This document shows, one piece after another, positions 1-64,000 of a stretch of 64,000 bases of DNA. The stretch lies in contig NZ_BSDE01000005.1 in assembly GCF_030268085.1 (NCBI RefSeq), positions 248,001 to 312,000 of the forward strand. The letters are read 5' to 3'. The notes below the pieces were generated by a model. It searched no databases. It saw nothing but the letters and a program-made list of their open reading frames with translations, and was not told where the DNA came from. This stretch comes from Geothrix limicola. Its GTDB lineage: Bacteria; Acidobacteriota; Holophagae; Holophagales; Holophagaceae. Position 1 is the first letter of the stretch. Every line of letters starts with the position of its first letter. Position numbers and translations under genes: made by a program.

Positions 1-430
1 CCGGGAAGCCCAGCGAGTGGTTGGCCTCCACCGTATCCAGCCCCTGCTCCTGCAGGGCGTAGGCCTTGAGCTTGTTCAGCAGGCCGATGCCGCGGCCCTC
101 CTGGCGGAGGTAAAGCACCATGCCGCCGTGCTCGGCCACGTGGCGCAGGCCCTCCTCCAGCTGCTGGCGGCAGTCGCATTTGAGGCTGCCCAGCACGTCG
201 CCGGTCCAGCACTCCGAGTGCACGCGCACGGGGATGCGGCGCCGGGCGTCAATTTCCCCGGCCACGATGGCGAGGTGCTCCTTGCCGGTGGCGTGTTCCA
301 GGAAGCCGTAGACGGTGAACTTCCCGAAGATGGAGGGCACGTTCGCCTTGGCGATGAAGGGCACCTTCTCCGCCTGGAGCTTGCAGAAGAGTTCGAGCTT
401 GGGGGCGCTGCTGGGTTCTTTGGGCGACAT
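1..430 (-). CDS. ribA: GTP cyclohydrolase II (C-terminal part beyond window edge)
   Basis: First committed step of riboflavin synthesis: GTP to 2,5-diamino-6-ribosylamino-4(3H)-pyrimidinone 5'-phosphate, formate and pyrophosphate. About 143 residues are visible. The zinc ligands sit in a segment containing C74, C85 and C87 (SECWTGD then KCDC), followed by RQEGRGIGL (109-117), the family signature. The ATG at 430 is chosen because it gives a short N-terminus before the conserved fold; upstream lies only a weak GGAA. The gene appears to be RibA alone, since no DHBP synthase domain precedes it. The 3' end is outside the window. The family assignment is secure. Confidence 0.93.
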
Positions 431-534
431 GGGTTTCCGGAAAGAGGCGGTCACCTGATTGGATGCCGCTCGAGGAACAAAAAGTCTGAGGCCTGGACCA
501 CGTCCGGGCAACCCTTCGGTGCCCGGCATACAAC

Positions 535-1530
535 CTAGGCCATATCTTGCCTTATCTGTGCAATGACGCCGGCTTCCACCGCGGCGATGAAGGATTCCAG
601 GGGCTGGGCGGCCTTCGCGCCCGAAGCCAGCCGGTGGCCCCCGCCGCCGAACTGGCGGCAGACCGCGTTCACATCCACCCGCTCGCGGGAGCGCAGACTC
701 ACCTTGGCGCGGCCGTCCGCGGCCTCGGAGAACAGGGCCGCTACTTCGACGCCCTTCAGCTTGCGGGGTTCCTCCACCAACTCGTCCAGATCCTCGTGGG
801 TGGCGCCGCAGGCCTCGAGATCCGCCTTCGTCACCGCCACATAGGCGAAGCGGCCCCCTTCGCGCAGCTGCAGACCCCCCATGGCCCGTCCGAAAAGCTT
901 CAGCTTGGCGGGTGTGGCGGTCTGATAGAGGGCGTTGAAGGTGCGCGCCGGATGGACCCCCTGCGCGATGAGATCGGCGGCGGCGTGATGGATCTTCGGC
1001 GTGGTGTTGGAGTGCCGGAAGTTGCCCGTGTCGCTCACGAGCCCGGCGTAGATGGCCTGGGCCATAACGGGCGGCAGGTCCCCGCCCACCCGCGGCCGCA
1101 CCAGGTCGTAGACCAGCTCGGCGCTGGCGCTGGCGGTGGGATCCGTGAACTCGTCGTCGAACCCCTTGGGCTCGTCCTTCAGGTGATGGTCGAGGCAGGC
1201 GCGCTCGGCCTGGGTGCCTTCGAAGGCCGCGTACAGCGCGCCCATGCGGTGAGGCTCCGAGGCGTCGATGAGCAGCCACGCATCCGGCCAGGCCGCTAGA
1301 TCCCTGTGGGCGCCCGCAGGTTCGTAGGCCTCGATCCAACCCTCGGGATCCAGGAATCGCAGGTTTTCGGGCAATGCCGGCGTCACGACGATGCGGGCCG
1401 CTTTGCCTGCGCCCTTCAGATGGGCGGCCAGAGCAATGGCGGCGCCCACGCCATCCCCATCCGGGTTTTCATGCGTGGTGAGGAGCACCTTGGCGTGTTG
1501 GTCGAGAAAGACGGCGAATCGATCCAGCAT
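535..1530 (-). CDS. DHH-family phosphoesterase, NrnA-like (nanoRNase/pAp phosphatase)
   Basis: 331 residues, the usual size for the NrnA group, which degrades 2-5 nt RNAs and often dephosphorylates 3'-phosphoadenosine 5'-phosphate. Visible motifs: HENPDGD (20-26), IDAS (88-91), the DHH triad (114-116), SDTGNFRHS, and a C-terminal DHHA1 domain with [11 protein letters not shown] near residue 300. These supply the manganese ligands and substrate loop. It lies about 100 bp upstream of ribA and just downstream of the adenosine deaminase gene on the same strand, so the two may share a transcript. Substrate preference cannot be read from sequence. Confidence 0.9.
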
Positions 1531-1556
1531 GAATCCTGACCTCGACAGTCAGGATA

Positions 1557-2624
1557 TCAGAGCTGTTCCTTTTTACTTTCCAGGCTGCCGGGTTTGAAGG
1601 CCTTCAGCTCGTGCACCACTTCCGCCAGCAGGGCGCGCTTGAGGGCGTAGGGCAGGAAGGCGCTCTTGAAGCCCATGATGATGACTTCCTTGATCTCTTC
1701 GAGGTTGAAGCCCAGCTCCTCGTGGATGACCTGGAATTCCTTGCTGACGGTCGTATTGGTCACCATGCGGTTGTCCGTGTTCACGGTGACGCGCAGGCCC
1801 AGGTCGTAGAAGAGGCGGATGGGATGATCGGCCATCTTCTTCACGGCTTTGGTCTGCACGTTGCTCGAAGGGCAGCATTCCAGCGGGATGCGGTGGTCGT
1901 TCACGTAGTTCAGCAGGTCGCCGTCTTCGATGAGCCGCACGCCGTGGCCGATGCGGTGCGCGCCGCAAAGGTGGATGGCCTGGTGGATGCTCTCAGGCCC
2001 GTAGGCCTCGCCCGCATGCAGGGTGCAGTTGATGTTGTTCTGGAGCACGCGGCCGAAGGCATCCTTATGGCGCTTGGCGGGGAAGTTCTCCTCCGCGCCC
2101 GCCAGATCGAAGCCCACCACGCCCTTGTTCTTGAAGGCCACGGTGAGGTCCGCCAGGCGCAGCGAGATGTCGGGTGAGATGTGGCGCATGCCGCAGAGGA
2201 TCACGCCGGTCTTGATGTTGTACTGGCGCTCGGCCTGGGCCAAACCCTCGAGCACGGCCTGCACGATGGCGTGGAGCGTGAGGCCCTTCTGCTGATGGAG
2301 GATGGGGCTGTAGCGCACCTCCATGTAGCGGACGTTCTCCTTGGCCGCGTCTTCGGCCAGCTCGAAGGCCGTGCGGACCAGACTCTCGTAGGTCTGCATC
2401 ACGGACAGCGTCACGTCGAAGGCGCGCAGATACTCCACCAGCGACTTGCAGTCATCGCCCACTTCCACGAAGGGGCGCAACCCCTCCGCGGTGTCCGCGG
2501 GCAGCTTCACCTTCTGCTCCTCCGCCAGCTGGAGGATGGTCGGGATGCGGAGGCTGCCATCCAGATGCACATGCAGATCCGTCTTCGGAAGACGCTGGAG
2601 ATCCTGAATCGTCAATTTGGCCAT
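1557..2624 (-). CDS. add: Adenosine deaminase
   Basis: Zinc-dependent hydrolytic deamination of adenosine/deoxyadenosine (or a related 6-aminopurine) in purine salvage; cytosolic. From the ATG at 2624 the protein has 355 residues. Metal and catalytic residues are all present: H18 and H20 in DLHVHLDGS, H203 and E206 in TLHAGEAYG, H227 in IGHGVRL and D284 in VNTDNR. An upstream in-frame start at 2690 would add 22 residues that look unlike the family, so it is rejected. Adenine deaminases of the same superfamily cannot be fully excluded, but the TLHAGE and NTDNR context fits adenosine deaminase. Confidence 0.92.
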   Translation of the reverse strand: MAKLTIQDLQRLPKTDLHVHLDGSLRIPTILQLAEEQKVKLPADTAEGLRPFVEVGDDCKSLVEYLRAFDVTLSVMQTYESLVRTAFELAEDAAKENVRYMEVRYSPILHQQKGLTLHAIVQAVLEGLAQAERQYNIKTGVILCGMRHISPDISLRLADLTVAFKNKGVVGFDLAGAEENFPAKRHKDAFGRVLQNNINCTLHAGEAYGPESIHQAIHLCGAHRIGHGVRLIEDGDLLNYVNDHRIPLECCPSSNVQTKAVKKMADHPIRLFYDLGLRVTVNTDNRMVTNTTVSKEFQVIHEELGFNLEEIKEVIIMGFKSAFLPYALKRALLAEVVHELKAFKPGSLESKKEQL

Positions 2625-2723
2625 GGCCAAGCCTAGCGCCGTCCCCCTCGGTCCGCTATGGCATGGAAAGCCCCCACCGCAGACCACCAAGGGAGGGACA
2701 GAATCAGGAGCGGGTACAAGCGA

Positions 2724-2744
2724 AAGCCCGGCTCCGCCGGGTTT
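2724..2744 (-). terminator. Hairpin between fur and adenosine deaminase
   Basis: A 9-bp stem (2724-2732 with 2736-2744, loop TCC, one G-T pair) of the AAGCCCGGC/GCCGGGTTT type. It lies in the gap between fur and add, both read leftward, so it could end the fur transcript. It is part of a repeat-rich spacer, so its role is inferred from shape only. Confidence 0.5.
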
Positions 2745-2767
2745 CTGCGCGGGGGCCCGGGGGGAGG

Positions 2768-2826
2768 CTCCATGTCCACGAGCCTAGGGCGAGTGGGAGC
2801 AACGCAGAGCGTTGCGTCACATGGAG
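2768..2826 (+). repeat. Dispersed structured element, copy A
   Basis: A 59-nt unit closed by an 8-bp stem (2768-2775 with 2819-2826). Inside are a short hairpin (2782-2784 with 2788-2790), the invariant GAGTGGGAGC (2791-2800) and a 7-bp hairpin (2799-2805 with 2809-2815). It aligns gaplessly with copy B at 7083-7141; several stem positions differ by compensatory changes. It lies next to the 3' end of fur, with its core antisense to that gene. Confidence 0.75.
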
Positions 2827-2852
2827 GCGCGCAGCGCGGAACCCCCGGAGAA
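2827..2852 (+). repeat. 26-bp repeat, copy 1
   Basis: A 26-bp sequence beginning GCGCGCAGCGCGG and ending CCCCCGGAGAA, identical at 7019-7044. Here it follows structured element A directly and ends 3 nt before the fur stop codon; at the second site it precedes element B. The two modules therefore occur in both orders. Confidence 0.8.
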
Positions 2853-2854
2853 TA

Positions 2855-3355
2855 TTAGGTATTGAGCTGGCTCAGACGGTGGGCGAGGACCGAATCATCC
2901 GTCGTCTTGCCCTGGCAGGCCTGGCAGAGGCCGAAGATCTGATGGCTGTGGTGCATCGGCTTGAAGTTGAACTCACGGCAGATCTGCTCCTGGAGGGCCT
3001 CCAGATCGGCGCGGAAGAACTCGATGATGGCGTCGCAGTTCAGGCAGATCAGGTGATCGTGATGTTCGTCGCTGCGCACCGCTTCGTAGTGGGCGTACTG
3101 ATCGCCGAAGCTGCTCTTCCGCACCAGCCCGCACTGCACGAGCAGGTCCAGGGTGCGGTAGACCGTGGCCCGGCTGATGGCCTTGCCCTTCTGCTTGAGG
3201 GCCATGTGCAGCTGATCCGCGTCGAAGTGGTGAGGCTGGCCGAACACCTCCTCCACCAGTTCCAGCCGCTCGCCGGTCAGCTTCAGCTGACGGGAGCGCA
3301 GAAAGGTCTCGAAGCGCTGCTGTTCCTCAGGCCGTTCGATCTTCGTCTTGCGCAT
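2855..3355 (-). CDS. fur: Fur family transcriptional regulator
   Basis: 166-residue metal-responsive repressor. The N-terminal winged helix has the recognition helix SRATVYRTLDLL (61-72). The dimerisation domain carries HHDHLIC (98-104), with C104/C107 and C144/C147 as a structural zinc site, and H42/H43 with the HHDH cluster as regulatory-metal ligands. This matches true Fur more than Zur or PerR, but subfamilies cannot be separated with certainty. It is divergent from the tautomerase-like gene at 3457; the spacer holds an AT-rich imperfect palindrome that could be an autoregulatory Fur site. The translation start is followed by a basic N-terminus (MRKTK) usual for these proteins. Confidence 0.9.
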   Translation of the reverse strand: MRKTKIERPEEQQRFETFLRSRQLKLTGERLELVEEVFGQPHHFDADQLHMALKQKGKAISRATVYRTLDLLVQCGLVRKSSFGDQYAHYEAVRSDEHHDHLICLNCDAIIEFFRADLEALQEQICREFNFKPMHHSHQIFGLCQACQGKTTDDSVLAHRLSQLNT

Positions 3356-3380
3356 AGGAACCTCGAAGAGTGTGCACGAA

Positions 3381-3427
3381 TGATAATTAAATCAGAAATT
3401 TACAAATCCATATTCCAGGTGTAGTAT
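3381..3427 (+). promoter_or_regulatory. Divergent promoter region with possible Fur operator
   Basis: An AT-rich island in a GC-rich region. TGATAATTAAATCA (3381-3394) is an imperfect palindrome resembling part of a Fur box. TTTACA (3399-3404), 17 nt, then TAGTAT (3422-3427) fits a sigma-70 promoter for the rightward gene at 3457. Assignment is by eye. Confidence 0.45.
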
Positions 3428-3456
3428 AGCTCTTCCGTATACATATTGGAGTGCCC

Positions 3457-4014
3457 ATGGCCATTGTCGTTATCGAAACTCCCAGTCTTACAGCAGATCA
3501 GAAATCCAGAATCGGAGAACGTGTCATCACAGCGCTTCAGCACGAGGGCATGGCTCCTGGTTCGGTGGTTGTGCTCTTCCAGCCCGAACGCGGGGACATC
3601 TACCTGGACGGCCTGCTCGTCCAGGCCCAAATGACCGCCCCCCAGGCCGCTGCACCCACCGCCCCCGCCCCCAAGCCGCATGTGCCCATGGTCGAGCAGG
3701 AGATGGCTCCGGCCTTCAAGACCAAGGCCCGCCGCTCCAAGCCTGAACTGGAGGATATGAAGGGCCAGCTGATGCGCGCCCTGCAGGACAAGGGATCCCT
3801 CAGCAGCTTCGAGGCCCAGGTCGCCCTGGACCTCAAGGATTGCGACTGGGCCCCCGCCACGCTCCGCCGCCTGTTCACCGAACTCGAGGATGCCAAGCTC
3901 ATCGTCAAGAACGGTCAGAAGCGCGGCACCCGCTATGTCTGGAAGGGCATCGTGAACACCCCCCAGGCCTCGCCGACCGTGAAGCTCGTCAAGGCCGAGA
4001 ACGAGGAAGGCTGA
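3457..4014 (+). CDS. Tautomerase-like N-domain joined to a winged-helix C-domain, function unknown
   Basis: 185 residues from the ATG at 3457. Residues 1-60 (AIVVIETPSLTADQK...) follow the beta-alpha-beta pattern of 4-oxalocrotonate tautomerase-like proteins. A Pro/Ala-rich linker (60-80) leads to a helical winged-helix-like region (about 100-165) ending in KNGQKRGTRYVWKG. An in-frame GTG at 3451 would give Met-Pro and thus the catalytic Pro1 of tautomerases, but the only Shine-Dalgarno (TGGAG, 3447-3451) is spaced correctly for the ATG and overlaps the GTG. With the ATG start the catalytic proline is absent. It lies divergent from fur, so iron control is possible. The overall role is unknown. 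Confidence 0.6.
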   Translation: MAIVVIETPSLTADQKSRIGERVITALQHEGMAPGSVVVLFQPERGDIYLDGLLVQAQMTAPQAAAPTAPAPKPHVPMVEQEMAPAFKTKARRSKPELEDMKGQLMRALQDKGSLSSFEAQVALDLKDCDWAPATLRRLFTELEDAKLIVKNGQKRGTRYVWKGIVNTPQASPTVKLVKAENEEG

Positions 4015-4029
4015 GGATCCTCGATCCGC

Positions 4030-4062
4030 ATGAAGAAGCCCGGCATGGCCGGGCTTCTTCAT
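4030..4062 (+). terminator. Intrinsic-terminator-like hairpin after the tautomerase-like gene
   Basis: A perfect 15-bp stem (4030-4044 with 4048-4062) with a 3-nt loop, 15 bp beyond the stop codon. The right arm is followed by a 16-bp tandem duplication (4051-4066 and 4067-4082). There is no long T tract. Confidence 0.75.
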
Positions 4063-4138
4063 GTCTGGGCTTCTTCATGTCTGGGCATCGTTCCGTCCGG
4101 CTTTTCCATCGTCGTCCGCGCTCTGCCACACTTTCCCC

Positions 4139-4855
4139 ATGGACTGGTTCATCCGCGATTTCGATCACCCCGCCTACTTCACCATCTACGCAGACAAGGC
4201 GGCGGATGCGGCGCATGAAGGCCCGGCTCTGGCGACTCTGCTGGACCTGCCGCCCGGAAGCCGGGTGCTGGATCTCCCCTGCGGCTGGGGCCGCCTGCAT
4301 CCCTACCTGCGCGCCAGAGGGCTGAAGGTCGCCGGCGGAGACCTGAGCCCCCTGAACCTGGCCAAGCATCGCGCGATCCATCCCGCGCCCCTGGTGCGCC
4401 TGGATTTCCGCGCCCTGCCCTTCCGCGCGGCCTGCACGGATGCCGTCTTCTGCGCCTTCACGAGCTGGGGCTATTTCGCGACCGAGGCCGAGAACCTGCG
4501 CCAGCTGACGGAATTCGCCCGGGTGATCCGCCCCGGCGGCGTGCTGCTGCTCGATCTCGCGGGCCGCACCTTCCTTCAGTCCGCGATGGTCGGCGTGGAG
4601 GGCGAGTGGATGGAGTTCCCGGAAGAGGGCTACCAGGAACGCGCCATGTGGAATCCCGACGGACGGCGGATCCTCACCGAGCGCGTCTGCCAGGGCGAAG
4701 CCTTCTGCCACGACATCTGGATCCCCACCGATGCCGAAGTGCGCGCGTGCCTCGATCAGGCCGGGTTCGACGTGGCCCAGGCCTACGGTGGGCTGGACGG
4801 GCGTCCCTGGGATGAACGCGAAGAGCGGTGGATCTACCGGTGCATCAGGCGGTGA
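4139..4855 (+). CDS. Class I SAM-dependent methyltransferase
   Basis: 238 residues from the ATG at 4139. The Rossmann SAM motif VLDLPCGWGRL lies at 43-53, the acidic ribose-binding residue in GGDLS (66-70), and the post-motif strand VIRPGGVLLLDLAG follows at about 125-138. The pattern is of the Methyltransf_11/25 kind acting on small molecules or lipids; the substrate is not predictable. An upstream ATG at 4061 would place the start inside the terminator region and is rejected. The 3' end overlaps the convergent MFS gene by 11 bp. Confidence 0.8.
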   Translation: MDWFIRDFDHPAYFTIYADKAADAAHEGPALATLLDLPPGSRVLDLPCGWGRLHPYLRARGLKVAGGDLSPLNLAKHRAIHPAPLVRLDFRALPFRAACTDAVFCAFTSWGYFATEAENLRQLTEFARVIRPGGVLLLDLAGRTFLQSAMVGVEGEWMEFPEEGYQERAMWNPDGRRILTERVCQGEAFCHDIWIPTDAEVRACLDQAGFDVAQAYGGLDGRPWDEREERWIYRCIRR

Positions 4856-6014
4856 ATCCCCGCGCCGCGAACAGGTAACCGCCGAAGACCAGGCCACACA
4901 ACCCCAGAGCCACCGGCAGACCCAGGCCCTGCACCAGGAAGCCTCCTACGAGGGGCCCGATCATCAGGCCCACGGAATAGGCTAGGTTGAGGATGGAAAA
5001 GGCCGACGCGAAACTCTGGCTGCCCTGGCGTTCCACCTGGTCCGCCACCGCAGGGCTGCAGGGGCTCATGATGAAGCTCGCCGTGCTGCCCAGGCCCATC
5101 ATCGCCAGCACCACCCACCAGGGCCCCGGCAACAGCGCCGGCAGGGGCAGCAGCACCAGGGCCAACACCAGGCCCATGCGCAGCACCTTCACGCGGCCGA
5201 TGCGGTCCGACAGCCGGCCCATGAGTGGCGAGGTGAATGTGTGCGCCAGGGCCGAGGCCGCGAAGCACCATCCAATCTGGGACGCGTTGAGCCCAAGCCG
5301 CCCGTCCATGTCCAGCGGCAGGGTGGATTCGAGCAGCGCCCAGAGCCCCGATCCCAGGGCCATGGCGCCTGCAAAGAGACGAATGATGGGATTGGACAGT
5401 AGTTGTCGAAAGGGCAGGCGAGGCCCACGCTCCGCTTCCACCTCCGGCAGCAGGAAGGCCCGGCCCAAGGCATCGAGCCCCACCAGACCCGCGCCGAAGA
5501 GGAAGGGCGCCGAGGGCCCGGCATGCAGGTCGAGAAATCCCGATAACGGCGGGCCGATGAGCACGCCCAGGTTGGCGGCGGCGAAGGCCGTGCCCATGGC
5601 CTTCCCCCGAGATTCCGAAGGGAAGTGGTCCGCCAGCAGGGCCATGCCCGGTAGCCAGGTGGCCGCGCCGGCAATGCCCTGGAAGAACCGGGCCAGCACG
5701 AGCAGCCAATACTGCTTCGAGACCGCGAACACGAGGGTCGTGAGGGCCAGGCCCGCCAAACCCCAAAGCATGGGGGCCCGGCGCCCGAACCGGTCCGTGA
5801 GGATCGCCACGGGGAAGGTCGCCAGCAGCAGCGCGACGGCGTAGCTTCCGAAGAGGATGCCCACCTTCACGGGATTCAGGCCCAGCTCCCGCGCGTACCG
5901 CGGCAGCAGCGGCACGAGCAGGTAGTAGAGGAGCATGTCCACGTGGAAGGCGAGGGCCGTCACGAGCAGGGCGGCGGTCTGGGGCGAAGGGCGGCGCATG
6001 CTCCATGGAACCAC
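4845..6014 (-). CDS. MFS transporter (drug/metabolite efflux type)
   Basis: 389 residues with about twelve hydrophobic segments filling the protein. The MFS motif A between TM2 and TM3 is clear as LTDRFGRR (72-79), and a second half-copy, MGRLSDRIGR, lies in the loop between TM8 and TM9, as expected from the internal duplication of the fold. The length fits DHA1-type proton antiporters, but the substrate is unknown. Start: GTG at 6014, or ATG at 5999 after five more residues; neither has a strong ribosome site. It converges on the methyltransferase gene, with overlapping 3' ends. Confidence 0.85.
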   Translation of the reverse strand: MVPWSMRRPSPQTAALLVTALAFHVDMLLYYLLVPLLPRYARELGLNPVKVGILFGSYAVALLLATFPVAILTDRFGRRAPMLWGLAGLALTTLVFAVSKQYWLLVLARFFQGIAGAATWLPGMALLADHFPSESRGKAMGTAFAAANLGVLIGPPLSGFLDLHAGPSAPFLFGAGLVGLDALGRAFLLPEVEAERGPRLPFRQLLSNPIIRLFAGAMALGSGLWALLESTLPLDMDGRLGLNASQIGWCFAASALAHTFTSPLMGRLSDRIGRVKVLRMGLVLALVLLPLPALLPGPWWVVLAMMGLGSTASFIMSPCSPAVADQVERQGSQSFASAFSILNLAYSVGLMIGPLVGGFLVQGLGLPVALGLCGLVFGGYLFAARGFTA

Positions 6015-6050
6015 GTGTCGGAACCATGCGCCGCCTGTGGATTCATCGAT

Positions 6051-6809
6051 TCATCCGCGGGCCATCTCCACCTTGGGATAGGCCGCCCGGAAGCCGCAGC
6101 ATTCGTAGGAGCGCTGACTGGCCGTTCCCGGAGCCGTGGAGGCGCAGGCGATCTCGGCGCCGCGTGACCGGGCCAGGCCGAGCCGCGCCCGGATGAGCGC
6201 CTGCTGGAGCCCCCTGCCCCGAAATCGCGGCAGCACGCTCGTACCCGAAAGCAGGGCGATACCGTCCACTAATCCCAACATGCCCCCACCGGCGGGCTGC
6301 CCCTCCATGAAGACGAGGAAGCCCCATGCATCTTCCACCTGGAGGGAGGTCCGGAACGGCGGCTCCAGATCCTGCCAGTCATCGCGTTCGAGGAACCCAG
6401 CGCAGACAATCCTGTTGTACAGCTCCGCTTCTCCGGCCCCTGCGATCCGGATCTCCGGAGAAAGGCCGGTGGCGTCCTGATCCGTGAGGGCGCGAGTCCA
6501 GAGCTGCTGGAACTGATGCAGCCGGTAGCCACGTTGCGCCAACAGCGACCACCACCCTGGATCGGCGCCAGGGCTCAGTTCCAGCACCGTGGGGACGCCG
6601 AGGAAGGCTTCGACGGCGACGAGCTCGGCCTCGTCCACGGGCTCGATAAGTCCCAGGGCCTGATTGAGCGGGTGGGCCTCGCCCCGGAAGTGCGCGAAAC
6701 CGCCGCCCACGGGTAGGCTGCGGCCTCCCGCGGCCTGATTGAATCGTTCGTTCTGCAACGCCTGGGCCCGCTCAAGGCGGCGCGCCAGGGCCTGGATGTC
6801 CTGCGCCAT
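6051..6809 (-). CDS. GNAT family N-acetyltransferase
   Basis: 252 residues from the ATG at 6809, preceded by GGAG at good spacing; an upstream in-frame start at 6923 adds 38 non-conserved residues. The C-terminal half has the GNAT fold: a strand ending in SGTSVLPRFRGRGL with the R/Q-x-x-G-x-G/A acetyl-CoA loop (RGRGLQQAL), followed by SYECCGFRAAYP, the usual alpha4-beta7 end. The N-terminal half resembles a second, degenerate GNAT-like domain. The acceptor substrate is unknown. Confidence 0.8.
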   Translation of the reverse strand: MAQDIQALARRLERAQALQNERFNQAAGGRSLPVGGGFAHFRGEAHPLNQALGLIEPVDEAELVAVEAFLGVPTVLELSPGADPGWWSLLAQRGYRLHQFQQLWTRALTDQDATGLSPEIRIAGAGEAELYNRIVCAGFLERDDWQDLEPPFRTSLQVEDAWGFLVFMEGQPAGGGMLGLVDGIALLSGTSVLPRFRGRGLQQALIRARLGLARSRGAEIACASTAPGTASQRSYECCGFRAAYPKVEMARG

Positions 6810-7018
6810 GGTGGCTCCGAAGTGTGTGGTGCATTGGCCTGCCTGGCGGATCGCCAGGATCTCTAACCGCGCGCCCATCCGGACGCGCCCATCCCCGCGC
6901 CAAGTCCAGGCGCAAGACAGCAAGGTTGGGTCAGAGACGTCAGAGGCCTACTCGGAGAACGGATCCCAGCCTAACCGAAGACAGCGAGGTGGAACAGCAA
7001 GCGGAAGCCCGGGGGTAT
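6810..7018. other. Non-coding spacer, first part
   Basis: Between the GNAT start and the repeats near rnpB. I see no credible open reading frame here; short frames are GC-rich by-products. The stretch may hold the GNAT promoter, but no clear -10/-35 pair is visible. Confidence 0.5.
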
Positions 7019-7044
7019 GCGCGCAGCGCGGAACCCCCGGAGAA
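7019..7044 (+). repeat. 26-bp repeat, copy 2
   Basis: Identical over 26 bp to 2827-2852. Here CCGGGGG just upstream can pair with the CCCCCGG inside the repeat, making a hairpin. Confidence 0.8.
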
Positions 7045-7049
7045 CATAA

Positions 7050-7078
7050 GCGCGGCCCCTTCGCGGGGGCCGTGGTGG
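7050..7078. repeat. Duplicate of the rnpB 3' hairpin
   Basis: 29 bp matching 7168-7196 at 27 positions. Each holds a GGCCCC/GGGGCC stem and ends GTGGTGG. The copy at 7168 overlaps the end of rnpB; this one stands 118 bp away, beyond element B. Confidence 0.75.
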
Positions 7079-7082
7079 GAGG

Positions 7083-7141
7083 CTCCATCTCCGCGCGCCG
7101 AAGGCGAGTGGGAGCCGTGCACCGCACGGCGATAGATGGAG
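7083..7141 (+). repeat. Dispersed structured element, copy B
   Basis: Same 59-nt architecture as copy A: closing stem 7083-7090 with 7134-7141, inner hairpin 7096-7099 with 7103-7106, invariant GAGTGGGAGC (7106-7115), and 7-bp hairpin 7114-7120 with 7124-7130. Three base pairs in the last hairpin and one in the closing stem differ from copy A with pairing kept. It lies just past the 3' end of rnpB. Confidence 0.75.
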
Positions 7142-7167
7142 GGTAAGCCGGCCCGGCTCCGAACCCA

Positions 7168-7196
7168 GCGCGGCCCCCTTGCGGGGGCCGTGGTGG
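7168..7196 (-). terminator. Hairpin at the 3' end of rnpB
   Basis: A strong GC stem (GGCCCCC/GGGGGCC) immediately beyond the P1 helix of rnpB, in the position of a terminator, though without a T tract. A near copy is at 7050-7078. Confidence 0.5.
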
Positions 7197-7560
7197 ATCG
7201 GTAAGCCGGGTTCTGTCGTGGAGCGTCATTCCTCTGGGATGGATGTCGCCACCCACCTCGTGCGACCTACCCGCCGACTCGGTCGGGTCAACCCTCGCCG
7301 CTTGCGCGGTGCGTCGGCCTATTTGGTCTTGCTCCCTGGGGGGTTTGCCGTGCCCGTCCTGTTGCCAGTCCGGCGGTGGGCTCTTACCCCACCGTTTCGC
7401 CCTTACCTGATCCGGTCGTGTTTCCACGGGCCGGCCATCGGCGGTTTGTTTTCTGTTGCACTTTCCGTCGGGTCACCCCGCCCTGGTGTTACCAGGCCCA
7501 GCACCCTGTGGAGCCCGGACTTTCCTCTGCCCTCGCGGACAGCGACGCCCTGATCCACAA
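7193..7560 (-). ncRNA. rnpB: RNase P RNA, bacterial type A
   Basis: Catalytic RNA that removes 5' leaders from pre-tRNAs. On the minus strand the diagnostic P4 segment GAGGAAAGTCCGGGCTCC is at 7527-7510, and the universal 3' segment ACAGAACCCGGCTTA reads across about 7218-7203. The two ends pair as helix P1: GTGGATC (7558-7552) with GATCCAC (7199-7193). The length of roughly 370 nt fits type A RNase P RNA. Exact ends may extend a few nucleotides. It sits directly downstream of exbD. No protein-coding frame in this stretch should be believed. Confidence 0.93.
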
Positions 7561-7580
7561 GGGCCAAGCGTAGCACGGTC

Positions 7581-7943
7581 CTAGGATGCCCCCGCGGTCA
7601 CCGCCACCCGGGTATCCGGGCAGCGCCCCTTGATTTCATCCAGCACGCGCGTTGGCGCGCTCAGCGGAAGGTCCGGATGCAGCTTCAGCAGGATGCGCTC
7701 TGGACGTTGATTGAGGGCCGCGGCCAGGGAGGCCCCGGGCTGTCCCACTACCTCCAGCCCGCCATCGCCCCTCAGGATCAGGCGCAGCAGAGGCACGGAA
7801 GGCCCGCCCTGTCCCTGGCCCGGCAGGGCCGCGGAAAGCACCCGAGGAATCGCCGGAACCAGCGTGATGAAGACGATGAGCAGGACGAGAACGATGTCGA
7901 CGAGGGGTGTGACGTTGATGTCACTGCGCAGCTTGGTGGCCAT
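7581..7943 (-). CDS. exbD: ExbD/TolR family biopolymer transport protein
   Basis: 120 residues from the ATG at 7943, with GAGG upstream; an in-frame GTG three bases earlier is less well placed. A short cytoplasmic N-terminus (KLRSDINVTPLVD) leads into a single membrane helix (about 15-30) carrying the invariant aspartate D16 that conducts protons in the ExbB/ExbD motor. The remainder is a periplasmic domain. It follows tonB by 7 bp and is probably co-transcribed with it. No exbB lies beside the pair. TolR is an alternative, but the tonB neighbour favours ExbD. Confidence 0.88.
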   Translation of the reverse strand: MATKLRSDINVTPLVDIVLVLLIVFITLVPAIPRVLSAALPGQGQGGPSVPLLRLILRGDGGLEVVGQPGASLAAALNQRPERILLKLHPDLPLSAPTRVLDEIKGRCPDTRVAVTAGAS

Positions 7944-7950
7944 CACGTCC

Positions 7951-8709
7951 TCACCTCAGCGCGAACTTCAGGGTGAGGCGGAAGGCGGCGGCCACGGGAC
8001 GGCCATCCAGGCGCGCGGGCTCGAAGCGCCACTGGCGGGCGGCCTGCAGGGCCGCTTCATGGAAGGCCGGATGCCCTTCCAGCACCTGCACCTGGATGGG
8101 CCGACCACCTTCATCCACCGTCATCAGCAGCACCACGGGCCCCTGGATGCGGGCGCGCCGGGCGAACTCGGGATAGACCGGATCCACCCGGTGCAGCACG
8201 GTGAGCCCCACCATCGAGAAATCCTGGACGACGCCCGTGCCGGCCCCCACGGAGGGATTGCCTGGAGGCAGTGCGGGGTTGCCACCGATGGCAGGGTTGG
8301 CCAGTCCCGGGATCTCGCCGCTTCGATCGGTGGGCGTACCCGCGGAGGCTTCGTCCGGATCCGCCTGATGCGCCGCGCCAGCATTGACGATCTGTGTGGC
8401 ATCGCCGCTGCCCATGCCGCCTGTGGCGGCCGTGACGCGCTCCACGGGCCGCGGGAGCTGCAGTCTATCGAACACGACGATCCGGTCGGGCACTGTGGGT
8501 TGGACCGGCGGTGCGAGGCTCACCGGTGGCGCGAAGGACGCGATGGTCAGGGCCGAGGCTCCGAGCAGGAGGTAGATCAATCCCGACAGGGCCGCGGCAC
8601 GCACGCGGTCCGAAGGCGGGGCGGAAGCCGCGACGGCACAGGGTTGAAGGGTGGGCGGCAGGTCCGCGTAGGCAGGCCCCCGGCCGCGCGAGAACGCGAC
8701 ATGAAACAT
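7951..8709 (-). CDS. tonB: Energy transducer TonB
   Basis: 252 residues. An unusually long cytoplasmic N-terminus (about 38 residues) precedes one membrane helix (40-60). A Pro/Gly/Ala-rich periplasmic linker (60-160) ends in a TonB C-terminal domain (about 165-252) with YPEFARRARIQGPVVL and QWRFEPARLDGRPV. It transmits proton-motive energy to outer-membrane receptors such as the one at 46615. The gene leads a two-gene unit with exbD. Confidence 0.88.
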   Translation of the reverse strand: MFHVAFSRGRGPAYADLPPTLQPCAVAASAPPSDRVRAAALSGLIYLLLGASALTIASFAPPVSLAPPVQPTVPDRIVVFDRLQLPRPVERVTAATGGMGSGDATQIVNAGAAHQADPDEASAGTPTDRSGEIPGLANPAIGGNPALPPGNPSVGAGTGVVQDFSMVGLTVLHRVDPVYPEFARRARIQGPVVLLMTVDEGGRPIQVQVLEGHPAFHEAALQAARQWRFEPARLDGRPVAAAFRLTLKFALR

Positions 8710-8911
8710 AGGATCTCCTGTGAGTGGCGGTCGCTGGCCTTCTACAGCCCGGCCCCCGCCGCAGGCGGAAGCTGGTTGGTGGCGGTCCCGGGCCCTGGAT
8801 CACACACCGTCTGGGAAGGTCCAAAGATCGCTTGAAACAGGTATCGGCGAGGCTTCACGTCTGTCAACCCTGGTCGAACGAATTTAACTTCAAAGATATG
8901 TCACAGATATC

Positions 8912-11506
8912 TCACGCATGCCCGTGCAGCGGCAGCGGCATCAGCCAGCCCGCCCGCTGCAGGTCATCGAGAATGGCCCAGGCGGCACGATAGGGATCCC
9001 CCGTGCAGCCGCCCAGAACCTCGTCGCGCATGCGTACCTGGTAGGGCACGAGCTCCGGGTGGAAGGCGCCCGCGAGGTGGGCATCCGATTGGAACAACCG
9101 CAGCAGCAGGGCATCCGGATGCGCGTGACCGATGTCGACGGCGCAGAGAGCCGCCCCTCCGGGACCTTCGATGGCTCCGGCCTGGATCAGCCGATCGCGC
9201 ATGGGCCCCAGCACCGCCGGGTCGGCTCCCAGGCCGAGGCAGCGCAACGGCAAGGGCGCGGGCAGCCTCTCTTCCACGCCGCTGTCCCCCAGCCATGGGC
9301 TGGGCGGACGAGGTCCCTCATAGGGCAGCCAGGACAGGAAGGATTCATGCGGATCGTGACTGCCGATCCACGCATGGGCCAGGCGCATGCACGGGCTCTG
9401 GATCCCCCCGCCCTCGCCGGGTCCCAGCCAGATCAACCCCTGGATCCGCGCCTCGACGGGCGCCGCGTCCCGGTAGGCGTGATCCCACAATTCGGGTTCC
9501 AGCATCAGTTCGAGCCTGAGTCCCGCCAGGAATCCCGGCAGGCCCGGATAGGGGTGGGGCAGCCGGATGCGCGCGCCTTCCGGCGAAATGCGCAGATCCA
9601 GATCCGGGAAGCAGGCCGAGAGCGCGCTTTCCTTGAGCAGGGCCAGCAGGGCCAAACGGTGGCTTTCCGTTCTCAGGGAAGCCATCAGGCTCAGATCCCA
9701 GAAACGGCCCGAGGCGTCGCAGGTCCAGCGTTCCAGGGCCGACGGTTCGGGATTGTGCAGCGCATCCTGTCCGAGCAGAAGGAGCCGCAGGCCCCCATTC
9801 GGATCCCGGTGGCCCATGGGCGGCAGGAGTCCACCCCCCTCGCCCACCCTGCGCCGGCGCCGCTGGGCGCGGGCCCAGGCCACGCCATTCCATGTGGATT
9901 CAGCCGACTCGGCTTCGTCCAGCAGGTGGGGCAACCCCTCCGAGGTCACCTGCTGATAGGCATCCGCCCTGCGAATGGCCTGATGCCGCGCGAGGATATC
10001 CCAGATCTCATCGATGTTCTGCTGGCTGATGCGCGAGAGTCCTTCGCCCACATCCGCCAGGCGCGTCCCGAGCCGGGAAAGGCGTTCCCGTTCGGGGCCG
10101 ATCTTGGCCTCCACCCCCCACTGCCTCACATGGGCTGATTCCAGCGCCATGGCCCGTTCCCCAACCTCATGCAGGGAAAGCTCCGCGCGCTCGGAGGTCT
10201 GGCGCACGTGATCCACCAGGCCCAGGTGGGTTTCCAGGACGCGCTCCAGGTCATAGCCCTGCTGGTCCAGATGCCCGGCGGTCCTCAGCAGGTCGTGCAC
10301 ATCCGAAAGCAGGTTCTGCGTGACCTCCTGCAGATCCCATAGGCCGGCCGTTTCCCGCTCCAGACCCCGCTGATATTCATCCAGCATCCGCTCCAGCCCC
10401 GACACGCCTCCGGCCGTCTGGTCCGAAAGGATGCGCAGGCGTCCCCCGATGGCCGACAGTCCCGGACTGCCGCCATCCTGCTGGGCGAGGATGGCCGCGT
10501 TCACCGCCAGCAACCCGGTCTGCTGGGCCACATGATCGATGTCCTTCAGGTTGCCCTGCGCTCCGCCAAAGTAGTGGATGCGGGACTGGGCCTCTTCGCG
10601 AAACGTGTCGAGCCGCCGCGCCAGGGCCTCCGTCTTGTCGCGGACGCCATCGGCGGTCTGACGCAGACGGCGCAGCCATTCCATCCGCGCCTGGGTACCA
10701 TCCATGAGCCGGGGCGTGTGGGCCACGAGCCCCTTCACGGACAGCGTCAACCGCGATCCCTGCCGAAGGCCCGCGTCCGCCAGGCGCCCGAGGGCATCTT
10801 CCTCCCGGCGCAGCCTCGGAAAGGAATCCTGCAACTCCTCCAACAGGTTTTCGAACTGGTCCAGCCCCGCCCGCAGCTGCTCGAGCGTGCCCTGGAAGGC
10901 CTGGCCCTGCAGGCGGAACTGGTCCGCCCTCAGGCGATGGTTCAACTCGATCTGATCGAAGCGCAGGGTGCCCTCGATGGCGGCCTTCAGATCCTGGCCG
11001 AGGGACTTCAATCGGGCCCCGCCCTGGGCGCGGATCTCGGCTTCGGCCGCATGGTGCTCCTGGATTGATGCCAGCAGCGTATCCAGCTCCCGCCATTCAC
11101 GGGAGCTGGCCTGCCGGAGCTCCGCCAGGGCCGTGCGTCCGTTTTGGATGTCTTCGAGGACCGCGTTCATGGCCGCAGCCATCAGCGCGTCCCGCCTCCG
11201 CAGACCTTCCGGAACCACCATGGGGTGGCGCTCCCCCTGGAGGATGCGCTGCACCCAATCCAGCAGGGGTCCTTCATGGCCGAGCTCACGGTGCCAGTCC
11301 CACCAGCGGAAGATCACCCAGTGGAACCCGGCCGCCGCCATGATGAGCAGGGCCCCTTCGGCCGGCCCGACGGTGGCCCCGTAGCGGAACAGCAGGTAGG
11401 CCACGACCCCCAGCAACGGGATCCCGGCCAGATCCCTCGGGATCCTGGATCCCGACACCCATCTCCATAAGGACTTCCCGAGTCCCATCCCTTCAGCTTC
11501 GATCAT
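8912..11506 (-). CDS. Membrane protein with MCP-like signalling hairpin and novel C-terminal domain
   Basis: About 864 residues from the ATG at 11506 (a second candidate start is 11488). Two adjacent membrane helices (about 26-42 and 50-68) leave almost no periplasmic loop. A long helical coiled-coil region (110-530) contains QQTGLLAVNAAILAQQ near 329-344, clearly related to the hairpin tip of methyl-accepting chemotaxis proteins, followed by GGRLRILSDQTAGGVSGL. The tip is degenerate: the usual E-A-A-R-A-G-E run is replaced. The last 330 residues form a separate globular, Trp/Pro-rich region I do not recognise. No HAMP domain is evident. It may signal to a CheA or act as a structural scaffold. 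Confidence 0.6.
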   Translation of the reverse strand: MIEAEGMGLGKSLWRWVSGSRIPRDLAGIPLLGVVAYLLFRYGATVGPAEGALLIMAAAGFHWVIFRWWDWHRELGHEGPLLDWVQRILQGERHPMVVPEGLRRRDALMAAAMNAVLEDIQNGRTALAELRQASSREWRELDTLLASIQEHHAAEAEIRAQGGARLKSLGQDLKAAIEGTLRFDQIELNHRLRADQFRLQGQAFQGTLEQLRAGLDQFENLLEELQDSFPRLRREEDALGRLADAGLRQGSRLTLSVKGLVAHTPRLMDGTQARMEWLRRLRQTADGVRDKTEALARRLDTFREEAQSRIHYFGGAQGNLKDIDHVAQQTGLLAVNAAILAQQDGGSPGLSAIGGRLRILSDQTAGGVSGLERMLDEYQRGLERETAGLWDLQEVTQNLLSDVHDLLRTAGHLDQQGYDLERVLETHLGLVDHVRQTSERAELSLHEVGERAMALESAHVRQWGVEAKIGPERERLSRLGTRLADVGEGLSRISQQNIDEIWDILARHQAIRRADAYQQVTSEGLPHLLDEAESAESTWNGVAWARAQRRRRRVGEGGGLLPPMGHRDPNGGLRLLLLGQDALHNPEPSALERWTCDASGRFWDLSLMASLRTESHRLALLALLKESALSACFPDLDLRISPEGARIRLPHPYPGLPGFLAGLRLELMLEPELWDHAYRDAAPVEARIQGLIWLGPGEGGGIQSPCMRLAHAWIGSHDPHESFLSWLPYEGPRPPSPWLGDSGVEERLPAPLPLRCLGLGADPAVLGPMRDRLIQAGAIEGPGGAALCAVDIGHAHPDALLLRLFQSDAHLAGAFHPELVPYQVRMRDEVLGGCTGDPYRAAWAILDDLQRAGWLMPLPLHGHA

Positions 11507-11575
11507 GAAATCCCATCGGACGGTCCCCGTGGCGAGGCAAGAATTAGCGTTCCACCCCATCTTGCCCGCTTGCCT

Positions 11576-12313
11576 TCAGACGGTCCGCCAGAGCACGTCG
11601 TAGCTCTTCAGGCCCCCGCCCAGCTCCTGAAGCAGCCGGGCCCGGAGGAGGGCGGTGACCGCCACCTGGGCTTCGTCGGCCGGGTCCAGGCGGGGCGCGA
11701 CCTCGGCACCTCCCGTCCTCAGGCGCCTGAGGTACTCGCGGCTTCCCGGAGGAAGGGCCTCCACGGGGTCCGCGGGCGTGCAGGAGGCACAGCACCAGCC
11801 TTGCTCCGGGCTGAGCAGGACCAGGGGCGCCACGTCGTTGCCGCAACGGCCGCAGACCCTGGGGTGGGGCAGCAGCCCCATGCAATGGAGCAACCAGTGC
11901 TCGGCATAGGCCAGGATGCCGAGGGCGTTGCCGGGGTCGGCTTTCAGGGCCCGCCCGCAGGCGCTGAGCAGACGGTAGAGCCGATCATCCTCCACCCCTT
12001 CCCGGGCCACCCGGTCGAAGAGATCCGCCAGGCAGGCCATCACCAGGCTGGATTCCAGATGGCCCAGGGTGAGGGGGCTGAAACTCAGTTCGCAGCGCGT
12101 GACCCGCTTCAGGTCGGTGTGTTCTTTCCCGAAGAAGCTCACCTTCACCATGCCCATGGGTTCGAAGGCGGCCACCCACTTGGCCGTGGGTTTCTTCACC
12201 CCCTTGGCCACGCCGGACAGTCGCTCGCCGTGTTCGCTCAGAAAGGAAACCACCGCCGCCCCCTCGGCATAGGGCGTGGCTTTCAGGACGATGGCCGAGT
12301 AGGTGCGGATCAC
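11576..12313 (-). CDS. recO: DNA repair protein RecO
   Basis: 245 residues from a GTG at 12313. An N-terminal OB fold begins IRTYSAIVLKATPYAEG, where the family consensus begins, so a longer frame from 12385 is rejected. The C-terminal helical domain carries a zinc site C154/C157 and C175/C178 (CGRCG...CCASC). RecO works with RecF/RecR to load RecA on SSB-coated DNA; SSB is also encoded in this window at 45012. The C-terminus YDVLWRTV is consistent with the family. Confidence 0.9.
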   Translation of the reverse strand: MIRTYSAIVLKATPYAEGAAVVSFLSEHGERLSGVAKGVKKPTAKWVAAFEPMGMVKVSFFGKEHTDLKRVTRCELSFSPLTLGHLESSLVMACLADLFDRVAREGVEDDRLYRLLSACGRALKADPGNALGILAYAEHWLLHCMGLLPHPRVCGRCGNDVAPLVLLSPEQGWCCASCTPADPVEALPPGSREYLRRLRTGGAEVAPRLDPADEAQVAVTALLRARLLQELGGGLKSYDVLWRTV

Positions 12314-12396
12314 CCATCTAGTCTGCCCGCATTCAACCGCATGTCCCAATCCGGGTCTCAAGAGGTGAGGCAGAAAACAGCCCATCAGGAGTCGCC

Positions 12397-12846
12397 ATGA
12401 AATCCCTGCTCCGCTCCACCCTGATCCTGGCCCTCGCGGCGCTGCCCCTGGCCGCCCAGGGTTACCCCGAAGGCCGCCACCGCGCCCAGCGGATCGCCCG
12501 GGTCCTCAACCTGACCGACGTTCAGAAGAACAGCATCAAGACCATCCACGAAAAGCACCGCCCCGACATGCTCGTGCGCCGCGACGCCGTGAGGCAGGCC
12601 CAGACCGCCCTCCGAGCCGCCATGCAGGATGCCAGCACCTCCGAAGCCCAGCTGCGCACCCTGCACGACAAGGCTTCCTCGGCCCGGTTCGACATGATGC
12701 TGGCCCGCCGCGCCGTGCGCCAGGAGGTCCTGGCGGTGCTCACCCCCGAGCAGCGCGCGAAGGCCGCCGAGCTGCGGACCCGGACTCAGGAACGGATGCG
12801 CGACCGCATGCACCATCTGCGCCTGGCCGCAGGCCTGGCCCGCTGA
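12397..12846 (+). CDS. Spy/CpxP-like periplasmic protein
   Basis: 149 residues with a signal peptide (1-20, cleavage near LAAQG). The mature part is nearly all helical and highly charged. It has two LTxxQ-like motifs, LTDVQ (39-43) and LTPEQ near residue 115, typical of the Spy/CpxP family of periplasmic chaperones and metal-stress sensors. It is divergent from recO; the 83-bp spacer must contain both promoters. It is followed 28 bp on by the transglutaminase-like gene. Its exact client or stress is unknown. Confidence 0.7.
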   Translation: MKSLLRSTLILALAALPLAAQGYPEGRHRAQRIARVLNLTDVQKNSIKTIHEKHRPDMLVRRDAVRQAQTALRAAMQDASTSEAQLRTLHDKASSARFDMMLARRAVRQEVLAVLTPEQRAKAAELRTRTQERMRDRMHHLRLAAGLAR

Positions 12847-12874
12847 TTGGATGGCTCGCCGATAGACTGGGGGG

Positions 12875-14632
12875 ATGCGCGCATCCCCCCTTTTCCTGCT
12901 CCTGCTCACGGGCCTTTCCCTGCTGGGTCAGACGGCTGAAACCCACACCTTCCGTCAATGGCTGGGTGGCCAGGAAGTGGGCGGTTCCAGCACGGAGACC
13001 ACGCAGCGCGGAACCACCCGCGAGATCGCCACCCGCGAATGGATGGTGCTCTCCCGCCTGGGTCAGGAGATCCGCCAGGAGATCCGGCAGAGCGCGCAGA
13101 AGGCGCCCGATGGCCGTCTCACCTTCACCTGGCGCCTGCAGCTCTCCGCTGAACCTTTCGAGGGAAGGGCCGAGTGGTCCCCCCGGGATCCCGACGGTCT
13201 CTCCATCCAGCCGGCGAACGGTCCCGCGGTGCGCAAGACCGTGCCGACGGGCGCCATCCTTTGGCCCGAGGAGCTGGATGCCAAGTTGATGGAAGCCGCG
13301 AGAACGCGGCGATCCGTTCAGGCCGTCACCTTCTCCTTTCCCATCCAGCAGTGGAGCTCCATCGAGCTGGAGCCCAAGGGCGCCGCGCCCCTGCCCGGAT
13401 TCCCCGATGCCGTGCGATTCGCCGGACAGGAGAGCGAAGGCGCGGCCACGGCCACGGTCGAAGTCTGGATCTCCCCCACCGCCGGGGAACTGCGCCACCG
13501 CACGGAGCTGGGCGGCCTGGAAGTCCTGACGCAAAGGTCTGAACTGCCCGCACCCGTGCCTTCGAAGGAGGCAGGCGCCGGATTCTTCGAACAGACGCTC
13601 CAGAAGCTGCCACCCCATCCCTTTCAGCCCTGGATGCCCGAATGGACCCTGCGCGCCGAGGGGGCCCGGCCGGAGCTTCCCGAGGATGCCCAGCAGAGCC
13701 AGGTCGCCAAGGGCCGCTGGCGTTTCAAGCGGGCCGCGCCACCCACAGCATCCGAAGCGGCCCAGCCTCCGGTGACGGGAATACCGGGCACCGACGAGGC
13801 CCGCTTCCTGGCCCCGACGCCCCTCGTGCCCTTTCGGGATCCGGCCTTCGACGGGCTCCTCCGCCGCCTGGGCCTGCCGCCGGGTCTGTCGCGCTGGGAC
13901 ATCGCCCGGCGGGTGAACGCTTTCGTCTTCGACTGGATCACCGAGAAGGATTTCACCGTCGGTTTCGCCTCGGCCCTGGAGGTCGCCCACCATCCGCGGG
14001 GCGACTGCACGGAGCACGGCGTGCTGGCGGTGGCCCTGCTCCGGCGCCTGGGCGTACCCGCCCGCGGCGTCACGGGCTGGGTGGGCCTCGGCGAGATGCT
14101 CGGCCTTCATTTCTGGGTGGAGGTGCGCCTGCGGGATCGCTGGGTGCCCATCGATCCCACCTTCGACCAGGCACCGGCCTCCGCCCTGCGCATCAAGTTG
14201 GGCGACACGGATCTGGCCGATCTGGGAAGCGTGGGCTGGGACACCGCCGCCACAGCGCTTTCGGGTGTGCAGTGGATCCTGGACCAGGAAGCGCCCCTTC
14301 ACATCCAAGGCGACGTGGTGTCAGGCCCTGGGGGCCTCCGCCTGCGGGCCAGGGACGGCCGCTGGAGCCTGCATCAGGGCGTGCTGCAGCTGCGCCGCGC
14401 CTCGGGCGGCCCCTGGCGCCTACAGGCCGTCACACGACCCAGCGAGGCCCAGCTCAAGGGCGCCTCGCACCTCGCCGGTCCGCGCACCCTCCGCCAGGGT
14501 TGGTGGCAACCGGGCTCCCGCCTCTTGTGGATGGACCTCGGCGAAGGCCGGTGGGTCCAGCTGGAAGATGTGTCCGAATCCGAAGCCTACGATCTGCTGG
14601 ATCAGCTGGCGACGCCTGCAGGAACGTCCTGA
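12875..14632 (+). CDS. Exported transglutaminase-like protein
   Basis: 585 residues with a signal peptide (about 1-19). The transglutaminase-like catalytic core is at 340-440: C378 in GDCTEHG, H412 in GLHFWVEV and D427 in VPIDPTFDQ make the triad, the arrangement of bacterial transglutaminase/cysteine-protease folds. A large N-terminal beta-rich region (20-330) precedes it and about 130 residues follow. Such proteins act in the periplasm as proteases or amide-bond enzymes; the substrate is unknown. The last 31 bp overlap the convergent MarR gene. Confidence 0.78.
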   Translation: MRASPLFLLLLTGLSLLGQTAETHTFRQWLGGQEVGGSSTETTQRGTTREIATREWMVLSRLGQEIRQEIRQSAQKAPDGRLTFTWRLQLSAEPFEGRAEWSPRDPDGLSIQPANGPAVRKTVPTGAILWPEELDAKLMEAARTRRSVQAVTFSFPIQQWSSIELEPKGAAPLPGFPDAVRFAGQESEGAATATVEVWISPTAGELRHRTELGGLEVLTQRSELPAPVPSKEAGAGFFEQTLQKLPPHPFQPWMPEWTLRAEGARPELPEDAQQSQVAKGRWRFKRAAPPTASEAAQPPVTGIPGTDEARFLAPTPLVPFRDPAFDGLLRRLGLPPGLSRWDIARRVNAFVFDWITEKDFTVGFASALEVAHHPRGDCTEHGVLAVALLRRLGVPARGVTGWVGLGEMLGLHFWVEVRLRDRWVPIDPTFDQAPASALRIKLGDTDLADLGSVGWDTAATALSGVQWILDQEAPLHIQGDVVSGPGGLRLRARDGRWSLHQGVLQLRRASGGPWRLQAVTRPSEAQLKGASHLAGPRTLRQGWWQPGSRLLWMDLGEGRWVQLEDVSESEAYDLLDQLATPAGTS

Positions 14633-15105
14633 CAGACTTCCTGCTGGACGCAATGCTCGCGCAGCCGCTCCAGGCTGTGGCCCATGGCCAGGCATTCGTC
14701 CTCGCTGCAGCAGCTGGTGAGGCGCGTGGCCATGGCCTGAACGGGCTCGTCCAGCCGTTCCATGAGGCGGCGTCCCTTGGGTGTGAGCACCACTCGACTC
14801 ACGCGGCGGTCCTTGGGATCGGCCACGCGCTTGAGCAGGCCCTGCACTTCCAGCCGGTCCACCAGGCGCGTCACGTTGGCGAAGCGGTAGATCATGCGCC
14901 GTTCGATCTCGTAGATCGGGTGCCCTTTGACGGGGCCGCCGCGCACGATGCGCAGCACGTTGTACTGCTGGATCGTCAGGCCATGGTTTTCGAACAACCG
15001 CTCCTGCACACGCACGACGGCTTCGCGCGTCAGCATGAGCTGCAGCATGAGCTGCACGCCCGGCGCGGGTAACTTGGACATTTGGAGTTCTTCCTGAAGG
15101 GTCAT
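14602..15105 (-). CDS. MarR family transcriptional regulator
   Basis: 167 residues from the ATG at 15105, preceded by GAGG; a longer frame from 15132 lacks a ribosome site. The winged-helix core shows LTIQQYNVLRIV, then IYEIERRMIYRFANVTRLVDRLEVQGLL as helix-turn-helix, and the wing DPKDRRVSRVVLTPKG, which is diagnostic of MarR. It normally binds DNA as a dimer and releases it on ligand binding. A Cys-rich tail (TSCCSEDEC and CVQQEVC) is unusual and could be redox-sensitive. It is divergent from the ABC-F gene. Confidence 0.88.
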   Translation of the reverse strand: MTLQEELQMSKLPAPGVQLMLQLMLTREAVVRVQERLFENHGLTIQQYNVLRIVRGGPVKGHPIYEIERRMIYRFANVTRLVDRLEVQGLLKRVADPKDRRVSRVVLTPKGRRLMERLDEPVQAMATRLTSCCSEDECLAMGHSLERLREHCVQQEVCQDVPAGVAS

Positions 15106-15177
15106 GGGAGCCTCGGATGACTTTCGGGGCAAGGATCAACCCATCCATGGGATTCTGGAAGGTCCGAGGAGCCATTC

Positions 15178-17106
15178 TTGCCGTCCATCGCCCTGAGTTT
15201 GATCAATGTCACGAAACGTTATGGCGCGACAGCCATCTTGGATGGACTGAGTTTCGGTCTCTTTCAGGGCGAGAAGGTCGGCCTCATCGGCCGCAACGGC
15301 GCAGGGAAAAGCACGCTTTTCCGTCTGCTCACCGGCGACGAGATTCCCGATTCAGGCGAGGTCGTCATCACCCAGGGCCTGCGCATCGCCCGGCTCAGCC
15401 AGGAGCCGCACTTCACGCCGGGTGCCAGCGTGCGTCAGGCCCTCGAAGCCGCCCTGGCGGATCATGCGGCCCTGCTGGCACGGCATCAGGAGATCCACGA
15501 TCGGCTTCACGGCTCGAACGCCGAGGCCGAGGCGCGCCTCTTTGACGAACTGCAAACCATCGAACACCTCCTCGATCACTGGGGCTGGGACCTCAGCCCG
15601 CGCCTCAAGGCCGCCGCCACGGTCTGGGGCCTGGCGGATCTCGATGTGGAGGTGGAATCGCTTTCCGGTGGATGGCGCAAGCGCGTGGCCCTGGCCCAGG
15701 CTTGGCTCAAGGAACCGGACGTGCTCGTGCTGGACGAGCCCACCAACCACCTCGACCCCGAACAGGTGGAACGCCTTGAAGCCTGGCTGCAGGGATATGA
15801 AGGCGCCCTCCTCCTCATCACCCATGACCGCCACCTGCTGGATGCCGTGGTCACGCGGATGCTGGAGCTGGAGGACGGCGCACTGCGCAGCTACGAGGGC
15901 GGCTACAGCGACTACCTGCTCGAGAAATCCGATCGCGAATTCCGCGAGGCCCGCCTGACGGAACACATGCAGAATCGGTTGCGCCGGGAGATGGCATGGC
16001 TGCGCCGCGGCGCCAAGGCCCGCACCCGCAAATCCAAGCTCCGCATCCAGGAGGTGCTGGACCTCAAGGGCAGCGTGGAGGACCGCACGCGCCTGGAGGT
16101 CCGCCAGGGACTGACCTTCGCGAAGGGCGGCAACCGCAGCGATGCGCTGATCCGCGCCGAGGGCCTGCACTTCGCCTACCCCGGCGGCGCGGAACTGATG
16201 GGCAACCTGGATCTCAGCCTCCAGCGCGGCATGCGCATCGCCCTGCTGGGGCCCAACGGCTGCGGGAAATCCACCCTCTTGAAGGTGCTGCTCGGCGAAT
16301 TGGAGCCCACCGCCGGCGAGGTGGTCCGCCATCCCAAATTCGCCGTCACCGCCATTTCCCAGGGACGGGGCGAACTGGACGGCGCGCGCACGATCCTCGA
16401 CAACCTCGCGGATCGCGCGGCCATCGTCGATACGGGCAACGGCACCGTGCTCGCTCACGTCTACCTCACGCGGTTCGGCTTCCCCGTGGATCAGCAGAAC
16501 CGCCCGGCCTCGACCCTCAGCGGCGGCGAGCGCAATCGCCTGCTCCTGGCCAAGGCCATGCTCAGTCCCGCGGACCTGCTGGTGCTGGACGAACCCACCA
16601 ACGATCTGGACATCCCCACCCTCCAGAACCTCGAAGAGGCCCTGATCGGCTTCGGCGGCACCCTCGTCCTCGTGAGCCACGACCGATTCTTCCTCGACCA
16701 GGTGGCCACCCACACCCTGGCCTGGAACGGAACCGGGTCGCCCCGATGGGAACTCTACGAAGGACCGCCCTCCACTGTGGGAAGCCTCCGCGAGGCCCGC
16801 GCCCAGACCGCGCAACCGACAAAGGCCGAGCCGACCAAGGGGGCCACCCGCGCTGAAACGCCCAAACCGCGGAAGCCCGGACTCTCCCAGAAGGAGCAGC
16901 GCCGGCTCGCCGAAGTCGAGCAGGCCCTGGCCGACCTTCACGCACGCATCGCCGGGCAGGACGCCATCCTGGCGGATCCCGCCGCCTTCCTCCGCTCCGA
17001 CAGCCCGGGGCATCTGGCCATGCGGGAGCGGGAGGCCCATCAGACCGAGCTGGATCTCCTGGAACTGGAATGGCTTGAACTCGAAGAGAAAAGGACCGGT
17101 GATTGA
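15178..17106 (+). CDS. ABC-F family ATPase
   Basis: 642 residues starting at a TTG with GAGGAG upstream. There are two ABC cassettes without membrane domains: Walker A GRNGAGKST (about 39-47) and GPNGCGKST (about 359-367), signatures LSGGWRK and LSGGERN, and Walker B VLDEPTNHLD and VLDEPTNDLD. The linker contains the basic MAWLRRGAKARTRKSK helix typical of Uup-type proteins. The C-terminus (560-640) is a predicted coiled coil, as in Uup. ABC-F proteins bind the ribosomal E site and relieve stalls. A Uup-like assignment is likely, but not certain. Confidence 0.88.
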   Translation: MPSIALSLINVTKRYGATAILDGLSFGLFQGEKVGLIGRNGAGKSTLFRLLTGDEIPDSGEVVITQGLRIARLSQEPHFTPGASVRQALEAALADHAALLARHQEIHDRLHGSNAEAEARLFDELQTIEHLLDHWGWDLSPRLKAAATVWGLADLDVEVESLSGGWRKRVALAQAWLKEPDVLVLDEPTNHLDPEQVERLEAWLQGYEGALLLITHDRHLLDAVVTRMLELEDGALRSYEGGYSDYLLEKSDREFREARLTEHMQNRLRREMAWLRRGAKARTRKSKLRIQEVLDLKGSVEDRTRLEVRQGLTFAKGGNRSDALIRAEGLHFAYPGGAELMGNLDLSLQRGMRIALLGPNGCGKSTLLKVLLGELEPTAGEVVRHPKFAVTAISQGRGELDGARTILDNLADRAAIVDTGNGTVLAHVYLTRFGFPVDQQNRPASTLSGGERNRLLLAKAMLSPADLLVLDEPTNDLDIPTLQNLEEALIGFGGTLVLVSHDRFFLDQVATHTLAWNGTGSPRWELYEGPPSTVGSLREARAQTAQPTKAEPTKGATRAETPKPRKPGLSQKEQRRLAEVEQALADLHARIAGQDAILADPAAFLRSDSPGHLAMREREAHQTELDLLELEWLELEEKRTGD

Positions 17107-17186
17107 TCCGGTCACAATTCGGCAAGGGGCCATCCCCCTCCCTGGCCTTTTCGCTACCCTGGAGCCTTGACCTTTCTGGAGTGCCC

Positions 17187-18185
17187 ATGCGCCCGATGCC
17201 CTTCATGCTCTTTTCCGCCGTGGCCCTGGTTGCCCAGGCGCCCGCGAACGTCGACCTCGCCCAGAGGTTCAATCAGGAACTTCCCGGCATCACCCAGATG
17301 CTGAAGGAGCTCAAGGCCCAGGAAGCCCTCACCAAGGTCCAGGCACTGATCCCGGCCGAGCGCCCCGTCTTCGACGCCTCTTCGCCTAAGGCCATTGGCC
17401 AGAGCCTGGACAACGCCCAGGGCCTGATGTCCTTGTACCGCCTCTACGCCAATGTGGCTGCCGAGGCAGGCCAGTGGGAAAAGGCCACTGAGATCCACGA
17501 GAAGCGCGCCCAGGCCGCCCGCGCCACCCTGGCCGACCTCGACAAGGCCCAAGCTCCTATTGTCGCCCAGTGGAAGAAGGCGTCCGAGGATTCGGCGGCC
17601 TACATCGCCAAGAACACGCCTCGCCAGCAGGAGCTGCAGCTCTTCCTGCAGACCCTGAAGGATGACGTGGCGGCCGTGAACTCCAAGCAGAAGAAGCTCG
17701 AAGCCAAAGAGATGGACGAACTCAAGGCGCGCATCGCCCAGGCCCCGGCCAACGAGCAGGAACTCGCCCAGATCAACGCGGCCCTGCCCGTGCACAAGCA
17801 GAACCTGGCCAATGCCCCCAAGGTCACCAAGACACTGGGCGACAACCGCAAGGAAGTCGAAGGCATGATCAAGTCCGCTGACGAGGCCGTCACCAAGGCC
17901 AAGAAGACCGTGGCAGATCAGAATCAGGAGATCACCGACTTCAACACGCAGCAGACGATCAAGAAGGTGAAGGTCGTTGGAAAGAAGAACTGGGTGGATG
18001 CCGTGATGCGGGCCCCTGAAAACATCACCAAGCTCGGCACCCCTCAGGCCCAGGTGGCTTTCCTGAACCGCCTACTGGTGCTGGACCCCGGCAACAAGCT
18101 CGCCCAGAAGGCCCTGGACAACCTGCTGGCTGGCAAGGATGCCTTTGCCAAGCCCGCAAAAAAGGGCGGCGCGAAAAAGAAGTAG
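17187..18185 (+). CDS. Exported helical protein, paralogue 1
   Basis: 332 residues from the ATG at 17187 (CTGGAG upstream). A signal peptide (about 1-17, ending VAQAP) precedes a Lys/Glu/Ala-rich helical protein with strong coiled-coil character, and a Lys-rich C-terminus (KPAKKGGAKKK). There are no recognised catalytic motifs. The end (AFLNRLLVLDPGNKLAQKALDNLLAGKD) resembles the corresponding part of the next gene, and both have the same signal-helix-KK layout, so they look like tandem paralogues. The LDPGNKLA segment is like the start of a TPR helix. Function unknown. Confidence 0.55.
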   Translation: MRPMPFMLFSAVALVAQAPANVDLAQRFNQELPGITQMLKELKAQEALTKVQALIPAERPVFDASSPKAIGQSLDNAQGLMSLYRLYANVAAEAGQWEKATEIHEKRAQAARATLADLDKAQAPIVAQWKKASEDSAAYIAKNTPRQQELQLFLQTLKDDVAAVNSKQKKLEAKEMDELKARIAQAPANEQELAQINAALPVHKQNLANAPKVTKTLGDNRKEVEGMIKSADEAVTKAKKTVADQNQEITDFNTQQTIKKVKVVGKKNWVDAVMRAPENITKLGTPQAQVAFLNRLLVLDPGNKLAQKALDNLLAGKDAFAKPAKKGGAKKK

Positions 18186-18219
18186 GATCATTCCATTCCC
18201 GAATGACTGAAGGAGCCTC

Positions 18220-19080
18220 ATGACCCGCTTCGGATTCCTGCTTGCCTGCGCCCTGGTCACCAGCCTCGGCGCCCAGAGCCTCACCGACCGCTTCAAGGAA
18301 GTCCGCGGCCCCTGGGAACTCCAGCTGGAGCGGGGAGAGGCCACTACCGTCCGCAAGGGCGTAGAGGCCCTGCTCGGCCGCGAGGGGCTCACGGTGAACC
18401 CATCCGACTACAACGACATGCATGCCCTCGTGGCACTGCGCGGCCTGGCTGCGCGCGCCTGTCTTGCGGAGGGCAGCTGGGAAGAAGCCATCGCGCACTT
18501 CCAGAAGGCCCAGTCGGCCGCCGAGGAGAACCTCGCCACCGCCGAACCCTTCCTCGCCAAGACGCGGATGGAGCATGAGCTGAAGCTCAAGGAATGCCGG
18601 GAGGCCGTCACCAAGCAGGCCCCCCGTCTCAAGGAACTCGAAGAGGCTCCCGGGCTTTCCCAGGAGCAGATGAAAATCCGCCAGCAGCTGAAGATCTTCA
18701 TGGACGAGCAGCAGGCGGCCATCACGCACAGCGAGCGGTCCCTGAAGGACATCGAAAGCATCCTCGTCCGGCTGCGCCAGGCCAAGGAAACGACCGCCAA
18801 GACTGCGGCCGACTGGCAGGCCTTCCTCGTCACCGAGAAGGCCGAGATCTCCGAAGCCGGCGGAACCGCACCCTTCGTGGCCGCCAAGCTCGAGCAGGTG
18901 AAGGCCAACGACACGCACCCGAAACAGGAACGCCTCATCTACGCGCGCCGGCTGCAGAAGCTCGATCCGACCAACAAGGATGTCGTCCGCTTCCTTACTC
19001 TCCTGCTGGGCAAGGAGGACGAACCCGAGCCCGTGAAGCCGAAGAAGAAGGCGAAGGCGGCCCCCAAGAAGAAAGCCTGA
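18220..19080 (+). CDS. Exported helical protein, paralogue 2
   Basis: 286 residues with a signal peptide (1-18, LVTSLGAQS). The middle is helical and charged, and includes a possible TPR-like region (HALVALRGLAARACLAEGSWEEA). The end reads YARRLQKLDPTNKDVVRF, paralleling paralogue 1, and finishes with a lysine-rich tail (KPKKKAKAAPKKKA). It starts 34 bp after paralogue 1 and is followed by a strong terminator, so the pair is probably one transcript. The basic tail could bind nucleic acid, peptidoglycan or LPS; this is not decided by sequence. Confidence 0.55.
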   Translation: MTRFGFLLACALVTSLGAQSLTDRFKEVRGPWELQLERGEATTVRKGVEALLGREGLTVNPSDYNDMHALVALRGLAARACLAEGSWEEAIAHFQKAQSAAEENLATAEPFLAKTRMEHELKLKECREAVTKQAPRLKELEEAPGLSQEQMKIRQQLKIFMDEQQAAITHSERSLKDIESILVRLRQAKETTAKTAADWQAFLVTEKAEISEAGGTAPFVAAKLEQVKANDTHPKQERLIYARRLQKLDPTNKDVVRFLTLLLGKEDEPEPVKPKKKAKAAPKKKA

Positions 19081-19097
19081 TCAAGGTCCCACCCCAT

Positions 19098-19127
19098 CAG
19101 AAACGGCCCCTCGCGGGGCCGTTTCTG
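19098..19127 (+). terminator. Intrinsic terminator
   Basis: A perfect 13-bp GC-rich stem (19098-19110 with 19115-19127), loop TCGC, 18 bp after the paralogue 2 stop codon. It also faces the end of the convergent barrel gene at 19143 and could serve both. Confidence 0.85.
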
Positions 19128-19142
19128 TCGTGGCAGGCCTGC

Positions 19143-19811
19143 TTAGAACACGAATCCAAACCCCAGCTTCACGTAGTCGGAACTGGGAGGATCTCCGGCG
19201 TCGACGTTGTTCCCCGTGAGGGTCTTGTGGAAGGTGCCTTCGAGGGTGAAACGCATTCCCGAATCGTACCCGAAGCTGTGGCCGAGACCGACCGTGCCGC
19301 CCAGGCGGCTCTTGTGCGTGGTGTCCACCGGATAGTCGTTGTAGTAACCGTAGGTGATGTCGCCATAGCTGCGGTCGAACTGCTCGAAATCCGCCGAGAG
19401 CCCCACGACGAAGTAGAGGCCGCGGTGACGGAAGGCCGTGCCGTTGGGGAAGATCTGCAGGTCGCCACCCACGTTGAACTCGGAATGCCTCAGGTTGATG
19501 GTGTCTTCCCCGTAGGCGCGGTTCGTGCCGCTCTCGGAGGAGCCGCCCAGGTTCAACCGGATCGCAAGGTTGCGATCCACGGGGAAGCTGACCGTGAAAC
19601 TCCCCCCAAGGCCCACATCGTAGGTTTCCTTCTGGGGAGGAATGATGCGGCCTGCGCTGGTGCTGAAGTACTCGGGGTAGGTCTTGCTGGCGAATTCCCC
19701 GGTCGGGGCCAGGAGGTTCAGGCTAAAGCCCAGATGCGGTGTCTGGGCCATGAGGGCGGGCCCTGAAGCCAGGATCAGGGGCAGTGCGAACAGGGATGCG
19801 GAGCGGCGCAT
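19143..19811 (-). CDS. Outer-membrane beta-barrel protein
   Basis: 222 residues with a signal peptide (about 1-22, ending LMAQT). The mature sequence is made of alternating hydrophobic/polar strands (FTVSFPVDRNLAIRLNLGG, LYFVVGLSADFEQF) joined by turns, and it ends YVKLGFGFVF with a C-terminal Phe, the BAM recognition signal. The size fits an 8-stranded OmpW/OmpA-like barrel. No ligand or family name can be given. Confidence 0.7.
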   Translation of the reverse strand: MRRSASLFALPLILASGPALMAQTPHLGFSLNLLAPTGEFASKTYPEYFSTSAGRIIPPQKETYDVGLGGSFTVSFPVDRNLAIRLNLGGSSESGTNRAYGEDTINLRHSEFNVGGDLQIFPNGTAFRHRGLYFVVGLSADFEQFDRSYGDITYGYYNDYPVDTTHKSRLGGTVGLGHSFGYDSGMRFTLEGTFHKTLTGNNVDAGDPPSSDYVKLGFGFVF

Positions 19812-20016
19812 GGGGCCTCCAGGTTGGATGATGGGGATACGAGCGAAGGGTGTGCCAGCTTACGCCAAACGCCGTCAATCCTTGGATCCGCGAGGAAAGT
19901 CCAGGGTTGAAGCCGGACAACCCGCGGCGTTTTGCCTCAGTTTATGTGTGGGATTGCAACGGCGGGCTTTGGGCATCGCCGCGGATGGCCTACTCTGGAC
20001 AAGACGAGGATGGTTC

Positions 20017-20769
20017 ATGGCCTGGAAGCAGGATCTGGCAAAACTGAAACAGCAATTGGATCCGGAGCCCGCCGCGGCCCCCAAGCCACCCCCCAAACCA
20101 GCGCCGAAACCGGCCACGCCGGTGGTGCTGGATGACGAAGACGCGGTCTTCCTGTCCGCCATGGGCCTGAAGCGCAGCGCACCAAAGCCGGCCCAGGCCG
20201 CGAGCCTGCCTGCAGCTCAGGGACCGATATCCGAAGCTCCAGCCGCGGTTGAACCGACGGCCCCGGAGACTTTCCAGGAAGCCCTCAAGGATCTGAAGGG
20301 CCTCAAGCCGCTGTCGAAGGGCCTTCCGGATCGCGCGGCGTCTACCCCTGCCCGCGCCGTCGCTGTCCCCAAGCCCTCGCCGGCCCCGGTACCCGTGCCC
20401 GTGCAGGCATCCAAGCCCGCGACCCCCACGCTCCCTGAGCCTGAATCTTCGGCTCATCCTGTCGTGCCCCTGCGCTTCCAGCTGGCCGCCGGGATGGCCA
20501 TCGAGGTGGACGCCTCCCTCGATCTCCGGGGACATTCTCTCGCCGATGCCATTGAACGATTGAAGGATCGCCTGGGGGACGGCTTGGTCCTCGGCTGGCG
20601 CAGCCTCCAGGTGACCCTCGGACCGGACCCGACCCTACACGAAGGTCTGCTCGCCCTGCTGGCCTCTGGACAGGCGCCGATGGTGGCCCGCTACGCCCAG
20701 GCCCCGGTGCCCATGGGCGGAACCCAGGCCTGGTTGCTGTATTTCGGACCGCCGCCCGCCCAGCCCTGA
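20017..20769 (+). CDS. Smr-like domain protein with long Pro/Ala-rich linker
   Basis: 250 residues from the ATG at 20017, preceded by GAGGA. An N-terminal helix (MAWKQDLAKLKQQL) and a segment LDDEDAVFLSAMGLKR precede a 100-residue Pro/Ala/Lys-rich linker. The C-terminal 85 residues contain LDLRGHSLADAIERLKDRL, matching the opening of Smr (MutS2 C-terminal) domains, but the HGxGtGxLR nuclease loop is replaced by LGPDPTLHEG. The LDLR/H motif survives, so it may bind branched nucleic acid without cutting. It lies 23 bp upstream of the PfkB gene. Confidence 0.55.
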   Translation: MAWKQDLAKLKQQLDPEPAAAPKPPPKPAPKPATPVVLDDEDAVFLSAMGLKRSAPKPAQAASLPAAQGPISEAPAAVEPTAPETFQEALKDLKGLKPLSKGLPDRAASTPARAVAVPKPSPAPVPVPVQASKPATPTLPEPESSAHPVVPLRFQLAAGMAIEVDASLDLRGHSLADAIERLKDRLGDGLVLGWRSLQVTLGPDPTLHEGLLALLASGQAPMVARYAQAPVPMGGTQAWLLYFGPPPAQP

Positions 20770-20792
20770 TTTTCGAACATGGAGCCCTGAAT

Positions 20793-21704
20793 ATGAGTCT
20801 TCTGGTAGTCGGAAGCGTGGCCTTCGATGACCTCGAAACCCCCTTCGGCACGAGAGAGCACGCCCTCGGCGGATCAGCCACCTACTTCTCGCTGAGCGCA
20901 AGCCGGTTTCATCCCGTGCGGATCGTGGCCGTGGTCGGAGAGGATTTCGGCCCCGAGCAGATGCGCGTCTTCGATCAGCGCCCCATCGACCTTTCCGGCC
21001 TTTCCAAGGTGAAGGGTCTGAGCTTCCACTGGAAGGGCGCCTACGGCTATGACCTGAACGAGGCCAAGACCCTCGCGACGGATCTGAACGTGTTCGCGGA
21101 CTTCAAGCCGGACCTTCCTCCCACCTACAGGGAATCGCCCTACCTCTTCCTCGGAAACATCGACCCCACCCTCCAGCTCGATGTCGTGCGCCAGATGACC
21201 ACGCGTCCCAAGTGGATCGCCCTGGACACGATGAACTACTGGATTCGCGGGGCGCGCCCCGCCCTGGAGGCCGTGCTGAAGGAGGTCGACATCCTCCTGG
21301 TCAACGATGCGGAAGTGCGCGAACTGACCCAGGAACACAGCCTCATCAAGGCCTACCGGAAGATCCAGGCCCTCGGTCCCAGGATCCTGGTGGTGAAGCG
21401 CGGCGAATACGGCGTGGCCCTCTTCACCCCGGAAGGCATCTTCGCCGCGCCGGCCTATCCGCTCGAGAACGTGTTCGATCCCACGGGCGCAGGAGACACC
21501 TTCGCGGGTGGTTTCCTGGGCTACCTGGCCTGGATCGAGCGCATGGATGTGACGGCTTTGAAGCACGCCACGTTGGTGGGTTCGGTCATGGCCAGTTTCA
21601 CCGTGGAGCAGTTCTCTACGGAACGGCTGGAGCAGATCAGCCAGGATGAAGTTCGCAACCGACTGTCATTATTTTCAGATATGATTCGCGTCGAAGATCT
21701 ATAA
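20793..21704 (+). CDS. PfkB family carbohydrate/nucleoside kinase
   Basis: 303 residues. The N-terminal glycine motif HALGGSATYFSLSASR (24-39) and the C-terminal signature DPTGAGDTFAGGF (from D229, catalytic base D235) place it in the ribokinase/PfkB family. LVNDAEVREL, the second typical motif, is in the middle. Its overall sequence (a small lid and FKPDLPPTYRESPYLFLGNIDP) resembles the sugar/adenosine-kinase-like PfkB set found in many bacteria without a set substrate. Phosphoryl donor ATP is expected; the acceptor is unknown. Confidence 0.82.
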   Translation: MSLLVVGSVAFDDLETPFGTREHALGGSATYFSLSASRFHPVRIVAVVGEDFGPEQMRVFDQRPIDLSGLSKVKGLSFHWKGAYGYDLNEAKTLATDLNVFADFKPDLPPTYRESPYLFLGNIDPTLQLDVVRQMTTRPKWIALDTMNYWIRGARPALEAVLKEVDILLVNDAEVRELTQEHSLIKAYRKIQALGPRILVVKRGEYGVALFTPEGIFAAPAYPLENVFDPTGAGDTFAGGFLGYLAWIERMDVTALKHATLVGSVMASFTVEQFSTERLEQISQDEVRNRLSLFSDMIRVEDL

Positions 21705-21737
21705 TCACCGCTATCCAATCCTGACTGGGGGTTCCTG

Positions 21738-22913
21738 ATGCACCAGCCCACTCGCCTGCATGTCGGCCGGATGCCCCACTTTGCGGTGGCATCTGGGCTC
21801 TTCGCAGCACTGGCGCTCGCGGTACCTGGCCTGAAGGCCCAGGAAACGACTTCCGCCGAGGCCCTGAAAGTCGAGGCCCATACGTCCAAATGGGACTATC
21901 CCAAGGAACTCAAGGTTCCCGAAGGATCCAGGACCCATCTGGTCCAGAAGGGCGACACCCTCTGGGATCTGGCTGGAAAATATCTTGGCAATCCCTACGC
22001 CTGGCCCCAGATCTGGGAACTGAACCAATGGGTGAAGGATCCTCACTGGATCTACCCAGGGGATCCCCTCGTCATCGACCTGGCCCGGGCCGTGGCCACG
22101 GCGGGTTCGGTGCCCGAGGCCGTCACCAACCTGCAGCCCGATCAGCAGCGCCGAATCGATTCCTCGGTCGTTCGCCGTCCCGAGCTTGGATTCTCCTTCC
22201 AGGACTTCATCCAACTTCCCTTCTTCGCCCCCCAGGGCGCCGAAGCCTACTACAAGAGCCAGGGCGCCTTCACCATCACCTCGAACAAGCGTGAAGACCG
22301 CCAGTATCTCGGCGAAGGCGAAGTGGTCTATCTCAACGGAGGTGTTGACCAGGGCGTGAAGGTCAATGACCGCTTCCTCATCCTGAAGACCGTGGCCCGC
22401 AAGCAGATGCATCCCACCGTTGCCAAGAAGGCGCTGGGTGACGTGATCCAGCAGGTGGGCGTCGTGCGCGTGATCACGACTCAGTCCAAGGGGTCGGTGG
22501 CCATCATCGAACGCTCCCTTGATGCCGTGGAAATCGGGGATCATCTGGTGAAGTTCATCGAGCCCGCGAACATCCCCACCCAGCTGCGGACGGACACCGC
22601 CGAGCCTGTCAAGATCGCCCCGAACGCCGGCGTGGTGGTCTACACCCGCGATGCCAAGCTTCATGCGGGCGGCGGGGACATGGTCCTCATCGACCGCGGG
22701 GCCAACGACGGCCTCAAGGTCGGCGAAGTGCTCCTGGTGTCCCGCCTCCGGAACTACCCCGTGGGCTCGGACACCGACAAGCATCCGTCCACGGAAAGCA
22801 CCACCTACTACCTCGGGCAGGCGCTCGTCGTGAGGACGGACGCCCAGACCGCCACCTGCCGCGTGCTTCGCTCCACGGAGGAAATCCGCAGCGGAGACAC
22901 GGTTACGCCCTGA
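21738..22913 (+). CDS. Exported LysM-domain protein
   Basis: 391 residues. A signal sequence ends near residue 35 (VPGLKAQ). A LysM domain (about 66-115) reads HLVQKGDTLWDLAGKYLGNPYAWPQIWELN and gives peptidoglycan binding. The remaining 250 residues are beta-rich with repeated segments (GEVVYLNGGVDQGVKVNDRFLIL and DMVLIDRGANDGLKVGEVLLV), i.e. a duplicated module found in LysM-type periplasmic proteins. It follows the PfkB gene by 33 bp and may be cotranscribed. A terminator follows. Confidence 0.8.
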   Translation: MHQPTRLHVGRMPHFAVASGLFAALALAVPGLKAQETTSAEALKVEAHTSKWDYPKELKVPEGSRTHLVQKGDTLWDLAGKYLGNPYAWPQIWELNQWVKDPHWIYPGDPLVIDLARAVATAGSVPEAVTNLQPDQQRRIDSSVVRRPELGFSFQDFIQLPFFAPQGAEAYYKSQGAFTITSNKREDRQYLGEGEVVYLNGGVDQGVKVNDRFLILKTVARKQMHPTVAKKALGDVIQQVGVVRVITTQSKGSVAIIERSLDAVEIGDHLVKFIEPANIPTQLRTDTAEPVKIAPNAGVVVYTRDAKLHAGGGDMVLIDRGANDGLKVGEVLLVSRLRNYPVGSDTDKHPSTESTTYYLGQALVVRTDAQTATCRVLRSTEEIRSGDTVTP

Positions 22914-22925
22914 TCGGCACCGTAG

Positions 22926-22961
22926 CCAAACAAGGGCCCCCATCCGGGGGCTTTTGTTTGG
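22926..22961. terminator. Bidirectional intrinsic terminator
   Basis: A long stem (CCAAACAA...GGCCCCC with GGGGGC...TTGTTTGG, ATC loop) between the convergent LysM and rsmG genes; A and T runs at the two ends suit termination from both sides. Confidence 0.85.
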
Positions 22962-22964
22962 TCC

Positions 22965-23555
22965 TCAGGCGCCGGGTGAATCCGGCTTGAGCGCCACCAC
23001 CACCCGCTGGCCCCGTGTCGGCAATGAATAGGGGTGGGGTGTGGCCGTCCATCCGGAGGGAACGCGCTCTTCGGCCCAGTCCGGCCCCTTCAGCGCGAAG
23101 AAGGGGCTTCCAGGCCGCCCGTGCCGAGCCCACCAGCCCAGCAGCATGTCAAGGGAACCCAGAGCTTTGGCCGTGCCCCAGTCGGCCTCCAGGGCCGGAA
23201 GGTCCTCCATGCGTCCGTGAAGCGGTTTCAGGTTGGGAATGGACAGTTCCAAAGCCACCTGACGCAGGAAGGCCATCTTCTTGCTGGAGGCGTCCACACC
23301 GAACACCTCCAGGTCGGGCCGTGCCAGGGCCAGCACCACGGCCGGAGAGCCCATGCCCGTGCCGAGATCGGCCACTCTCGAACCCGGCGGCAGTGGGGCG
23401 AGAAAAGGAAGCAGAGCCGCCGCATCCTGAAGCAGCTCTTCCCGACGTGCCCCGGGAGGCAGGGCCGTCAGGGCGTGGGTCCGGTTCCATTTGTCCAGGA
23501 GGACCAGGTACCGGCCCAGGGCGGGATTGAGTTCGGAAGGAAGGCGAGGCTCCAT
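22965..23555 (-). CDS. rsmG: 16S rRNA (guanine(527)-N7)-methyltransferase
   Basis: 196 residues, the typical GidB/RsmG length. WNRTHALTA (23-31) is the family N-terminal motif. VADLGTGMGSPAVVLA (61-76) is the SAM loop, and VDASSKKMAFLRQV (87-100) is the RsmG-specific second motif. It methylates G527 of the 530 loop; loss gives low-level streptomycin resistance in other bacteria. It stands alone here, without the common gidA or parAB neighbours. Confidence 0.9.
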   Translation of the reverse strand: MEPRLPSELNPALGRYLVLLDKWNRTHALTALPPGARREELLQDAAALLPFLAPLPPGSRVADLGTGMGSPAVVLALARPDLEVFGVDASSKKMAFLRQVALELSIPNLKPLHGRMEDLPALEADWGTAKALGSLDMLLGWWARHGRPGSPFFALKGPDWAEERVPSGWTATPHPYSLPTRGQRVVVALKPDSPGA

Positions 23556-23725
23556 CCATCCAGAATGGCAGGGCCGCCCCTTTCAGACCTGCATTTCCTT
23601 CATGTGCAATGCTTGTCTTTTTATTTTCAACACTTCAAGCATATATTGAATAACTATAAATTCACCCTGAATCTATCGGCTTCACGTCGAACACCGATAC
23701 AATTATTGCAACTAGAACTGAGACA

Positions 23726-23754
23726 TTGACAAATGCCTCAAAACGAAACACAAT
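23726..23754 (+). promoter_or_regulatory. Sigma-70-type promoter upstream of ybeY
   Basis: TTGACA (23726-23731), 17-nt spacer, CACAAT (23749-23754), 37 bp before the start codon. It lies in an AT-rich spacer of about 230 bp, markedly lower in GC than the genes around it. Confidence 0.6.
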
Positions 23755-23791
23755 AGGCCCTCTTTGATTGATCTTGTGGAAGGAATCGGCC

Positions 23792-24523
23792 ATGGCACAG
23801 ACTCGCCCCCCTTTCATGATCGATTGGTCCAGCCGCAGCAAAATGCGGGGCCCAGGCGAACAGTCGCTTGGCAAACTGCTTCATGATCTGAGAGATCGGC
23901 TCGCGCCAGATGCTCAGGGCATCTCTCTGACCTATGTCGATGATCGCGGCATGAGAAAACTCAATCGTGAACATCGCGGAAAAAACATGACAACCGACGT
24001 GCTCAGTTTTCCGTCAAGCGCGGAAAAGGGAGCGTTTCCGCATCTCGGCGACATCGTCATAAGCCTTCCCACCGCGGAAAAAATGGCCAAGAAATTCGGC
24101 GTGAGCCGGCGCCGTGAAGTCGAGACACTCGTCATCCACGGATTCCTTCATCTCTGCGGCCATGACCACGAGGTGGACCGCGGAGAAATGATGGCCTTGC
24201 AGGCCCAGCTAGAGCGGGAGCTGCTCGATGAGGAACCGCTGGCCATGAGCCTCAAGCGGGGACGCAAACCCGGGAGCAAGGTCAAGAAGCTGAAGGACGG
24301 CTCCCGCGTGGTCGTGACCGGGCGCGCGGCCGCCGCGCTGGTCCGCCGCGAACGCGTAAAGAAGGACAAGAAGGTCAAGGTCCGCAAGGTCGTGAAGGCG
24401 AAGGACCCCCTTCCCAAGCGCGGGCCAGGACGTCCCCGGAAGGAAGCCACTTCCCCCGCGCCGCCCCGGCGCATCGTGCGTCGCCGCCGCCCGAGCCCTT
24501 CGCGCAGCGGCGTGATCGGATAG
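23792..24523 (+). CDS. ybeY: Endoribonuclease YbeY with AT-hook-like basic tail
   Basis: 243 residues from the ATG at 23792, preceded by GGAAGGA. Residues 1-150 are YbeY: GKNMTTDVLSFP (63-74) and the zinc site HGFLHLCGHDH (116-126). YbeY matures 16S rRNA and takes part in ribosome quality control. Typical YbeY ends near 150 residues; here a Lys/Arg-rich extension of about 90 residues follows, with KRGRKPGSK (155-163) and KRGPGRPRK (209-217). The second is a canonical AT-hook core (GRP flanked by basics), and the first resembles one. The tail probably binds nucleic acid; an rRNA-binding role is plausible but unproven. Confidence 0.88.
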   Translation: MAQTRPPFMIDWSSRSKMRGPGEQSLGKLLHDLRDRLAPDAQGISLTYVDDRGMRKLNREHRGKNMTTDVLSFPSSAEKGAFPHLGDIVISLPTAEKMAKKFGVSRRREVETLVIHGFLHLCGHDHEVDRGEMMALQAQLERELLDEEPLAMSLKRGRKPGSKVKKLKDGSRVVVTGRAAAALVRRERVKKDKKVKVRKVVKAKDPLPKRGPGRPRKEATSPAPPRRIVRRRRPSPSRSGVIG

Positions 24524-24607
24524 ACAAACCTCCACATGGCAAATGGGGCCGAAGGCCGATAAAATGGCCCTTTGGCCCGGCTTCGGGCCGTGCCATCCGG
24601 AGTTTCC

Positions 24608-25327
24608 GTGATCAACCTCCTCCTCGGCCTGGGCGCTGCCCTTGCCGTGATCCTGCTCTCCAGCCTGCTGCGGATCAGCCTGTGGATCAGCGTCCCCATC
24701 GGCATCCTCGCGGGCGGCGCCCTCTTCATCTGGCAGGGCCGCAAGGTGCAGCAGGAACTGGAGAAGATCTTCGGCCGCGCCGGTGAACTTCTTAAAAAGC
24801 AGCAGTTCGAAAAAGCCATCGAGGCCATGAAGGAGGGTTACCGGTTCTCCTCCCGCCAGTTCCTCGTGAAGGGCAGCATCGACGGCCAGATCGGCGTGGT
24901 GCAATACCTCCGCAAGAAGAACGACGAGGCCGAGCCTCTGCTCGCTTCCGCCTCCATGCAGCACTACATCGCCAAGGCCATGCTCGGCATCCTCCAGTGG
25001 AAGCGCGGCGAGAAGAAGAAGGCCAAGGAGACCTTCGACCTGGCCCTCAAGACGGGCAAGAAGGAGAGCCTTCTCTACGCTGTCTACGCCTACACCCTGG
25101 TGGAGATGGGAGAGCGCGACAAGGCCATCGAGATCCTCAACAAGGGCCTGGGTGTCTGCAAGGGGGATGAGCGCCTCATCACCAACCGCAACCTGCTGCA
25201 GAACGGCAAGCCGCTCAAGATGAAGGTCTACGGCGAACAGTGGTACCAGTTCCTGCTGGAGCGCCCCATGATCCGCCAGGAGGCGCCGCCCTTCGCCCGG
25301 ATCTCCCGCCGCGCCCTGCGCGGCTGA
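24608..25327 (+). CDS. Membrane-anchored TPR protein
   Basis: 239 residues from a GTG at 24608 (GGAG six bases upstream). The N-terminus has two hydrophobic stretches (about 2-35) that would anchor it in the membrane. The rest is helical with TPR-like repeats (FEKAIEAMKEGYRFSSRQF, KAKETFDLALKTGKKES, RDKAIEILNKGLGVCKGDERL). It sits between ybeY and yebC on the same strand and may be part of a translation-linked unit. Function unknown. Confidence 0.6.
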   Translation: MINLLLGLGAALAVILLSSLLRISLWISVPIGILAGGALFIWQGRKVQQELEKIFGRAGELLKKQQFEKAIEAMKEGYRFSSRQFLVKGSIDGQIGVVQYLRKKNDEAEPLLASASMQHYIAKAMLGILQWKRGEKKKAKETFDLALKTGKKESLLYAVYAYTLVEMGERDKAIEILNKGLGVCKGDERLITNRNLLQNGKPLKMKVYGEQWYQFLLERPMIRQEAPPFARISRRALRG

Positions 25328-25369
25328 ACCGACTCGAACCCATCCCTACCGTTATTTCTGGAGCAAGCC

Positions 25370-26101
25370 ATGTCAGGCCACAATAAATGGTCCACCATCA
25401 AGCACAAGAAGGGCGCCGCGGATGCCAAGCGGGGCAAGCTCTTCACCAAGATCCTGAAGGAAATCACCGTGGCGGCCCGCCTGGGTGGCGGCGACATCGG
25501 CAGCAACCCCCGCCTCCGCCTGGCCGTGGATCAGGCCAAGGGCAGCAACATGCCCAAGGACAACTGGGAACGTGCCATCAAGAAGGGCACCGGCGAACTC
25601 GAGGGCGTGACCTATGAGGAAGTCGTCTACGAGGGCTACGGCCCCGGCGGCGTCGCCATCCTCATCGAGGCCATGACCGACAACAAGAACCGCACCACGC
25701 CCGAGGTCCGCAGCTACTTCGCCAAGTTCGGCGGCGACCTCGGCGCCCAGGGCTCCGTGGCCTACCTGTTCAGCAAGCAGGGCCAGATTGTGGTGGAACC
25801 CGAGGTCTCCGAAGACAAGATCATGGAAGTGGCCCTGGAAGCCGGCGCCGACGACGTGATCAACGAGGGCGAAGCCTGGGTCATCAAGACCAGCCCCGAG
25901 GCCTACCAGGCCGTGAAGGATGCCGTGGACGCCGCCAAGCTCCCCGTCCTCGAAGCCAAGCTCATCATGGACCCCAGCACCAGCACCGCCCTCGAAGGCA
26001 GCAAGCTCACCAGCTTCCTCAAGCTCGTGGATCTGCTCGAGGACAACGACGACGTGCAGAACGTGTGGCACAACGGCGACTACGAGGAACCCGAAGACTG
26101 A
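25370..26101 (+). CDS. yebC: YebC/PmpR family protein
   Basis: 243 residues, full length for the family. The N-terminal three-helix hallmark [22 protein letters not shown] is intact, and the central and C-terminal domains have [17 protein letters not shown] and [17 protein letters not shown]. YebC proteins are known as regulators of quorum sensing or as translation factors that ease stalling at poly-proline (TACO1 group). The last 33 coding bases together with the stop are repeated 148 bp downstream (26067-26107 and 26215-26255). Confidence 0.9.
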
Positions 26102-26107
26102 GGTCCC
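26067..26107 (+). repeat. Direct repeat, copy 1 (end of yebC)
   Basis: A 41-bp sequence covering the last codons, the TGA and six bases beyond. It is identical to 26215-26255. Confidence 0.92.
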
Positions 26108-26144
26108 GTGCCACACGCCCTCCGGCCGCACGCGTTTCTGGCTG

Positions 26145-26209
26145 CCCCCGATCGCACGCCGCACTGCGGCGCGCTCCCACTCCCCGCTGCGCGGGCTCGC
26201 GGAGGGGGG
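26145..26209 (-). repeat. Dispersed structured element, copy C (diverged)
   Basis: On the minus strand the core GAGTGGGAGC is at 26182-26173. Flanking it are an inner hairpin (26183-26187 with 26191-26195) and a longer hairpin (26154-26162 with 26166-26174, loop ACT, one wobble pair). The closing stem is only CCCCC (26145-26149) with GGGGG (26204-26208). Sequence differs from A and B but the layout is the same. It lies between the two 41-bp repeats after yebC. Confidence 0.6.
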
Positions 26210-26214
26210 CCCCC

Positions 26215-26255
26215 GGCACAACGGCGACTACGAGGAACCCGAAGACTGAGGTCCC
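26215..26255 (+). repeat. Direct repeat, copy 2 (duplicated yebC end)
   Basis: Exact copy of 26067-26107, complete with the TGA. It has no start or reading frame of its own, and its presence implies a duplication tied to element C. Confidence 0.92.
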
Positions 26256-26274
26256 ACTCAATCCTCTTGGCAAG

Positions 26275-26300
26275 CTCAGGGCGCCTTTCGGCGCCCTGAG
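26275..26300. terminator. Terminator between yebC and the M14 peptidase
   Basis: A perfect 11-bp stem (26275-26285 with 26290-26300), loop TTTC, then TTATTCC on the plus strand. It lies next to the M14 stop codon (26301) and can serve both converging genes. Confidence 0.85.
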
Positions 26301-27950
26301 TTATTCCTGCGCCTTGGGTTCGGGCCGGGTCGTAACCAAGGCTGCCACGGATTCCCCACGCCCCAGGGCCAGGATGGGGAACCTGGGCGGCTCGCCCCAC
26401 ATGCCGTCGCCCCGGATGAGGGCGCTGTGGAAGACCCCCCAGAAGACGAGGCTGTCCGTGCTGCGCGGATCCAACAGGTAGAAGGCCAGACGGCCGAGGG
26501 GCTGGTCGAGGGGGATGTAGAGTGCCTGGTCCAGGTCCGCGGAGGTCCAAGGCATCTGCATCTTCTTCGAGGGGGGTTCGGCTTTCCAGGCGCCCTGCAG
26601 TTCGAGCGTGAACACGCCCTGGTAGGCGGAGGGCGATACCTTGCGGTTCGTCTCCTGGAAGTTCAGGATCGCGAGGCTGCGCGGCCGGGCGCTGCCCTTC
26701 ATCACCTTCAGGCCATGAGCCTGGAGCCTAGGCAGCACGGTGGGTGCGAAGGCCGGATCCACAAGGTACCCCGCCGGAGCCTCCACAAAATCCTGCCCCT
26801 CGAAGCCCACGAAACTCGGCAGGTTCAGGTGGGTGCGACTCTTCTCGCTGACGAGGCGCCCCTTCTCATCCCGGATCGGATCCACCCAGTCGAAGGCGGC
26901 CCGCTCGACCTCCTTCAGCTTCGCTGAAAGGGGCAGAAATACGGGGCCATGGTTCCATCCCGTGGTCCAGCGGGTCTGGGCATCGCGGATCTGGCTGCGG
27001 ATCTCGACACGGTGCTCCGCCATCCAGGCGAGGCAGCTCAGCACAAAGCGACGGGTGTCCGAGATGCGGTCGGGCCAGCTGCGGTAGACGTAGCTTTCCG
27101 AAAGCACCGCCAGGCGGTTGCGCAGCGCCGGGTAATTGGTCAGCAGCCGCGGATGGGCGTCGTAGGTTTCCCAGGCCGTGGGCGGCTTTTCCGGCGTGGG
27201 CTTGTAGGGCACGAAGTTGCCGTAGTCGTACGTGGGCATGCCCTCGGCCTTCAGCCGCTCGCGGATGTCCACCAGCATCTTGCGGTTGAAGGCGAGCAGA
27301 GCTTCGTCGGCGCCCAGGGTGCAGGCGGGGCCGTGGGTGAGGTGGAAGCCGTGCGTGCTGCCGTTGGTCGTGTGCAGATCCAGCACCGCCGCGGGATCGA
27401 AATCGCCGAGCATGGCGAGCAGCCAGCGCGTGTTGGGCGCCGCCACCTTCATGAGGTCGCGGTTGAGGTCGAGGCCCAGCGCGTTCTCGCGCCGTCCCAC
27501 GCCGCTTTCCGATGGATTGGGCTGCCAGGGCCGGATGGCCGGGTCCAACGCATCGGTGCCGTCGGCGTTGTAGGCGGGCATCACCACCAGATCGAGGTTC
27601 CTTCGCAGCAGCGGGTACTTCCCCTGCAACAGTTCCCGCAGGACCTGCTGGATCGCCTCCTTGCCTTCGACTTCGCCCGCGTGGATGTTGGCGTTCACGT
27701 AGACGCGCAGCGGGTCCGGGCCCGTACCCTTCAGGCGCCAGGCCAGCAGCGGCTTGCCCGTTTCCGTGGCGCGCGGCGCGCCCTTGGGCTGGTAGGGCTC
27801 CAGGCCTGGGGCCTCTTTGCGCAGGGCCTCCATGAAGGCGCGGACCTCGGCCACGGTCGAGGTCCGCCGAAGGTCCGTGCGTTCAGGCGTGGTTTGTGGC
27901 CACCCGGCGAAGAGGGAACTCCCCGCCAGGAACAGCGCGAGCGCACGCAT
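26301..27950 (-). CDS. Exported M14 family zinc carboxypeptidase
   Basis: 549 residues with a short signal sequence (about 1-16). The zinc ligands are H90 and E93 (NIHAGEVEG) and H193 (LDLHTTNG). DLNRD (161-165) is the usual substrate-binding segment, and the general-base Glu is probably in the LSESYVYRSW motif near residue 290. Residues 370-549 are beta-rich and probably an accessory domain. It is likely a periplasmic or secreted peptidase of the broad M14 group. It follows the membrane protein gene by 3 bp, so the two are probably co-translated. Confidence 0.85.
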   Translation of the reverse strand: MRALALFLAGSSLFAGWPQTTPERTDLRRTSTVAEVRAFMEALRKEAPGLEPYQPKGAPRATETGKPLLAWRLKGTGPDPLRVYVNANIHAGEVEGKEAIQQVLRELLQGKYPLLRRNLDLVVMPAYNADGTDALDPAIRPWQPNPSESGVGRRENALGLDLNRDLMKVAAPNTRWLLAMLGDFDPAAVLDLHTTNGSTHGFHLTHGPACTLGADEALLAFNRKMLVDIRERLKAEGMPTYDYGNFVPYKPTPEKPPTAWETYDAHPRLLTNYPALRNRLAVLSESYVYRSWPDRISDTRRFVLSCLAWMAEHRVEIRSQIRDAQTRWTTGWNHGPVFLPLSAKLKEVERAAFDWVDPIRDEKGRLVSEKSRTHLNLPSFVGFEGQDFVEAPAGYLVDPAFAPTVLPRLQAHGLKVMKGSARPRSLAILNFQETNRKVSPSAYQGVFTLELQGAWKAEPPSKKMQMPWTSADLDQALYIPLDQPLGRLAFYLLDPRSTDSLVFWGVFHSALIRGDGMWGEPPRFPILALGRGESVAALVTTRPEPKAQE

Positions 27951-27953
27951 GGA

Positions 27954-28424
27954 TCAGTGGGTCTGGGAGGTGACCACGGCCGCGGCGGGAAGCTCCGGAG
28001 TGGTCTTCAGGCGGCTGCCGAACAGGCCCTTGTTGTAGACCGTGAAACTGGCGGCGAGGAAGAGCACCAGGGCCAGCAAGGCCGAACCGCGCTTGCCCGC
28101 GGCGAGGGCCTTGGGGGTCATTTCAGACAGGCCCACGAGCACGAAGACCAACAGCAGTTTGATGTGGAAATAATGGCCGTTCTTCAGGGGATTCTGACCG
28201 CCCTGAATGAGCATCACCAACAGCACGATGCCGACGATGAGCGCGAGCCGGAAGGGCCAGGCCACGAACTTCGCCCAGACCGTCGCCGCGAGGCCCCTGA
28301 GTTCCTCCTTGCCTTCCTCGAAGCCCGACAGCAGAAGGGCCACCACGGCAGCGCCACCTCCCGCTGCCAGGACGACGAAGTGCAGCCAGCGAAGGACATT
28401 CACAGCTTCGAGCTTCAGATTCAT
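27954..28424 (-). CDS. Four-TM membrane protein, function unknown
   Basis: 156 residues from the ATG at 28424, which has GAGG five bases upstream; a GTG at 28430 is a weaker choice. Four hydrophobic helices: about 11-32, 51-75, 87-107 and 112-130. Histidines within or near helices (WLHFVVLA, GHYFHIKLLL) echo the SirB/CopD-like four-helix proteins that hold haem or metal, but that is only a resemblance. It is directly upstream of the M14 peptidase gene on the same strand. Confidence 0.6.
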   Translation of the reverse strand: MNLKLEAVNVLRWLHFVVLAAGGGAAVVALLLSGFEEGKEELRGLAATVWAKFVAWPFRLALIVGIVLLVMLIQGGQNPLKNGHYFHIKLLLVFVLVGLSEMTPKALAAGKRGSALLALVLFLAASFTVYNKGLFGSRLKTTPELPAAAVVTSQTH

Positions 28425-28473
28425 GATCACCTCGGGAAGAAGGCTTCAGGGTATCAGAGCGTCTGATCGGAAT

Positions 28474-28562
28474 GAGTGGGGAGACCGCCCACTCGTCTTC
28501 GCTCGCGCTTCGTCCCCCCTTTGACCCCCACGTGAGGCCTGGGCCGAGCCCAGACCTCACGT
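28474..28562. promoter_or_regulatory. Two hairpins in the spacer upstream of the oxidoreductase gene
   Basis: First, GAGTGGG (28474-28480) pairs with CCCACTC (28488-28494). Second, a 15-nt arm (28530-28544) pairs with 28548-28562 with one mismatch and a 3-nt loop, ending 30 bp before the start codon. Neither is followed by T residues, so they may be regulatory RNA or repeats rather than terminators. Confidence 0.55.
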
Positions 28563-28592
28563 CTGATAGGCTGGGTCTGTCAGGAGGATGTC

Positions 28593-29558
28593 ATGTCCAA
28601 GCTTCGCGTGGCCGTCGTCGGTGTGGGGCATTTGGGCCAACACCATGCCCGGATCGCCGCCTCGGCCCCCGACGCCATCCTGAGGGCCGTGGTGGATCCC
28701 GATCCCGCGCGCGGCCCGGAGATCGCCGCCAAGTTCGATGCGCCCTGGGCCGCCTCCCTGGATCAGGTGCTGGCCGAGGTGGACGCGGTGCAGATCGCCG
28801 CGCCGACGGGCTTCCACCATGCCCTCGGGCTCCAGGCCCTGAAGGCCGGCAAGCACGTGCTGATGGAAAAGCCCCTCGCCGCCACCCTCGACGAAGGCGT
28901 CGCCCTGCTGAAGGCCCTGGCCGAAACCCGCGCCACCAAGCCCGGCCTCGTGGCACAGGTGGGCCATCTGGAACGCTTCAACCCGGCGGTCGCCGCCCTA
29001 CGCAGCCGCGGCTTCAAGCCCCGCTTCCTCGAGGCGGTCCGCGTCTCGCCCTTCCCCGCCCGCAGCCTCGAAGTCGACGTGGTGATGGACGTGATGATCC
29101 ACGACCTGGACCTGCTGCGCGCCCTCGTCGGCCGCCCGGTCATCGATGTGGAAGCCGTGGGCATCCCGGTGCTCACGCCCTACGCCGATCTCGTGAACGC
29201 GCGCCTGAAGTTCGAAGGCGGCGCCTTCGCGACGGTCACCGCCAGCCGGGTGGCGCGCAAGAAGGAGCGCACGCTGCGTGCCTTCGGCGACAAGGAATAC
29301 GCCAGCCTCGATTTCGCGGCCCAGAAGCTCGAACTGCTGCGCCTCGTCATGGGCCCGGACGGCCCCCAGGTGCAGCCAGAGACCGCCGACATCGAGGAGG
29401 GCGAACCCCTGCGCCTGGAAATCGAGGCCTTCCACGCCGCCTGCCTCGGCCGCAGCCAGGAGGGCGTCACCTGGGAAGAAGGCCAGGAGGCCATGCGCGT
29501 GGCGGATCAGGTGCAGAAGGCCGTCGCCAAAAGCCTGGCGGACATCGGCAGGTCGTGA
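28593..29558 (+). CDS. Gfo/Idh/MocA family oxidoreductase
   Basis: 321 residues. The NAD(P)-binding GVGHLGQHH (10-18) and the EKP motif (92-94, in MEKPLAATLDE) are the family hallmarks; the catalytic-region histidine is in VMIHDLDLL. VGHLERFNPAV recalls the sugar-nucleotide 3-dehydrogenases found in lipid A gene clusters (GnnA-like), but no lpx genes are adjacent, so that is a guess. Substrate unknown. The stop overlaps the next start (GTGA). Confidence 0.85.
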   Translation: MSKLRVAVVGVGHLGQHHARIAASAPDAILRAVVDPDPARGPEIAAKFDAPWAASLDQVLAEVDAVQIAAPTGFHHALGLQALKAGKHVLMEKPLAATLDEGVALLKALAETRATKPGLVAQVGHLERFNPAVAALRSRGFKPRFLEAVRVSPFPARSLEVDVVMDVMIHDLDLLRALVGRPVIDVEAVGIPVLTPYADLVNARLKFEGGAFATVTASRVARKKERTLRAFGDKEYASLDFAAQKLELLRLVMGPDGPQVQPETADIEEGEPLRLEIEAFHAACLGRSQEGVTWEEGQEAMRVADQVQKAVAKSLADIGRS

Positions 29559-30508
29559 GCTGGTTCTACGACCTCGCCTCGCTCACCAAGCCCCTGGTGA
29601 CGGCGCCGCTGGCGCTGGCCTTCCTGGATCTGGAGGCCGATCGGCGCTGGGCCCTCGGCTTCCATGACCGCGAGGCACCGCTCACCGTCCGGCAGTTGCT
29701 TTCGCATAGCTCGGGCCTGCCGCCCTGGCGGCCCTTCACGGGTGAACCCGTGGCCGAACAGCTGCGCCGCGATGTGCCCGAACACGCGCTCCTGCGCCCC
29801 GCCACACCGGGCCTCGCGACCTATTCGGACCTGAACTACCGCCTGCTGGCCGAACTGCTGGAAGCGGAGAGCGGGCTTCCCTTCGCGCGGCTCGGCACGA
29901 CCAGCGGCCTCAACCCTGCGCCCTGGTCGGCGGCTCCCATCGAGGTTCCGGATGGACCTGACGCCGCAGCCTGGGCCCTGGCCACCAACGAGCCGCTTCC
30001 GCCCCGAAGGCCCGACCTGCCCCATGACGCCAATGCCCGCGCGGGCATGCGCGGCCACGCGGGGTTCGGCACCACCGCCGATCAGCTTCGCGTCGCCCTG
30101 GCTCGCTGGGTCGCTGCGGGCTGGCCCGCACACATGGCCGTGGAAGAAGCCGAAGGGGAGGGCGGCACCCGGTGGGGCCTGGGCCTCCAGGTGGCCTTCA
30201 AGGGCGGGGGAAGATTTGGACAGTTGTTGTCGAGAATTCCTGCTGGCTCCGGAATCCATGTCCTGGAGGATTCCACCCAGGACGCGCCGCCCGAGGCCCC
30301 GCCCCTCGAAGCGGAAGCCGGACCGCCCTCAGGGTGGTGGTTCCACCTGGGCTACACGGGGCCGGCCCTCTTCTTCCGTCCGGATGGATGCTGCCTGGCC
30401 TTGCTCTGCCATCGGCTGGGCCCGGGAGGCAGCCTGCTGGATGCCGAATCCCTCCGCCGTCGGCGCTGGGCGGCCCTGGCGCGATTCGTGGGACAATCCG
30501 GCGGATGA
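29555..30508 (+). CDS. Serine beta-lactamase-like hydrolase (short N-terminus)
   Basis: 317 residues from a GTG at 29555 that overlaps the oxidoreductase stop. The nucleophile motif is S9-L-T-K12 (LASLTKPL). Other fold landmarks are LLSHSSGLPPW, the YSDLNY (Tyr-x-Asn type) motif and GHAGFGTTADQL. Class C-like hydrolases usually have 40-60 residues before the SxxK serine; here there are only eight, so the opening strand pair is missing. No earlier in-frame start lies outside the oxidoreductase gene. It may be a compact esterase, or the start region may have been lost. Confidence 0.7.
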   Translation: MSWFYDLASLTKPLVTAPLALAFLDLEADRRWALGFHDREAPLTVRQLLSHSSGLPPWRPFTGEPVAEQLRRDVPEHALLRPATPGLATYSDLNYRLLAELLEAESGLPFARLGTTSGLNPAPWSAAPIEVPDGPDAAAWALATNEPLPPRRPDLPHDANARAGMRGHAGFGTTADQLRVALARWVAAGWPAHMAVEEAEGEGGTRWGLGLQVAFKGGGRFGQLLSRIPAGSGIHVLEDSTQDAPPEAPPLEAEAGPPSGWWFHLGYTGPALFFRPDGCCLALLCHRLGPGGSLLDAESLRRRRWAALARFVGQSGG

Positions 30509-32622
30509 AGCGCCTTCCCGTTCCCGCCCTGGTTCTGACCATCGTCTCCGCCGCCCCTGCGCTCGTCGCCGCCCAGCCTCCTCTGCGGATCGGCCTCGAC
30601 ACCCAGGCCACCGAATGGATCGTCTCGCTTGAGGGTGGTGGCCAGATCTGCGACCGGTCGGGAAAACCGCTGATGAAGCTGGCGCCCGACGAGAAGCTGC
30701 GCATCTGGTGGGACAGCCGGGGCCTGTCGGATCCCACCGCCGAATATCGCATCCAGGTCGGCAAGCCCCACACGGCCGCGGAGGCCGCCACGCTGATGAA
30801 GCGCCTGAAAGAGTTGGGCGAGGCGCCCGACCGGCTGAAGATCCCGGATGCCGACACCTGGCGGGTCGTCACGGGTCATTTCCGGGAAGCCCGCGAGGCC
30901 GAGCCCGTGCTCCAGAAGCTTCAGGACCTGGGCTTCGAGGAACTCTGGGTGGCCACCGAACCGCGCCCCAACCAGCCCCACAAGGGCCGCGCCCTCTACG
31001 CCGTCACCGACCGTTACGAGCGCCGGGCCCTGCCGCTGGAGGGCGTGTGGCTGAAGCCCACCGGAGATCTGACCGCACTGCAGGGCAAGGGACGCTACCG
31101 CGGCAAGGTCGAGATCTTTCCCAACGCCCAGGGCCGGCTTACCGTCGTGAACACCCTGGATCTGGAGACCTACCTTCGGGGCGTGGTGCCGAAGGAAATG
31201 GGCGCCTGGGAATTCCCGAACCTCGAGGCGCTGAAGGCCCAGGCCGTGGCGGCGCGCACCTATGCCGTCGCCAACCGCGGCAAGCGCGCGGCGGACGGCT
31301 TCGACATGGGCGATACCGTGGCGGACCAGGTCTACGGCGGCCGAGACGGCGAGCAGTCCCTCACGGACCGCGCCGTCCAGGAGACCGAGGGCCTCTTCGC
31401 CACCTACGGCGGCAAGCCCATCCAGGCCCTCTTCATGGCCAACTGCGGCGGCCACACCACGGATGTCAGCCAGGTCTTCGGCGGCGAGGCGCCCTACCTC
31501 CGCGCCGTTCCCTGCTACCCGGCCAAACCCCTCACCCTGCCCTACAGCTCGGGCCAGCCCACCACCTCCGAAATCCAACAGCCCTGGCTGAGCTGGGAGC
31601 TGCTGCGCCTCGCCTCGGTGGCCATTCCGGCCTCCTGGCTGTCCGGCGAGCGCCTGGCCAAACCGGCGAGCCAGGGCGATCTGGCCGAACCCGTGCGGCT
31701 CCTCCAGCAGCGCCTCGGCGTGGAGGCCCAGCCCCTGGCGCGGGAGGGGAACCTCTACCTCGGCCTGGCCCGGGCCTTCGGCTTCCAGCGCCTGGTGGAA
31801 GGCCAGGAGCGGCCCCAGGACGCCGCCTACTTCCTGCCGGCGGCCCTCCCCGAGGATCGGCTGCTGGCGACCTTCCTCACCCGCCGCGGCATCGTGCCGG
31901 CCTCGGCCTGGGCCGCTTCTGAACCCGTCCCGCTCCGCCAGGCCCTCCAGGTGCTCGGGCGTCTGTGGCAGGAGTTGGAAGCTTTCGCACCCGGCGAAGG
32001 CTCCCTGCTCGCGGATCGCCAGGTGCGCCGCAAGCGGGGCGGACCCGAGCCCCTGGCCCTCGCCTCCAGCCTGCTGCTGGCCGAAGAGGGCCCCGACGGC
32101 AGCTTGCGCCTCGTACCCAACGCCGAGATCCAGGTGGGCGACCGCCTGAAGTGGATTCCCGGCGAAGGGGGTCCCGCCCAGGTGCTGGTGCGGCGCCTCG
32201 ATCCCGACGGCGCAGCCTGGGACCGCTACAACCCCACGGCCCACTGGCGGGTGGAATACACCGAGGCCGACCTGTTGGACACGGTGCGCAAGCGCATCAA
32301 GGTCCCGGGCATCCGCGAACTGAAGGCCGACTACAACGATCAGGGCCGGGTGCAGGATCTGACCCTCGTCGACACCCAGGGCCGGCCTCACCGGGTGCAC
32401 GGCATGCACATCCGCGGCCTGCTCGGCCTCAAGGACAACGTCTTCCGCTGGCTTACGGTGGGCCAGGGAGCCAGCCGCCGCTGGATCTTCTACGGCCGGG
32501 GCTGGGGCCACGGCCTGGGCATGTGCCAGACCGGCGCCTATGGCATGGCTCTGGAAGGCGCCTCCTTCCAGCAGATCCTTCAGCATTACTACCCCGGCAT
32601 GAACCTCCAGCGGGTCGATTGA
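30505..32622 (+). CDS. SpoIID/LytB-domain protein with SPOR-like repeats
   Basis: 705 residues starting ATGA across the hydrolase stop. Signal peptide 1-22 (LVAAQ). Residues 80-152 look like one or two SPOR-type repeats (YRIQVGKPHTAAEAATLMKRL, WRVVTGHFREAREAEPVLQKL). The SpoIID fold starts near 180 with YLRGVVPKEM (catalytic-type E231) and NCGGHT, and closes with GRGWGHGLGMCQTGAYGMA and HYYPG near 660-700. Between these lies an insert of roughly 150 residues. SpoIID is a peptidoglycan lytic transglycosylase; this suggests a role in cell wall remodelling. Confidence 0.8.
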   Translation: MKRLPVPALVLTIVSAAPALVAAQPPLRIGLDTQATEWIVSLEGGGQICDRSGKPLMKLAPDEKLRIWWDSRGLSDPTAEYRIQVGKPHTAAEAATLMKRLKELGEAPDRLKIPDADTWRVVTGHFREAREAEPVLQKLQDLGFEELWVATEPRPNQPHKGRALYAVTDRYERRALPLEGVWLKPTGDLTALQGKGRYRGKVEIFPNAQGRLTVVNTLDLETYLRGVVPKEMGAWEFPNLEALKAQAVAARTYAVANRGKRAADGFDMGDTVADQVYGGRDGEQSLTDRAVQETEGLFATYGGKPIQALFMANCGGHTTDVSQVFGGEAPYLRAVPCYPAKPLTLPYSSGQPTTSEIQQPWLSWELLRLASVAIPASWLSGERLAKPASQGDLAEPVRLLQQRLGVEAQPLAREGNLYLGLARAFGFQRLVEGQERPQDAAYFLPAALPEDRLLATFLTRRGIVPASAWAASEPVPLRQALQVLGRLWQELEAFAPGEGSLLADRQVRRKRGGPEPLALASSLLLAEEGPDGSLRLVPNAEIQVGDRLKWIPGEGGPAQVLVRRLDPDGAAWDRYNPTAHWRVEYTEADLLDTVRKRIKVPGIRELKADYNDQGRVQDLTLVDTQGRPHRVHGMHIRGLLGLKDNVFRWLTVGQGASRRWIFYGRGWGHGLGMCQTGAYGMALEGASFQQILQHYYPGMNLQRVD

Positions 32623-32702
32623 CTTTTTGTCGTCAATTCCCATCCAGGGATTGACGGGGAGGGTGAACCGCCCCAGGTTTCCCTTCCATCGGGAGACTGG
32701 GT

Positions 32703-33650
32703 ATGGCTATGGACGCTTGGATCCTCAGTGCGCCGCTGAAGGTGCTGCGGCAGGAGGATCATCCGTACCACGAAACCACCCTGGCCACCCTGGGGCGCCA
32801 CGAGCTCGGCCTCTGCCGCTGCGAAACGGCGGCAGGCATGGGCAGCGAACTCTTCCTGGACGGCCAATCCATCTTCCTGCCCGGGGCTTCCGCCCCCGGC
32901 CGCCCCTGGTTCGACCTCTGCCGGGAACTCGGCTACGAGCCCGCCCGGCACTGGGACTGGGATCCGGCGCTCATCCTCTTCCATCAGGTCATTCCCGCCC
33001 TAGCGGCGGACTGGCACGAACCGCCCCTGAGCCTGAACGCCCAGGGCCTGCCCGATGGCGTGCTCAGCCTCGCCGGGCTGCGGCAGACTTTCGTCGAGGC
33101 CGTGGCCCGGCTCCGGCGTGAACTCACAGGCCCCGTGGGTGCCAAGGTGGCCGAGACCTTCGAATGGCTGCCCCTGCGGGCCGTGGTCTTCCATGACGAC
33201 GCCCAGCTGCCGCTGGATTTCGAAGGCACGGGCCCCTGCGGCCGGGTCTCGCTCTGGCTGGGCATCCACCGGGATCGCCCCGTGGTCATCGATGGGCAGT
33301 CCCCCGCCTCGGTGTCGCGCCGCTGGGTCGTCGAGGATCTGGGGGATCGCTCCGCGGCGGAGGCCTTCCTGCAGGCCGCGGGCCTGGAACCCGAGCCCCC
33401 GAAGGGCTTCGAGGCCATCCTCCAGTCCGCGCTGAAAGATCTCTGCCACTGGATGGAGGGCCCGCTGGATGCCTACCGGCGCACCTATCCCGTGGGCATC
33501 CCCTGGCACCACGGCCGACGGGAACGGCTGCTGGGCCGCACGATCATCGATGTCCGCTTCGGCGACCACCCCATGCTCATCCTCGACGACGGCACCGAGG
33601 TCGCCATCAGCCCGGATCCCGTGCCCACCTGGGAGCATGGCGGGATCTGA
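32703..33650 (+). CDS. Conserved-looking protein of unknown function
   Basis: 315 residues; the ATG at 32703 has GGGAG seven bases upstream. The protein is soluble, with no signal peptide and many Trp/Pro/His residues (for example HWDWDPALILFHQVIPALAADWHEPP). The codon pattern matches its neighbours, so I take it as a real gene. I recognise no motif. It ends 9 bp before the end of the convergent deaminase gene. Confidence 0.55.
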   Translation: MAMDAWILSAPLKVLRQEDHPYHETTLATLGRHELGLCRCETAAGMGSELFLDGQSIFLPGASAPGRPWFDLCRELGYEPARHWDWDPALILFHQVIPALAADWHEPPLSLNAQGLPDGVLSLAGLRQTFVEAVARLRRELTGPVGAKVAETFEWLPLRAVVFHDDAQLPLDFEGTGPCGRVSLWLGIHRDRPVVIDGQSPASVSRRWVVEDLGDRSAAEAFLQAAGLEPEPPKGFEAILQSALKDLCHWMEGPLDAYRRTYPVGIPWHHGRRERLLGRTIIDVRFGDHPMLILDDGTEVAISPDPVPTWEHGGI

Positions 33651-33658
33651 ACGGCCGC

Positions 33659-34090
33659 TCACGCTTCGTCGAGCTGTTCCCAGCGCACACCGAAGTGATC
33701 GAGGATGCCCTGGCGTTCGGCGCGCTCCTGATCGGCGATGCTGCTGTAGGGGTGCCGGAACACCACGCGCCGCACACCGCGACGCACGAGGGCGCGGCAG
33801 CAGGTGAGGCAGGGCTCGTGGGTGACGTAGGCCGTGGCCACGGGCCCGTCGCAGAAGCCCAGGGCGTTTTCTTCGGCGTGGCTGGTGTGCAGGCAGCGCT
33901 GGCCGGGCTTGCAGGTATCGGGCGTGCAGTGGGCCATGCCCGGCAGCGCGCCGTTGAAACCCGCCGCCGCGATGCCGCCGTCTGTGCGGAGCAGCACCGC
34001 ACCGACCTTCAGGCGGCAGCAGGTCCCGAGCCGGCTCAGCTCCAGCGCCATGTTCATGAAGACTTCGTCCTTGAGCTGAGCGCGCGACAT
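33659..34090 (-). CDS. Cytidine/deoxycytidylate deaminase family protein
   Basis: 143 residues from the ATG at 34090; a longer frame from 34132 has no better start. The zinc site is H71-A-E73 with C94 and C97 (SHAEENAL, HEPCLTCC), exactly the dCMP deaminase/ComEB layout. An extra Cys-rich segment (MAHCTPDTCKPGQRC, 52-66) is the second metal-binding stretch seen in dCMP deaminases. It likely converts dCMP to dUMP for thymidylate synthesis. Confidence 0.85.
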   Translation of the reverse strand: MSRAQLKDEVFMNMALELSRLGTCCRLKVGAVLLRTDGGIAAAGFNGALPGMAHCTPDTCKPGQRCLHTSHAEENALGFCDGPVATAYVTHEPCLTCCRALVRRGVRRVVFRHPYSSIADQERAERQGILDHFGVRWEQLDEA

Positions 34091-34246
34091 GGAATCCCCG
34101 GAATCCTCTCCATCATCGCAAGAACCGGCCAACCGCGGCTATTCAATGGATGTGAAGATCCATGGTCTGTGTCGTGCTCTCGATCACAGCCCTAAAGATT
34201 CAACTCAAGTCTCACATGCTCATACTTGGATATAAGCAGGTGATAA

Positions 34247-35311
34247 ATGAGTCATCAATTATTAATCTCTCTTGCGTGGCTCACCCTGGCCACCGCCTTG
34301 CCGATTCAAGGACAGACCTGGGACGCCACCCGACAAGCCTCTGGCTGGGCCTTCCAGGAAGTGGATGGTTCCCTGGTCTTCTTCGATCGGACGGCCCAGT
34401 CGCTTCGGACCTGGACGAAAGAGAGCGGGCTGATCACCTCTCTTCCGGTGTCCCTGCCTCACATCCGGAAACCCTCGCAGATAGAACGACCTGCCGCTTC
34501 GCCCGCGACCAAAGTCGCCTCCGATTATGATGCCGCGGGCGCCATGCTCTACGGAACCGCCCCGGCTCAGCGAATCCAGCCCCCGCCATCGGCCACCACA
34601 GAGGGGACAACGATGCGGACGTTCGCGCCTGAGCGTTGGATCCTGGATGCCTACGACCGAATTTGGATGGCCTGCGGTGATCGCCTGGTCATTCTCGGCA
34701 AGGACGGAAAACCCGAGAGCACCCATGCCCTCCCAGCGCTCGTGGAGGACATGGCCACGGGAAAAGACGGCATCCTCCTCCTTTACCGCACCATCAAACC
34801 CTACTTGGAAAAGCGCGACCTCAGGACCGGCGCGGTGATTTGGTCGTTCGGCGACAGGAACCAGGCGAAGGACGCCCTGGCTCAACCGCTGCTGGTACCC
34901 TTGAACCACATGGCCCTCGGCCTGGACGGCACCGTCTACATTGCGGAAGGTGCCAGCCTAGCCTTCACAACCCTCGATCCTGCCAAGGGCCCCAGGGAAG
35001 CCGGCCAGACCTTCTTCACCTGCCGGGAGGCCATCCCCGCCCGCGCCGCGCTGGGGCGCGTGGGCCGCGGGCCCATGCTCTCGTGGCCGGGAAAGGACAT
35101 CATTTTCAGCGTATTCACCCCGAACCAGGTCAAAGCTTGTGGCGCACCGGAATCTCAGGGTCTGCTGTTGGCCCGCTTCGACCTCACCAGAGGGACGTTG
35201 GAATGGATCACCACCCCCCTGGCTGAAGGTCATCGGCTGGTGGGACTCCTCGACACCGAGGCCATCTTCCTTGCGCCAAATGGTGGGTTGGCCTTCGCCC
35301 CCATCCATTAG
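34247..35311 (+). CDS. Exported protein, possibly beta-propeller-like
   Basis: 354 residues starting at an ATG with AGCAGG upstream; signal peptide about 1-22 (LPIQGQ). Repeated short segments of the type GKDGILLLYRTIKP, DGTVYIAEGASLAF and WILDAYDRIWMACGDRLVILGKDGKP suggest blades of a beta-propeller (quinoprotein or NHL kind), but the repeats are few and loose. It lies 110 bp before the glycosyltransferase gene. I do not recognise its family. Confidence 0.5.
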   Translation: MSHQLLISLAWLTLATALPIQGQTWDATRQASGWAFQEVDGSLVFFDRTAQSLRTWTKESGLITSLPVSLPHIRKPSQIERPAASPATKVASDYDAAGAMLYGTAPAQRIQPPPSATTEGTTMRTFAPERWILDAYDRIWMACGDRLVILGKDGKPESTHALPALVEDMATGKDGILLLYRTIKPYLEKRDLRTGAVIWSFGDRNQAKDALAQPLLVPLNHMALGLDGTVYIAEGASLAFTTLDPAKGPREAGQTFFTCREAIPARAALGRVGRGPMLSWPGKDIIFSVFTPNQVKACGAPESQGLLLARFDLTRGTLEWITTPLAEGHRLVGLLDTEAIFLAPNGGLAFAPIH

Positions 35312-35423
35312 GTTCCAAGCGAGCCTTCTCCGAGCCCGGCCAAAAAGGGGTCGGGGTGGTAAAATCGCTTCTGTACAACTGGGCGCGCCGCGACGTGTTG
35401 CAGGGACTGAGAGGGATACCTTG

Positions 35424-37721
35424 ATGGACTCTACGCTTCCGGGCCGAATCGCCTTCCTCGGCGGGTATCTTCCCCGTCTGTGCGGAATCGCGACCTTCAC
35501 CAGTGACATCTGCGAGGCGGTGGCCAGTGCGGCCCCCGAATCCCTCTGCTTCGCCGGCGCGGTGAATGATCGTCTGGACGCCTACAACTACCCTCCTCGC
35601 GTGCGTTTCGAGCTGGAGGAAAAGGATCTGGACTCCTACCGGCGTGCCGCGGATTTTCTGAACTTCAGCAATGTGGACGTCCTGTGCGTCCAGCACGAAT
35701 TCGGGATCTACGGCGGCCCCGCGGGAAGTCACCTGCTGACCCTGCTGAGGGAAGTCCGGATGCCCGTGGTGACCACGCTTCACACCATCCTCCGCGAGCC
35801 GAATCCCGCCCAACGGAAGGTCATGGAAGAGCTGGTGCGCCGCAGCGACCGCCTGATCGTGATGGCCCACAAGGGCGCCGAGATCCTGCGCGAAACCTAC
35901 GGCGTTCCGGACACCAAGGTGGACCTCATCCCGCACGGCATCCCCAACCTTCCCTTCATCGACTCCAGCTTCTACAAGGCGGAGCTGGGCGTGGAAGGCC
36001 GCATGGTCCTGCTGACCTTCGGGCTGCTGGGCCCGGGAAAGGGCATCGAGAACGTCATCGAGGCCCTGCCGGAGATCGTGAAGCGGCATCCCAACGTCGT
36101 CTACCTCGTGCTCGGCGCGACGCATCCCCATCTCGTCGCCCGCGACGGCGAAAGCTACCGCCTGGGCCTGGAGCGCCTGGCCGAAGATCGCGGCGTCAAG
36201 GAACACGTGATCTTCTACAACCGCTTCGTCGCGCTCGAGGACCTCAAGGAGTTCATCGGCGCCACGGATATCTACCTCACACCCTATCTCAACGAAGCGC
36301 AGATCACCTCGGGCACCCTGGCCTACGTGTTCGGCGCGGGCAAGGCCGTCGTTTCCACGCCCTACTGGCATGCGCAGGAACTGCTGGCCGAAGGGCGAGG
36401 CATCCTCGTGCCCTTCCGGAATCCCCAAGCCATCGCGGAAGGCGTGTGCGCCTACCTGGATGATCCCGCCCTCCTGCAGGTCACGCGAGAGCGGGCCTAC
36501 GAGGTGGGCCGGGAGATGATCTGGCCTTCCGTGGCCCAGCGCTACCTCGAGTCCTTCCAGCGCGCCGGGTCCGACCGGAAAGCCTGGCCGCGCAAGGCCT
36601 TCGCCGAATGGACGCTGGCCAGCCGCCCCTATGACTTGCCACCTCTCCGGCTCAACCACATCGTGCGCATGAGCGACGGAACCGGCATCTTCCAGCACGC
36701 CACGTTCAATGTTCCGAATTTCCAGGAGGGCTACTGCACCGATGACAATGCCCGGGCCCTGATCCTTTGCAACCTGCTGGATGAACTGGGCGGCCGTCCT
36801 CCCGAGGAGAACCTCGATCGCCTGGCCACGAGCTACCTCGCCTTCCTTTCCGCGGCCCTCAACCGAGAGACCAACCGGTTCCGGAATTTCATGAGCCACG
36901 GGCGCCAATGGCTGGAGGATTCGGGAAGCGAGGACAGCCATGCCCGGGCACTCTGGGCCCTGGGCACCTGTGTGGGGCGTTCGCGCAATGAAGGCCACCA
37001 GCGGCTTTCGGCGCAGCTCTTCGAGCGCGGCCTGCCCGTGGTGGAAGCCTTCCGCTCACCGCGAGCCTGGGCCTTCACCCTGCTCGGCATCCACGAATAC
37101 CTGCGACGTTTCCCCGGCCATCCCGAAATGGTCGAAGCCTGTGATCGGCTCACCCATCAGCTCGTCAGACTCTGGCATGTCTGCGCCACCGAGGATTGGC
37201 CCTGGTTCGAACCCATCGCCTCGTACGACAACGCGCGGCTGTGCCAGGCCCTCCTTCTGAGTGGCCAATGGATGCCCCACCCCGAAGCTCTGGAGATCGG
37301 CCTCAAGGCCCTCAGTTGGTTGGCCTCGCTGCAGAAGACCCAGGCGGGCCACTTCCGCCCCATCGGTAGCAACGGTTTCTGCGAGCGGGGCGGCGCCCGC
37401 GCGGACTTCGATCAACAGCCCGTGGAGGCCCAGGCCATGGTGGCCGCCTGTCTCGAAGCCTTCCGCGCCACCCAGGATGCGACCTGGTCCCGCGAGGCGA
37501 AACGGGCCTTCGAGTGGTTCCTGGGCCGGAACGACCTCGGCCTGCCCTTGTATGACTCCCGGAGTGGCGGCTGCAGTGACGGCCTCCATGAGGATCGCAT
37601 CAGCGAAAACCAGGGTGCCGAATCGACCCTGGCTTTCCATCTCTCCCTGGCCGAAATGAATTTTGCGGAGCACCTCATCGCACATCCCCTGATCACCCTC
37701 CCCCTGATCGCCACCCCATGA
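35424..37721 (+). CDS. GT4 glycosyltransferase fused to an (alpha/alpha) toroid-like domain
   Basis: 765 residues from the ATG at 35424 (GAGGG eight bases upstream). Residues 1-400 are a GT-B glycosyltransferase of the GT4 type: GGYLPRLCGIATFTSD opens the acceptor domain, LLGPGKGIENVIEALPEI the donor domain, and the E/D-rich EAQITSGTLAYVFGAGKAVVSTPYWHAQE the sugar-nucleotide site. Residues 410-765 are helical with EGYCTDDNARALILCNLL, PWFEPIASYDNARL and FDQQPVEAQAMVAACLEA, resembling the six-hairpin toroid of glycoside hydrolases. The stop overlaps the start of the GH130 gene. Confidence 0.75.
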   Translation: MDSTLPGRIAFLGGYLPRLCGIATFTSDICEAVASAAPESLCFAGAVNDRLDAYNYPPRVRFELEEKDLDSYRRAADFLNFSNVDVLCVQHEFGIYGGPAGSHLLTLLREVRMPVVTTLHTILREPNPAQRKVMEELVRRSDRLIVMAHKGAEILRETYGVPDTKVDLIPHGIPNLPFIDSSFYKAELGVEGRMVLLTFGLLGPGKGIENVIEALPEIVKRHPNVVYLVLGATHPHLVARDGESYRLGLERLAEDRGVKEHVIFYNRFVALEDLKEFIGATDIYLTPYLNEAQITSGTLAYVFGAGKAVVSTPYWHAQELLAEGRGILVPFRNPQAIAEGVCAYLDDPALLQVTRERAYEVGREMIWPSVAQRYLESFQRAGSDRKAWPRKAFAEWTLASRPYDLPPLRLNHIVRMSDGTGIFQHATFNVPNFQEGYCTDDNARALILCNLLDELGGRPPEENLDRLATSYLAFLSAALNRETNRFRNFMSHGRQWLEDSGSEDSHARALWALGTCVGRSRNEGHQRLSAQLFERGLPVVEAFRSPRAWAFTLLGIHEYLRRFPGHPEMVEACDRLTHQLVRLWHVCATEDWPWFEPIASYDNARLCQALLLSGQWMPHPEALEIGLKALSWLASLQKTQAGHFRPIGSNGFCERGGARADFDQQPVEAQAMVAACLEAFRATQDATWSREAKRAFEWFLGRNDLGLPLYDSRSGGCSDGLHEDRISENQGAESTLAFHLSLAEMNFAEHLIAHPLITLPLIATP

Positions 37722-39175
37722 GCGTCATCGAACTCCGCCACCATCAGACAACCCTCCTGCCTGAAAGCGCGCGGGTCATCCTCCGCCCCTTCATCCCCGG
37801 CAGCACCCACCGAATCACCACCATCATCGGCCGAGCCCTCGCCATGAGCGAGGAGGAAGCGTTGCGGGACCTGGAGGCCGTACTCAAAGACTTCGATTCG
37901 CGACACGTCGATATCGAATCCGTGCTCATGGCGAACTTCCAGAAGGTGCTTCCGCACGTCTTCACCCAGCGCCCGCTGTCCAAGGTGCGCAAGCTCCTGA
38001 TCGGCGCGCTCTTCTCGGGGGAATACGCGCTGGAATCTGCGGCGCTCTTCAATCCCTCCATCGTCGCCCATCCCGACCAGAACGGCGTTCCCGAAGGGGC
38101 CCTGCGCTTCATCATGAGCCTTCGGGCCACGGGCGAAGGCCACATCTCCTCCATCGAATTCCGCTCGGGGCTCATCTCTTCCGGCGGTGGCATTCAGATC
38201 GATCCGGTCTCGCGTTTCGTCACCGTGCCCGAGCTCGACCCCAATCCCAGCTACAAGAAGACCCTCTTCATCGTGAAACTCCATGAGATGGGTTTCGATA
38301 ACGGGGCCTCCGCCGACGTGATGGAACCCCTCTCCGAGGCCTTCACGCGAAGCGAGCTGAACCGCAGCGTGCTGCGCGTCCGGCGGGAGACCCAGCCCTC
38401 CACGCAGGGCCTCTCCAACACGCTCACCTGCATCCAATGGCTCGCCGATTCGAATTACGAGCTGCACTTCTCGCCGAAGCTCGCCCTGAGCGAGCGCATC
38501 ATCTTCCCCGTGTCGGCCAACGAGAGCAACGGCATCGAGGATGCACGGTTCGTCCGCTTCGTGGAAGACGATGGCGCTGTGATGTACTACGCCACCTACA
38601 CGGCCTATAACGGGCACGCCATCCTTCCCCAGCTCATCGAGACGCAGGATTTCCTGAATTTCCGAGTGCTGACCCTCAATGGTGCCGCCGTGCAGAACAA
38701 GGGCATGGCGCTCTTCCCCCGGCGCATCAACGGCAACTACGCCATGCTCTCCCGGCAGGATGACGAAAACCTCTTCATCATGTTTTCGGATAATCCCCAC
38801 TACTGGAGCGACCCGGTAATCCTCCTGCATCCCGCTGAAAACTGGGAGACCGTGAAGATCGGCAATTGCGGATCGCCCATCGAAACCCCCGCGGGCTGGC
38901 TGGTGATCACACACGGCGTCGGCGCCATGCGGAAATACTGCATCGGCGCGGCCCTGCTTGACCTGGACGATCCGACGAAGGTCATCGGACGCCTGCGGGA
39001 GCCGCTGCTCGTGCCCGAGGGCGATGGCCGGGAGGGCTACGTGCCCAACGTGGTCTACAGCTGCGGCTCCATGGTCCACCAGGGCAACCTGATCCTTCCC
39101 TATGCCATGAGCGATCGGGCGACAGCCATCGTCAGCATGTCCCTGGACGACCTGCTGCACGAGCTGGGAGCCTGA
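37718..39175 (+). CDS. GH130-family glycoside phosphorylase
   Basis: 485 residues, starting in the stop of the preceding gene (ATGA). About 100 residues precede the five-bladed propeller. Family segments: NGIEDARFVRFVEDDGAV with YYATYTAYNG, NKGMALFPRRINGNYAMLSRQ, SDNPHYWSDP, and KIGNCGSPIETPAGWLVITHG. GH130 enzymes act on beta-mannosides, usually as phosphorylases releasing mannose 1-phosphate. Coupling to a GT4 gene suggests both work on the same glycan, one building and one dismantling it. Substrate not predictable. Confidence 0.82.
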   Translation: MSVIELRHHQTTLLPESARVILRPFIPGSTHRITTIIGRALAMSEEEALRDLEAVLKDFDSRHVDIESVLMANFQKVLPHVFTQRPLSKVRKLLIGALFSGEYALESAALFNPSIVAHPDQNGVPEGALRFIMSLRATGEGHISSIEFRSGLISSGGGIQIDPVSRFVTVPELDPNPSYKKTLFIVKLHEMGFDNGASADVMEPLSEAFTRSELNRSVLRVRRETQPSTQGLSNTLTCIQWLADSNYELHFSPKLALSERIIFPVSANESNGIEDARFVRFVEDDGAVMYYATYTAYNGHAILPQLIETQDFLNFRVLTLNGAAVQNKGMALFPRRINGNYAMLSRQDDENLFIMFSDNPHYWSDPVILLHPAENWETVKIGNCGSPIETPAGWLVITHGVGAMRKYCIGAALLDLDDPTKVIGRLREPLLVPEGDGREGYVPNVVYSCGSMVHQGNLILPYAMSDRATAIVSMSLDDLLHELGA

Positions 39176-39262
39176 AGGCCCCTTCAACCACCCATGATTG
39201 GCCCTTCAGACGCCCCTCCACGGAGGGTGCGACTTGACGCTAGAATGAGTGCTGCCGCGAAC

Positions 39263-39338
39263 GGTCCCGTAGCTCAGCGGATAGAGCGACCGCCTCCTAA
39301 GCGGTAGGTCGTGGGTTCAATTCCCGCCGGGACCACCA
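39263..39338 (+). tRNA. tRNA-Arg (anticodon CCU)
   Basis: A complete cloverleaf of 76 nt. The acceptor stem GGTCCCG pairs with CGGGACC, the D arm is GCTC...GAGC, the anticodon loop CTCCTAA gives CCU (reads AGG), and the T arm is GTGGG-TTCAATT-CCCGC. The CCA is encoded. A TAGAAT box lies 17 nt upstream (39241-39246), suitable as a -10 element. Confidence 0.95.
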
Positions 39339-39352
39339 ATCTTTCAAAGCCC

Positions 39353-40048
39353 ATGCGCACCCTCTTCGACGCCCATAGCCACCTCTCGGCGGTTCCGACT
39401 CCGAACCATCCCCGGGTGGTATGCGGCACCCGTGAGGCCGACTGGGAGGCCGTGCTGGCCCAGGTGGCCTCGGATCCCCACGCCCTCCCCATGCTCGGCC
39501 TGCACCCCTGGTTCGCCGCGGAGGCCTCGCCCGAATGGGCGGCACGCCTGGAATCGCTGCTGCGGTTGCACCGTGCGGGGGTCGGGGAATGCGGGCTGGA
39601 TTTCGCGCGCAAGGAGGATTCGGACCGGGTCGCCCAGGAGGCGGCCTTCCGGGTCCAGCTGCAGCTGGCACACCGCCTTCATCGGCCCATGGCGATGCAC
39701 GCCGTCCGCGCCTGGGGGCCCCTTATCGATCTGCTGCGCGAAGAAGGCGTGCCTGCGGCGGGAGCCATGGTCCACGCCTATTCGGGCAGCCCCGAAACGG
39801 CGCGGTCCCTCCAGGCCATGGGCGTCTTTCTGTCCTTTTCCGGCGAGCTCTTGAACCCGGAGCGGGTCAAGGTACGTGAATCCCTCCTCTCTGTGGACAG
39901 CCGGCTTCTGCTGCTGGAGACCGACGGCACGGCGGACCTGGTCCAGGTGGTACACGCGGCCTCCCAGATCCGTGGGGTCCACGCCGACGACCTGGCGGCG
40001 CAGGCCTGGGAGAATGGCCGGCGGTGTTTCAAGGAGCTGATGGCATGA
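39353..40048 (+). CDS. TatD family metal-dependent hydrolase
   Basis: 231 residues from the ATG at 39353, 14 bp beyond the tRNA. The metal site is intact: H8 and H10 in FDAHSHL, E79 in GVGECGLDF, and later His/Asp residues in AMHAVRAW, VHAYSGS and LETDGT. TatD proteins are Mg-dependent 3'-5' DNases or RNases. The protein is shorter than most TatD (about 260). Its stop overlaps the tcdA start (ATGA). No membrane protein or Tat gene is nearby. Confidence 0.85.
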   Translation: MRTLFDAHSHLSAVPTPNHPRVVCGTREADWEAVLAQVASDPHALPMLGLHPWFAAEASPEWAARLESLLRLHRAGVGECGLDFARKEDSDRVAQEAAFRVQLQLAHRLHRPMAMHAVRAWGPLIDLLREEGVPAAGAMVHAYSGSPETARSLQAMGVFLSFSGELLNPERVKVRESLLSVDSRLLLLETDGTADLVQVVHAASQIRGVHADDLAAQAWENGRRCFKELMA

Positions 40049-40791
40049 GGTGGTATTCCCGCAGTGAGCTTCTGCTCGGAGAAGCGGCCCTGGACCGGTT
40101 GCGCGCATCGCGGGTGACGGTCTTCGGCCTGGGCGGTGTGGGATCGTTCGCCGTGGAGGCCCTGGCCCGCGCGGGCGTGGGCCATCTGCGCCTGGTGGAT
40201 CACGATGTCGTCGGCCCCAGCAACCTCAACCGCCAACTCTTCGCGCTGCGCTCCACGATCGGACAGCACAAGGCCGAGGTGGCGGCGGCGCGGGTCCGTG
40301 ACATCAATCCCGACTGCGACGTGGATCCCCGCGTCACCTTCATCCATACGGACACGCTGCCGGACCTGCTGGAACCGCGTCCCGACGTCATCATCGACGC
40401 CATCGACTCCATGACTTGCAAGGTGGCGCTCATGCGCACGGCCCACGAGCAGGGGATCCCCATCATCACCGCCATGGGCGCCGGCGGCCGGACCGACAGC
40501 AGCCAGCTCTTCGTGGGCGACCTCAGCCACACCCGCATCTGTCCGCTGGCCGCGCGGGTGCGCAAGGAGCTGCGGAAGGTCGGCATCACCAAGGGCATCC
40601 GCTGCGTCTATTCGCTTGAACCCGCCGACAACAAGCGCCCCGCCAACCCGCTCGACATCGAAGCCCACCGCGGCCCCGGGCGCGCGCGCAGGCCCGTGGG
40701 CACCATCTCGTACATGCCCGCCATCGTCGGGCTGAAGGTGGCCGAGGAGGTGCTCAGGATGTTGCTGGCCGTGCCGGTTGAAAACGACTAG
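40045..40791 (+). CDS. tcdA: tRNA threonylcarbamoyladenosine dehydratase
   Basis: 248 residues, ThiF/E1-like. The nucleotide-binding GLGGVGSFAVEAL (28-40), D52/D54 and the NRQ motif (62-64) are present, and the family segment SRSELLLGEAALDRL opens it. TcdA (CsdL) cyclises t6A37 to ct6A in tRNAs. AAGGAG upstream and the ATGA overlap with tatD suggest translational coupling. It converges on the histidine kinase gene, with a 4-bp overlap. Confidence 0.88.
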   Translation: MRWYSRSELLLGEAALDRLRASRVTVFGLGGVGSFAVEALARAGVGHLRLVDHDVVGPSNLNRQLFALRSTIGQHKAEVAAARVRDINPDCDVDPRVTFIHTDTLPDLLEPRPDVIIDAIDSMTCKVALMRTAHEQGIPIITAMGAGGRTDSSQLFVGDLSHTRICPLAARVRKELRKVGITKGIRCVYSLEPADNKRPANPLDIEAHRGPGRARRPVGTISYMPAIVGLKVAEEVLRMLLAVPVEND

Positions 40792-42401
40792 GCGCCCGTC
40801 AGGGCGGCCTGGAGGATCTTGAGGAACTGGCTGCTCTGGTAGGGCTTGGCCAGGAAGCCCGCAAGGCCCTTGCCCATGAATTCCGCAAGGATCTCCTGCT
40901 CGCTGTACCCGCTGGTCAGCACGACGGGAACCTTGGGGTCCACCTCGTGCATGAGCAGGAAGGCCTGGCCGCCATCCATGTTGGGCATGGTGAGATCCAT
41001 CAGGACCACGCTGATTTCCGAGTGGCGCAGTTCGAACAGGGAAAGCGCTTCCGCGCCGTCCGAGGCCTCCATGACCTGGAACCCGAGCCGCTCTCCCAGC
41101 CCCCGGGCGACGGCGCGGGCCGTGGGTTCATCGTCGACCACCAGCAGGATTCCATGCCCCTGCCACTCCGTACCGGTCGGAGCCGGCGGGGGGATGGCCT
41201 CGTCTTCCCGATGGAGCGCAGGCAGGAACAGCTTGAAGACCGAGCCGTGTCCCGGTTCGCTGTAGACCTTGAGACTGCCGTGATGGCTGCGGAGGATGCC
41301 CAGCATGGCGGACAGGCCCAGGCCGCGGCCCGTGAACTTGGTAGTGAAGAAGGGATCGAAGATCCGCTCCCGCACCTCGGGTGTCATGCCGCAGCCGGTG
41401 TCGCTCACCTCGAGCGTGACGTAGCTTCCGGAAGCCAGAGGCAGGGTGGGAAGCAGGCCGGCGGCATAGGCCTCGTCGACCGTCTGGACACCCGTCCGCA
41501 CCGTGATCAGGCCGCTGTTCTCATCCCCGATGGCCTCCGAGGCGTTGGTGACGAGGTTCATCACGAGCTGCTGCACCTGGGAGGGGTCGGCGGTGATGGC
41601 GGGCAGCTCGGGCGCCAGGTCGTAGCGCACCACCGCTTTTTTGGAGATCGACACCGTGAGGAGCTGGGTCATCTCCAGCACCAGGCGGTTCAGGTTCACT
41701 TCGATGACCTGCAGGCGGCCCTTCCCCGCGTACGCCAGCAACTGGCGGGTCAGATCCGCGGCCCGCAGCGTGGCCTGCTCGATCTGCTGCAGGAAGGGCT
41801 GGGCCGGGCTTTCCGGCGGAAGCCGCATGGCTCCGAGGTTCGCGTTGCCCAGGATGGTGGTGAGCAGATTGTTGAAGTCGTGGGCGATGCCACCGGAAAG
41901 CACGCCCAGGCTTTCCAGTTTCTGGGACTGGCGCAGGGCCTCTTCCGCTTCTTTCCGCTGGGTGATGTCCGCGCGGATGGCGACGAACTGCACGGGCTTC
42001 CCGTCCTCCCCGAGGAAGGGAACGATGGTGGTGTCCACCCAGTAGAAGCTGCCGTCCTTCGCGCGGTTCTGGATCTCGCCCTTCCAGACCTTGCCACTGA
42101 GAATCGTGCGCCACAACAGCGTCATGAACGCCTTCGGGTGATAGCCCGAGTTGATGATCCGGTGATCCTGGCCCAGCAGCTCTTCCCGGCTGTACTTGGA
42201 AATCGCGCAGAACTTTTCGTTCACGTAGGTGATGCGCCCGCGCGCATCGGTGACGGCCACGATGGCGTGTTCGTCGAGCGCGCGCTTGAAATCCTCCAAT
42301 TCCCGGATGGCCTTGGCCACGCGCGAAAGGGGCCTGGAGTGCTTATCGGAGCCGAGCGATTCCTCCGAGGAGGCCTCCTTGGTTCCATGCCGCAGCGTCA
42401 C
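40788..42401 (-). CDS. PAS hybrid histidine kinase with receiver domain
   Basis: 537 residues from a GTG at 42401. A PAS domain (about 40-150, with YSREELLGQDHRIINSGYHP, PAS/PAC type) is followed by a histidine kinase: H174 in GGIAHDFNNLLT, an N box NASEAIG, and DTGCGM / GRGLGLSAMLG boxes. A C-terminal receiver (about 415-537) has the acceptor aspartate in VLMDLTMPNMDG. It is soluble, with no membrane helix. Such kinases act alone or through a separate phosphotransfer protein; no partner is adjacent. The -10 TATATT and -35 TTGCCT lie upstream. Confidence 0.9.
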   Translation of the reverse strand: MTLRHGTKEASSEESLGSDKHSRPLSRVAKAIRELEDFKRALDEHAIVAVTDARGRITYVNEKFCAISKYSREELLGQDHRIINSGYHPKAFMTLLWRTILSGKVWKGEIQNRAKDGSFYWVDTTIVPFLGEDGKPVQFVAIRADITQRKEAEEALRQSQKLESLGVLSGGIAHDFNNLLTTILGNANLGAMRLPPESPAQPFLQQIEQATLRAADLTRQLLAYAGKGRLQVIEVNLNRLVLEMTQLLTVSISKKAVVRYDLAPELPAITADPSQVQQLVMNLVTNASEAIGDENSGLITVRTGVQTVDEAYAAGLLPTLPLASGSYVTLEVSDTGCGMTPEVRERIFDPFFTTKFTGRGLGLSAMLGILRSHHGSLKVYSEPGHGSVFKLFLPALHREDEAIPPPAPTGTEWQGHGILLVVDDEPTARAVARGLGERLGFQVMEASDGAEALSLFELRHSEISVVLMDLTMPNMDGGQAFLLMHEVDPKVPVVLTSGYSEQEILAEFMGKGLAGFLAKPYQSSQFLKILQAALTGA

Positions 42402-42445
42402 GGATCGCTCGCTTTCCGGGTTTGAATACAGACAGACCCGGACTC

Positions 42446-42473
42446 AATATAGATTGTTCTTTCCACTAGGCAA
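42446..42473 (-). promoter_or_regulatory. Promoter of the histidine kinase gene
   Basis: On the minus strand: TTGCCT (42473-42468), 16-nt spacer, TATATT (42451-42446), 45 bp before the GTG start. The spacing is one shorter than ideal. Further upstream (42480-42590) I see GC-rich inverted repeats but no assignable site. Confidence 0.55.
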
Positions 42474-42593
42474 GAACTGCAAATAAGTTGTTAAAAACAA
42501 ACACCTAACTAGCCTTGCACCTGCTGATCCGCGGGCAGACAAACCCTGACCCGCAAGTCGGGGGATGCGGTCCCCTACGACCCGGTGGGGACT

Positions 42594-44219
42594 TCAGCGT
42601 CCCGTGGGCGCGTTGTATTCGGCGTACGTGCCCTTGAAATCCTCGATGCCGTCATCCGTGAGGTGCCAGATGCGGGTAGCAACTTCGTCGATGATGTCCT
42701 CGTCGTGGGTCACCAGCAGGATGGTTCCCTCGTAGCGCTGCAGGGCGTCGTTGAGGGCGATGACGGCTTCCAGATCCAGGTGGTTGGTGGGTTCGTCCAG
42801 CACGAGGATGTTGGGCTTCTGCAGCATCAGCTTGCAGAAGAGCAGACGGCAGGACTCGCCGCCGCTCAGCACGTCGGTCATCTTGTTGCCTTCTTCGCCG
42901 CGGAAGAGCATCTGCCCCATGACGCCGCGGATCTGCTCCTTGGTGGCGTCGGGATCGAACTGGTGCAGCCAGGTGACGAGCTCGTAGCCCTTGGGGATGC
43001 TTTCCGCGAAATCCTGGGAGAAGTAGCCCACGTTGGCTTCGTGGCCCCACTTCACCTCGCCCGCATCGAGCTTCAGGCCGGCTTCGGTCACCTGGGGCGC
43101 GTTGGCCAGCAGGGCGTTGAGCAGCGTGGTCTTGCCAATGCCGTTGCGGCCCATGAGGGCCACCTTCTCGCCACGCTGCACCATGGCCGAGAAGCCCTTG
43201 ATGACTTCGTGACGCCCCCCTGTCCCATCTTTATCGGTGTCGTAGCCCTTCTTCACGCCTTCGAATTCCAGCGCGTAGCGGCCGCCGGGCTTCGCCTGGT
43301 TGAACTTGATGAAGGGGCGCTGGATGTTGCTGCGGGCCAGGTCGCTGGGCTGGAGGCGTTCGACTTCCTTCCGGCGGCTGTTCACCTGACTGCTGCGCGT
43401 GCCTGCGGCGAAGCGCTGGATGAACTCGTTCAGCTGGGCGATCTTCTTTTCGCGCTGGGCGTTCTCGGATTCGATGCGGCTGCGCACCTGGATCTTGGCC
43501 ATGACCATGTCGTCGTAGCCGCCGGTGTACTGGATGATCGTCTGGTAGTCGATGTCGGCGATGTGGGTGCAGACGTTGTTCAGGAAGTGGCGGTCGTGGG
43601 AGATGACCACCACGGTGCCCTTGTAGCGGCTGAGGAATTCCTCCAGCCAGTGGATGGAGTCCAGATCCAGGTGGTTGGTGGGCTCGTCCAGCAGCAGGGC
43701 CTCGGGGTTGCCGAAGAGGGCCTGGGACAGCAGCACGCGCACCTTCTGGCCGCCCTGCAGCTCGCTCATCTTGCGCTCGTGCAGCGCCTCGGGAATGCCC
43801 AGGCCATCGAGCAGCACGGCCGCATCGCTTTCTGCGGTATAGCCATCCTCGTCGGCCACGATGCCCTCGAGCTCGGCCACGCGCATGCCGTCCTCGTCAG
43901 TCATCTCGGCCTTTTCGTAGATGGCGTCGCGCTCCTGCAGCGCCTTCCAGAGCCCCGCATTGCCCATGATCACCGTGTCGATGACGCGGAACTGATCGAA
44001 GGCAAACTGGTCCTGACGGAGGATGCCCATCTTGCGGGGGCGGATCACATTGCCCTGCTGCTGCTCCAGTTCACCCGCGAGGATCTTCATGAACGTGGAT
44101 TTTCCCGCCCCGTTCGGACCCGTCAGGCCGTAGCGCCGGCCCGGGTTGAAGGTGGTGGTGACATCCTCGAAAAGGATCTTCGCGCCGTAGCGCATGGTGA
44201 CATTTTGAACTGCGAGCAT
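42594..44219 (-). CDS. ABC-F family ATPase (YbiT-like)
   Basis: 541 residues from the ATG at 44219 (GGAGA five bases upstream). Two ABC cassettes: GPNGAGKST and GRNGIGKTT as Walker A, and signatures LQGGQKVR (atypical first) and LSGGESCR. Walker B is LLDEPTNHLD and VLDEPTNHLD. The linker, with the RFAAGTRSSQVNSRRKEVERL segment, matches YbiT rather than Uup or EttA. The C-terminus is short, ending in FKGTYAEYNAPTGR. It is a second ABC-F besides the one at 15178, so the two have probably divided roles on the ribosome. Confidence 0.88.
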   Translation of the reverse strand: MLAVQNVTMRYGAKILFEDVTTTFNPGRRYGLTGPNGAGKSTFMKILAGELEQQQGNVIRPRKMGILRQDQFAFDQFRVIDTVIMGNAGLWKALQERDAIYEKAEMTDEDGMRVAELEGIVADEDGYTAESDAAVLLDGLGIPEALHERKMSELQGGQKVRVLLSQALFGNPEALLLDEPTNHLDLDSIHWLEEFLSRYKGTVVVISHDRHFLNNVCTHIADIDYQTIIQYTGGYDDMVMAKIQVRSRIESENAQREKKIAQLNEFIQRFAAGTRSSQVNSRRKEVERLQPSDLARSNIQRPFIKFNQAKPGGRYALEFEGVKKGYDTDKDGTGGRHEVIKGFSAMVQRGEKVALMGRNGIGKTTLLNALLANAPQVTEAGLKLDAGEVKWGHEANVGYFSQDFAESIPKGYELVTWLHQFDPDATKEQIRGVMGQMLFRGEEGNKMTDVLSGGESCRLLFCKLMLQKPNILVLDEPTNHLDLEAVIALNDALQRYEGTILLVTHDEDIIDEVATRIWHLTDDGIEDFKGTYAEYNAPTGR

Positions 44220-44429
44220 GGCTTCTCCGGAACCCTCCATGTTACCGCATGGCGCCGGTCCGCCCCAGGACGAAGCCGCGCTCGCACCATTGCTCTCTTC
44301 TTAGAGGGCTGAATACTCATCAGCAGCTCTATCACTCTTTTTTCTTGACGACCCAGTTGTAGCAACAGCATCCTTTCAGCACTCCAAATCCACCAAGTCG
44401 CTTCACCGCCACCTTCCACAGGAGGAACC

Positions 44430-44948
44430 ATGCGGATGCGCACCCCCCTTCCCTTCGTCCTCGCGGGCCTTCAGATCCTCGCCGCGGGCGAGACCAAGGC
44501 CCCCGAAGCCGCCGTCCTCAAGGCCCAGTTCCAGAAGGCCCACACCGCCTTCGCCAAGGCCTTCGACCACAAGGATCTGGATGGCTTCATGTCTCATTTC
44601 ACGGCGGATATCGCCTACCAGGAAAAGGACGGCACGAAGCGCGACTTCGCCGGACTCAAAACCTTCATGAAGGGCCTCATGGACTGTCTCGAGAAGACCC
44701 ACAAGCACGTCCACACCGTGCACAGCGTGACGGTGGATGGCGCGGAGGCCCATGCGAAGGTCAGTGAAACCTGGTCTTTCGACATCGTGGACCGCATCTC
44801 GATGTTCGGGCCCAAGGACGCACCCCACAAGATCGCCGGGGAAGAGGCTTACGACGAGACCTGGGTGAAAGACGGGAATGACTGGAAGGTGAAGGCCACC
44901 ACCATGACCCAGGAGAAGATGATGGTGGACGGCAAGCCAGCCCAGTAA
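44430..44948 (+). CDS. Exported SnoaL/NTF2-like protein
   Basis: 172 residues after a strong GGAGG. A signal-like N-terminus (about 1-19) and a conical alpha+beta NTF2 fold are suggested by FAKAFDHKDLDGFMSHFTADIAYQEKDG and by the closing DETWVKDGNDWKVKATTMTQ, the pattern of DUF4440/SnoaL-like proteins. These fold into a pocket for small ligands and are often of unknown function. A strong terminator follows. Confidence 0.7.
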   Translation: MRMRTPLPFVLAGLQILAAGETKAPEAAVLKAQFQKAHTAFAKAFDHKDLDGFMSHFTADIAYQEKDGTKRDFAGLKTFMKGLMDCLEKTHKHVHTVHSVTVDGAEAHAKVSETWSFDIVDRISMFGPKDAPHKIAGEEAYDETWVKDGNDWKVKATTMTQEKMMVDGKPAQ

Positions 44949-44960
44949 GGCCGGGAAGCC

Positions 44961-44998
44961 CACGCAGAAACGGCGCCGAACGGCGCCGTTTCTGCGTG
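44961..44998. terminator. Terminator between the NTF2-like gene and ssb
   Basis: A long stem (44961-44977 with 44982-44998; GAAACGGCGCC arms) with a four-base GAAC loop. It serves the rightward gene and probably also the leftward ssb gene. Confidence 0.8.
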
Positions 44999-45011
44999 GT
45001 GGGGAGGCCGA

Positions 45012-45482
45012 TCAGAACGGGATGTCGTCATCCGGGAAGCTGCCGCCGCCCGCGGGGCTGGGGGCGCCGTGATCCTCGAAATCCTGGGAACCACCACCGG
45101 AGGCGCGGCCACCGTAACCACCCGAATCACGCCCACCGCCGCCCTCATCCATGCGGCCAAGCATGACAAAGTTGTCGCAGCGGATGTCGCAAGCGGTCTT
45201 CTTCACGCCGGCCTGGTCGGTGTACTCGCGGTACTGGATGCGGCCCTCGATCATCACCTGCTTGCCCTTGCGCAGGTACTTCTCGGCGATCTCAGCCTGC
45301 TTGCCCCACACGACGATGTTGTGCCACTCGGTCTTGCTCTGCTTCTCGCCGGACTGGTTCTTCCAGGTCTCGGTGGTGGCGACAGAGAAGCGGGCGACGC
45401 TCTGGCCCGAGGGCGTGGCCTTCAGTTCTGGGTCGCGGCCCAGATTCCCGATGAGCATGACTTTGTTCAATGAACCGGACAT
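45012..45482 (-). CDS. ssb: Single-stranded DNA-binding protein
   Basis: 156 residues from the ATG at 45482, with GGAGG in place; an in-frame longer start at 45521 is rejected. OB-fold 1-110: SLNKVMLIGNLGRDPELK, and YRKGK-type KGKQVMIEGRIQYREY. A Gly/Ser-rich linker leads to the acidic tip DDDIPF, the docking site for RecO, PriA and other repair proteins. RecO is encoded at 11576. Confidence 0.92.
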   Translation of the reverse strand: MSGSLNKVMLIGNLGRDPELKATPSGQSVARFSVATTETWKNQSGEKQSKTEWHNIVVWGKQAEIAEKYLRKGKQVMIEGRIQYREYTDQAGVKKTACDIRCDNFVMLGRMDEGGGGRDSGGYGGRASGGGSQDFEDHGAPSPAGGGSFPDDDIPF

Positions 45483-45581
45483 GACGTCCTCCTTATGTAT
45501 CGGCGGAGCTCTCCGCCTCACCGTCGACTCAGACCATCTGAGGGGGTGGTAGGGTGTTGAGGATTCCGCCGAGGGAAAGTC

Positions 45582-46325
45582 ATGTCAAGCGGCAACTCAA
45601 AGCTCCTCCTTAGCTGCAAAAACAAGTCCGGTGCAGAGAAGCATTACCTTCCCGCCCTCGGCATGGCCGGCTGGACCGGCCCCATCCACCTGGTGGCCCC
45701 CGGGGATCCCCTCCCCGACCTGGCTGAGGTCGCGGGCCTCCTGCTCACGGGCGGCTACGACATCCATCCCTGCCATTGGAACGGAGACGAGCCCCTGCAT
45801 CCCAAGGCCGAGGTGGACGCGGATCGCGATGCCTTCGAAATTCCCCTCGTGCGCGCCGCCTGGGAGCGGGACCTGCCGATCCTCGGCATCTGCCGCGGCG
45901 AGCAGGTGCTCAACGTGGCCCTGGGCGGAAGCCTGATCCAGGACATTCCCGACCACTACGGATGCGAGCCGACGCGCCATCAGCATGGCACCTCCGACGT
46001 TCCAGAGATGCACCATCGCGTCCAGTTGGCTCCCGGTTCCCGCCTGCGAAGCCTGCTGGGCGAGGATGTCTTCCTCGTGAACAGCCGCCACCACCAGGCC
46101 GTGAAGCATGTGGCGCCGCCCCTCGCGGCCGTGGGTTGGCACCTGGATACCACCCACACGGAAACCGGCCCCATCGTCGAGGCCATCGAAGCCATCGATC
46201 CCAGGCGCTGGGTCTTCGGCGTGCAGTGGCACCCGGAGAACCTCGTCACGCTCAAGGGCCCCGCCGGAGACGCCGCGCGCGATCTGTTCCGGGCCTTCAT
46301 CCGCGAGGCCGCGGGCCGCCCGTAG
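45582..46325 (+). CDS. Class I glutamine amidotransferase-like hydrolase (peptidase C26, PuuD type)
   Basis: 247 residues. The nucleophile is C104 (LGICRGEQVLN), with H/E in VQWHPENL near 221-225 completing the triad. The DLAEVAGLLLTGGYDIHP strand and the RHHQAVKH segment are of the gamma-glutamyl-GABA hydrolase group. This fits hydrolysis of gamma-glutamyl amides such as gamma-glutamyl-GABA, but no polyamine genes are next to it. It is divergent from ssb. Confidence 0.82.
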   Translation: MSSGNSKLLLSCKNKSGAEKHYLPALGMAGWTGPIHLVAPGDPLPDLAEVAGLLLTGGYDIHPCHWNGDEPLHPKAEVDADRDAFEIPLVRAAWERDLPILGICRGEQVLNVALGGSLIQDIPDHYGCEPTRHQHGTSDVPEMHHRVQLAPGSRLRSLLGEDVFLVNSRHHQAVKHVAPPLAAVGWHLDTTHTETGPIVEAIEAIDPRRWVFGVQWHPENLVTLKGPAGDAARDLFRAFIREAAGRP

Positions 46326-46439
46326 CCTTCAACGCACCGTCATCGGAACGCTTGCGCGAAGACCCGCGCCAGCACTGTAGATAACGCATATATCTTCAAT
46401 GAAGAACGGGTCTCATTTTTTATTCCTTCTTTCTGGAAA

Positions 46440-46596
46440 TGTGATCTAATCACGCACCACTACCCCCTTGTTCTTCTTTCCCACTCGGAGGCCTGAGGCC
46501 GATATCGATGGGCTTTGACTCCCGCTCCTGCTGGGCTCCCCCGGGCCCGGGATCGCGGAGGAAACCTGGTTCCCACTTGCGCGGTTCTAGCCGCGC
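46440..46596 (+). promoter_or_regulatory. Palindrome and long leader upstream of the TonB-dependent receptor
   Basis: TGTGATCTAATCACG (46440-46454) holds a perfect GTGAT-CTA-ATCAC palindrome. A leader of about 160 nt follows with GC-rich inverted repeats, ending in a GCGCGG/CCGCGC hairpin (46579-46584 with 46591-46596) 18 bp before the start codon. No known riboswitch was recognised. Confidence 0.5.
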
Positions 46597-46614
46597 CATG
46601 ACAGGAGTCTACCT

Positions 46615-49512
46615 ATGAGGTTCTCTTTCTCGAAGCTGACGGCCGTCGCCGTCCTCTTGGCGAGCGGCGCGACCATCTCCTACGCCCAGACGGCCACCAC
46701 GGGCGCCTTCCAGGGCGTCGTGACCGACACCTCGGGAGCACCCCTCGCCGGGGCCATCATCCGGATGACCTCCTTCCAGGTCACCCGGACCGCGACGACC
46801 GATGCGGAGGGAAAGTTCCACGCCGGGCTCATGAACGCGGGCACCTGGCAGGTCACGGTGACCAAGGCCGGCTACACCTCGGGCACCCAATCCGTCGTCC
46901 TCGGCATCAATGAATCCCGGGTGCTGAACTTCAAGCTGCCCAAGGAAGGCGGCGCCACCGTCGAAGTGGTGGGAACCGCCTCCATCGTCGACGCCAACAG
47001 CACGACCACCGGCCTCAACGTCAGCATTGATGAACTCTCCGCCATTCCCGCAGGCCGCACGGCCAATGAACTCGCCTTCCTCTCCCCGGGCGTCGCCAGC
47101 GGCGGCACCACGTTCGGCAGCAGCGTGCCGGGCCTCGGCATCTCCATCAACGGCGCTTCCGGTGCTGAAAACTCCTTCATCGTCGACGGCCTCGTCACGA
47201 ACGATTTCCGCTACGGCGGCACGGCCACCAACCTGCCCACGGAATTCATCGAATCCATCGACGTGCAGACCGGCGGCTACAAGCCGGAATTCAGCGCCCT
47301 TGGCGGCGTGTTCAGCGTCGTCACCAAGTCGGGCTCCAACGATTTCCGGGGCTCTGCCTGGACGAGCTTCGAACCCCTCAGCATGCAGGCCGTGAACAAG
47401 AAAAACGGCTACTTCACACAGGCCGCCCTCTTTGCGGGCCCACCCGTGCGCGATCCCATCAACAACGGCGACAGCGCCGCCCGGGAACGCACCGAGATCG
47501 GTGCTACTGCCGGTGGCGCCTTCATCAAGGACAAGCTCTTCTACTTCGTGGGCCTCAATTCCATCGGCAGCAAGTCCGACCCCTTCAAAAACTTCACCGA
47601 TGTCGAAGTGGGCCAGCGCAAGGAGACCGACACCAGCGTCACCGCCAAGGTCAACTACTTCCTGAACACGGACCAGCAGCTGACCTTCAGCTACTTCGGC
47701 AACACGGTCACGGACGATGCGCCCAATGACCGCACGGCGCAGTTCGGCGACGCGGATACCTCCTTCAAGCACACCATCACGTCGAGCAACTACAGCCTCG
47801 TCTACGACTGGACCATCCAGAGCAATCTGGTGATGAGCGTGAAAGGTGGTCTGGCCAAAATCCATGACACGGTGGACCTCGGCAGCCCCAACCTCGGTCA
47901 GATTCTGGATAGCCACTGGTACAACGGCGGCGGCGGCGGAACCGGCACTCCCCTCCAACAGCAGAACCCTTACATCCGGGGGGGCTTCGGCCGCTACAAC
48001 CCGAACGAGGAAGGCAAGACCACCCAGTTCAAGGCCGATCTCAGCTGGATCCTGGGCAGCCATAGCCTCAAGTTCGGCGCCTCCACGTTGCAATCCGACT
48101 ACCACCGCACGGCGGCCACTTCTGGAGGCGGCTGGTACATCATCCGGGCCGCGGGAGACCGCATCGACAAGCGCTGGCAGACCGACGATTCCACCGTCAA
48201 GGCCGAGTTCAACGCCTACTACATCCAGGACACCTGGGACCTCACGCCCAACCTCAAGGTCTTCTACGGAGTCCGCTACGAGACCCAGGCCCAGAAGGAT
48301 CCCCATGGCGTGACCTTCATGAAGTTCGACAACTTCTCGGACTACACCCAGCCCCGCATCGGCTTCACCTGGGATCCCGAAAAGGATGGCAAGACCAAGG
48401 TGAGCGGCAGCTTCGCGCGCTACTTCGAGCAGGTTCCCCAGCGCCTGGCGGCCCGCGTCTACGGCAACGAAGTCTACCTTCGGAACCGCTACACCAACGG
48501 CTCGGGCAATCAGACCTTCGTCTACAGCTCGACTGGCGTTGGCACCTACTCGGGCACGCCAGGCGTCACGGACTTCGCCACGCCCTACTCGCGCGATCCC
48601 ATCGCCGAAGGGACCAAGCTGCCCCGCCGCACGGAGTACACCCTCGGCTACGAGCGGACCATCCAGGAAGGCCTGACGGTAGGCATCCATGGCAAACACC
48701 GCACCATGGACAACATCCTGGAAGACAGCACCATCCGCGGCCCCCTCGGCGACCCCGGCACCAATTACGCCTACGATCTGCAGGAACGCGCCATCCTCTG
48801 GAACCCCGGCCGGAACGTCTCCTGGACCGACCAGAGCGGCCAGCACTACTCGAACGTGCCCACCTACTTCGATCCCGCGAAGAACACCTATGATTCGCTG
48901 GACTTCACCCTCGTCAAGCAGACCAAGCGTTCCTACCTGAGCTTCAGCTACACCTGGAGCCGCTCCGAAGGCAACTACGAGGGACTGGTCACCTCCAGCA
49001 ACGGCCAGGCCGACGCCAGCATCACGGCCTCCTTCGACGAATGGCCGTACGTGGGCTACGGTCCCCTGCCCCTGGACCGCACCCACATCGCCAAACTCTT
49101 CGCCTCCCGGAACTGGGATCTGGGCCCCGGCGTCTTCACCTGCGGCATCAACTGGTCCTATCAGACCGGCACGCCCATCAGCCGCTTCGACGACGGTTCC
49201 TCCAGCAACCCGCCCCTCCCCGACGTGGGCGGCTACGGCAATGCCACGCCTGAGAACATGATCCTCGGTCAGTACGGCCGCACCCCAGCCACGAACAACA
49301 TCGACCTGAAGCTGGACTACTCCTGGAACATCGTGCCCAAGGTCAAGGTCAGTCCTACGGTGGATGTCTACAACCTGGCCAACTCCCGCATGGCCACCCG
49401 GGTCCTGCAGCAGGCGACGGATTCGGGCGGCAACCCCGATCCACGCTACGGCTACGCCACGGATTGGCAGCGCGGCCGGCGGGTGCGCTTCGGCGTGAAG
49501 GTCACCTTCTAA
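46615..49512 (+). CDS. TonB-dependent receptor with carboxypeptidase-like N-terminal domain (Oar type)
   Basis: 965 residues. The signal peptide (about 1-25) is followed by a carboxypeptidase regulatory-like domain (30-110: GAFQGVVTDTSGAPLAGAIIRM, AGTWQVTVTKAGYTSG). A plug domain (115-230) has NELAFLSPGVASGG and FIVDGLVTNDF. A 22-strand barrel follows, ending in RRVRFGVKVTF with C-terminal Phe. The protein is the size of the acidobacterial/Bacteroidota Oar-like receptors. The energy would come from TonB. The transported compound is unknown. Confidence 0.9.
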   Translation: MRFSFSKLTAVAVLLASGATISYAQTATTGAFQGVVTDTSGAPLAGAIIRMTSFQVTRTATTDAEGKFHAGLMNAGTWQVTVTKAGYTSGTQSVVLGINESRVLNFKLPKEGGATVEVVGTASIVDANSTTTGLNVSIDELSAIPAGRTANELAFLSPGVASGGTTFGSSVPGLGISINGASGAENSFIVDGLVTNDFRYGGTATNLPTEFIESIDVQTGGYKPEFSALGGVFSVVTKSGSNDFRGSAWTSFEPLSMQAVNKKNGYFTQAALFAGPPVRDPINNGDSAARERTEIGATAGGAFIKDKLFYFVGLNSIGSKSDPFKNFTDVEVGQRKETDTSVTAKVNYFLNTDQQLTFSYFGNTVTDDAPNDRTAQFGDADTSFKHTITSSNYSLVYDWTIQSNLVMSVKGGLAKIHDTVDLGSPNLGQILDSHWYNGGGGGTGTPLQQQNPYIRGGFGRYNPNEEGKTTQFKADLSWILGSHSLKFGASTLQSDYHRTAATSGGGWYIIRAAGDRIDKRWQTDDSTVKAEFNAYYIQDTWDLTPNLKVFYGVRYETQAQKDPHGVTFMKFDNFSDYTQPRIGFTWDPEKDGKTKVSGSFARYFEQVPQRLAARVYGNEVYLRNRYTNGSGNQTFVYSSTGVGTYSGTPGVTDFATPYSRDPIAEGTKLPRRTEYTLGYERTIQEGLTVGIHGKHRTMDNILEDSTIRGPLGDPGTNYAYDLQERAILWNPGRNVSWTDQSGQHYSNVPTYFDPAKNTYDSLDFTLVKQTKRSYLSFSYTWSRSEGNYEGLVTSSNGQADASITASFDEWPYVGYGPLPLDRTHIAKLFASRNWDLGPGVFTCGINWSYQTGTPISRFDDGSSSNPPLPDVGGYGNATPENMILGQYGRTPATNNIDLKLDYSWNIVPKVKVSPTVDVYNLANSRMATRVLQQATDSGGNPDPRYGYATDWQRGRRVRFGVKVTF

Positions 49513-49533
49513 ATCCCACCTGTCGTACCCTTG

Positions 49534-49563
49534 AGAACGCCCCGGCTCGCGCTGGGGCGTTCT
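49534..49563 (+). terminator. Terminator after the receptor gene
   Basis: AGAACGCCCC (49534-49543) pairs with GGGGCGTTCT (49554-49563), followed by TTCATG. Confidence 0.8.
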
Positions 49564-49582
49564 TTCATGTGCTGGAGTGACC

Positions 49583-50365
49583 ATGTCCATCCGCTTCGAG
49601 ATCCACGGCCGCATCGCCACGCTGACGCTGGACCGCCCGGACAAACTGAACGCCCTGGTGCCCGAGATGAAGGCGGGCTTCGAGGATGCCCTCGCCCGGG
49701 CCGCCGAACCCGACGTGAAAGTGCTGCTGCTGCGGGGTGCGGGGCGGGCCTTCTGCGCGGGCGGCGACATCGGCTGGATGGCCCAGGCGCTATCCGAAGG
49801 CCGCTGGGAGGAAATGGAAACCCTGCTGGATCTGGGCGCTTCCGTGGCCCACGGCCTGGCCACGCTGCCCAAGCCTGTGGTGGCCGTCGTGCAGGGGCCT
49901 GCGGCCGGCGCGGGCATGAGCCTGGCGCTCGATGCGGACCTGCGCATCGCCACACCGGAAGCCAAATTCAGCATGGCCTTCGTGAAGATCGGCCTGCACC
50001 CCGACTGGGGCGGGAGCGTCGGCCTTTCGCGTCTGGTGAATCCCGCCATCGCCGCCGAACTGATGATGACGGGCGACACCCTCGACGCCTCCCAGGCCAA
50101 AGCCCTCGGCCTCGTAAACCAGGTCGTGCCCGCGGACCAGCTGGAGGGCGCCGTGGAAAGCCTGGCCCGCCGCCTCGCCGCAGGGCCCGCCGAAACCTTC
50201 GCCCGCATCAAGACCACCCTGCTGCGCAACCAGGGCCTGGATGCGGACAGCCTCCGCCGCCGCCTCGAAGCCGAGGGCGCCCAGATGAAAGCCGCCATGC
50301 GCCATCCGGACGCCAAGGAAGGCTTGGCGGCCTTCCTCGAAAAGCGGGCGCCGCACTTCGAGTGA
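49583..50365 (+). CDS. Enoyl-CoA hydratase/isomerase family protein (crotonase)
   Basis: 260 residues from the ATG at 49583 (GGAG upstream; the GTG at 49577 is rejected). The oxyanion holes are in AFCAGGDIG (57-65) and QGPAAGAGMSLALDADLRIA (about 107-126). The catalytic loop reads LHPDWGGSVGLSRLVN, with Asp in the place of the second hydratase Glu, as in isomerase- or PaaG-like members. It may therefore shift double bonds rather than add water. No beta-oxidation partners lie near it. Confidence 0.85.
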   Translation: MSIRFEIHGRIATLTLDRPDKLNALVPEMKAGFEDALARAAEPDVKVLLLRGAGRAFCAGGDIGWMAQALSEGRWEEMETLLDLGASVAHGLATLPKPVVAVVQGPAAGAGMSLALDADLRIATPEAKFSMAFVKIGLHPDWGGSVGLSRLVNPAIAAELMMTGDTLDASQAKALGLVNQVVPADQLEGAVESLARRLAAGPAETFARIKTTLLRNQGLDADSLRRRLEAEGAQMKAAMRHPDAKEGLAAFLEKRAPHFE

Positions 50366-50404
50366 GTCAGGCCCGGGCGGATCGCATCACCATGAAAAAA
50401 CATT

Positions 50405-50423
50405 CAAAGATGCGATATCTTTG
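50405..50423 (+). promoter_or_regulatory. Palindrome upstream of the small Cys-rich gene
   Basis: CAAAGAT (50405-50411) and ATCTTTG (50417-50423) with a 5-nt centre. It ends 5 nt before the ATG, where a ribosome site should be, and could be an operator or a translation-blocking hairpin. Confidence 0.45.
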
Positions 50424-50428
50424 TATCT

Positions 50429-50716
50429 ATGCCCCCCACCCTCACCATCTGCGCCGACTGCGAACGCCATGCCCTTCGACGACCCCGGCTGGGCAAGGCG
50501 ATGACCGAGGCCCTGGTCTGCCTGACACGCCTGCTCCTGAGCCGCAAGCGACTTCAGGGACTGGAGGTCGTACGGGAATCCTGCCTCCTGAACTGTCCCC
50601 TCGGAAGGATCTGCGTGGCCATGAAGCGCGGCGACGTGGAGGTGCGTCACCACCTGTCGCCGGATGATGACCTGAAGGCTGTGGCGGCGAAACTGGCGGG
50701 CACCGCCAAGGGCTGA
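50429..50716 (+). CDS. Small Cys-rich protein, DUF1636/[2Fe-2S] ferredoxin-like
   Basis: 95 residues. C8 and C11 (ICADCERH), then CLLNCPLGRIC (52-62), give five cysteines placed like those of DUF1636 and thioredoxin-like [2Fe-2S] proteins. The DLKAVAAKLAG end is the usual terminal helix. It probably binds a metal or cluster. No Shine-Dalgarno precedes the ATG; a palindrome ends just upstream. Confidence 0.6.
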   Translation: MPPTLTICADCERHALRRPRLGKAMTEALVCLTRLLLSRKRLQGLEVVRESCLLNCPLGRICVAMKRGDVEVRHHLSPDDDLKAVAAKLAGTAKG

Positions 50717-50728
50717 AATCCGGGCTGA

Positions 50729-53545
50729 TCAGCGGGCGGGCTTCGCCAGGAAGAAGGCCCGGGTCTGATCGAGTTCGGCGCGGATCTCGGGGGCCTGCCG
50801 CTGGGGATCCGCCATGGCCTGCTCCAGCTCGGTCAGGGCCGCATCGCGCAGGCCAGACTGGAAGGCGAACCAGGCCTTGGCTCGGTGGACATAGGGCGAG
50901 GCGTCATATTCAGACCCGAGGCCCTCCAGCTGTTTCGCGGCTTCTTTCAGGTCGGGCCGAGGCTTGAGGATGAGGCACTCTGCCAGTGCGGCCTGAGCAT
51001 TGGCGCGGACCTCGGGCGTCACGCCCTCCGGCAGGAGCTCGATCACCCTCTGGTAGCCCCCTCGGGCCTGGACGAAACGACGCTGGAGCCGATCCAGCTC
51101 CGCGACGTAGAACTGGCATTCGGCTTCAATGGTGCGGAGTCCCAGCTTCTGCGCCAGTTCCATGGCACGCGTGTGAAAGGCGGCCGATTCTGCCAGCCGA
51201 TCCTTCATCAGGGCCAGAATGCCGAGGTTTCTCAGGCAGGTGGCCTGCCCGGCCTTGTCGCCCACGGCCTCCCGCGCGGAAAGGGCCTTGGTGAGCAGGG
51301 CCTCGGCATCTGGAAGGTTGCGCGCGGTCAGTGCCACCACGCCCAGGTTGTTCAACGCGAGCCCTTCGCCCCAGCGGTTGCCGAGGGCCTGCTGCAGCTT
51401 CAGGTTGGTGCGGTAGAGCCTTTCGGCGGTGCCCAGGTCGCCGCGCTTCAGGGCCAGGTTGGCGAGGTTGTTCTGCGCGAGCGATTCGTACACCTTGTCG
51501 CCGGTCGCCTGGCTCAACTGGAGCGATTGTCCGTAGAACCGGTCGGCCTCCGCGTAGCGGCCACGCTCGGCGGCGATGAGGCCCAGGTGGTTGTAGGCGA
51601 TGGTCTCGCCATCGCGGTCGCCGATGGACTGGGCCAGGGCGAGGGAGGCCTCGCGAAGCCGCTGGGCCTCGTCGAGCTGGCCCAGATCCTTCGCCAGGTA
51701 GGCTTTCAGACCCAGGGTGCGTCCTTCAGCCCAGCGGTCCCCCGTGGCCTTCGCCGACATGAGGGCCCAGTTGGTGACGATGGCGGCCTGCTCACGGCCG
51801 AGGCGGCGAAGGCAGGCGGCATAGCCCGAGACGGCGCTGGAAAAGGCCGGCGCCTTCATGGCCGCCTCCTTCAGGTAGGCTTCGCTGCCCTTGAAATCCC
51901 CCTTGAGGAAGAGGGCCTTCCCGTTGGCGTAGATGGCGAACACCTCCGGTGGAACCGGCGCACTCTGGGTGGCGGCGGACCGCAGCGGATCCACCTTCCG
52001 CAGCAGGTCATGGGCGGCGGGATCCACCAGCGCGTAGGGCGCGAAGGAGGCCTGGCGCGGCGCGCGGGCGAGGCCCGAGGCGCGCACCTTGCCGGTGCCG
52101 TCCACCAGTTCGTAGCTGAGCACATCGACCGCCCCCCCGGCCTCCTGGCGGAGCGTGCCGCGCAGCAGCAGCCGCGCGCCGAGGGCCTGGGCGATCCGGG
52201 CCTGACCCGCGGGTTCCAGCGCTTCGGATGCGTTCATCCGCAGGCCCGTGAGCACGCGGCCCACGGCCTCGGGTTCCATCACCACCATGCTGGGCGACCC
52301 ATGCAGCGCGATGGACAGCAGTTCCGTCATGCCCACGCCCACGAGGGCGTCGAGGTTCGGATCTCCCGTGGCATTGCGGATGGGCATGACCGCCAGCCTG
52401 GGCACCTGCTCCTTGCCCAGGTCCGCGATGATGCTGCGGCCGAACAGGTAGTAGCCCGGGCCCATCACCAGCGCGAGGGCGGCGGCGCCCATCGCCCATC
52501 GGGCCGCCGGATTCCGGTTCAGCTGTTTGCTGAGCGCCGTGGCCACCTGCGGGCTCGTGGGACGCAACCGGGCATCCCCTTGAAGCATCGACCGCAACAG
52601 AGCCGCCAGACGCCGGGGGAGCTTCCGCCCCCGCAGCGATTTCAGTTCCCCGTGAACCGTCGCGGTCATCCGGACGCGCCCCTCCCCCGGGAAGGGGTGA
52701 TCGCCCAGCAGCAGTTCCCAGGCCACGACGCCCAGAGAGAAGACATCGCTGGGTGGGCCCACCCGCTTGCCGCCCATCTGCTCGGGAGAGGCGTAGATGG
52801 GGCTGCCCATGAAGACCCCGACCTCGGTCATCTCCCCCCAGCTCGATACGAAAGAGTCGGGCTTCCCCACGCTGCCCTGGCTGGTCTTGTCGCCATCCTC
52901 GGGCGCGGCGGATTCCACCAGGGTGGCCCCATCGCCTCCAGGCAGGGCCAGCAGAGAGAGGTTGGGCACATCCTTTCCCGTAGGAAGGTCACCCTTGGCC
53001 GAGGCCGAATCCACCAGCCGCGCGAGGCCGAAATCCAGCACCTTGATCTGCCCGGCCCCGTCGATCATCACGTTGCTGGGTTTCAGGTCCCGGTGGACGA
53101 TGCCCTTGGCGTGGGCCGCCTCGAGAGCGTAGGCGATGGCGCGCAGGGCCAGGAGCTTCTGGCGCAGGTCCATCTTCGGGGCCGCGGCTGCGAGCGTCTC
53201 ACCCTCGACGAACTCCATGGCGATGTAGGCGCTGCCCCCCGATTCGACCCAATCGTGCACCTGGCAGACGTGCCGGTGGTTGAGCTGGGCGAGGGCCATG
53301 GCTTCGCGCCGGAAGCGGCCCGCCGTCGCGGCCTTTCCATCCTCGCCCAGCCGGATGGACTTGAGGGCGACCTTGCGTTCCAGCACCGGATCCCAGGCGA
53401 GGTAGACGGCCCCCATGCCACCCTGACCCAGGAGGGTTCGGATCTGGAAACGACCGATCTCGGTGCCCGGAGCCAGCACGCCAGGACCAGGGTTTCCCGG
53501 CGTCTCCGCACCTGGCGGCCCTGGTGTCGCTGCCTGCATGGTCAT
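50729..53545 (-). CDS. Ser/Thr protein kinase with C-terminal TPR array
   Basis: 938 residues from the ATG at 53545. The Hanks-type kinase is complete: GQGGMGAVY (40-48), K62, E82, HRDLKPSNV (151-159), DFGLAR (171-176). A membrane helix (about 350-370, ALALVMGPGYYLFG) puts the kinase inside the cell and the rest in the periplasm. The periplasmic part starts with an ABC-binding-like region (390-520) and continues with about eight TPRs (e.g. ALNNLGVVALTARNLPDAEALLTKAL, LGNRWGEGLALNNLG). This layout is common in Acidobacteriota. The signal and targets are unknown. Confidence 0.88.
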   Translation of the reverse strand: MTMQAATPGPPGAETPGNPGPGVLAPGTEIGRFQIRTLLGQGGMGAVYLAWDPVLERKVALKSIRLGEDGKAATAGRFRREAMALAQLNHRHVCQVHDWVESGGSAYIAMEFVEGETLAAAAPKMDLRQKLLALRAIAYALEAAHAKGIVHRDLKPSNVMIDGAGQIKVLDFGLARLVDSASAKGDLPTGKDVPNLSLLALPGGDGATLVESAAPEDGDKTSQGSVGKPDSFVSSWGEMTEVGVFMGSPIYASPEQMGGKRVGPPSDVFSLGVVAWELLLGDHPFPGEGRVRMTATVHGELKSLRGRKLPRRLAALLRSMLQGDARLRPTSPQVATALSKQLNRNPAARWAMGAAALALVMGPGYYLFGRSIIADLGKEQVPRLAVMPIRNATGDPNLDALVGVGMTELLSIALHGSPSMVVMEPEAVGRVLTGLRMNASEALEPAGQARIAQALGARLLLRGTLRQEAGGAVDVLSYELVDGTGKVRASGLARAPRQASFAPYALVDPAAHDLLRKVDPLRSAATQSAPVPPEVFAIYANGKALFLKGDFKGSEAYLKEAAMKAPAFSSAVSGYAACLRRLGREQAAIVTNWALMSAKATGDRWAEGRTLGLKAYLAKDLGQLDEAQRLREASLALAQSIGDRDGETIAYNHLGLIAAERGRYAEADRFYGQSLQLSQATGDKVYESLAQNNLANLALKRGDLGTAERLYRTNLKLQQALGNRWGEGLALNNLGVVALTARNLPDAEALLTKALSAREAVGDKAGQATCLRNLGILALMKDRLAESAAFHTRAMELAQKLGLRTIEAECQFYVAELDRLQRRFVQARGGYQRVIELLPEGVTPEVRANAQAALAECLILKPRPDLKEAAKQLEGLGSEYDASPYVHRAKAWFAFQSGLRDAALTELEQAMADPQRQAPEIRAELDQTRAFFLAKPAR

Positions 53546-53655
53546 GCCTGTAAGGGAAATCCGAGGGACCCCCTCTGATCGGTCGATCCCGGGCGAAGTA
53601 AAGAACCGCGCGCTTGGCCGTTTATTCCCCAATCCCCGTTCACTTCAGCCGCCGG

Positions 53656-53958
53656 TCATTTCATCTGGCGGCTTTGGGCGGTCTCGATGAGCTCCTTGAT
53701 GCGGCGCGCATCGGCCTTCGAATGTCCATGGCTGGTGAGGGGATCGCTGCCACCCGTGCTTTCCACGAGGATGTCAGACCAGAACAGGCCCGTATCGATG
53801 CGGATGCTGGCCACCTTCGAGAGGTGGATGCTGATCTCGTTGACCGTGAACCAGGATCGCTTCCGCCGCACCACCGCCGAATCCGTGACCTCTATGACGG
53901 TCCTGAACACATGGTTGCCCTTGGTCCAGCGGCTGGCGCGGAAGGTCTCCGTAGCCAT
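53656..53958 (-). CDS. Small PH-like domain protein
   Basis: 100 residues. The pattern FRTVIEVTDSAVVRRKRSWFTVNEISIHLSKVASIRIDTGL..SDILVESTGG..DARRIKELIE resembles bacterial PH-like (bPH2) domains: seven strands and a final helix. Its ATG overlaps the transketolase stop by one base, so it is translationally coupled to the half-enzyme. Its partner is unknown; a lipid or protein-docking role is conceivable. Confidence 0.6.
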   Translation of the reverse strand: MATETFRASRWTKGNHVFRTVIEVTDSAVVRRKRSWFTVNEISIHLSKVASIRIDTGLFWSDILVESTGGSDPLTSHGHSKADARRIKELIETAQSRQMK

Positions 53959-54926
53959 CAGAGGGCGGCCTTGGCGGCGGCGACCACGGCCTTGGGCGTG
54001 ACGCCGTAGGCTTCCAGCAGCTTGTCGGGCTTGCCGCTCTGGCCGAACTGGTCGTTCACACCCACGCGGCGCACGGGCATGGGATGGGCCTCGGAGAGGA
54101 TCTCCGCCACGATGCCACCCAGGCCGCCGTGGATCTGGTGTTCCTCGCAGGTGACGACGGCCTTGTGCCTCTTGGCCAGGGCCAGCAGCGTCTCACGGTC
54201 GAAGGGCTTGAGGGTGGGCATGTGCAGCACGGTGGCCTCGATGCCCTCGGCCGCCAGCAGCTCGGCACCGTCCAGACAGATGGAGGTGCCCAGGCCGCAA
54301 CCCACCAGCAGCACATCCTTGCCCTCGCGCATCACGACGCCCTTGCCGATCTGGAACTGGTAGTCCTCGGCGTGGATGCGGGGGAACTTGTCGCGGGTGA
54401 GGCGGACGTAGACGGGGCCCTGGTGCGCGTAGGCCGCGCGGATGGCCTGCTTGGTCTCGATGGCGTCGGCGGGCGACAGCACGGTGAGGCCGGGGATCAT
54501 GCACATGAGGGCCAGATCCTCAAGGCACTGGTGGGTGCCGCCGTCCTCGCCCACCGTGAGGCCCGCGTGGGTGGCGACGATCTTCACGTTCTGATGGCCC
54601 ACGCCCACGGCCTGGCGCACGAACTCATAGGCACGGCCCGTGGCGAACATGGCGAAGGTGCTGAGGAAGGGCACCACACCCGTGGTGGCGGCCCCGGCGG
54701 CGGCGGCCACCATGCCCTGCTCGGCGGCGCCCATGTTGAAGAAGCGCTCGGGGAAGGCCTTGGCGAACTTGCTTGTGCGGGTCGACCCGGCCAGATCCGC
54801 GTCGAACACGATGATGTTGGCGCCTTCGTTGCCCAGCTCCACCAGGGTGTCGCCGTAGGCATCCCGCAGGCTATCCATCACGGTGCCCACCTTGCCGCCC
54901 ACGCCCGCCGTTTCCGCGCCTGCCAT
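53958..54926 (-). CDS. Transketolase C-terminal half (subunit B)
   Basis: 322 residues from the ATG at 54926, with GGGAG upstream. It holds the pyrimidine-binding and C-terminal domains of a transketolase-like enzyme: FFNMGAAEQGMVAAAAG with the catalytic Glu, THAGLTVGEDGGTHQ, and HQIHGGLGGIVAEIL. A thiamine-diphosphate PP domain is needed on another subunit and is not encoded in the window. The family includes two-subunit transketolases and DXS. The reaction is probably a pentose-phosphate ketol transfer. Confidence 0.85.
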   Translation of the reverse strand: MAGAETAGVGGKVGTVMDSLRDAYGDTLVELGNEGANIIVFDADLAGSTRTSKFAKAFPERFFNMGAAEQGMVAAAAGAATTGVVPFLSTFAMFATGRAYEFVRQAVGVGHQNVKIVATHAGLTVGEDGGTHQCLEDLALMCMIPGLTVLSPADAIETKQAIRAAYAHQGPVYVRLTRDKFPRIHAEDYQFQIGKGVVMREGKDVLLVGCGLGTSICLDGAELLAAEGIEATVLHMPTLKPFDRETLLALAKRHKAVVTCEEHQIHGGLGGIVAEILSEAHPMPVRRVGVNDQFGQSGKPDKLLEAYGVTPKAVVAAAKAAL

Positions 54927-55042
54927 GACCACTCCCGTCCAAACTTCACATTGTACGCCATTGCACGGGAAAGCGGCGCCGCCATGCGGCACCGATAGGC
55001 AGATCGCCAAAGGCGATCTGCCTGATCCGGTAGGCTGAATGG

Positions 55043-57544
55043 ATGCGTCCGCCCCTTCCCATCGACCCCCTGCTGCCGCAGATCGCGCAAAGCCTGCGCG
55101 ACAACCCCAATCTGGTGCTGCAGGCCGATCCCGGAGCAGGAAAAACCACGCGCGTGCCCCCGGCCCTGCTGGAATCGGGCCTGCTGGATGGCGGGGGTGA
55201 CCAAGGGGCGGCCGAATGCTGGATCCTCGAGCCCCGGCGTCTCGCCGCGCGCCTGGCCGCCACCCGCGTGGCCGAGGAACTGGGCGAACCCCTGGGCCAG
55301 CGGGCAGGCTATGCCGTGCGCTTCGAGCAGAAGGTCTCCCGGGCCACGCGGCTGCGCTTCGTCACCGAGGGCCTGCTGCTGCGTCGCCTCCACGGCGATC
55401 CCACCCTGCGCGGCATCTCGGCCGTGGTGCTGGACGAATTCCACGAACGGCACCTGCACACGGACCTGGGCATCACCCTGCTGCGCCGCCTGCAGCACGC
55501 ATCCCGGCCCGACCTCAGGCTGCTGGTCATGTCCGCCACGCTGGACGCGGGCCCCGTGGCGGCCTACCTCGATGCGCCGGTGATGAAGAGCGAGGGCCGG
55601 GCCTATCCGGTGGAGACGACCTTCCTGTCCCGCCCCGATGACCGCCCCCTCGAACTGCAGGTGGCCGATGCGCTGGACACCCTCTACGGCGCGGGTCTGG
55701 GCAAGGATGCATCAGGCAAGCACACCCTCGTCTTCCTGCCCGGCGCCGCCGAGATCCGCGCCTGCCTGAAGGGCTGCGAAGCCGTCGCGTCGCGGCGCGG
55801 TCTCAGCCTGCGCCCCCTTCACGGCGAGCTGTCGCCCGAGGCCCAGGCCCACGCGCTCGAGGCCAGCGACTCGCCCAAGGTCATCCTCAGCACCAATGTG
55901 GCCGAGAGTTCAGTCACCCTAGACGCCATCGGCGCCGTGGTGGATTCGGGCCTGGGTCGCGAGGCCTCCCATTCGCCCTGGTCGGGCCTCTCGGGCCTGC
56001 GCACCGTGCGCATCAGCCAGGCCCGATGCGTGCAGCGCACGGGCCGCGCGGGCCGCACGGGGCCCGGCCGCTGCCTGCGGCTCTACACCGAGGCCGATTT
56101 CCAGGCGCGCCCGGCCTTCGACACGCCCGAACTGCAGCGCTCGGATCTGGCGGAACCGCTGCTGACCCTGCACGGCATGGGCATCACCGATCCCGCGGGC
56201 CTGGACTGGTTCGAGGCGCCCCCCGAAGCCGCCATGACCTCGGCGGAAGCCCTGCTCACGCGGCTCGGCGCCTTGGAGAACGGCGCCCTCAGCCCCGCGG
56301 GACGGCGCATGGCGGACCTGCCCCTGCATCCGCGTCTCGCCCGGCTCGCCGTGGCGGGCGAGGATCTCGGCATCCCCCAGCTGGCGCTGCGCGCGGCGGC
56401 CCTGTTGGAGACGGGCAACCTGTCGGCGCGCCAAGGCCTGGAGCGCACGCCCGCCAAGACGGGCCACGGCGCGGATTCGGACCTGCTGCTGCGCCTCGAT
56501 CAGTTCGAGGAGGCCGAGGCCGCGGGCTTCGCACCCGGCGCCTGCCGGGCCGCCGGACTCGACACCGCCGCCCTCCACCGCGCCAAGCGCGCCGTGCAAT
56601 CCCTCGCGCGACTGCTGCCCTCGCCCGCGGAACCCGCGGATGCGGAAACGCGGCTGCTGAAAGCCCTGCTCAGGGCCTACCCCGATCGCGTGGGCCAGCT
56701 GTCCGCCAACGGAACCTGCGCTTTCGCGGGCGGCGGGGGCGCCAAGCTGGATCCCTCCAGCCGCGTGCGGCGGCCGGGCCTGATCCTGGCCCTGGAGGCC
56801 GAGGCCGTGAAGCAGGGCACGGGTGGCCAGACACTCATCCGGCAGGCCTCCCGCTGCGAGGCGGACTGGCTGCTGGATGCCTTCCCTGAGCGCCTGGAGG
56901 ATGTGGACGAGCTGACCTTCAACCCTTCGGCGGGCCGCGTGGAACGGCGCTCGGAGATCCGCTACGACGGCCTCAGCATCGACGCCAGCCGGGGACCCGC
57001 GGATCCCTCCGATCCCCGCGTGGCGGCTTTGCTGGCCGAAGCCCTGCGGGACCGCCCGCTGGATGAGGTGCCCGCGCGGTTCCTGGCGCGACTCGGTTTC
57101 CTTCGAAGGCACCGGCCCGAGCTGGACCTGCCTGAAGATCTGCTCGGCCCGCTGCTGGCGGGCGCCTGCGCGGGGCGCACGACCCTGCGCGAGGTGCAGG
57201 ATGTGGACTGGCCCGCGGCCCTGCGCCAGGCCTTTCCGGCCGAGACATTGCGCCTGCTGGATGCCTGGGCCCCCGAGGCCATCCAACTGCCCAAGGGGCG
57301 CCCCACCAAGGTCCACTACGAGGACGATCCGCCGTGGATCGCCTCGCGCCTGCAGGATTTCTGGGGCCTGAAGAAATCTCCCGCCGTGGCCGGTGGCGCC
57401 GTGCCGCTCGTGCTGCACCTGCTGGCCCCCAACATGCGCGCCGTCCAGGTCACCACCGACCTCGCGGGCTTCTGGCAGCGGGCCTACAAAGAACTTCGGC
57501 CGGGCCTGTCGCGGCGCTATCCCAAGCATCACTGGCCGGAGTAG
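55043..57544 (+). CDS. hrpB: ATP-dependent helicase HrpB
   Basis: 833 residues. The DExH-box helicase core has GAGKTT (31-36), DEFH (131-134), and the SAT motif MSATLDAGPV; QRTGRAGRTGPG is motif VI. An HB domain and the HrpB C-terminal domain (WYKEL-like AYKELRPGLSRRYPKHHWPE) close it, which places it with HrpB rather than HrpA or RecG. The RNA targets are unknown. The gene converges on the aldolase with a gap of 2 bp. Confidence 0.9.
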   Translation: MRPPLPIDPLLPQIAQSLRDNPNLVLQADPGAGKTTRVPPALLESGLLDGGGDQGAAECWILEPRRLAARLAATRVAEELGEPLGQRAGYAVRFEQKVSRATRLRFVTEGLLLRRLHGDPTLRGISAVVLDEFHERHLHTDLGITLLRRLQHASRPDLRLLVMSATLDAGPVAAYLDAPVMKSEGRAYPVETTFLSRPDDRPLELQVADALDTLYGAGLGKDASGKHTLVFLPGAAEIRACLKGCEAVASRRGLSLRPLHGELSPEAQAHALEASDSPKVILSTNVAESSVTLDAIGAVVDSGLGREASHSPWSGLSGLRTVRISQARCVQRTGRAGRTGPGRCLRLYTEADFQARPAFDTPELQRSDLAEPLLTLHGMGITDPAGLDWFEAPPEAAMTSAEALLTRLGALENGALSPAGRRMADLPLHPRLARLAVAGEDLGIPQLALRAAALLETGNLSARQGLERTPAKTGHGADSDLLLRLDQFEEAEAAGFAPGACRAAGLDTAALHRAKRAVQSLARLLPSPAEPADAETRLLKALLRAYPDRVGQLSANGTCAFAGGGGAKLDPSSRVRRPGLILALEAEAVKQGTGGQTLIRQASRCEADWLLDAFPERLEDVDELTFNPSAGRVERRSEIRYDGLSIDASRGPADPSDPRVAALLAEALRDRPLDEVPARFLARLGFLRRHRPELDLPEDLLGPLLAGACAGRTTLREVQDVDWPAALRQAFPAETLRLLDAWAPEAIQLPKGRPTKVHYEDDPPWIASRLQDFWGLKKSPAVAGGAVPLVLHLLAPNMRAVQVTTDLAGFWQRAYKELRPGLSRRYPKHHWPE

Positions 57545-57546
57545 GT

Positions 57547-58215
57547 TCAGGCCCGCAATTCCTCCATTACGGCTCGCGCCCCGGCCTCCAGCAGGGTGCC
57601 GTCCAGGCCCACGGCCAGCAGGGTGAAGCCTTCCGCCTCGTGAGGCCGCATCTCCGCCGCGCTCATGCGGAAGATGCCGAGGGGCATGCGCGCCTCGCGG
57701 CAGGTGCGGGCGATCTCGGCCACCGCCTCACGGAAGACGGGATGGTGGAATTGTTCCGGGATGCCCAGGCTTTCGCTCAGGTCGTAGGGGCCGATGAAGA
57801 CCACATCCACGCCGGACACGCGGGCGATGGCGCCGATGTTCAGCAACGCTTCCCCGGATTCGGCCTGCACCACCACGAGGCCGCGGCCCCGGATGATCCG
57901 CACCGCCGCCTCGGCCTGTGCCGGTTCGTCCACGTGAGGCAGGATCAGGCCTGCGACGCCACAGCCCGCGGCTGCCTCGAGCACCTCGGGATCCAGGGAG
58001 GGCACCCGCAGCAGACAGGGCACGGACCCGCCCAGGGCCGCCAGGGTGGCTGCAGCCTCCGGGGGTCCGTAGCCACCGTGCTCACCATCCAGGAAGAGCC
58101 AGTCGAAACCCTGGCGCGCCAGCCTCAGCGCCACTTCGGGGTGGGGAATCTGCACCAGCGTGCCGAGCAGGCGCGCCCCGGACCGGAGACGATCTGCAAA
58201 GAGGAGCGGGGCCAT
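57547..58215 (-). CDS. HpcH/HpaI family aldolase
   Basis: 222 residues from the ATG at 58215 (GGAGG upstream; the GTG at 58221 is rejected). The metal site of the HpaI/GarL fold is visible: DWLFLDGEHGGYGP, VVVQAESGEALLN (metal Glu) and the following Asp in GVDVVFIGPYDLSESLG. The family does pyruvate-type aldol cleavage, e.g. of 2,4-dihydroxyhept-2-ene-1,7-dioate or 2-keto-3-deoxyglucarate. No pathway partners are adjacent. Confidence 0.85.
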   Translation of the reverse strand: MAPLLFADRLRSGARLLGTLVQIPHPEVALRLARQGFDWLFLDGEHGGYGPPEAAATLAALGGSVPCLLRVPSLDPEVLEAAAGCGVAGLILPHVDEPAQAEAAVRIIRGRGLVVVQAESGEALLNIGAIARVSGVDVVFIGPYDLSESLGIPEQFHHPVFREAVAEIARTCREARMPLGIFRMSAAEMRPHEAEGFTLLAVGLDGTLLEAGARAVMEELRA

Positions 58216-58283
58216 GGGCACCTCCAGCCTCCAGCTTGGCCTGGATCGCGCCGGGATGCGCCGGTTTGGGTAACCTGGAACCC

Positions 58284-58766
58284 ATGCTCACCTTCAGGCC
58301 CATCCACTCCGAAGACGATGCCGCCGTGGCGGCGATCATCCGCGCCGTCATGCCCGAGTTCGGCGCCGACGGCCCGGGCTTCGCCCTGCACGATCCCGAA
58401 GTGGATCACATGAGCGCGGCCTACGCCGGTCCCGGCGCCGCCTACTTCGTCGTGACCAACGCCGAAGGCCGCGTGGTGGGTGGCGGTGGCGTCGCCGCCC
58501 TCGAAGGCGGTGATCCCGGCATCTGCGAGCTGCGGAAGATGTACTTCCTGCCCGAGACCCGCGGTCAGGGCATGGGCGAAACGCTGCTGAAGCATTGCCT
58601 CGTAGTGGCCAAGGATCTGGGTTACCGCACCTGCTACCTGGAGACCCTCACGGGCATGGATCAGGCGATCCGGCTCTACACGAAGCTCGGCTTCAAACCC
58701 CTCTGCTCGCCCCTGGGCCAGACCGGCCACGGGGGCTGCGACCACTGGTTCGCGCGGGAACTTTGA
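58284..58766 (+). CDS. GNAT family N-acetyltransferase
   Basis: 160 residues. The signature RKMYFLPETRGQGMGETLLKHCL contains the RGQGMG acetyl-CoA loop, and the closing GYRTCYLETLTGMDQAIRLYTKLGF is typical. The acceptor substrate is unknown. It is divergent from the aldolase gene. Confidence 0.85.
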   Translation: MLTFRPIHSEDDAAVAAIIRAVMPEFGADGPGFALHDPEVDHMSAAYAGPGAAYFVVTNAEGRVVGGGGVAALEGGDPGICELRKMYFLPETRGQGMGETLLKHCLVVAKDLGYRTCYLETLTGMDQAIRLYTKLGFKPLCSPLGQTGHGGCDHWFAREL

Positions 58767-58799
58767 AAAAACACCCACAGCCATTCCAGTCTCATCACT

Positions 58800-58892
58800 G
58801 TCCATCACCGTTCATCACTGGTTCCTGTTTTTGAGCTTTGATGCTTGGATGTGCCCCAAAAGAGGACAAAGAAAGTGAAACCGGTGATGGAC
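58800..58892. repeat. Inverted repeat in the spacer before acpS
   Basis: GTCCATCACCG (58800-58810) and CGGTGATGGAC (58882-58892) pair over 11 bp around a loop of 71 nt. The left side overlaps a short cluster of CATCAC(T/C)G direct repeats (58785-58817). Confidence 0.6.
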
Positions 58893-58971
58893 GGCGATAA
58901 AGACAACGGCCACACGAGGGCGGATGACTCTGGTTTCAACCGCCGCTTCGTCCATGGAACAGGAGCCTGAC

Positions 58972-59340
58972 ATGATTCTTGGCATGGGTACGGATCTCTG
59001 CCCGCCCAGCCGCTGGCGCCACATGGTGGACCGCTTCGGCGCGGATAAGTCCGCCCGGCGCATCCTGCATCCGGATGAGGCCGACTACCTGCTGAGCGGA
59101 AACCGCGAACGCCTTCCCGAACGCCTCGCGGGCCGGTGGGCCCTGCGGGAAGCCTTCGGCAAGGCCCTGGGTACGGGCCTGGACGGGTGGTCCTGGAAGG
59201 AGCTGCGCTACGTGAACGGCCGCCTCTGGGCCGTGGGTGCCCTGGCGGATCTGCTGGCGGCCCGGAACATCAGCCACCTGCATGGCAGCGTCAGCCATGA
59301 CGGGGACTTGGCCCTGGCGGTGGTGATCCTGGAAGGCTAA
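58972..59340 (+). CDS. acpS: Holo-[acyl-carrier-protein] synthase
   Basis: 122 residues from the ATG at 58972 (AGGAG upstream). ILGMGTDLC has the metal Asp D8, and RWALREAFGKALGTG has the metal Glu E60. AcpS transfers 4'-phosphopantetheine from CoA to acyl carrier protein. It stands upstream of the chemotaxis genes. Confidence 0.9.
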   Translation: MILGMGTDLCPPSRWRHMVDRFGADKSARRILHPDEADYLLSGNRERLPERLAGRWALREAFGKALGTGLDGWSWKELRYVNGRLWAVGALADLLAARNISHLHGSVSHDGDLALAVVILEG

Positions 59341-59396
59341 TCGGCGGAAATTCAAGCCCTGGAATCCCCGGCCGATCCCGCAGACAGGATGACCCG

Positions 59397-60254
59397 ATGG
59401 ATCCACTCCAGGCCAAGCAGCAGATGACCCTCGCCGAGTTCCGGAGCCTCCGGGACTTCATCTACGCCAAGTCGGGCATTTTCTTCAGCGAATCCAAGCA
59501 GTACTTCCTGGAAAACCGGCTGAGCAAGCGGATCGCGGAGCTGAAGCTGAAGTCCTACGCGGACTACCTGTCCCTGCTCCAGGGCAGCCAGGGACCCACC
59601 GAACTGAAGCGCCTCTTCGTGGAAATCACGACCAACGAAACGAGTTTCTGGCGCAACCCGCCCCAGATCGAGGCCTTCCAGAACATCGTGCTGCCCGACG
59701 CCGTCAAGCAGGCGCGGGAGCGGGGCCAGAGCCGCCTGCGCATCTGGTCGGCGGCCTGTTCCAGCGGCGAGGAGCCCTACACCCTGGCCATGATCTGCCA
59801 GGACCTGCGGGACACGGTGCTGCGCGGCTTCACGGTGGAGATCCTCGGCACCGACATCAGTGAGAAGGTGCTGGCCCAGGCGCAGGACGGCGTCTACAAC
59901 AGCTACACCCTGCGGAACCTGACGCCGGAACAGCTGCAGCGGCACTTCATTCCGCTGGGCAAGGACCTCTTCCAGGTCAAGCCTGAGGTGCAGCGTCTCA
60001 CGAGCCTCCGCCACTTCAACCTGGTGGACTACCCCGCCTACCGGCAGCTGGGGACCTATGATGTGATCTTCTGCCGGAACGTCCTCATCTACTTCGACGA
60101 GAACGTGAAAACGCAGGTCCTCAAGGGCTTCCACGGCCAGCTTCACCCCAAGGCTTACCTGCTGGTCGGGCACAGCGAAAGCATCCACTCTTTCAACACC
60201 GGTTTCGAGCTGTTGCACTTCAGCAAAGCCATGGGTTACCGGAAGCGGATTTAG
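59397..60254 (+). CDS. cheR: Chemotaxis protein methyltransferase CheR
   Basis: 285 residues. N-terminal helical domain (1-85), then the SAM domain with RIWSAACSSGEEPYTLAM (about 117-134), NLVDY and FCRNVLIYFDENVKTQVL, the CheR hallmarks. It methylates glutamates of chemoreceptors. It heads a run of HDOD, HDOD, cheB and fliK-like genes. Confidence 0.92.
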   Translation: MDPLQAKQQMTLAEFRSLRDFIYAKSGIFFSESKQYFLENRLSKRIAELKLKSYADYLSLLQGSQGPTELKRLFVEITTNETSFWRNPPQIEAFQNIVLPDAVKQARERGQSRLRIWSAACSSGEEPYTLAMICQDLRDTVLRGFTVEILGTDISEKVLAQAQDGVYNSYTLRNLTPEQLQRHFIPLGKDLFQVKPEVQRLTSLRHFNLVDYPAYRQLGTYDVIFCRNVLIYFDENVKTQVLKGFHGQLHPKAYLLVGHSESIHSFNTGFELLHFSKAMGYRKRI

Positions 60255-60264
60255 AGGTCAGACC

Positions 60265-61113
60265 ATGCCCATCACCCCCCAAGAACTCATCGCCAACCTC
60301 GGAGACCTGCCGCCTCTTCCGCAGGTGGCCTCCCAGGTGCTGAGGGTGTCCGCCGATCCCGACGCCAACGCCGAGGATCTGCGCAAGGTCATCGCCATGG
60401 ATCAGGCGCTCACCAGCCAGATCCTGAAGATCTCGAACTCCGCCATGTTCGGCATGGTCCGCGAGGTCACCACCCTCACTCAGGCGATCATGACCCTCGG
60501 GTTTTCCACCATCAAGAGCGTGGTCATCGCCAGTTCGGCCAAGAACCTCTACCACCGCGGCACCGTGGGGCTGCAGGAGCGCCTCATCTGGGAGCACGCC
60601 CTGGTCTCGGCCGTGGCCAGCCGCGCCTTCGCCAAGAGCCTGCGCTTCCCGCGCATGGAGGAGGCCTTCATCGGCGGCCTGCTGCATGACATCGGGAAAT
60701 CCGTCATGGGCGTGAAGTTCCCCGAGCGCTACGGCGCGCTGCTGCGCTCCGTCTACAACGAGAACACCGTCTGCCTCGACCTCGAACTCGACACCTTCGG
60801 CTTCGACCATGCCATGGTGGGCGAGGCGCTGGTGAGCCAGTGGAACCTGGCCCCCAGCCTGCAGGCGGCCGTGCGTTCGCACCACGACCCCATCCACGCG
60901 CCGGAGGCTCACCGCGAACTGGCCGCCATCGTCGCCCTGGCCAACCACCTGGCCCTGGAGGAGAAGGTCGGCATCGGGGATCCCCACCACCTGGAGGGCG
61001 CCTCCATGCAGGCCATGGAGATCCTGCAGCTGGGCCCCGAAGCCCTGGACGGCCTGAAGGAAGGCGTGCGGCAGGCCATCGAGCAGGACAAGTCGATGAT
61101 CGCGGAGTTCTGA
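60265..61113 (+). CDS. HDOD domain protein 1
   Basis: 282 residues. The HDOD domain (about 15-210) has LPPLPQVASQVLRV, LTSQILKISNSAMFG, GFSTIKSVVIASSAK and GGLLHDIGK. It is an HD-related fold without the full metal motif (HDIGK stays, the rest degenerate), generally a signalling adaptor. It is placed inside a chemotaxis operon. Confidence 0.85.
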   Translation: MPITPQELIANLGDLPPLPQVASQVLRVSADPDANAEDLRKVIAMDQALTSQILKISNSAMFGMVREVTTLTQAIMTLGFSTIKSVVIASSAKNLYHRGTVGLQERLIWEHALVSAVASRAFAKSLRFPRMEEAFIGGLLHDIGKSVMGVKFPERYGALLRSVYNENTVCLDLELDTFGFDHAMVGEALVSQWNLAPSLQAAVRSHHDPIHAPEAHRELAAIVALANHLALEEKVGIGDPHHLEGASMQAMEILQLGPEALDGLKEGVRQAIEQDKSMIAEF

Positions 61114-61115
61114 AG

Positions 61116-61976
61116 ATGATTTCCAAGGAGCAGTTCACCTCGCGCCTGAAGGCCAAGACCCTTCCGAGCCTCCCCCTGACGGTGGTGGCCCTGGGTGAGG
61201 CCGTGCAGGACGAGCGCTGCACCGTGGACCGCATCCTGGGCATCCTTTCGAAGGATCCCTCCCTTTCCGCCACCCTGCTGCGTCTCGCCAACTCGGCGCT
61301 CTACGCCGGCGGGGCCGTGATGGACCTGCGCACCGCCGTGCTGCGCCTGGGTTTCGATGCCGTGGCCAACCTCGGCACCGGCGCCGCGGTGATCAAGACC
61401 CTGAGGGGCGGCGCCCACCTCGACGCGCTGAAGCTGTGGCAGCACAGCGTCGCCGTGGGTCTCACGGCCAAGGGCGTCTGCGTCCTCGCCAAGCGGCACG
61501 GCCAGGCCGAGACCGCCTTCCTCACGGGCCTGCTCCACGACATCGGCAAGATCGCGCTCGACACCTGCTATCCCGAAGCCTACGCCGGCGTGATGCAGAA
61601 GGTCGCGGAAGGCGCCTACTTCGTGGATGCCGAGCGCGAGGTGCTCGGCCTGGACCACGCCGAGGCGGGATCCCTCCTCGCGGCGGAATGGTCCTTCCCC
61701 GAAGCCATCGTCGAAGTGATCCGCGATCATCACACGCCCAAGGCCGACGACTTCCTGCCCAACCTGATCCACCTCTGCGACCTGCTCGTCCGCACCCGCA
61801 TCCCCATGGGGCCCGCCGACGAACGCCTGCTCTTCTCGCTCGACGAACTGCCTTCCTTCAAGGCGGTGCTCGCCGGCGCCCTCCACAAGGACCTGGACGT
61901 GGAACGACTCACCTTCTCCATCGACGATGAAGTGGACCACGCCCTGGCCTTCGTCGAAGTGGCTTTCCAGGCCTAG
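61116..61976 (+). CDS. HDOD domain protein 2
   Basis: 286 residues from the ATG at 61116, 2 bp after the previous stop. The same fold as its neighbour: LPSLPLTVVALGEAV, LSATLLRLANSALYAG, GFDAVANLG, LTGLLHDIGKIALD. The two are diverged paralogues (about 25-30% by eye). It may act as a signal adaptor of the chemosensory or motility system. Confidence 0.85.
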   Translation: MISKEQFTSRLKAKTLPSLPLTVVALGEAVQDERCTVDRILGILSKDPSLSATLLRLANSALYAGGAVMDLRTAVLRLGFDAVANLGTGAAVIKTLRGGAHLDALKLWQHSVAVGLTAKGVCVLAKRHGQAETAFLTGLLHDIGKIALDTCYPEAYAGVMQKVAEGAYFVDAEREVLGLDHAEAGSLLAAEWSFPEAIVEVIRDHHTPKADDFLPNLIHLCDLLVRTRIPMGPADERLLFSLDELPSFKAVLAGALHKDLDVERLTFSIDDEVDHALAFVEVAFQA

Positions 61977-61987
61977 GGAGACCGACC

Positions 61988-63088
61988 ATGACGATCCGAA
62001 TCCTGGTGGTGGACGACAGCCCCTTCATGCGGAAGTCCCTCCAGAAGATGCTGGAGGACGCCCCCGACCTGCGCGTGATCGCCACCGCGCGGGACGGCAT
62101 CGACGCCCTCGAGAAGATCCAGGAGCACAAGCCCGACATCGTCACCCTCGATATCGAAATGCCGCGCATGGATGGGCTCACCTGCCTGAAGAAGATCATG
62201 GCGGACCATCCCATGCCGGTGCTGATGGTCTCGAGCCTCACGCAGGAGGGCGCCCAGGCCACGCTGGATGCGCTTTCCCTCGGCGCCCTCGACTTCATCC
62301 CCAAGGAGAGCGGCTTCGCCAGCCTGAGCATCCTGCAGATCCAGCAGGATCTTCAGGAGAAGGTGCGGCGCCTCGCCACGAGCCCGCGCTTCCATCGGCC
62401 CTCTGCCACGCCTGCGCCCGCCCCCACCACCCACCCGACGCCAAGCACGCCCGCCCGTCCGGTTGCGCCGGCCAAGCCCGCGGCCCCGACGGGTACGGGC
62501 CTGGCCGGCTCGCCCCAGGCCGAGCTGCTCGTGCTGGGCAGTTCCACCGGCGGCCCCAAGGCCCTTCAGGACATCCTGCCCACCCTTCCGGCCAGCCTGC
62601 CGGTGCCCTGCCTCATCGTCCAGCACATGCCGAGCACCTTTACCAAGCCCTTCGCCGACCGCCTCAACGGCCTCTGCCAGGTGCACGTGAAGGAGGCCGA
62701 ACAGGGCGAGCCCCTCAAGGCCGGCACGGTCTACATCGCCCCCGGCGGCATCCACATGACCTACGGCGCCCGCGGACCCAAGGGCTGCGTCGAATTGAGC
62801 CCCGAGCCCGTGTCCTCCCTGCACCGCCCCAGCGTCGACGTACTCTTCCTCAGCGTGGCCGAAGTCTTCAAGGGCCAGGTGCTCGCCACCATCCTCACGG
62901 GCATGGGCGCCGACGGCGCCAAGGGCATGGAGCAACTGAAGCGCAAGGGCGCCCACACGATCGCCGAATCCGAAGAGACCTGTGTCGTCTACGGCATGCC
63001 GCGCGCCGCCGTGGAACGGGGCTGCGTGGATGTCATCGCCCCCCTGACGGACATCCCGGGCCACCTCCGCCGGCACTTCCGCATCTGA
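61988..63088 (+). CDS. cheB: Protein-glutamate methylesterase/deamidase CheB
   Basis: 366 residues. The receiver (1-120) has ILVVDDSPFMR and the phospho-acceptor D55 (TLDIEMPRMDG). A Pro/Ala-rich linker (about 130-165) leads to the methylesterase domain: the Ser nucleophile in LGSSTGGPKAL, His in LIVQHMPSTFT and Asp in GMGADGAKGM. It demethylates the receptors that CheR methylates. Confidence 0.92.
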   Translation: MTIRILVVDDSPFMRKSLQKMLEDAPDLRVIATARDGIDALEKIQEHKPDIVTLDIEMPRMDGLTCLKKIMADHPMPVLMVSSLTQEGAQATLDALSLGALDFIPKESGFASLSILQIQQDLQEKVRRLATSPRFHRPSATPAPAPTTHPTPSTPARPVAPAKPAAPTGTGLAGSPQAELLVLGSSTGGPKALQDILPTLPASLPVPCLIVQHMPSTFTKPFADRLNGLCQVHVKEAEQGEPLKAGTVYIAPGGIHMTYGARGPKGCVELSPEPVSSLHRPSVDVLFLSVAEVFKGQVLATILTGMGADGAKGMEQLKRKGAHTIAESEETCVVYGMPRAAVERGCVDVIAPLTDIPGHLRRHFRI

Positions 63089-63975
63089 TGGAAACCCCCG
63101 CGATCCTGGGATCCCTGAGGATTCCGGTCTCCGCGGCCCTGTCCGCCCCGGCCTTATCAAGCGCCTTGTCCAACGCGTTGGCCGGCCAGGTCATCGAGGC
63201 CACGCTGGAGGCCGTGCTGCCCGAGGGCCTGCTGCTTCGCACCGCCGATGGCAAGCAGCTGCAGGCCCAGGGCAGCCTGCCCTTCCCGCCGGGCAGCACG
63301 CTGGCCCTGAAGGCCCTTCCCCTGCCCGAGGGCGCAGGCGTGCGCCTGCAGGTGATCCGCGCCACCCCTCCGCCCAGCCCGGCCCTGCTCGCCCCGCTGG
63401 CTCAGGGCGAAGCGGCGCCGCTCATGGCGCGCCTGCAGACGGGCGCCGCACAGACGCCCCTCGCGGACCTGCTCCGCAACCTGCTGCGGGCCGGTGCCAC
63501 CGTGGCCGAACAGCCCGAGACCTGGTCCACCTGGATGAAGGAGGCCATGAAGACGCTGTCCGACCCCACGGCCTCCCCCGCGGAATCGGCCTTCCACCGC
63601 CTTCAGGCCAAGGAGGGCACCGCCTGGTTCGAAGTTCCCCTGCCCTGGGCTCCCGGCGCCGAGCCCATGCGGATCTGGATCGAGGGCGAGGGGGAGGCCT
63701 CGGGGCGGGAGGCCGACGCCGTCCACCGCGTCTTTCTCAGCGTGCCCTTCAGCACCCTCGGCGAGGTCCGTCTCGGTCTGGAACAGCGCAGCGCCGGACT
63801 GCGCGCGCGCCTCTGGCTCGCACATCCAGATGAGATCGCGGCCCTGCGTCCCGAACTGGAGGCGGAACTGGCATCCCTCGGGCGGCCTGTGGACCTCCAG
63901 ATTCTCGCCCTTCCCCCGGACTCGCCGGACCTGCGGGCCCTGGCCGGGGCCCAGCCCATCCAGGCCCTGGGGTAG
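63088..63975 (+). CDS. FliK-like protein (flagellar hook-length control C-terminal domain)
   Basis: 295 residues, starting within the cheB stop (TGATG). The N-terminal 180 residues are Ala/Pro/Leu-rich and low in complexity. The C-terminus (about 200-285: VFLSVPFSTLGEVRLGLEQRSAGLRARLW...ELEAELASLGRPVDLQIL) has the FliK C-terminal pattern. FliK measures hook length and switches export to filament proteins. Gene order with CheB fits, but similarity is loose. Confidence 0.6.
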   Translation: METPAILGSLRIPVSAALSAPALSSALSNALAGQVIEATLEAVLPEGLLLRTADGKQLQAQGSLPFPPGSTLALKALPLPEGAGVRLQVIRATPPPSPALLAPLAQGEAAPLMARLQTGAAQTPLADLLRNLLRAGATVAEQPETWSTWMKEAMKTLSDPTASPAESAFHRLQAKEGTAWFEVPLPWAPGAEPMRIWIEGEGEASGREADAVHRVFLSVPFSTLGEVRLGLEQRSAGLRARLWLAHPDEIAALRPELEAELASLGRPVDLQILALPPDSPDLRALAGAQPIQALG

Positions 63976-63978
63976 GCC

Positions 63979-64000
63979 ATGAGCGACTTTCCCCTTCAGC
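63979..64000 (+). CDS. Start of next gene (truncated by window)
   Basis: An ATG three bases after the preceding TAG opens MSDFPLQ, with AGG upstream. Only seven residues are seen; no function can be given. It would be the next gene of the cluster. Confidence 0.4.

Follow-up and report, generated by a model that had tools for sequence, protein, structure and literature searches.

Two dispersed 59-nt stretches with complementary arms in the window, i.e., the whole 64,000-nt stretch of Geothrix limicola DNA that was analysed, raise the question of whether they represent a structured RNA or mobile DNA. The preliminary description had kept both readings. Our results bear out the mobile element of the REP/MITE kind, as indicated by filled and empty sites, in-frame inserts, inverted pairs and arrays, and speak against a structured RNA as the driver, since there was no Rfam match, A-C outnumbered G-U among the imperfect pairs, and the module was optional at orthologous sites. 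Most probably, both stretches belong to a palindromic, non-autonomous mobile repeat some 60 bp long that occurs in Geothrix and in other genera of the family.

Two copies of a module predicted to form a three-way junction

The gap-free match between 2768-2826 and 7083-7141 was reproduced, with 43/59 identical positions. As a control, random 59-mers from the window were examined, and 2/398 of them had a second match that was equally good, so that the alignment alone is only suggestive. The base-pair changes reported earlier proved exact, both in the 7-bp hairpin (GCAACGC/GCGTTGC vs. GCCGTGC/GCACGGC) and in the closing stem (ATGT/ACAT vs. ATCT/AGAT). These two stems (P2 and P1, respectively) had been recognised correctly, but a third one (P3, CCAC..GTGG with an inner GCC..GGC) had been missed, and the element GAGTGGGAGC, taken for a loop core, is in fact one side of this third stem together with the junction and varies in other copies. 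Single-strand DNA folding gave a three-way junction for both copies and both strands (P1 of 8 bp, P2 of 7 bp, P3 of 4+3 bp), more stable than dinucleotide shuffles with z-scores of −5.3 (+ strand) and −3.9 (− strand) for copy 1, and −4.4 (+) and −3.2 (−) for copy 2. The single strand is thus predicted to fold into a junction of P1, P2 and P3, where pairing is kept as the stem sequences change.

The features of the window are collected in Table 1. The scores refer to a covariance model (R1) built from a sequence-only alignment of 37 copies; it matched copy 1 on the − strand. A third, divergent copy, matched on the + strand and similar to two other copies in the same genome (L196, L198), may be the "copy C" of the preliminary description.

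Table 1. Positions of the module copies and adjoining features in the window
Feature	Position	Strand	Evidence or remark
Terminator cassette hosting copy 1	2722-2853	−	directly after the fur stop; orthologous fur cassettes with and without module; order: UUCUCCGGGGGUUCCGCGCUGCGCG (2828-2853), module, CCCCGGGCCCCCGCGC (2747-2762), terminator-like hairpin (2722-2746)
Copy 1, left GGAGG direct repeat (insertion target)	2763-2767	+	sequence, family conservation
Copy 1, three-way-junction module	2768-2826	+	R1 82.2 bits; fold z −5.3; BLAST relatives in own genome
Copy 1, P1	2768-2775/2819-2826	+	
Copy 1, P3	2776-2779/2793-2796; inner 2782-2784/2788-2790	+	
Copy 1, P2	2799-2805/2809-2815	+	
Copy 1, right GGAGG direct repeat	2823-2827	+	overlaps P1 end; sequence, family conservation
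Fur-family regulator gene, cassette at its 3′ end	2855-3355	−	Pfam PF01475, E 5e-31
Cassette core, simple form without module, adjoining copy 2	7020-7045	−	matched by the 26-nt flank in BLAST (G000:C5:255019-255044)
Copy 2, left GGAGG direct repeat	7078-7082	+	sequence, family conservation
Copy 2 of the module	7083-7141	+	R1 73.3 bits; fold z −4.4
Copy 2, P1	7083-7090/7134-7141	+	
Copy 2, P2	7114-7120/7124-7130	+	P3 lies between P1 and P2
Copy 2, right GGAGG direct repeat	7138-7142	+	sequence, family conservation
RNase P RNA gene, class A	7186-7561	−	Rfam RF00010, 266.8 bits; copy 2 just beyond its 3′ end
41-nt exact direct duplication, 3′ end of YebC-like gene	26067-26255	+	26067-26107 and 26215-26255, flanking copy 3
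Copy 3, divergent subfamily, CCCC/GGGG closing stem	26145-26208	−	R1 22.7 bits, E 1e-3 in window

The module belongs to a family restricted mainly to Geothrix and its relatives

Further copies, whose absence would have refuted the earlier proposal, were readily found: about 8 good ones in the own genome by BLAST and 20 with the covariance model, and the 26-nt flank gave some 35 own-genome copies by BLAST. Matches were obtained by BLAST in 19/19 Geothrix genomes and in 0/12 genomes from other families of the class, and the relatives named in the Fur search were Geothrix and Holophagaceae. With R1, the unit was detected in 47/47 Geothrix genomes (2 to 37 copies each) and in 7/11 genera of the family; the phylum sample outside the family yielded two weak single hits only. 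A search of a plasmid collection gave no match to the element, and the cassette core described below had no viral match. Viral carriage was considered as well: 20 viral contigs bore the 18-letter core pattern, none of them matched the full model, and we attribute the pattern to chance. A literature search on Geothrix repeats returned nothing relevant. We class the element as a new family of small palindromic mobile repeats, a kind already known.

Most copies reside downstream of genes, often in terminator cassettes

About 160 of the 171 distinct copies are intergenic, mostly past the 3′ end of a gene, and of the 141 intergenic copies for which both neighbours were called, 111 come after the 3′ end of a gene in the same reading direction (genes were called with a simple codon-usage caller, hence the positions are approximate). 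In one class of copies, including copy 1, the module is part of a cassette with the order stop codon, UCCGGGGG..GCGCUGCGCGC, module, CCCCCGGACCCCCGCGC, and terminator-like hairpin. The cassette copies mostly lie 26-65 nt, often exactly 28 nt, past the same-strand upstream stop and ahead of the terminator-like hairpin. Module-free cassettes bear ACA or a similar sequence at the module joint. In related species, the fur 3′ end may have no cassette, a bare cassette, a cassette with another hairpin, with the module, or with both; likewise, both bare and module-filled cassettes were found at rpmA 3′ ends. Thus, the module may occupy a site in one species and be missing from it in a related one. Cassette copies are always found at the same joint, so recombination of the cassette, and not insertion of the module itself, may account for the spread of many of them. 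Where the fur stop is followed by no cassette (L106, L107, L113, L118, L121-L124), another repeat family (TAGCTGTCGGCTGTCAGCTGATAGCTG...) often comes next. In the own genome, whole cassettes were also seen in tandem, with 3-4 units and a period of about 80-93 nt (L020/L025/L026 and L018/L022).

Outside the cassettes, the module occurs in both orientations, and in general it is met as single units, inverted pairs and tandem arrays. All 25 inverted pairs have one and the same arrangement, with 12-20-nt spacers. The 3′ flank of the RNase P RNA gene carries a single unit in the window and an inverted module pair in another genus (L179). Tandem modules at L252 (G165) and L180 (G009) are arranged head to tail, one base apart, with a single GAGG common to adjoining units.

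Some copies form inverted pairs within giant intergenic palindromes of about 375 nt. These hyperstructured palindromes (L181-L186, L174, L175) have ends GAGTGCCTAACAAAACCCC...GGGGTTTTGTTAGGCACTC that differ between copies and stay complementary. Integron attC sites were considered for giant palindromes ending in GAGTGCCTAAC...GTTAGGCACTC and dropped, as the ends of other copies differ yet are equally complementary. Two near-identical giant palindromes of one genome (L177 and L178, G031) differ by the clean insertion of another hairpin (CCCCGCCCACGCAGGCGTGGGCGGGGATCTAAGG), and hairpins of this kind with a GGATCTA tail are present in many cassettes, so there is probably a second mobile hairpin family.

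Filled and empty sites reveal insertion at GGAGG

In-frame units were found within three genes assigned by Pfam: recG, the gene of a GH20 hexosaminidase (own genome) and lipA (G165, another genus). The inserts of 60, 66 and 63 nt have identical strand and frame and encode a peptide GGSIS...IDGG. In the GH20 enzyme (G000:C1, L191), the insert adds 22 residues. Sequenced empty sites are available for recG and GH20, two of the only three intragenic targets documented. The GH20 site is filled in the own genome and empty in G032 and G041; the empty site reads GGAAGGAGGCCTGG, and the filled one reads GGAAGGAGGC + 60 nt + GGAGGCCTGG. The recG gene gave an uninterrupted match in 43 genomes, 30 of which were read at the nucleotide level (empty site GATGAAGGCAAGG), and is filled in 3 genomes (GATGGAGGC ... 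GATGGAGGCAAGG), with four tandem units in G009 and one unit each in G011 and G040. The empty GH20 site has one copy of GGAGG, and the empty recG site has GAAGG. GGAGG stands on both sides of 94/135 non-cassette copies and 24/32 cassette copies, and in all the copies collected conservation stops at GGAGG on both sides. The element thus inserts at GGAGG(C), and GGAGG is then found on both its sides.

The recG inserts of two species, G011 and G040, are identical over 66 nt, whereas the adjoining 99 nt match at only 71 and 75 positions (about 71-76%). The recG tree requires 3 changes, and a single origin appeared in no bootstrap tree. Since one old gain followed by losses would not keep the insert identical, the recG inserts were acquired recently and separately at one site. 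The G040 recG (L154) also bears a second in-frame insertion near the N-terminus (GFGLRPSPSWGAGGGRRATEG), possibly another palindromic element.

Stem covariation is strong, but it does not by itself indicate an RNA

On the structure of copy 1, 94% of the cells in the 37-copy alignment pair. Changes on both sides were found in 15/22 pairs, including 7/7 pairs of P2 in this sequence-only alignment, and the number of cells with both-side changes reached 114 vs. 33 in shuffles and 9-22 in slid controls; nearly all 37 copies had been chosen partly by 7/8 P1 pairs, which biases the P1 counts to pairing and leaves P2 and P3 unselected. A second set, comprising 115 distinct copies, gave the same picture (467 vs. 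148 both-side cells), with the reservation that these copies were aligned to the model and hence biased to the structure by construction. One-sided pair changes are rare as compared to two-sided ones. The pair type is constant at pairs 1-4 of P1 in 94-99% of 163 copies, and pairs 5-7 covary. The preliminary description took compensatory changes as the mark of a selected structure. Taken alone, they do not demonstrate selection on an RNA, as such changes are also found in palindromic elements made of DNA. A dispersed repeat may covary strongly in its stems without being a functional RNA.

That the module might nevertheless serve as a structured RNA of 3′ untranslated regions, selected as such, which would fold in the mRNA after the stop codon and ahead of the terminator to shield the transcript end, aid termination or bind a protein, is suggested by its place in the cassettes shortly after same-strand stops, by the prevalence of intergenic copies behind codirectional genes and by the covariation itself. 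We consider this improbable. On the strand transcribed with the cassette, imperfect pairs were A-C in 102 cases vs. G-U in 37 (58 vs. 21 rows), i.e., the opposite of the trace expected from RNA selection, with an excess that fades once near copies are merged. Moreover, orthologous 3′ ends may carry the module or do without it, and the module takes both orientations outside the cassettes and is present within coding sequences. Neither copy matched Rfam at the gathering threshold, and at E 1 the region 2640-7200 gave nothing beyond one sub-threshold RT-15 hit, which lies elsewhere. As A-C on one strand equals G-T on the other, it is the + strand (GGAGG-CTCC, on which the in-frame inserts are read as well) that is favoured, if either.

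Discussion

The reading preferred here, a mobile DNA repeat, allows us to outline how the module might move. The substrate would be a folded single strand carrying GGAGG-CTCC, whose CTCC, paired in the element to the right-end GGAG, may find the target in the same way, by pairing with its GGAG. Such recognition would explain why only the four outermost pairs of P1, which equal the target GGAG, are nearly fixed. The mobilising enzyme may be encoded elsewhere, or its part may be played by the host replication/repair machinery. Most copies are located after stop codons, either because they are tolerated there or because they are carried in the repeated terminator cassettes. The Y1 HUH transposase (PF01797, Y1_Tnp) was detected in 5/41 genomes and in none of the other 36/41, and Y2 (IS91-like) enzymes are patchy (10/47 genomes); with so few genomes carrying them, neither a RAYT/TnpA nor a Y2 transposase accounts for the element. 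The sole Y1 trace in the own genome is a 35-residue remnant of an IS200-type TnpA in a 77-aa frame (L200, G000:C9:2602-2706). The most far-reaching version, where a strand folded into the three-way junction is transposed without a resident HUH transposase by an unrecognised enzyme, is targeted by CTCC-GGAG Watson-Crick pairing and adds in-frame peptides to host proteins, appears doubtful to us.

The main alternative for the mechanism is template switching at GGAGG; the GGAGG repeats fit a microhomology-driven switch equally well. In its full form, it dispenses with dedicated transposition: template switching and slippage would proceed at stalled forks or breaks, driven by GGAGG microhomology, homologous recombination of cassettes would swap modules, and quasipalindrome correction would keep the arms complementary. 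The tandem arrays, the 41-nt duplication around copy 3, the module swaps at fur and rpmA, the rarity of one-sided against two-sided pair changes and the lack of an HUH enzyme common to all genomes agree with this explanation, as do the GGAGG repeats at both ends. The strict unit boundaries, the recurrence of identical inserts at one recG site in three lineages and the uniform arrangement of inverted pairs suggest instead a specific recognition step, and we regard host processes alone as rather unlikely, if less so than the other alternatives. A REP/REPIN family moved by the RAYT (TnpA-REP) tyrosine transposase is highly improbable. Such a family would account for dispersed, intergenic copies at 3′ ends, for inverted doublets and for copies in repair genes, as in REPs (PMC3733652, PMC3116915). 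However, no GTAG or CGTC tag is present at an unpaired end, the fold is a three-way junction rather than one hairpin, and Y1_Tnp is absent in 36/41 genomes of a genus where every genome has the repeat. Judging from the distribution of PF01797 matches, a RAYT-mobilised REP was rejected for most genomes.

For small palindromic mobile repeats such as Rickettsia palindromic elements (RPEs) and CGTC-type REPs, no mover is known. The Geothrix family lives in culturable, free-living hosts, its filled and empty sites are clear, and both its target and its boundary are defined; it has entered recG recently and more than once and is inserted in frame in the core of an enzyme. This makes both the mover and the effect on the protein testable.

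Comparison with known systems

The systems nearest in kind to the module are REPs/REPINs and RPEs. REPs, palindromes of 20-40 bp with a GTAG or CGTC tag, lie for the most part behind genes, often as inverted dimers and at times within repair genes, and their CGTC class has no known transposase (PMC3733652); REPINs are inverted REP doublets (PMC3116915). The Geothrix module resembles both in being small, dispersed and mostly downstream of genes, in its compensatory stem changes, in its repair-gene copies (PMC3733652, PMC3116915) and in the inverted doublets, represented here by the 25 pairs. It differs in having a multi-arm fold of about 59 nt, GGAGG direct repeats, and neither a GTAG/CGTC tag nor a RAYT: the ends are paired (CTCC/GGAG), and the junction trinucleotide beside P2 is variable (GAC, ATC and others). 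RPEs, for which a length of about 150 bp is given, insert in frame into unrelated Rickettsia genes and bring along a conserved peptide (PMC10969869). The module is likewise palindromic and preserves the frame in unrelated genes (recG, GH20, lipA); unlike RPEs, with which it is compared here by description, it is about 60 bp long, has a three-way junction, is flanked by GGAGG and belongs to free-living Acidobacteriota.

Elements of the IS200/IS605 group move as a folded single strand, keep a short target beside the element and rely on guide pairing between element and target. By analogy, the module would share with them the folded strand, the retained target and the target pairing, a role that we infer here for CTCC; in contrast, most Geothrix genomes lack a TnpA gene, and GGAGG is found at both module ends. 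With MITEs, the module has in common its short, non-coding nature, terminal inverted repeats (the complementary P1 arms) and a target-site duplication in the form of short flanking direct repeats (GGAGG on both sides), but its ends belong to a junction fold, and an autonomous partner was not found among the Y1 and Y2 HUH transposases sought. Taken together, the comparison places the Geothrix module outside the definition of a REP and shows it to work like REPs, REPINs and RPEs.
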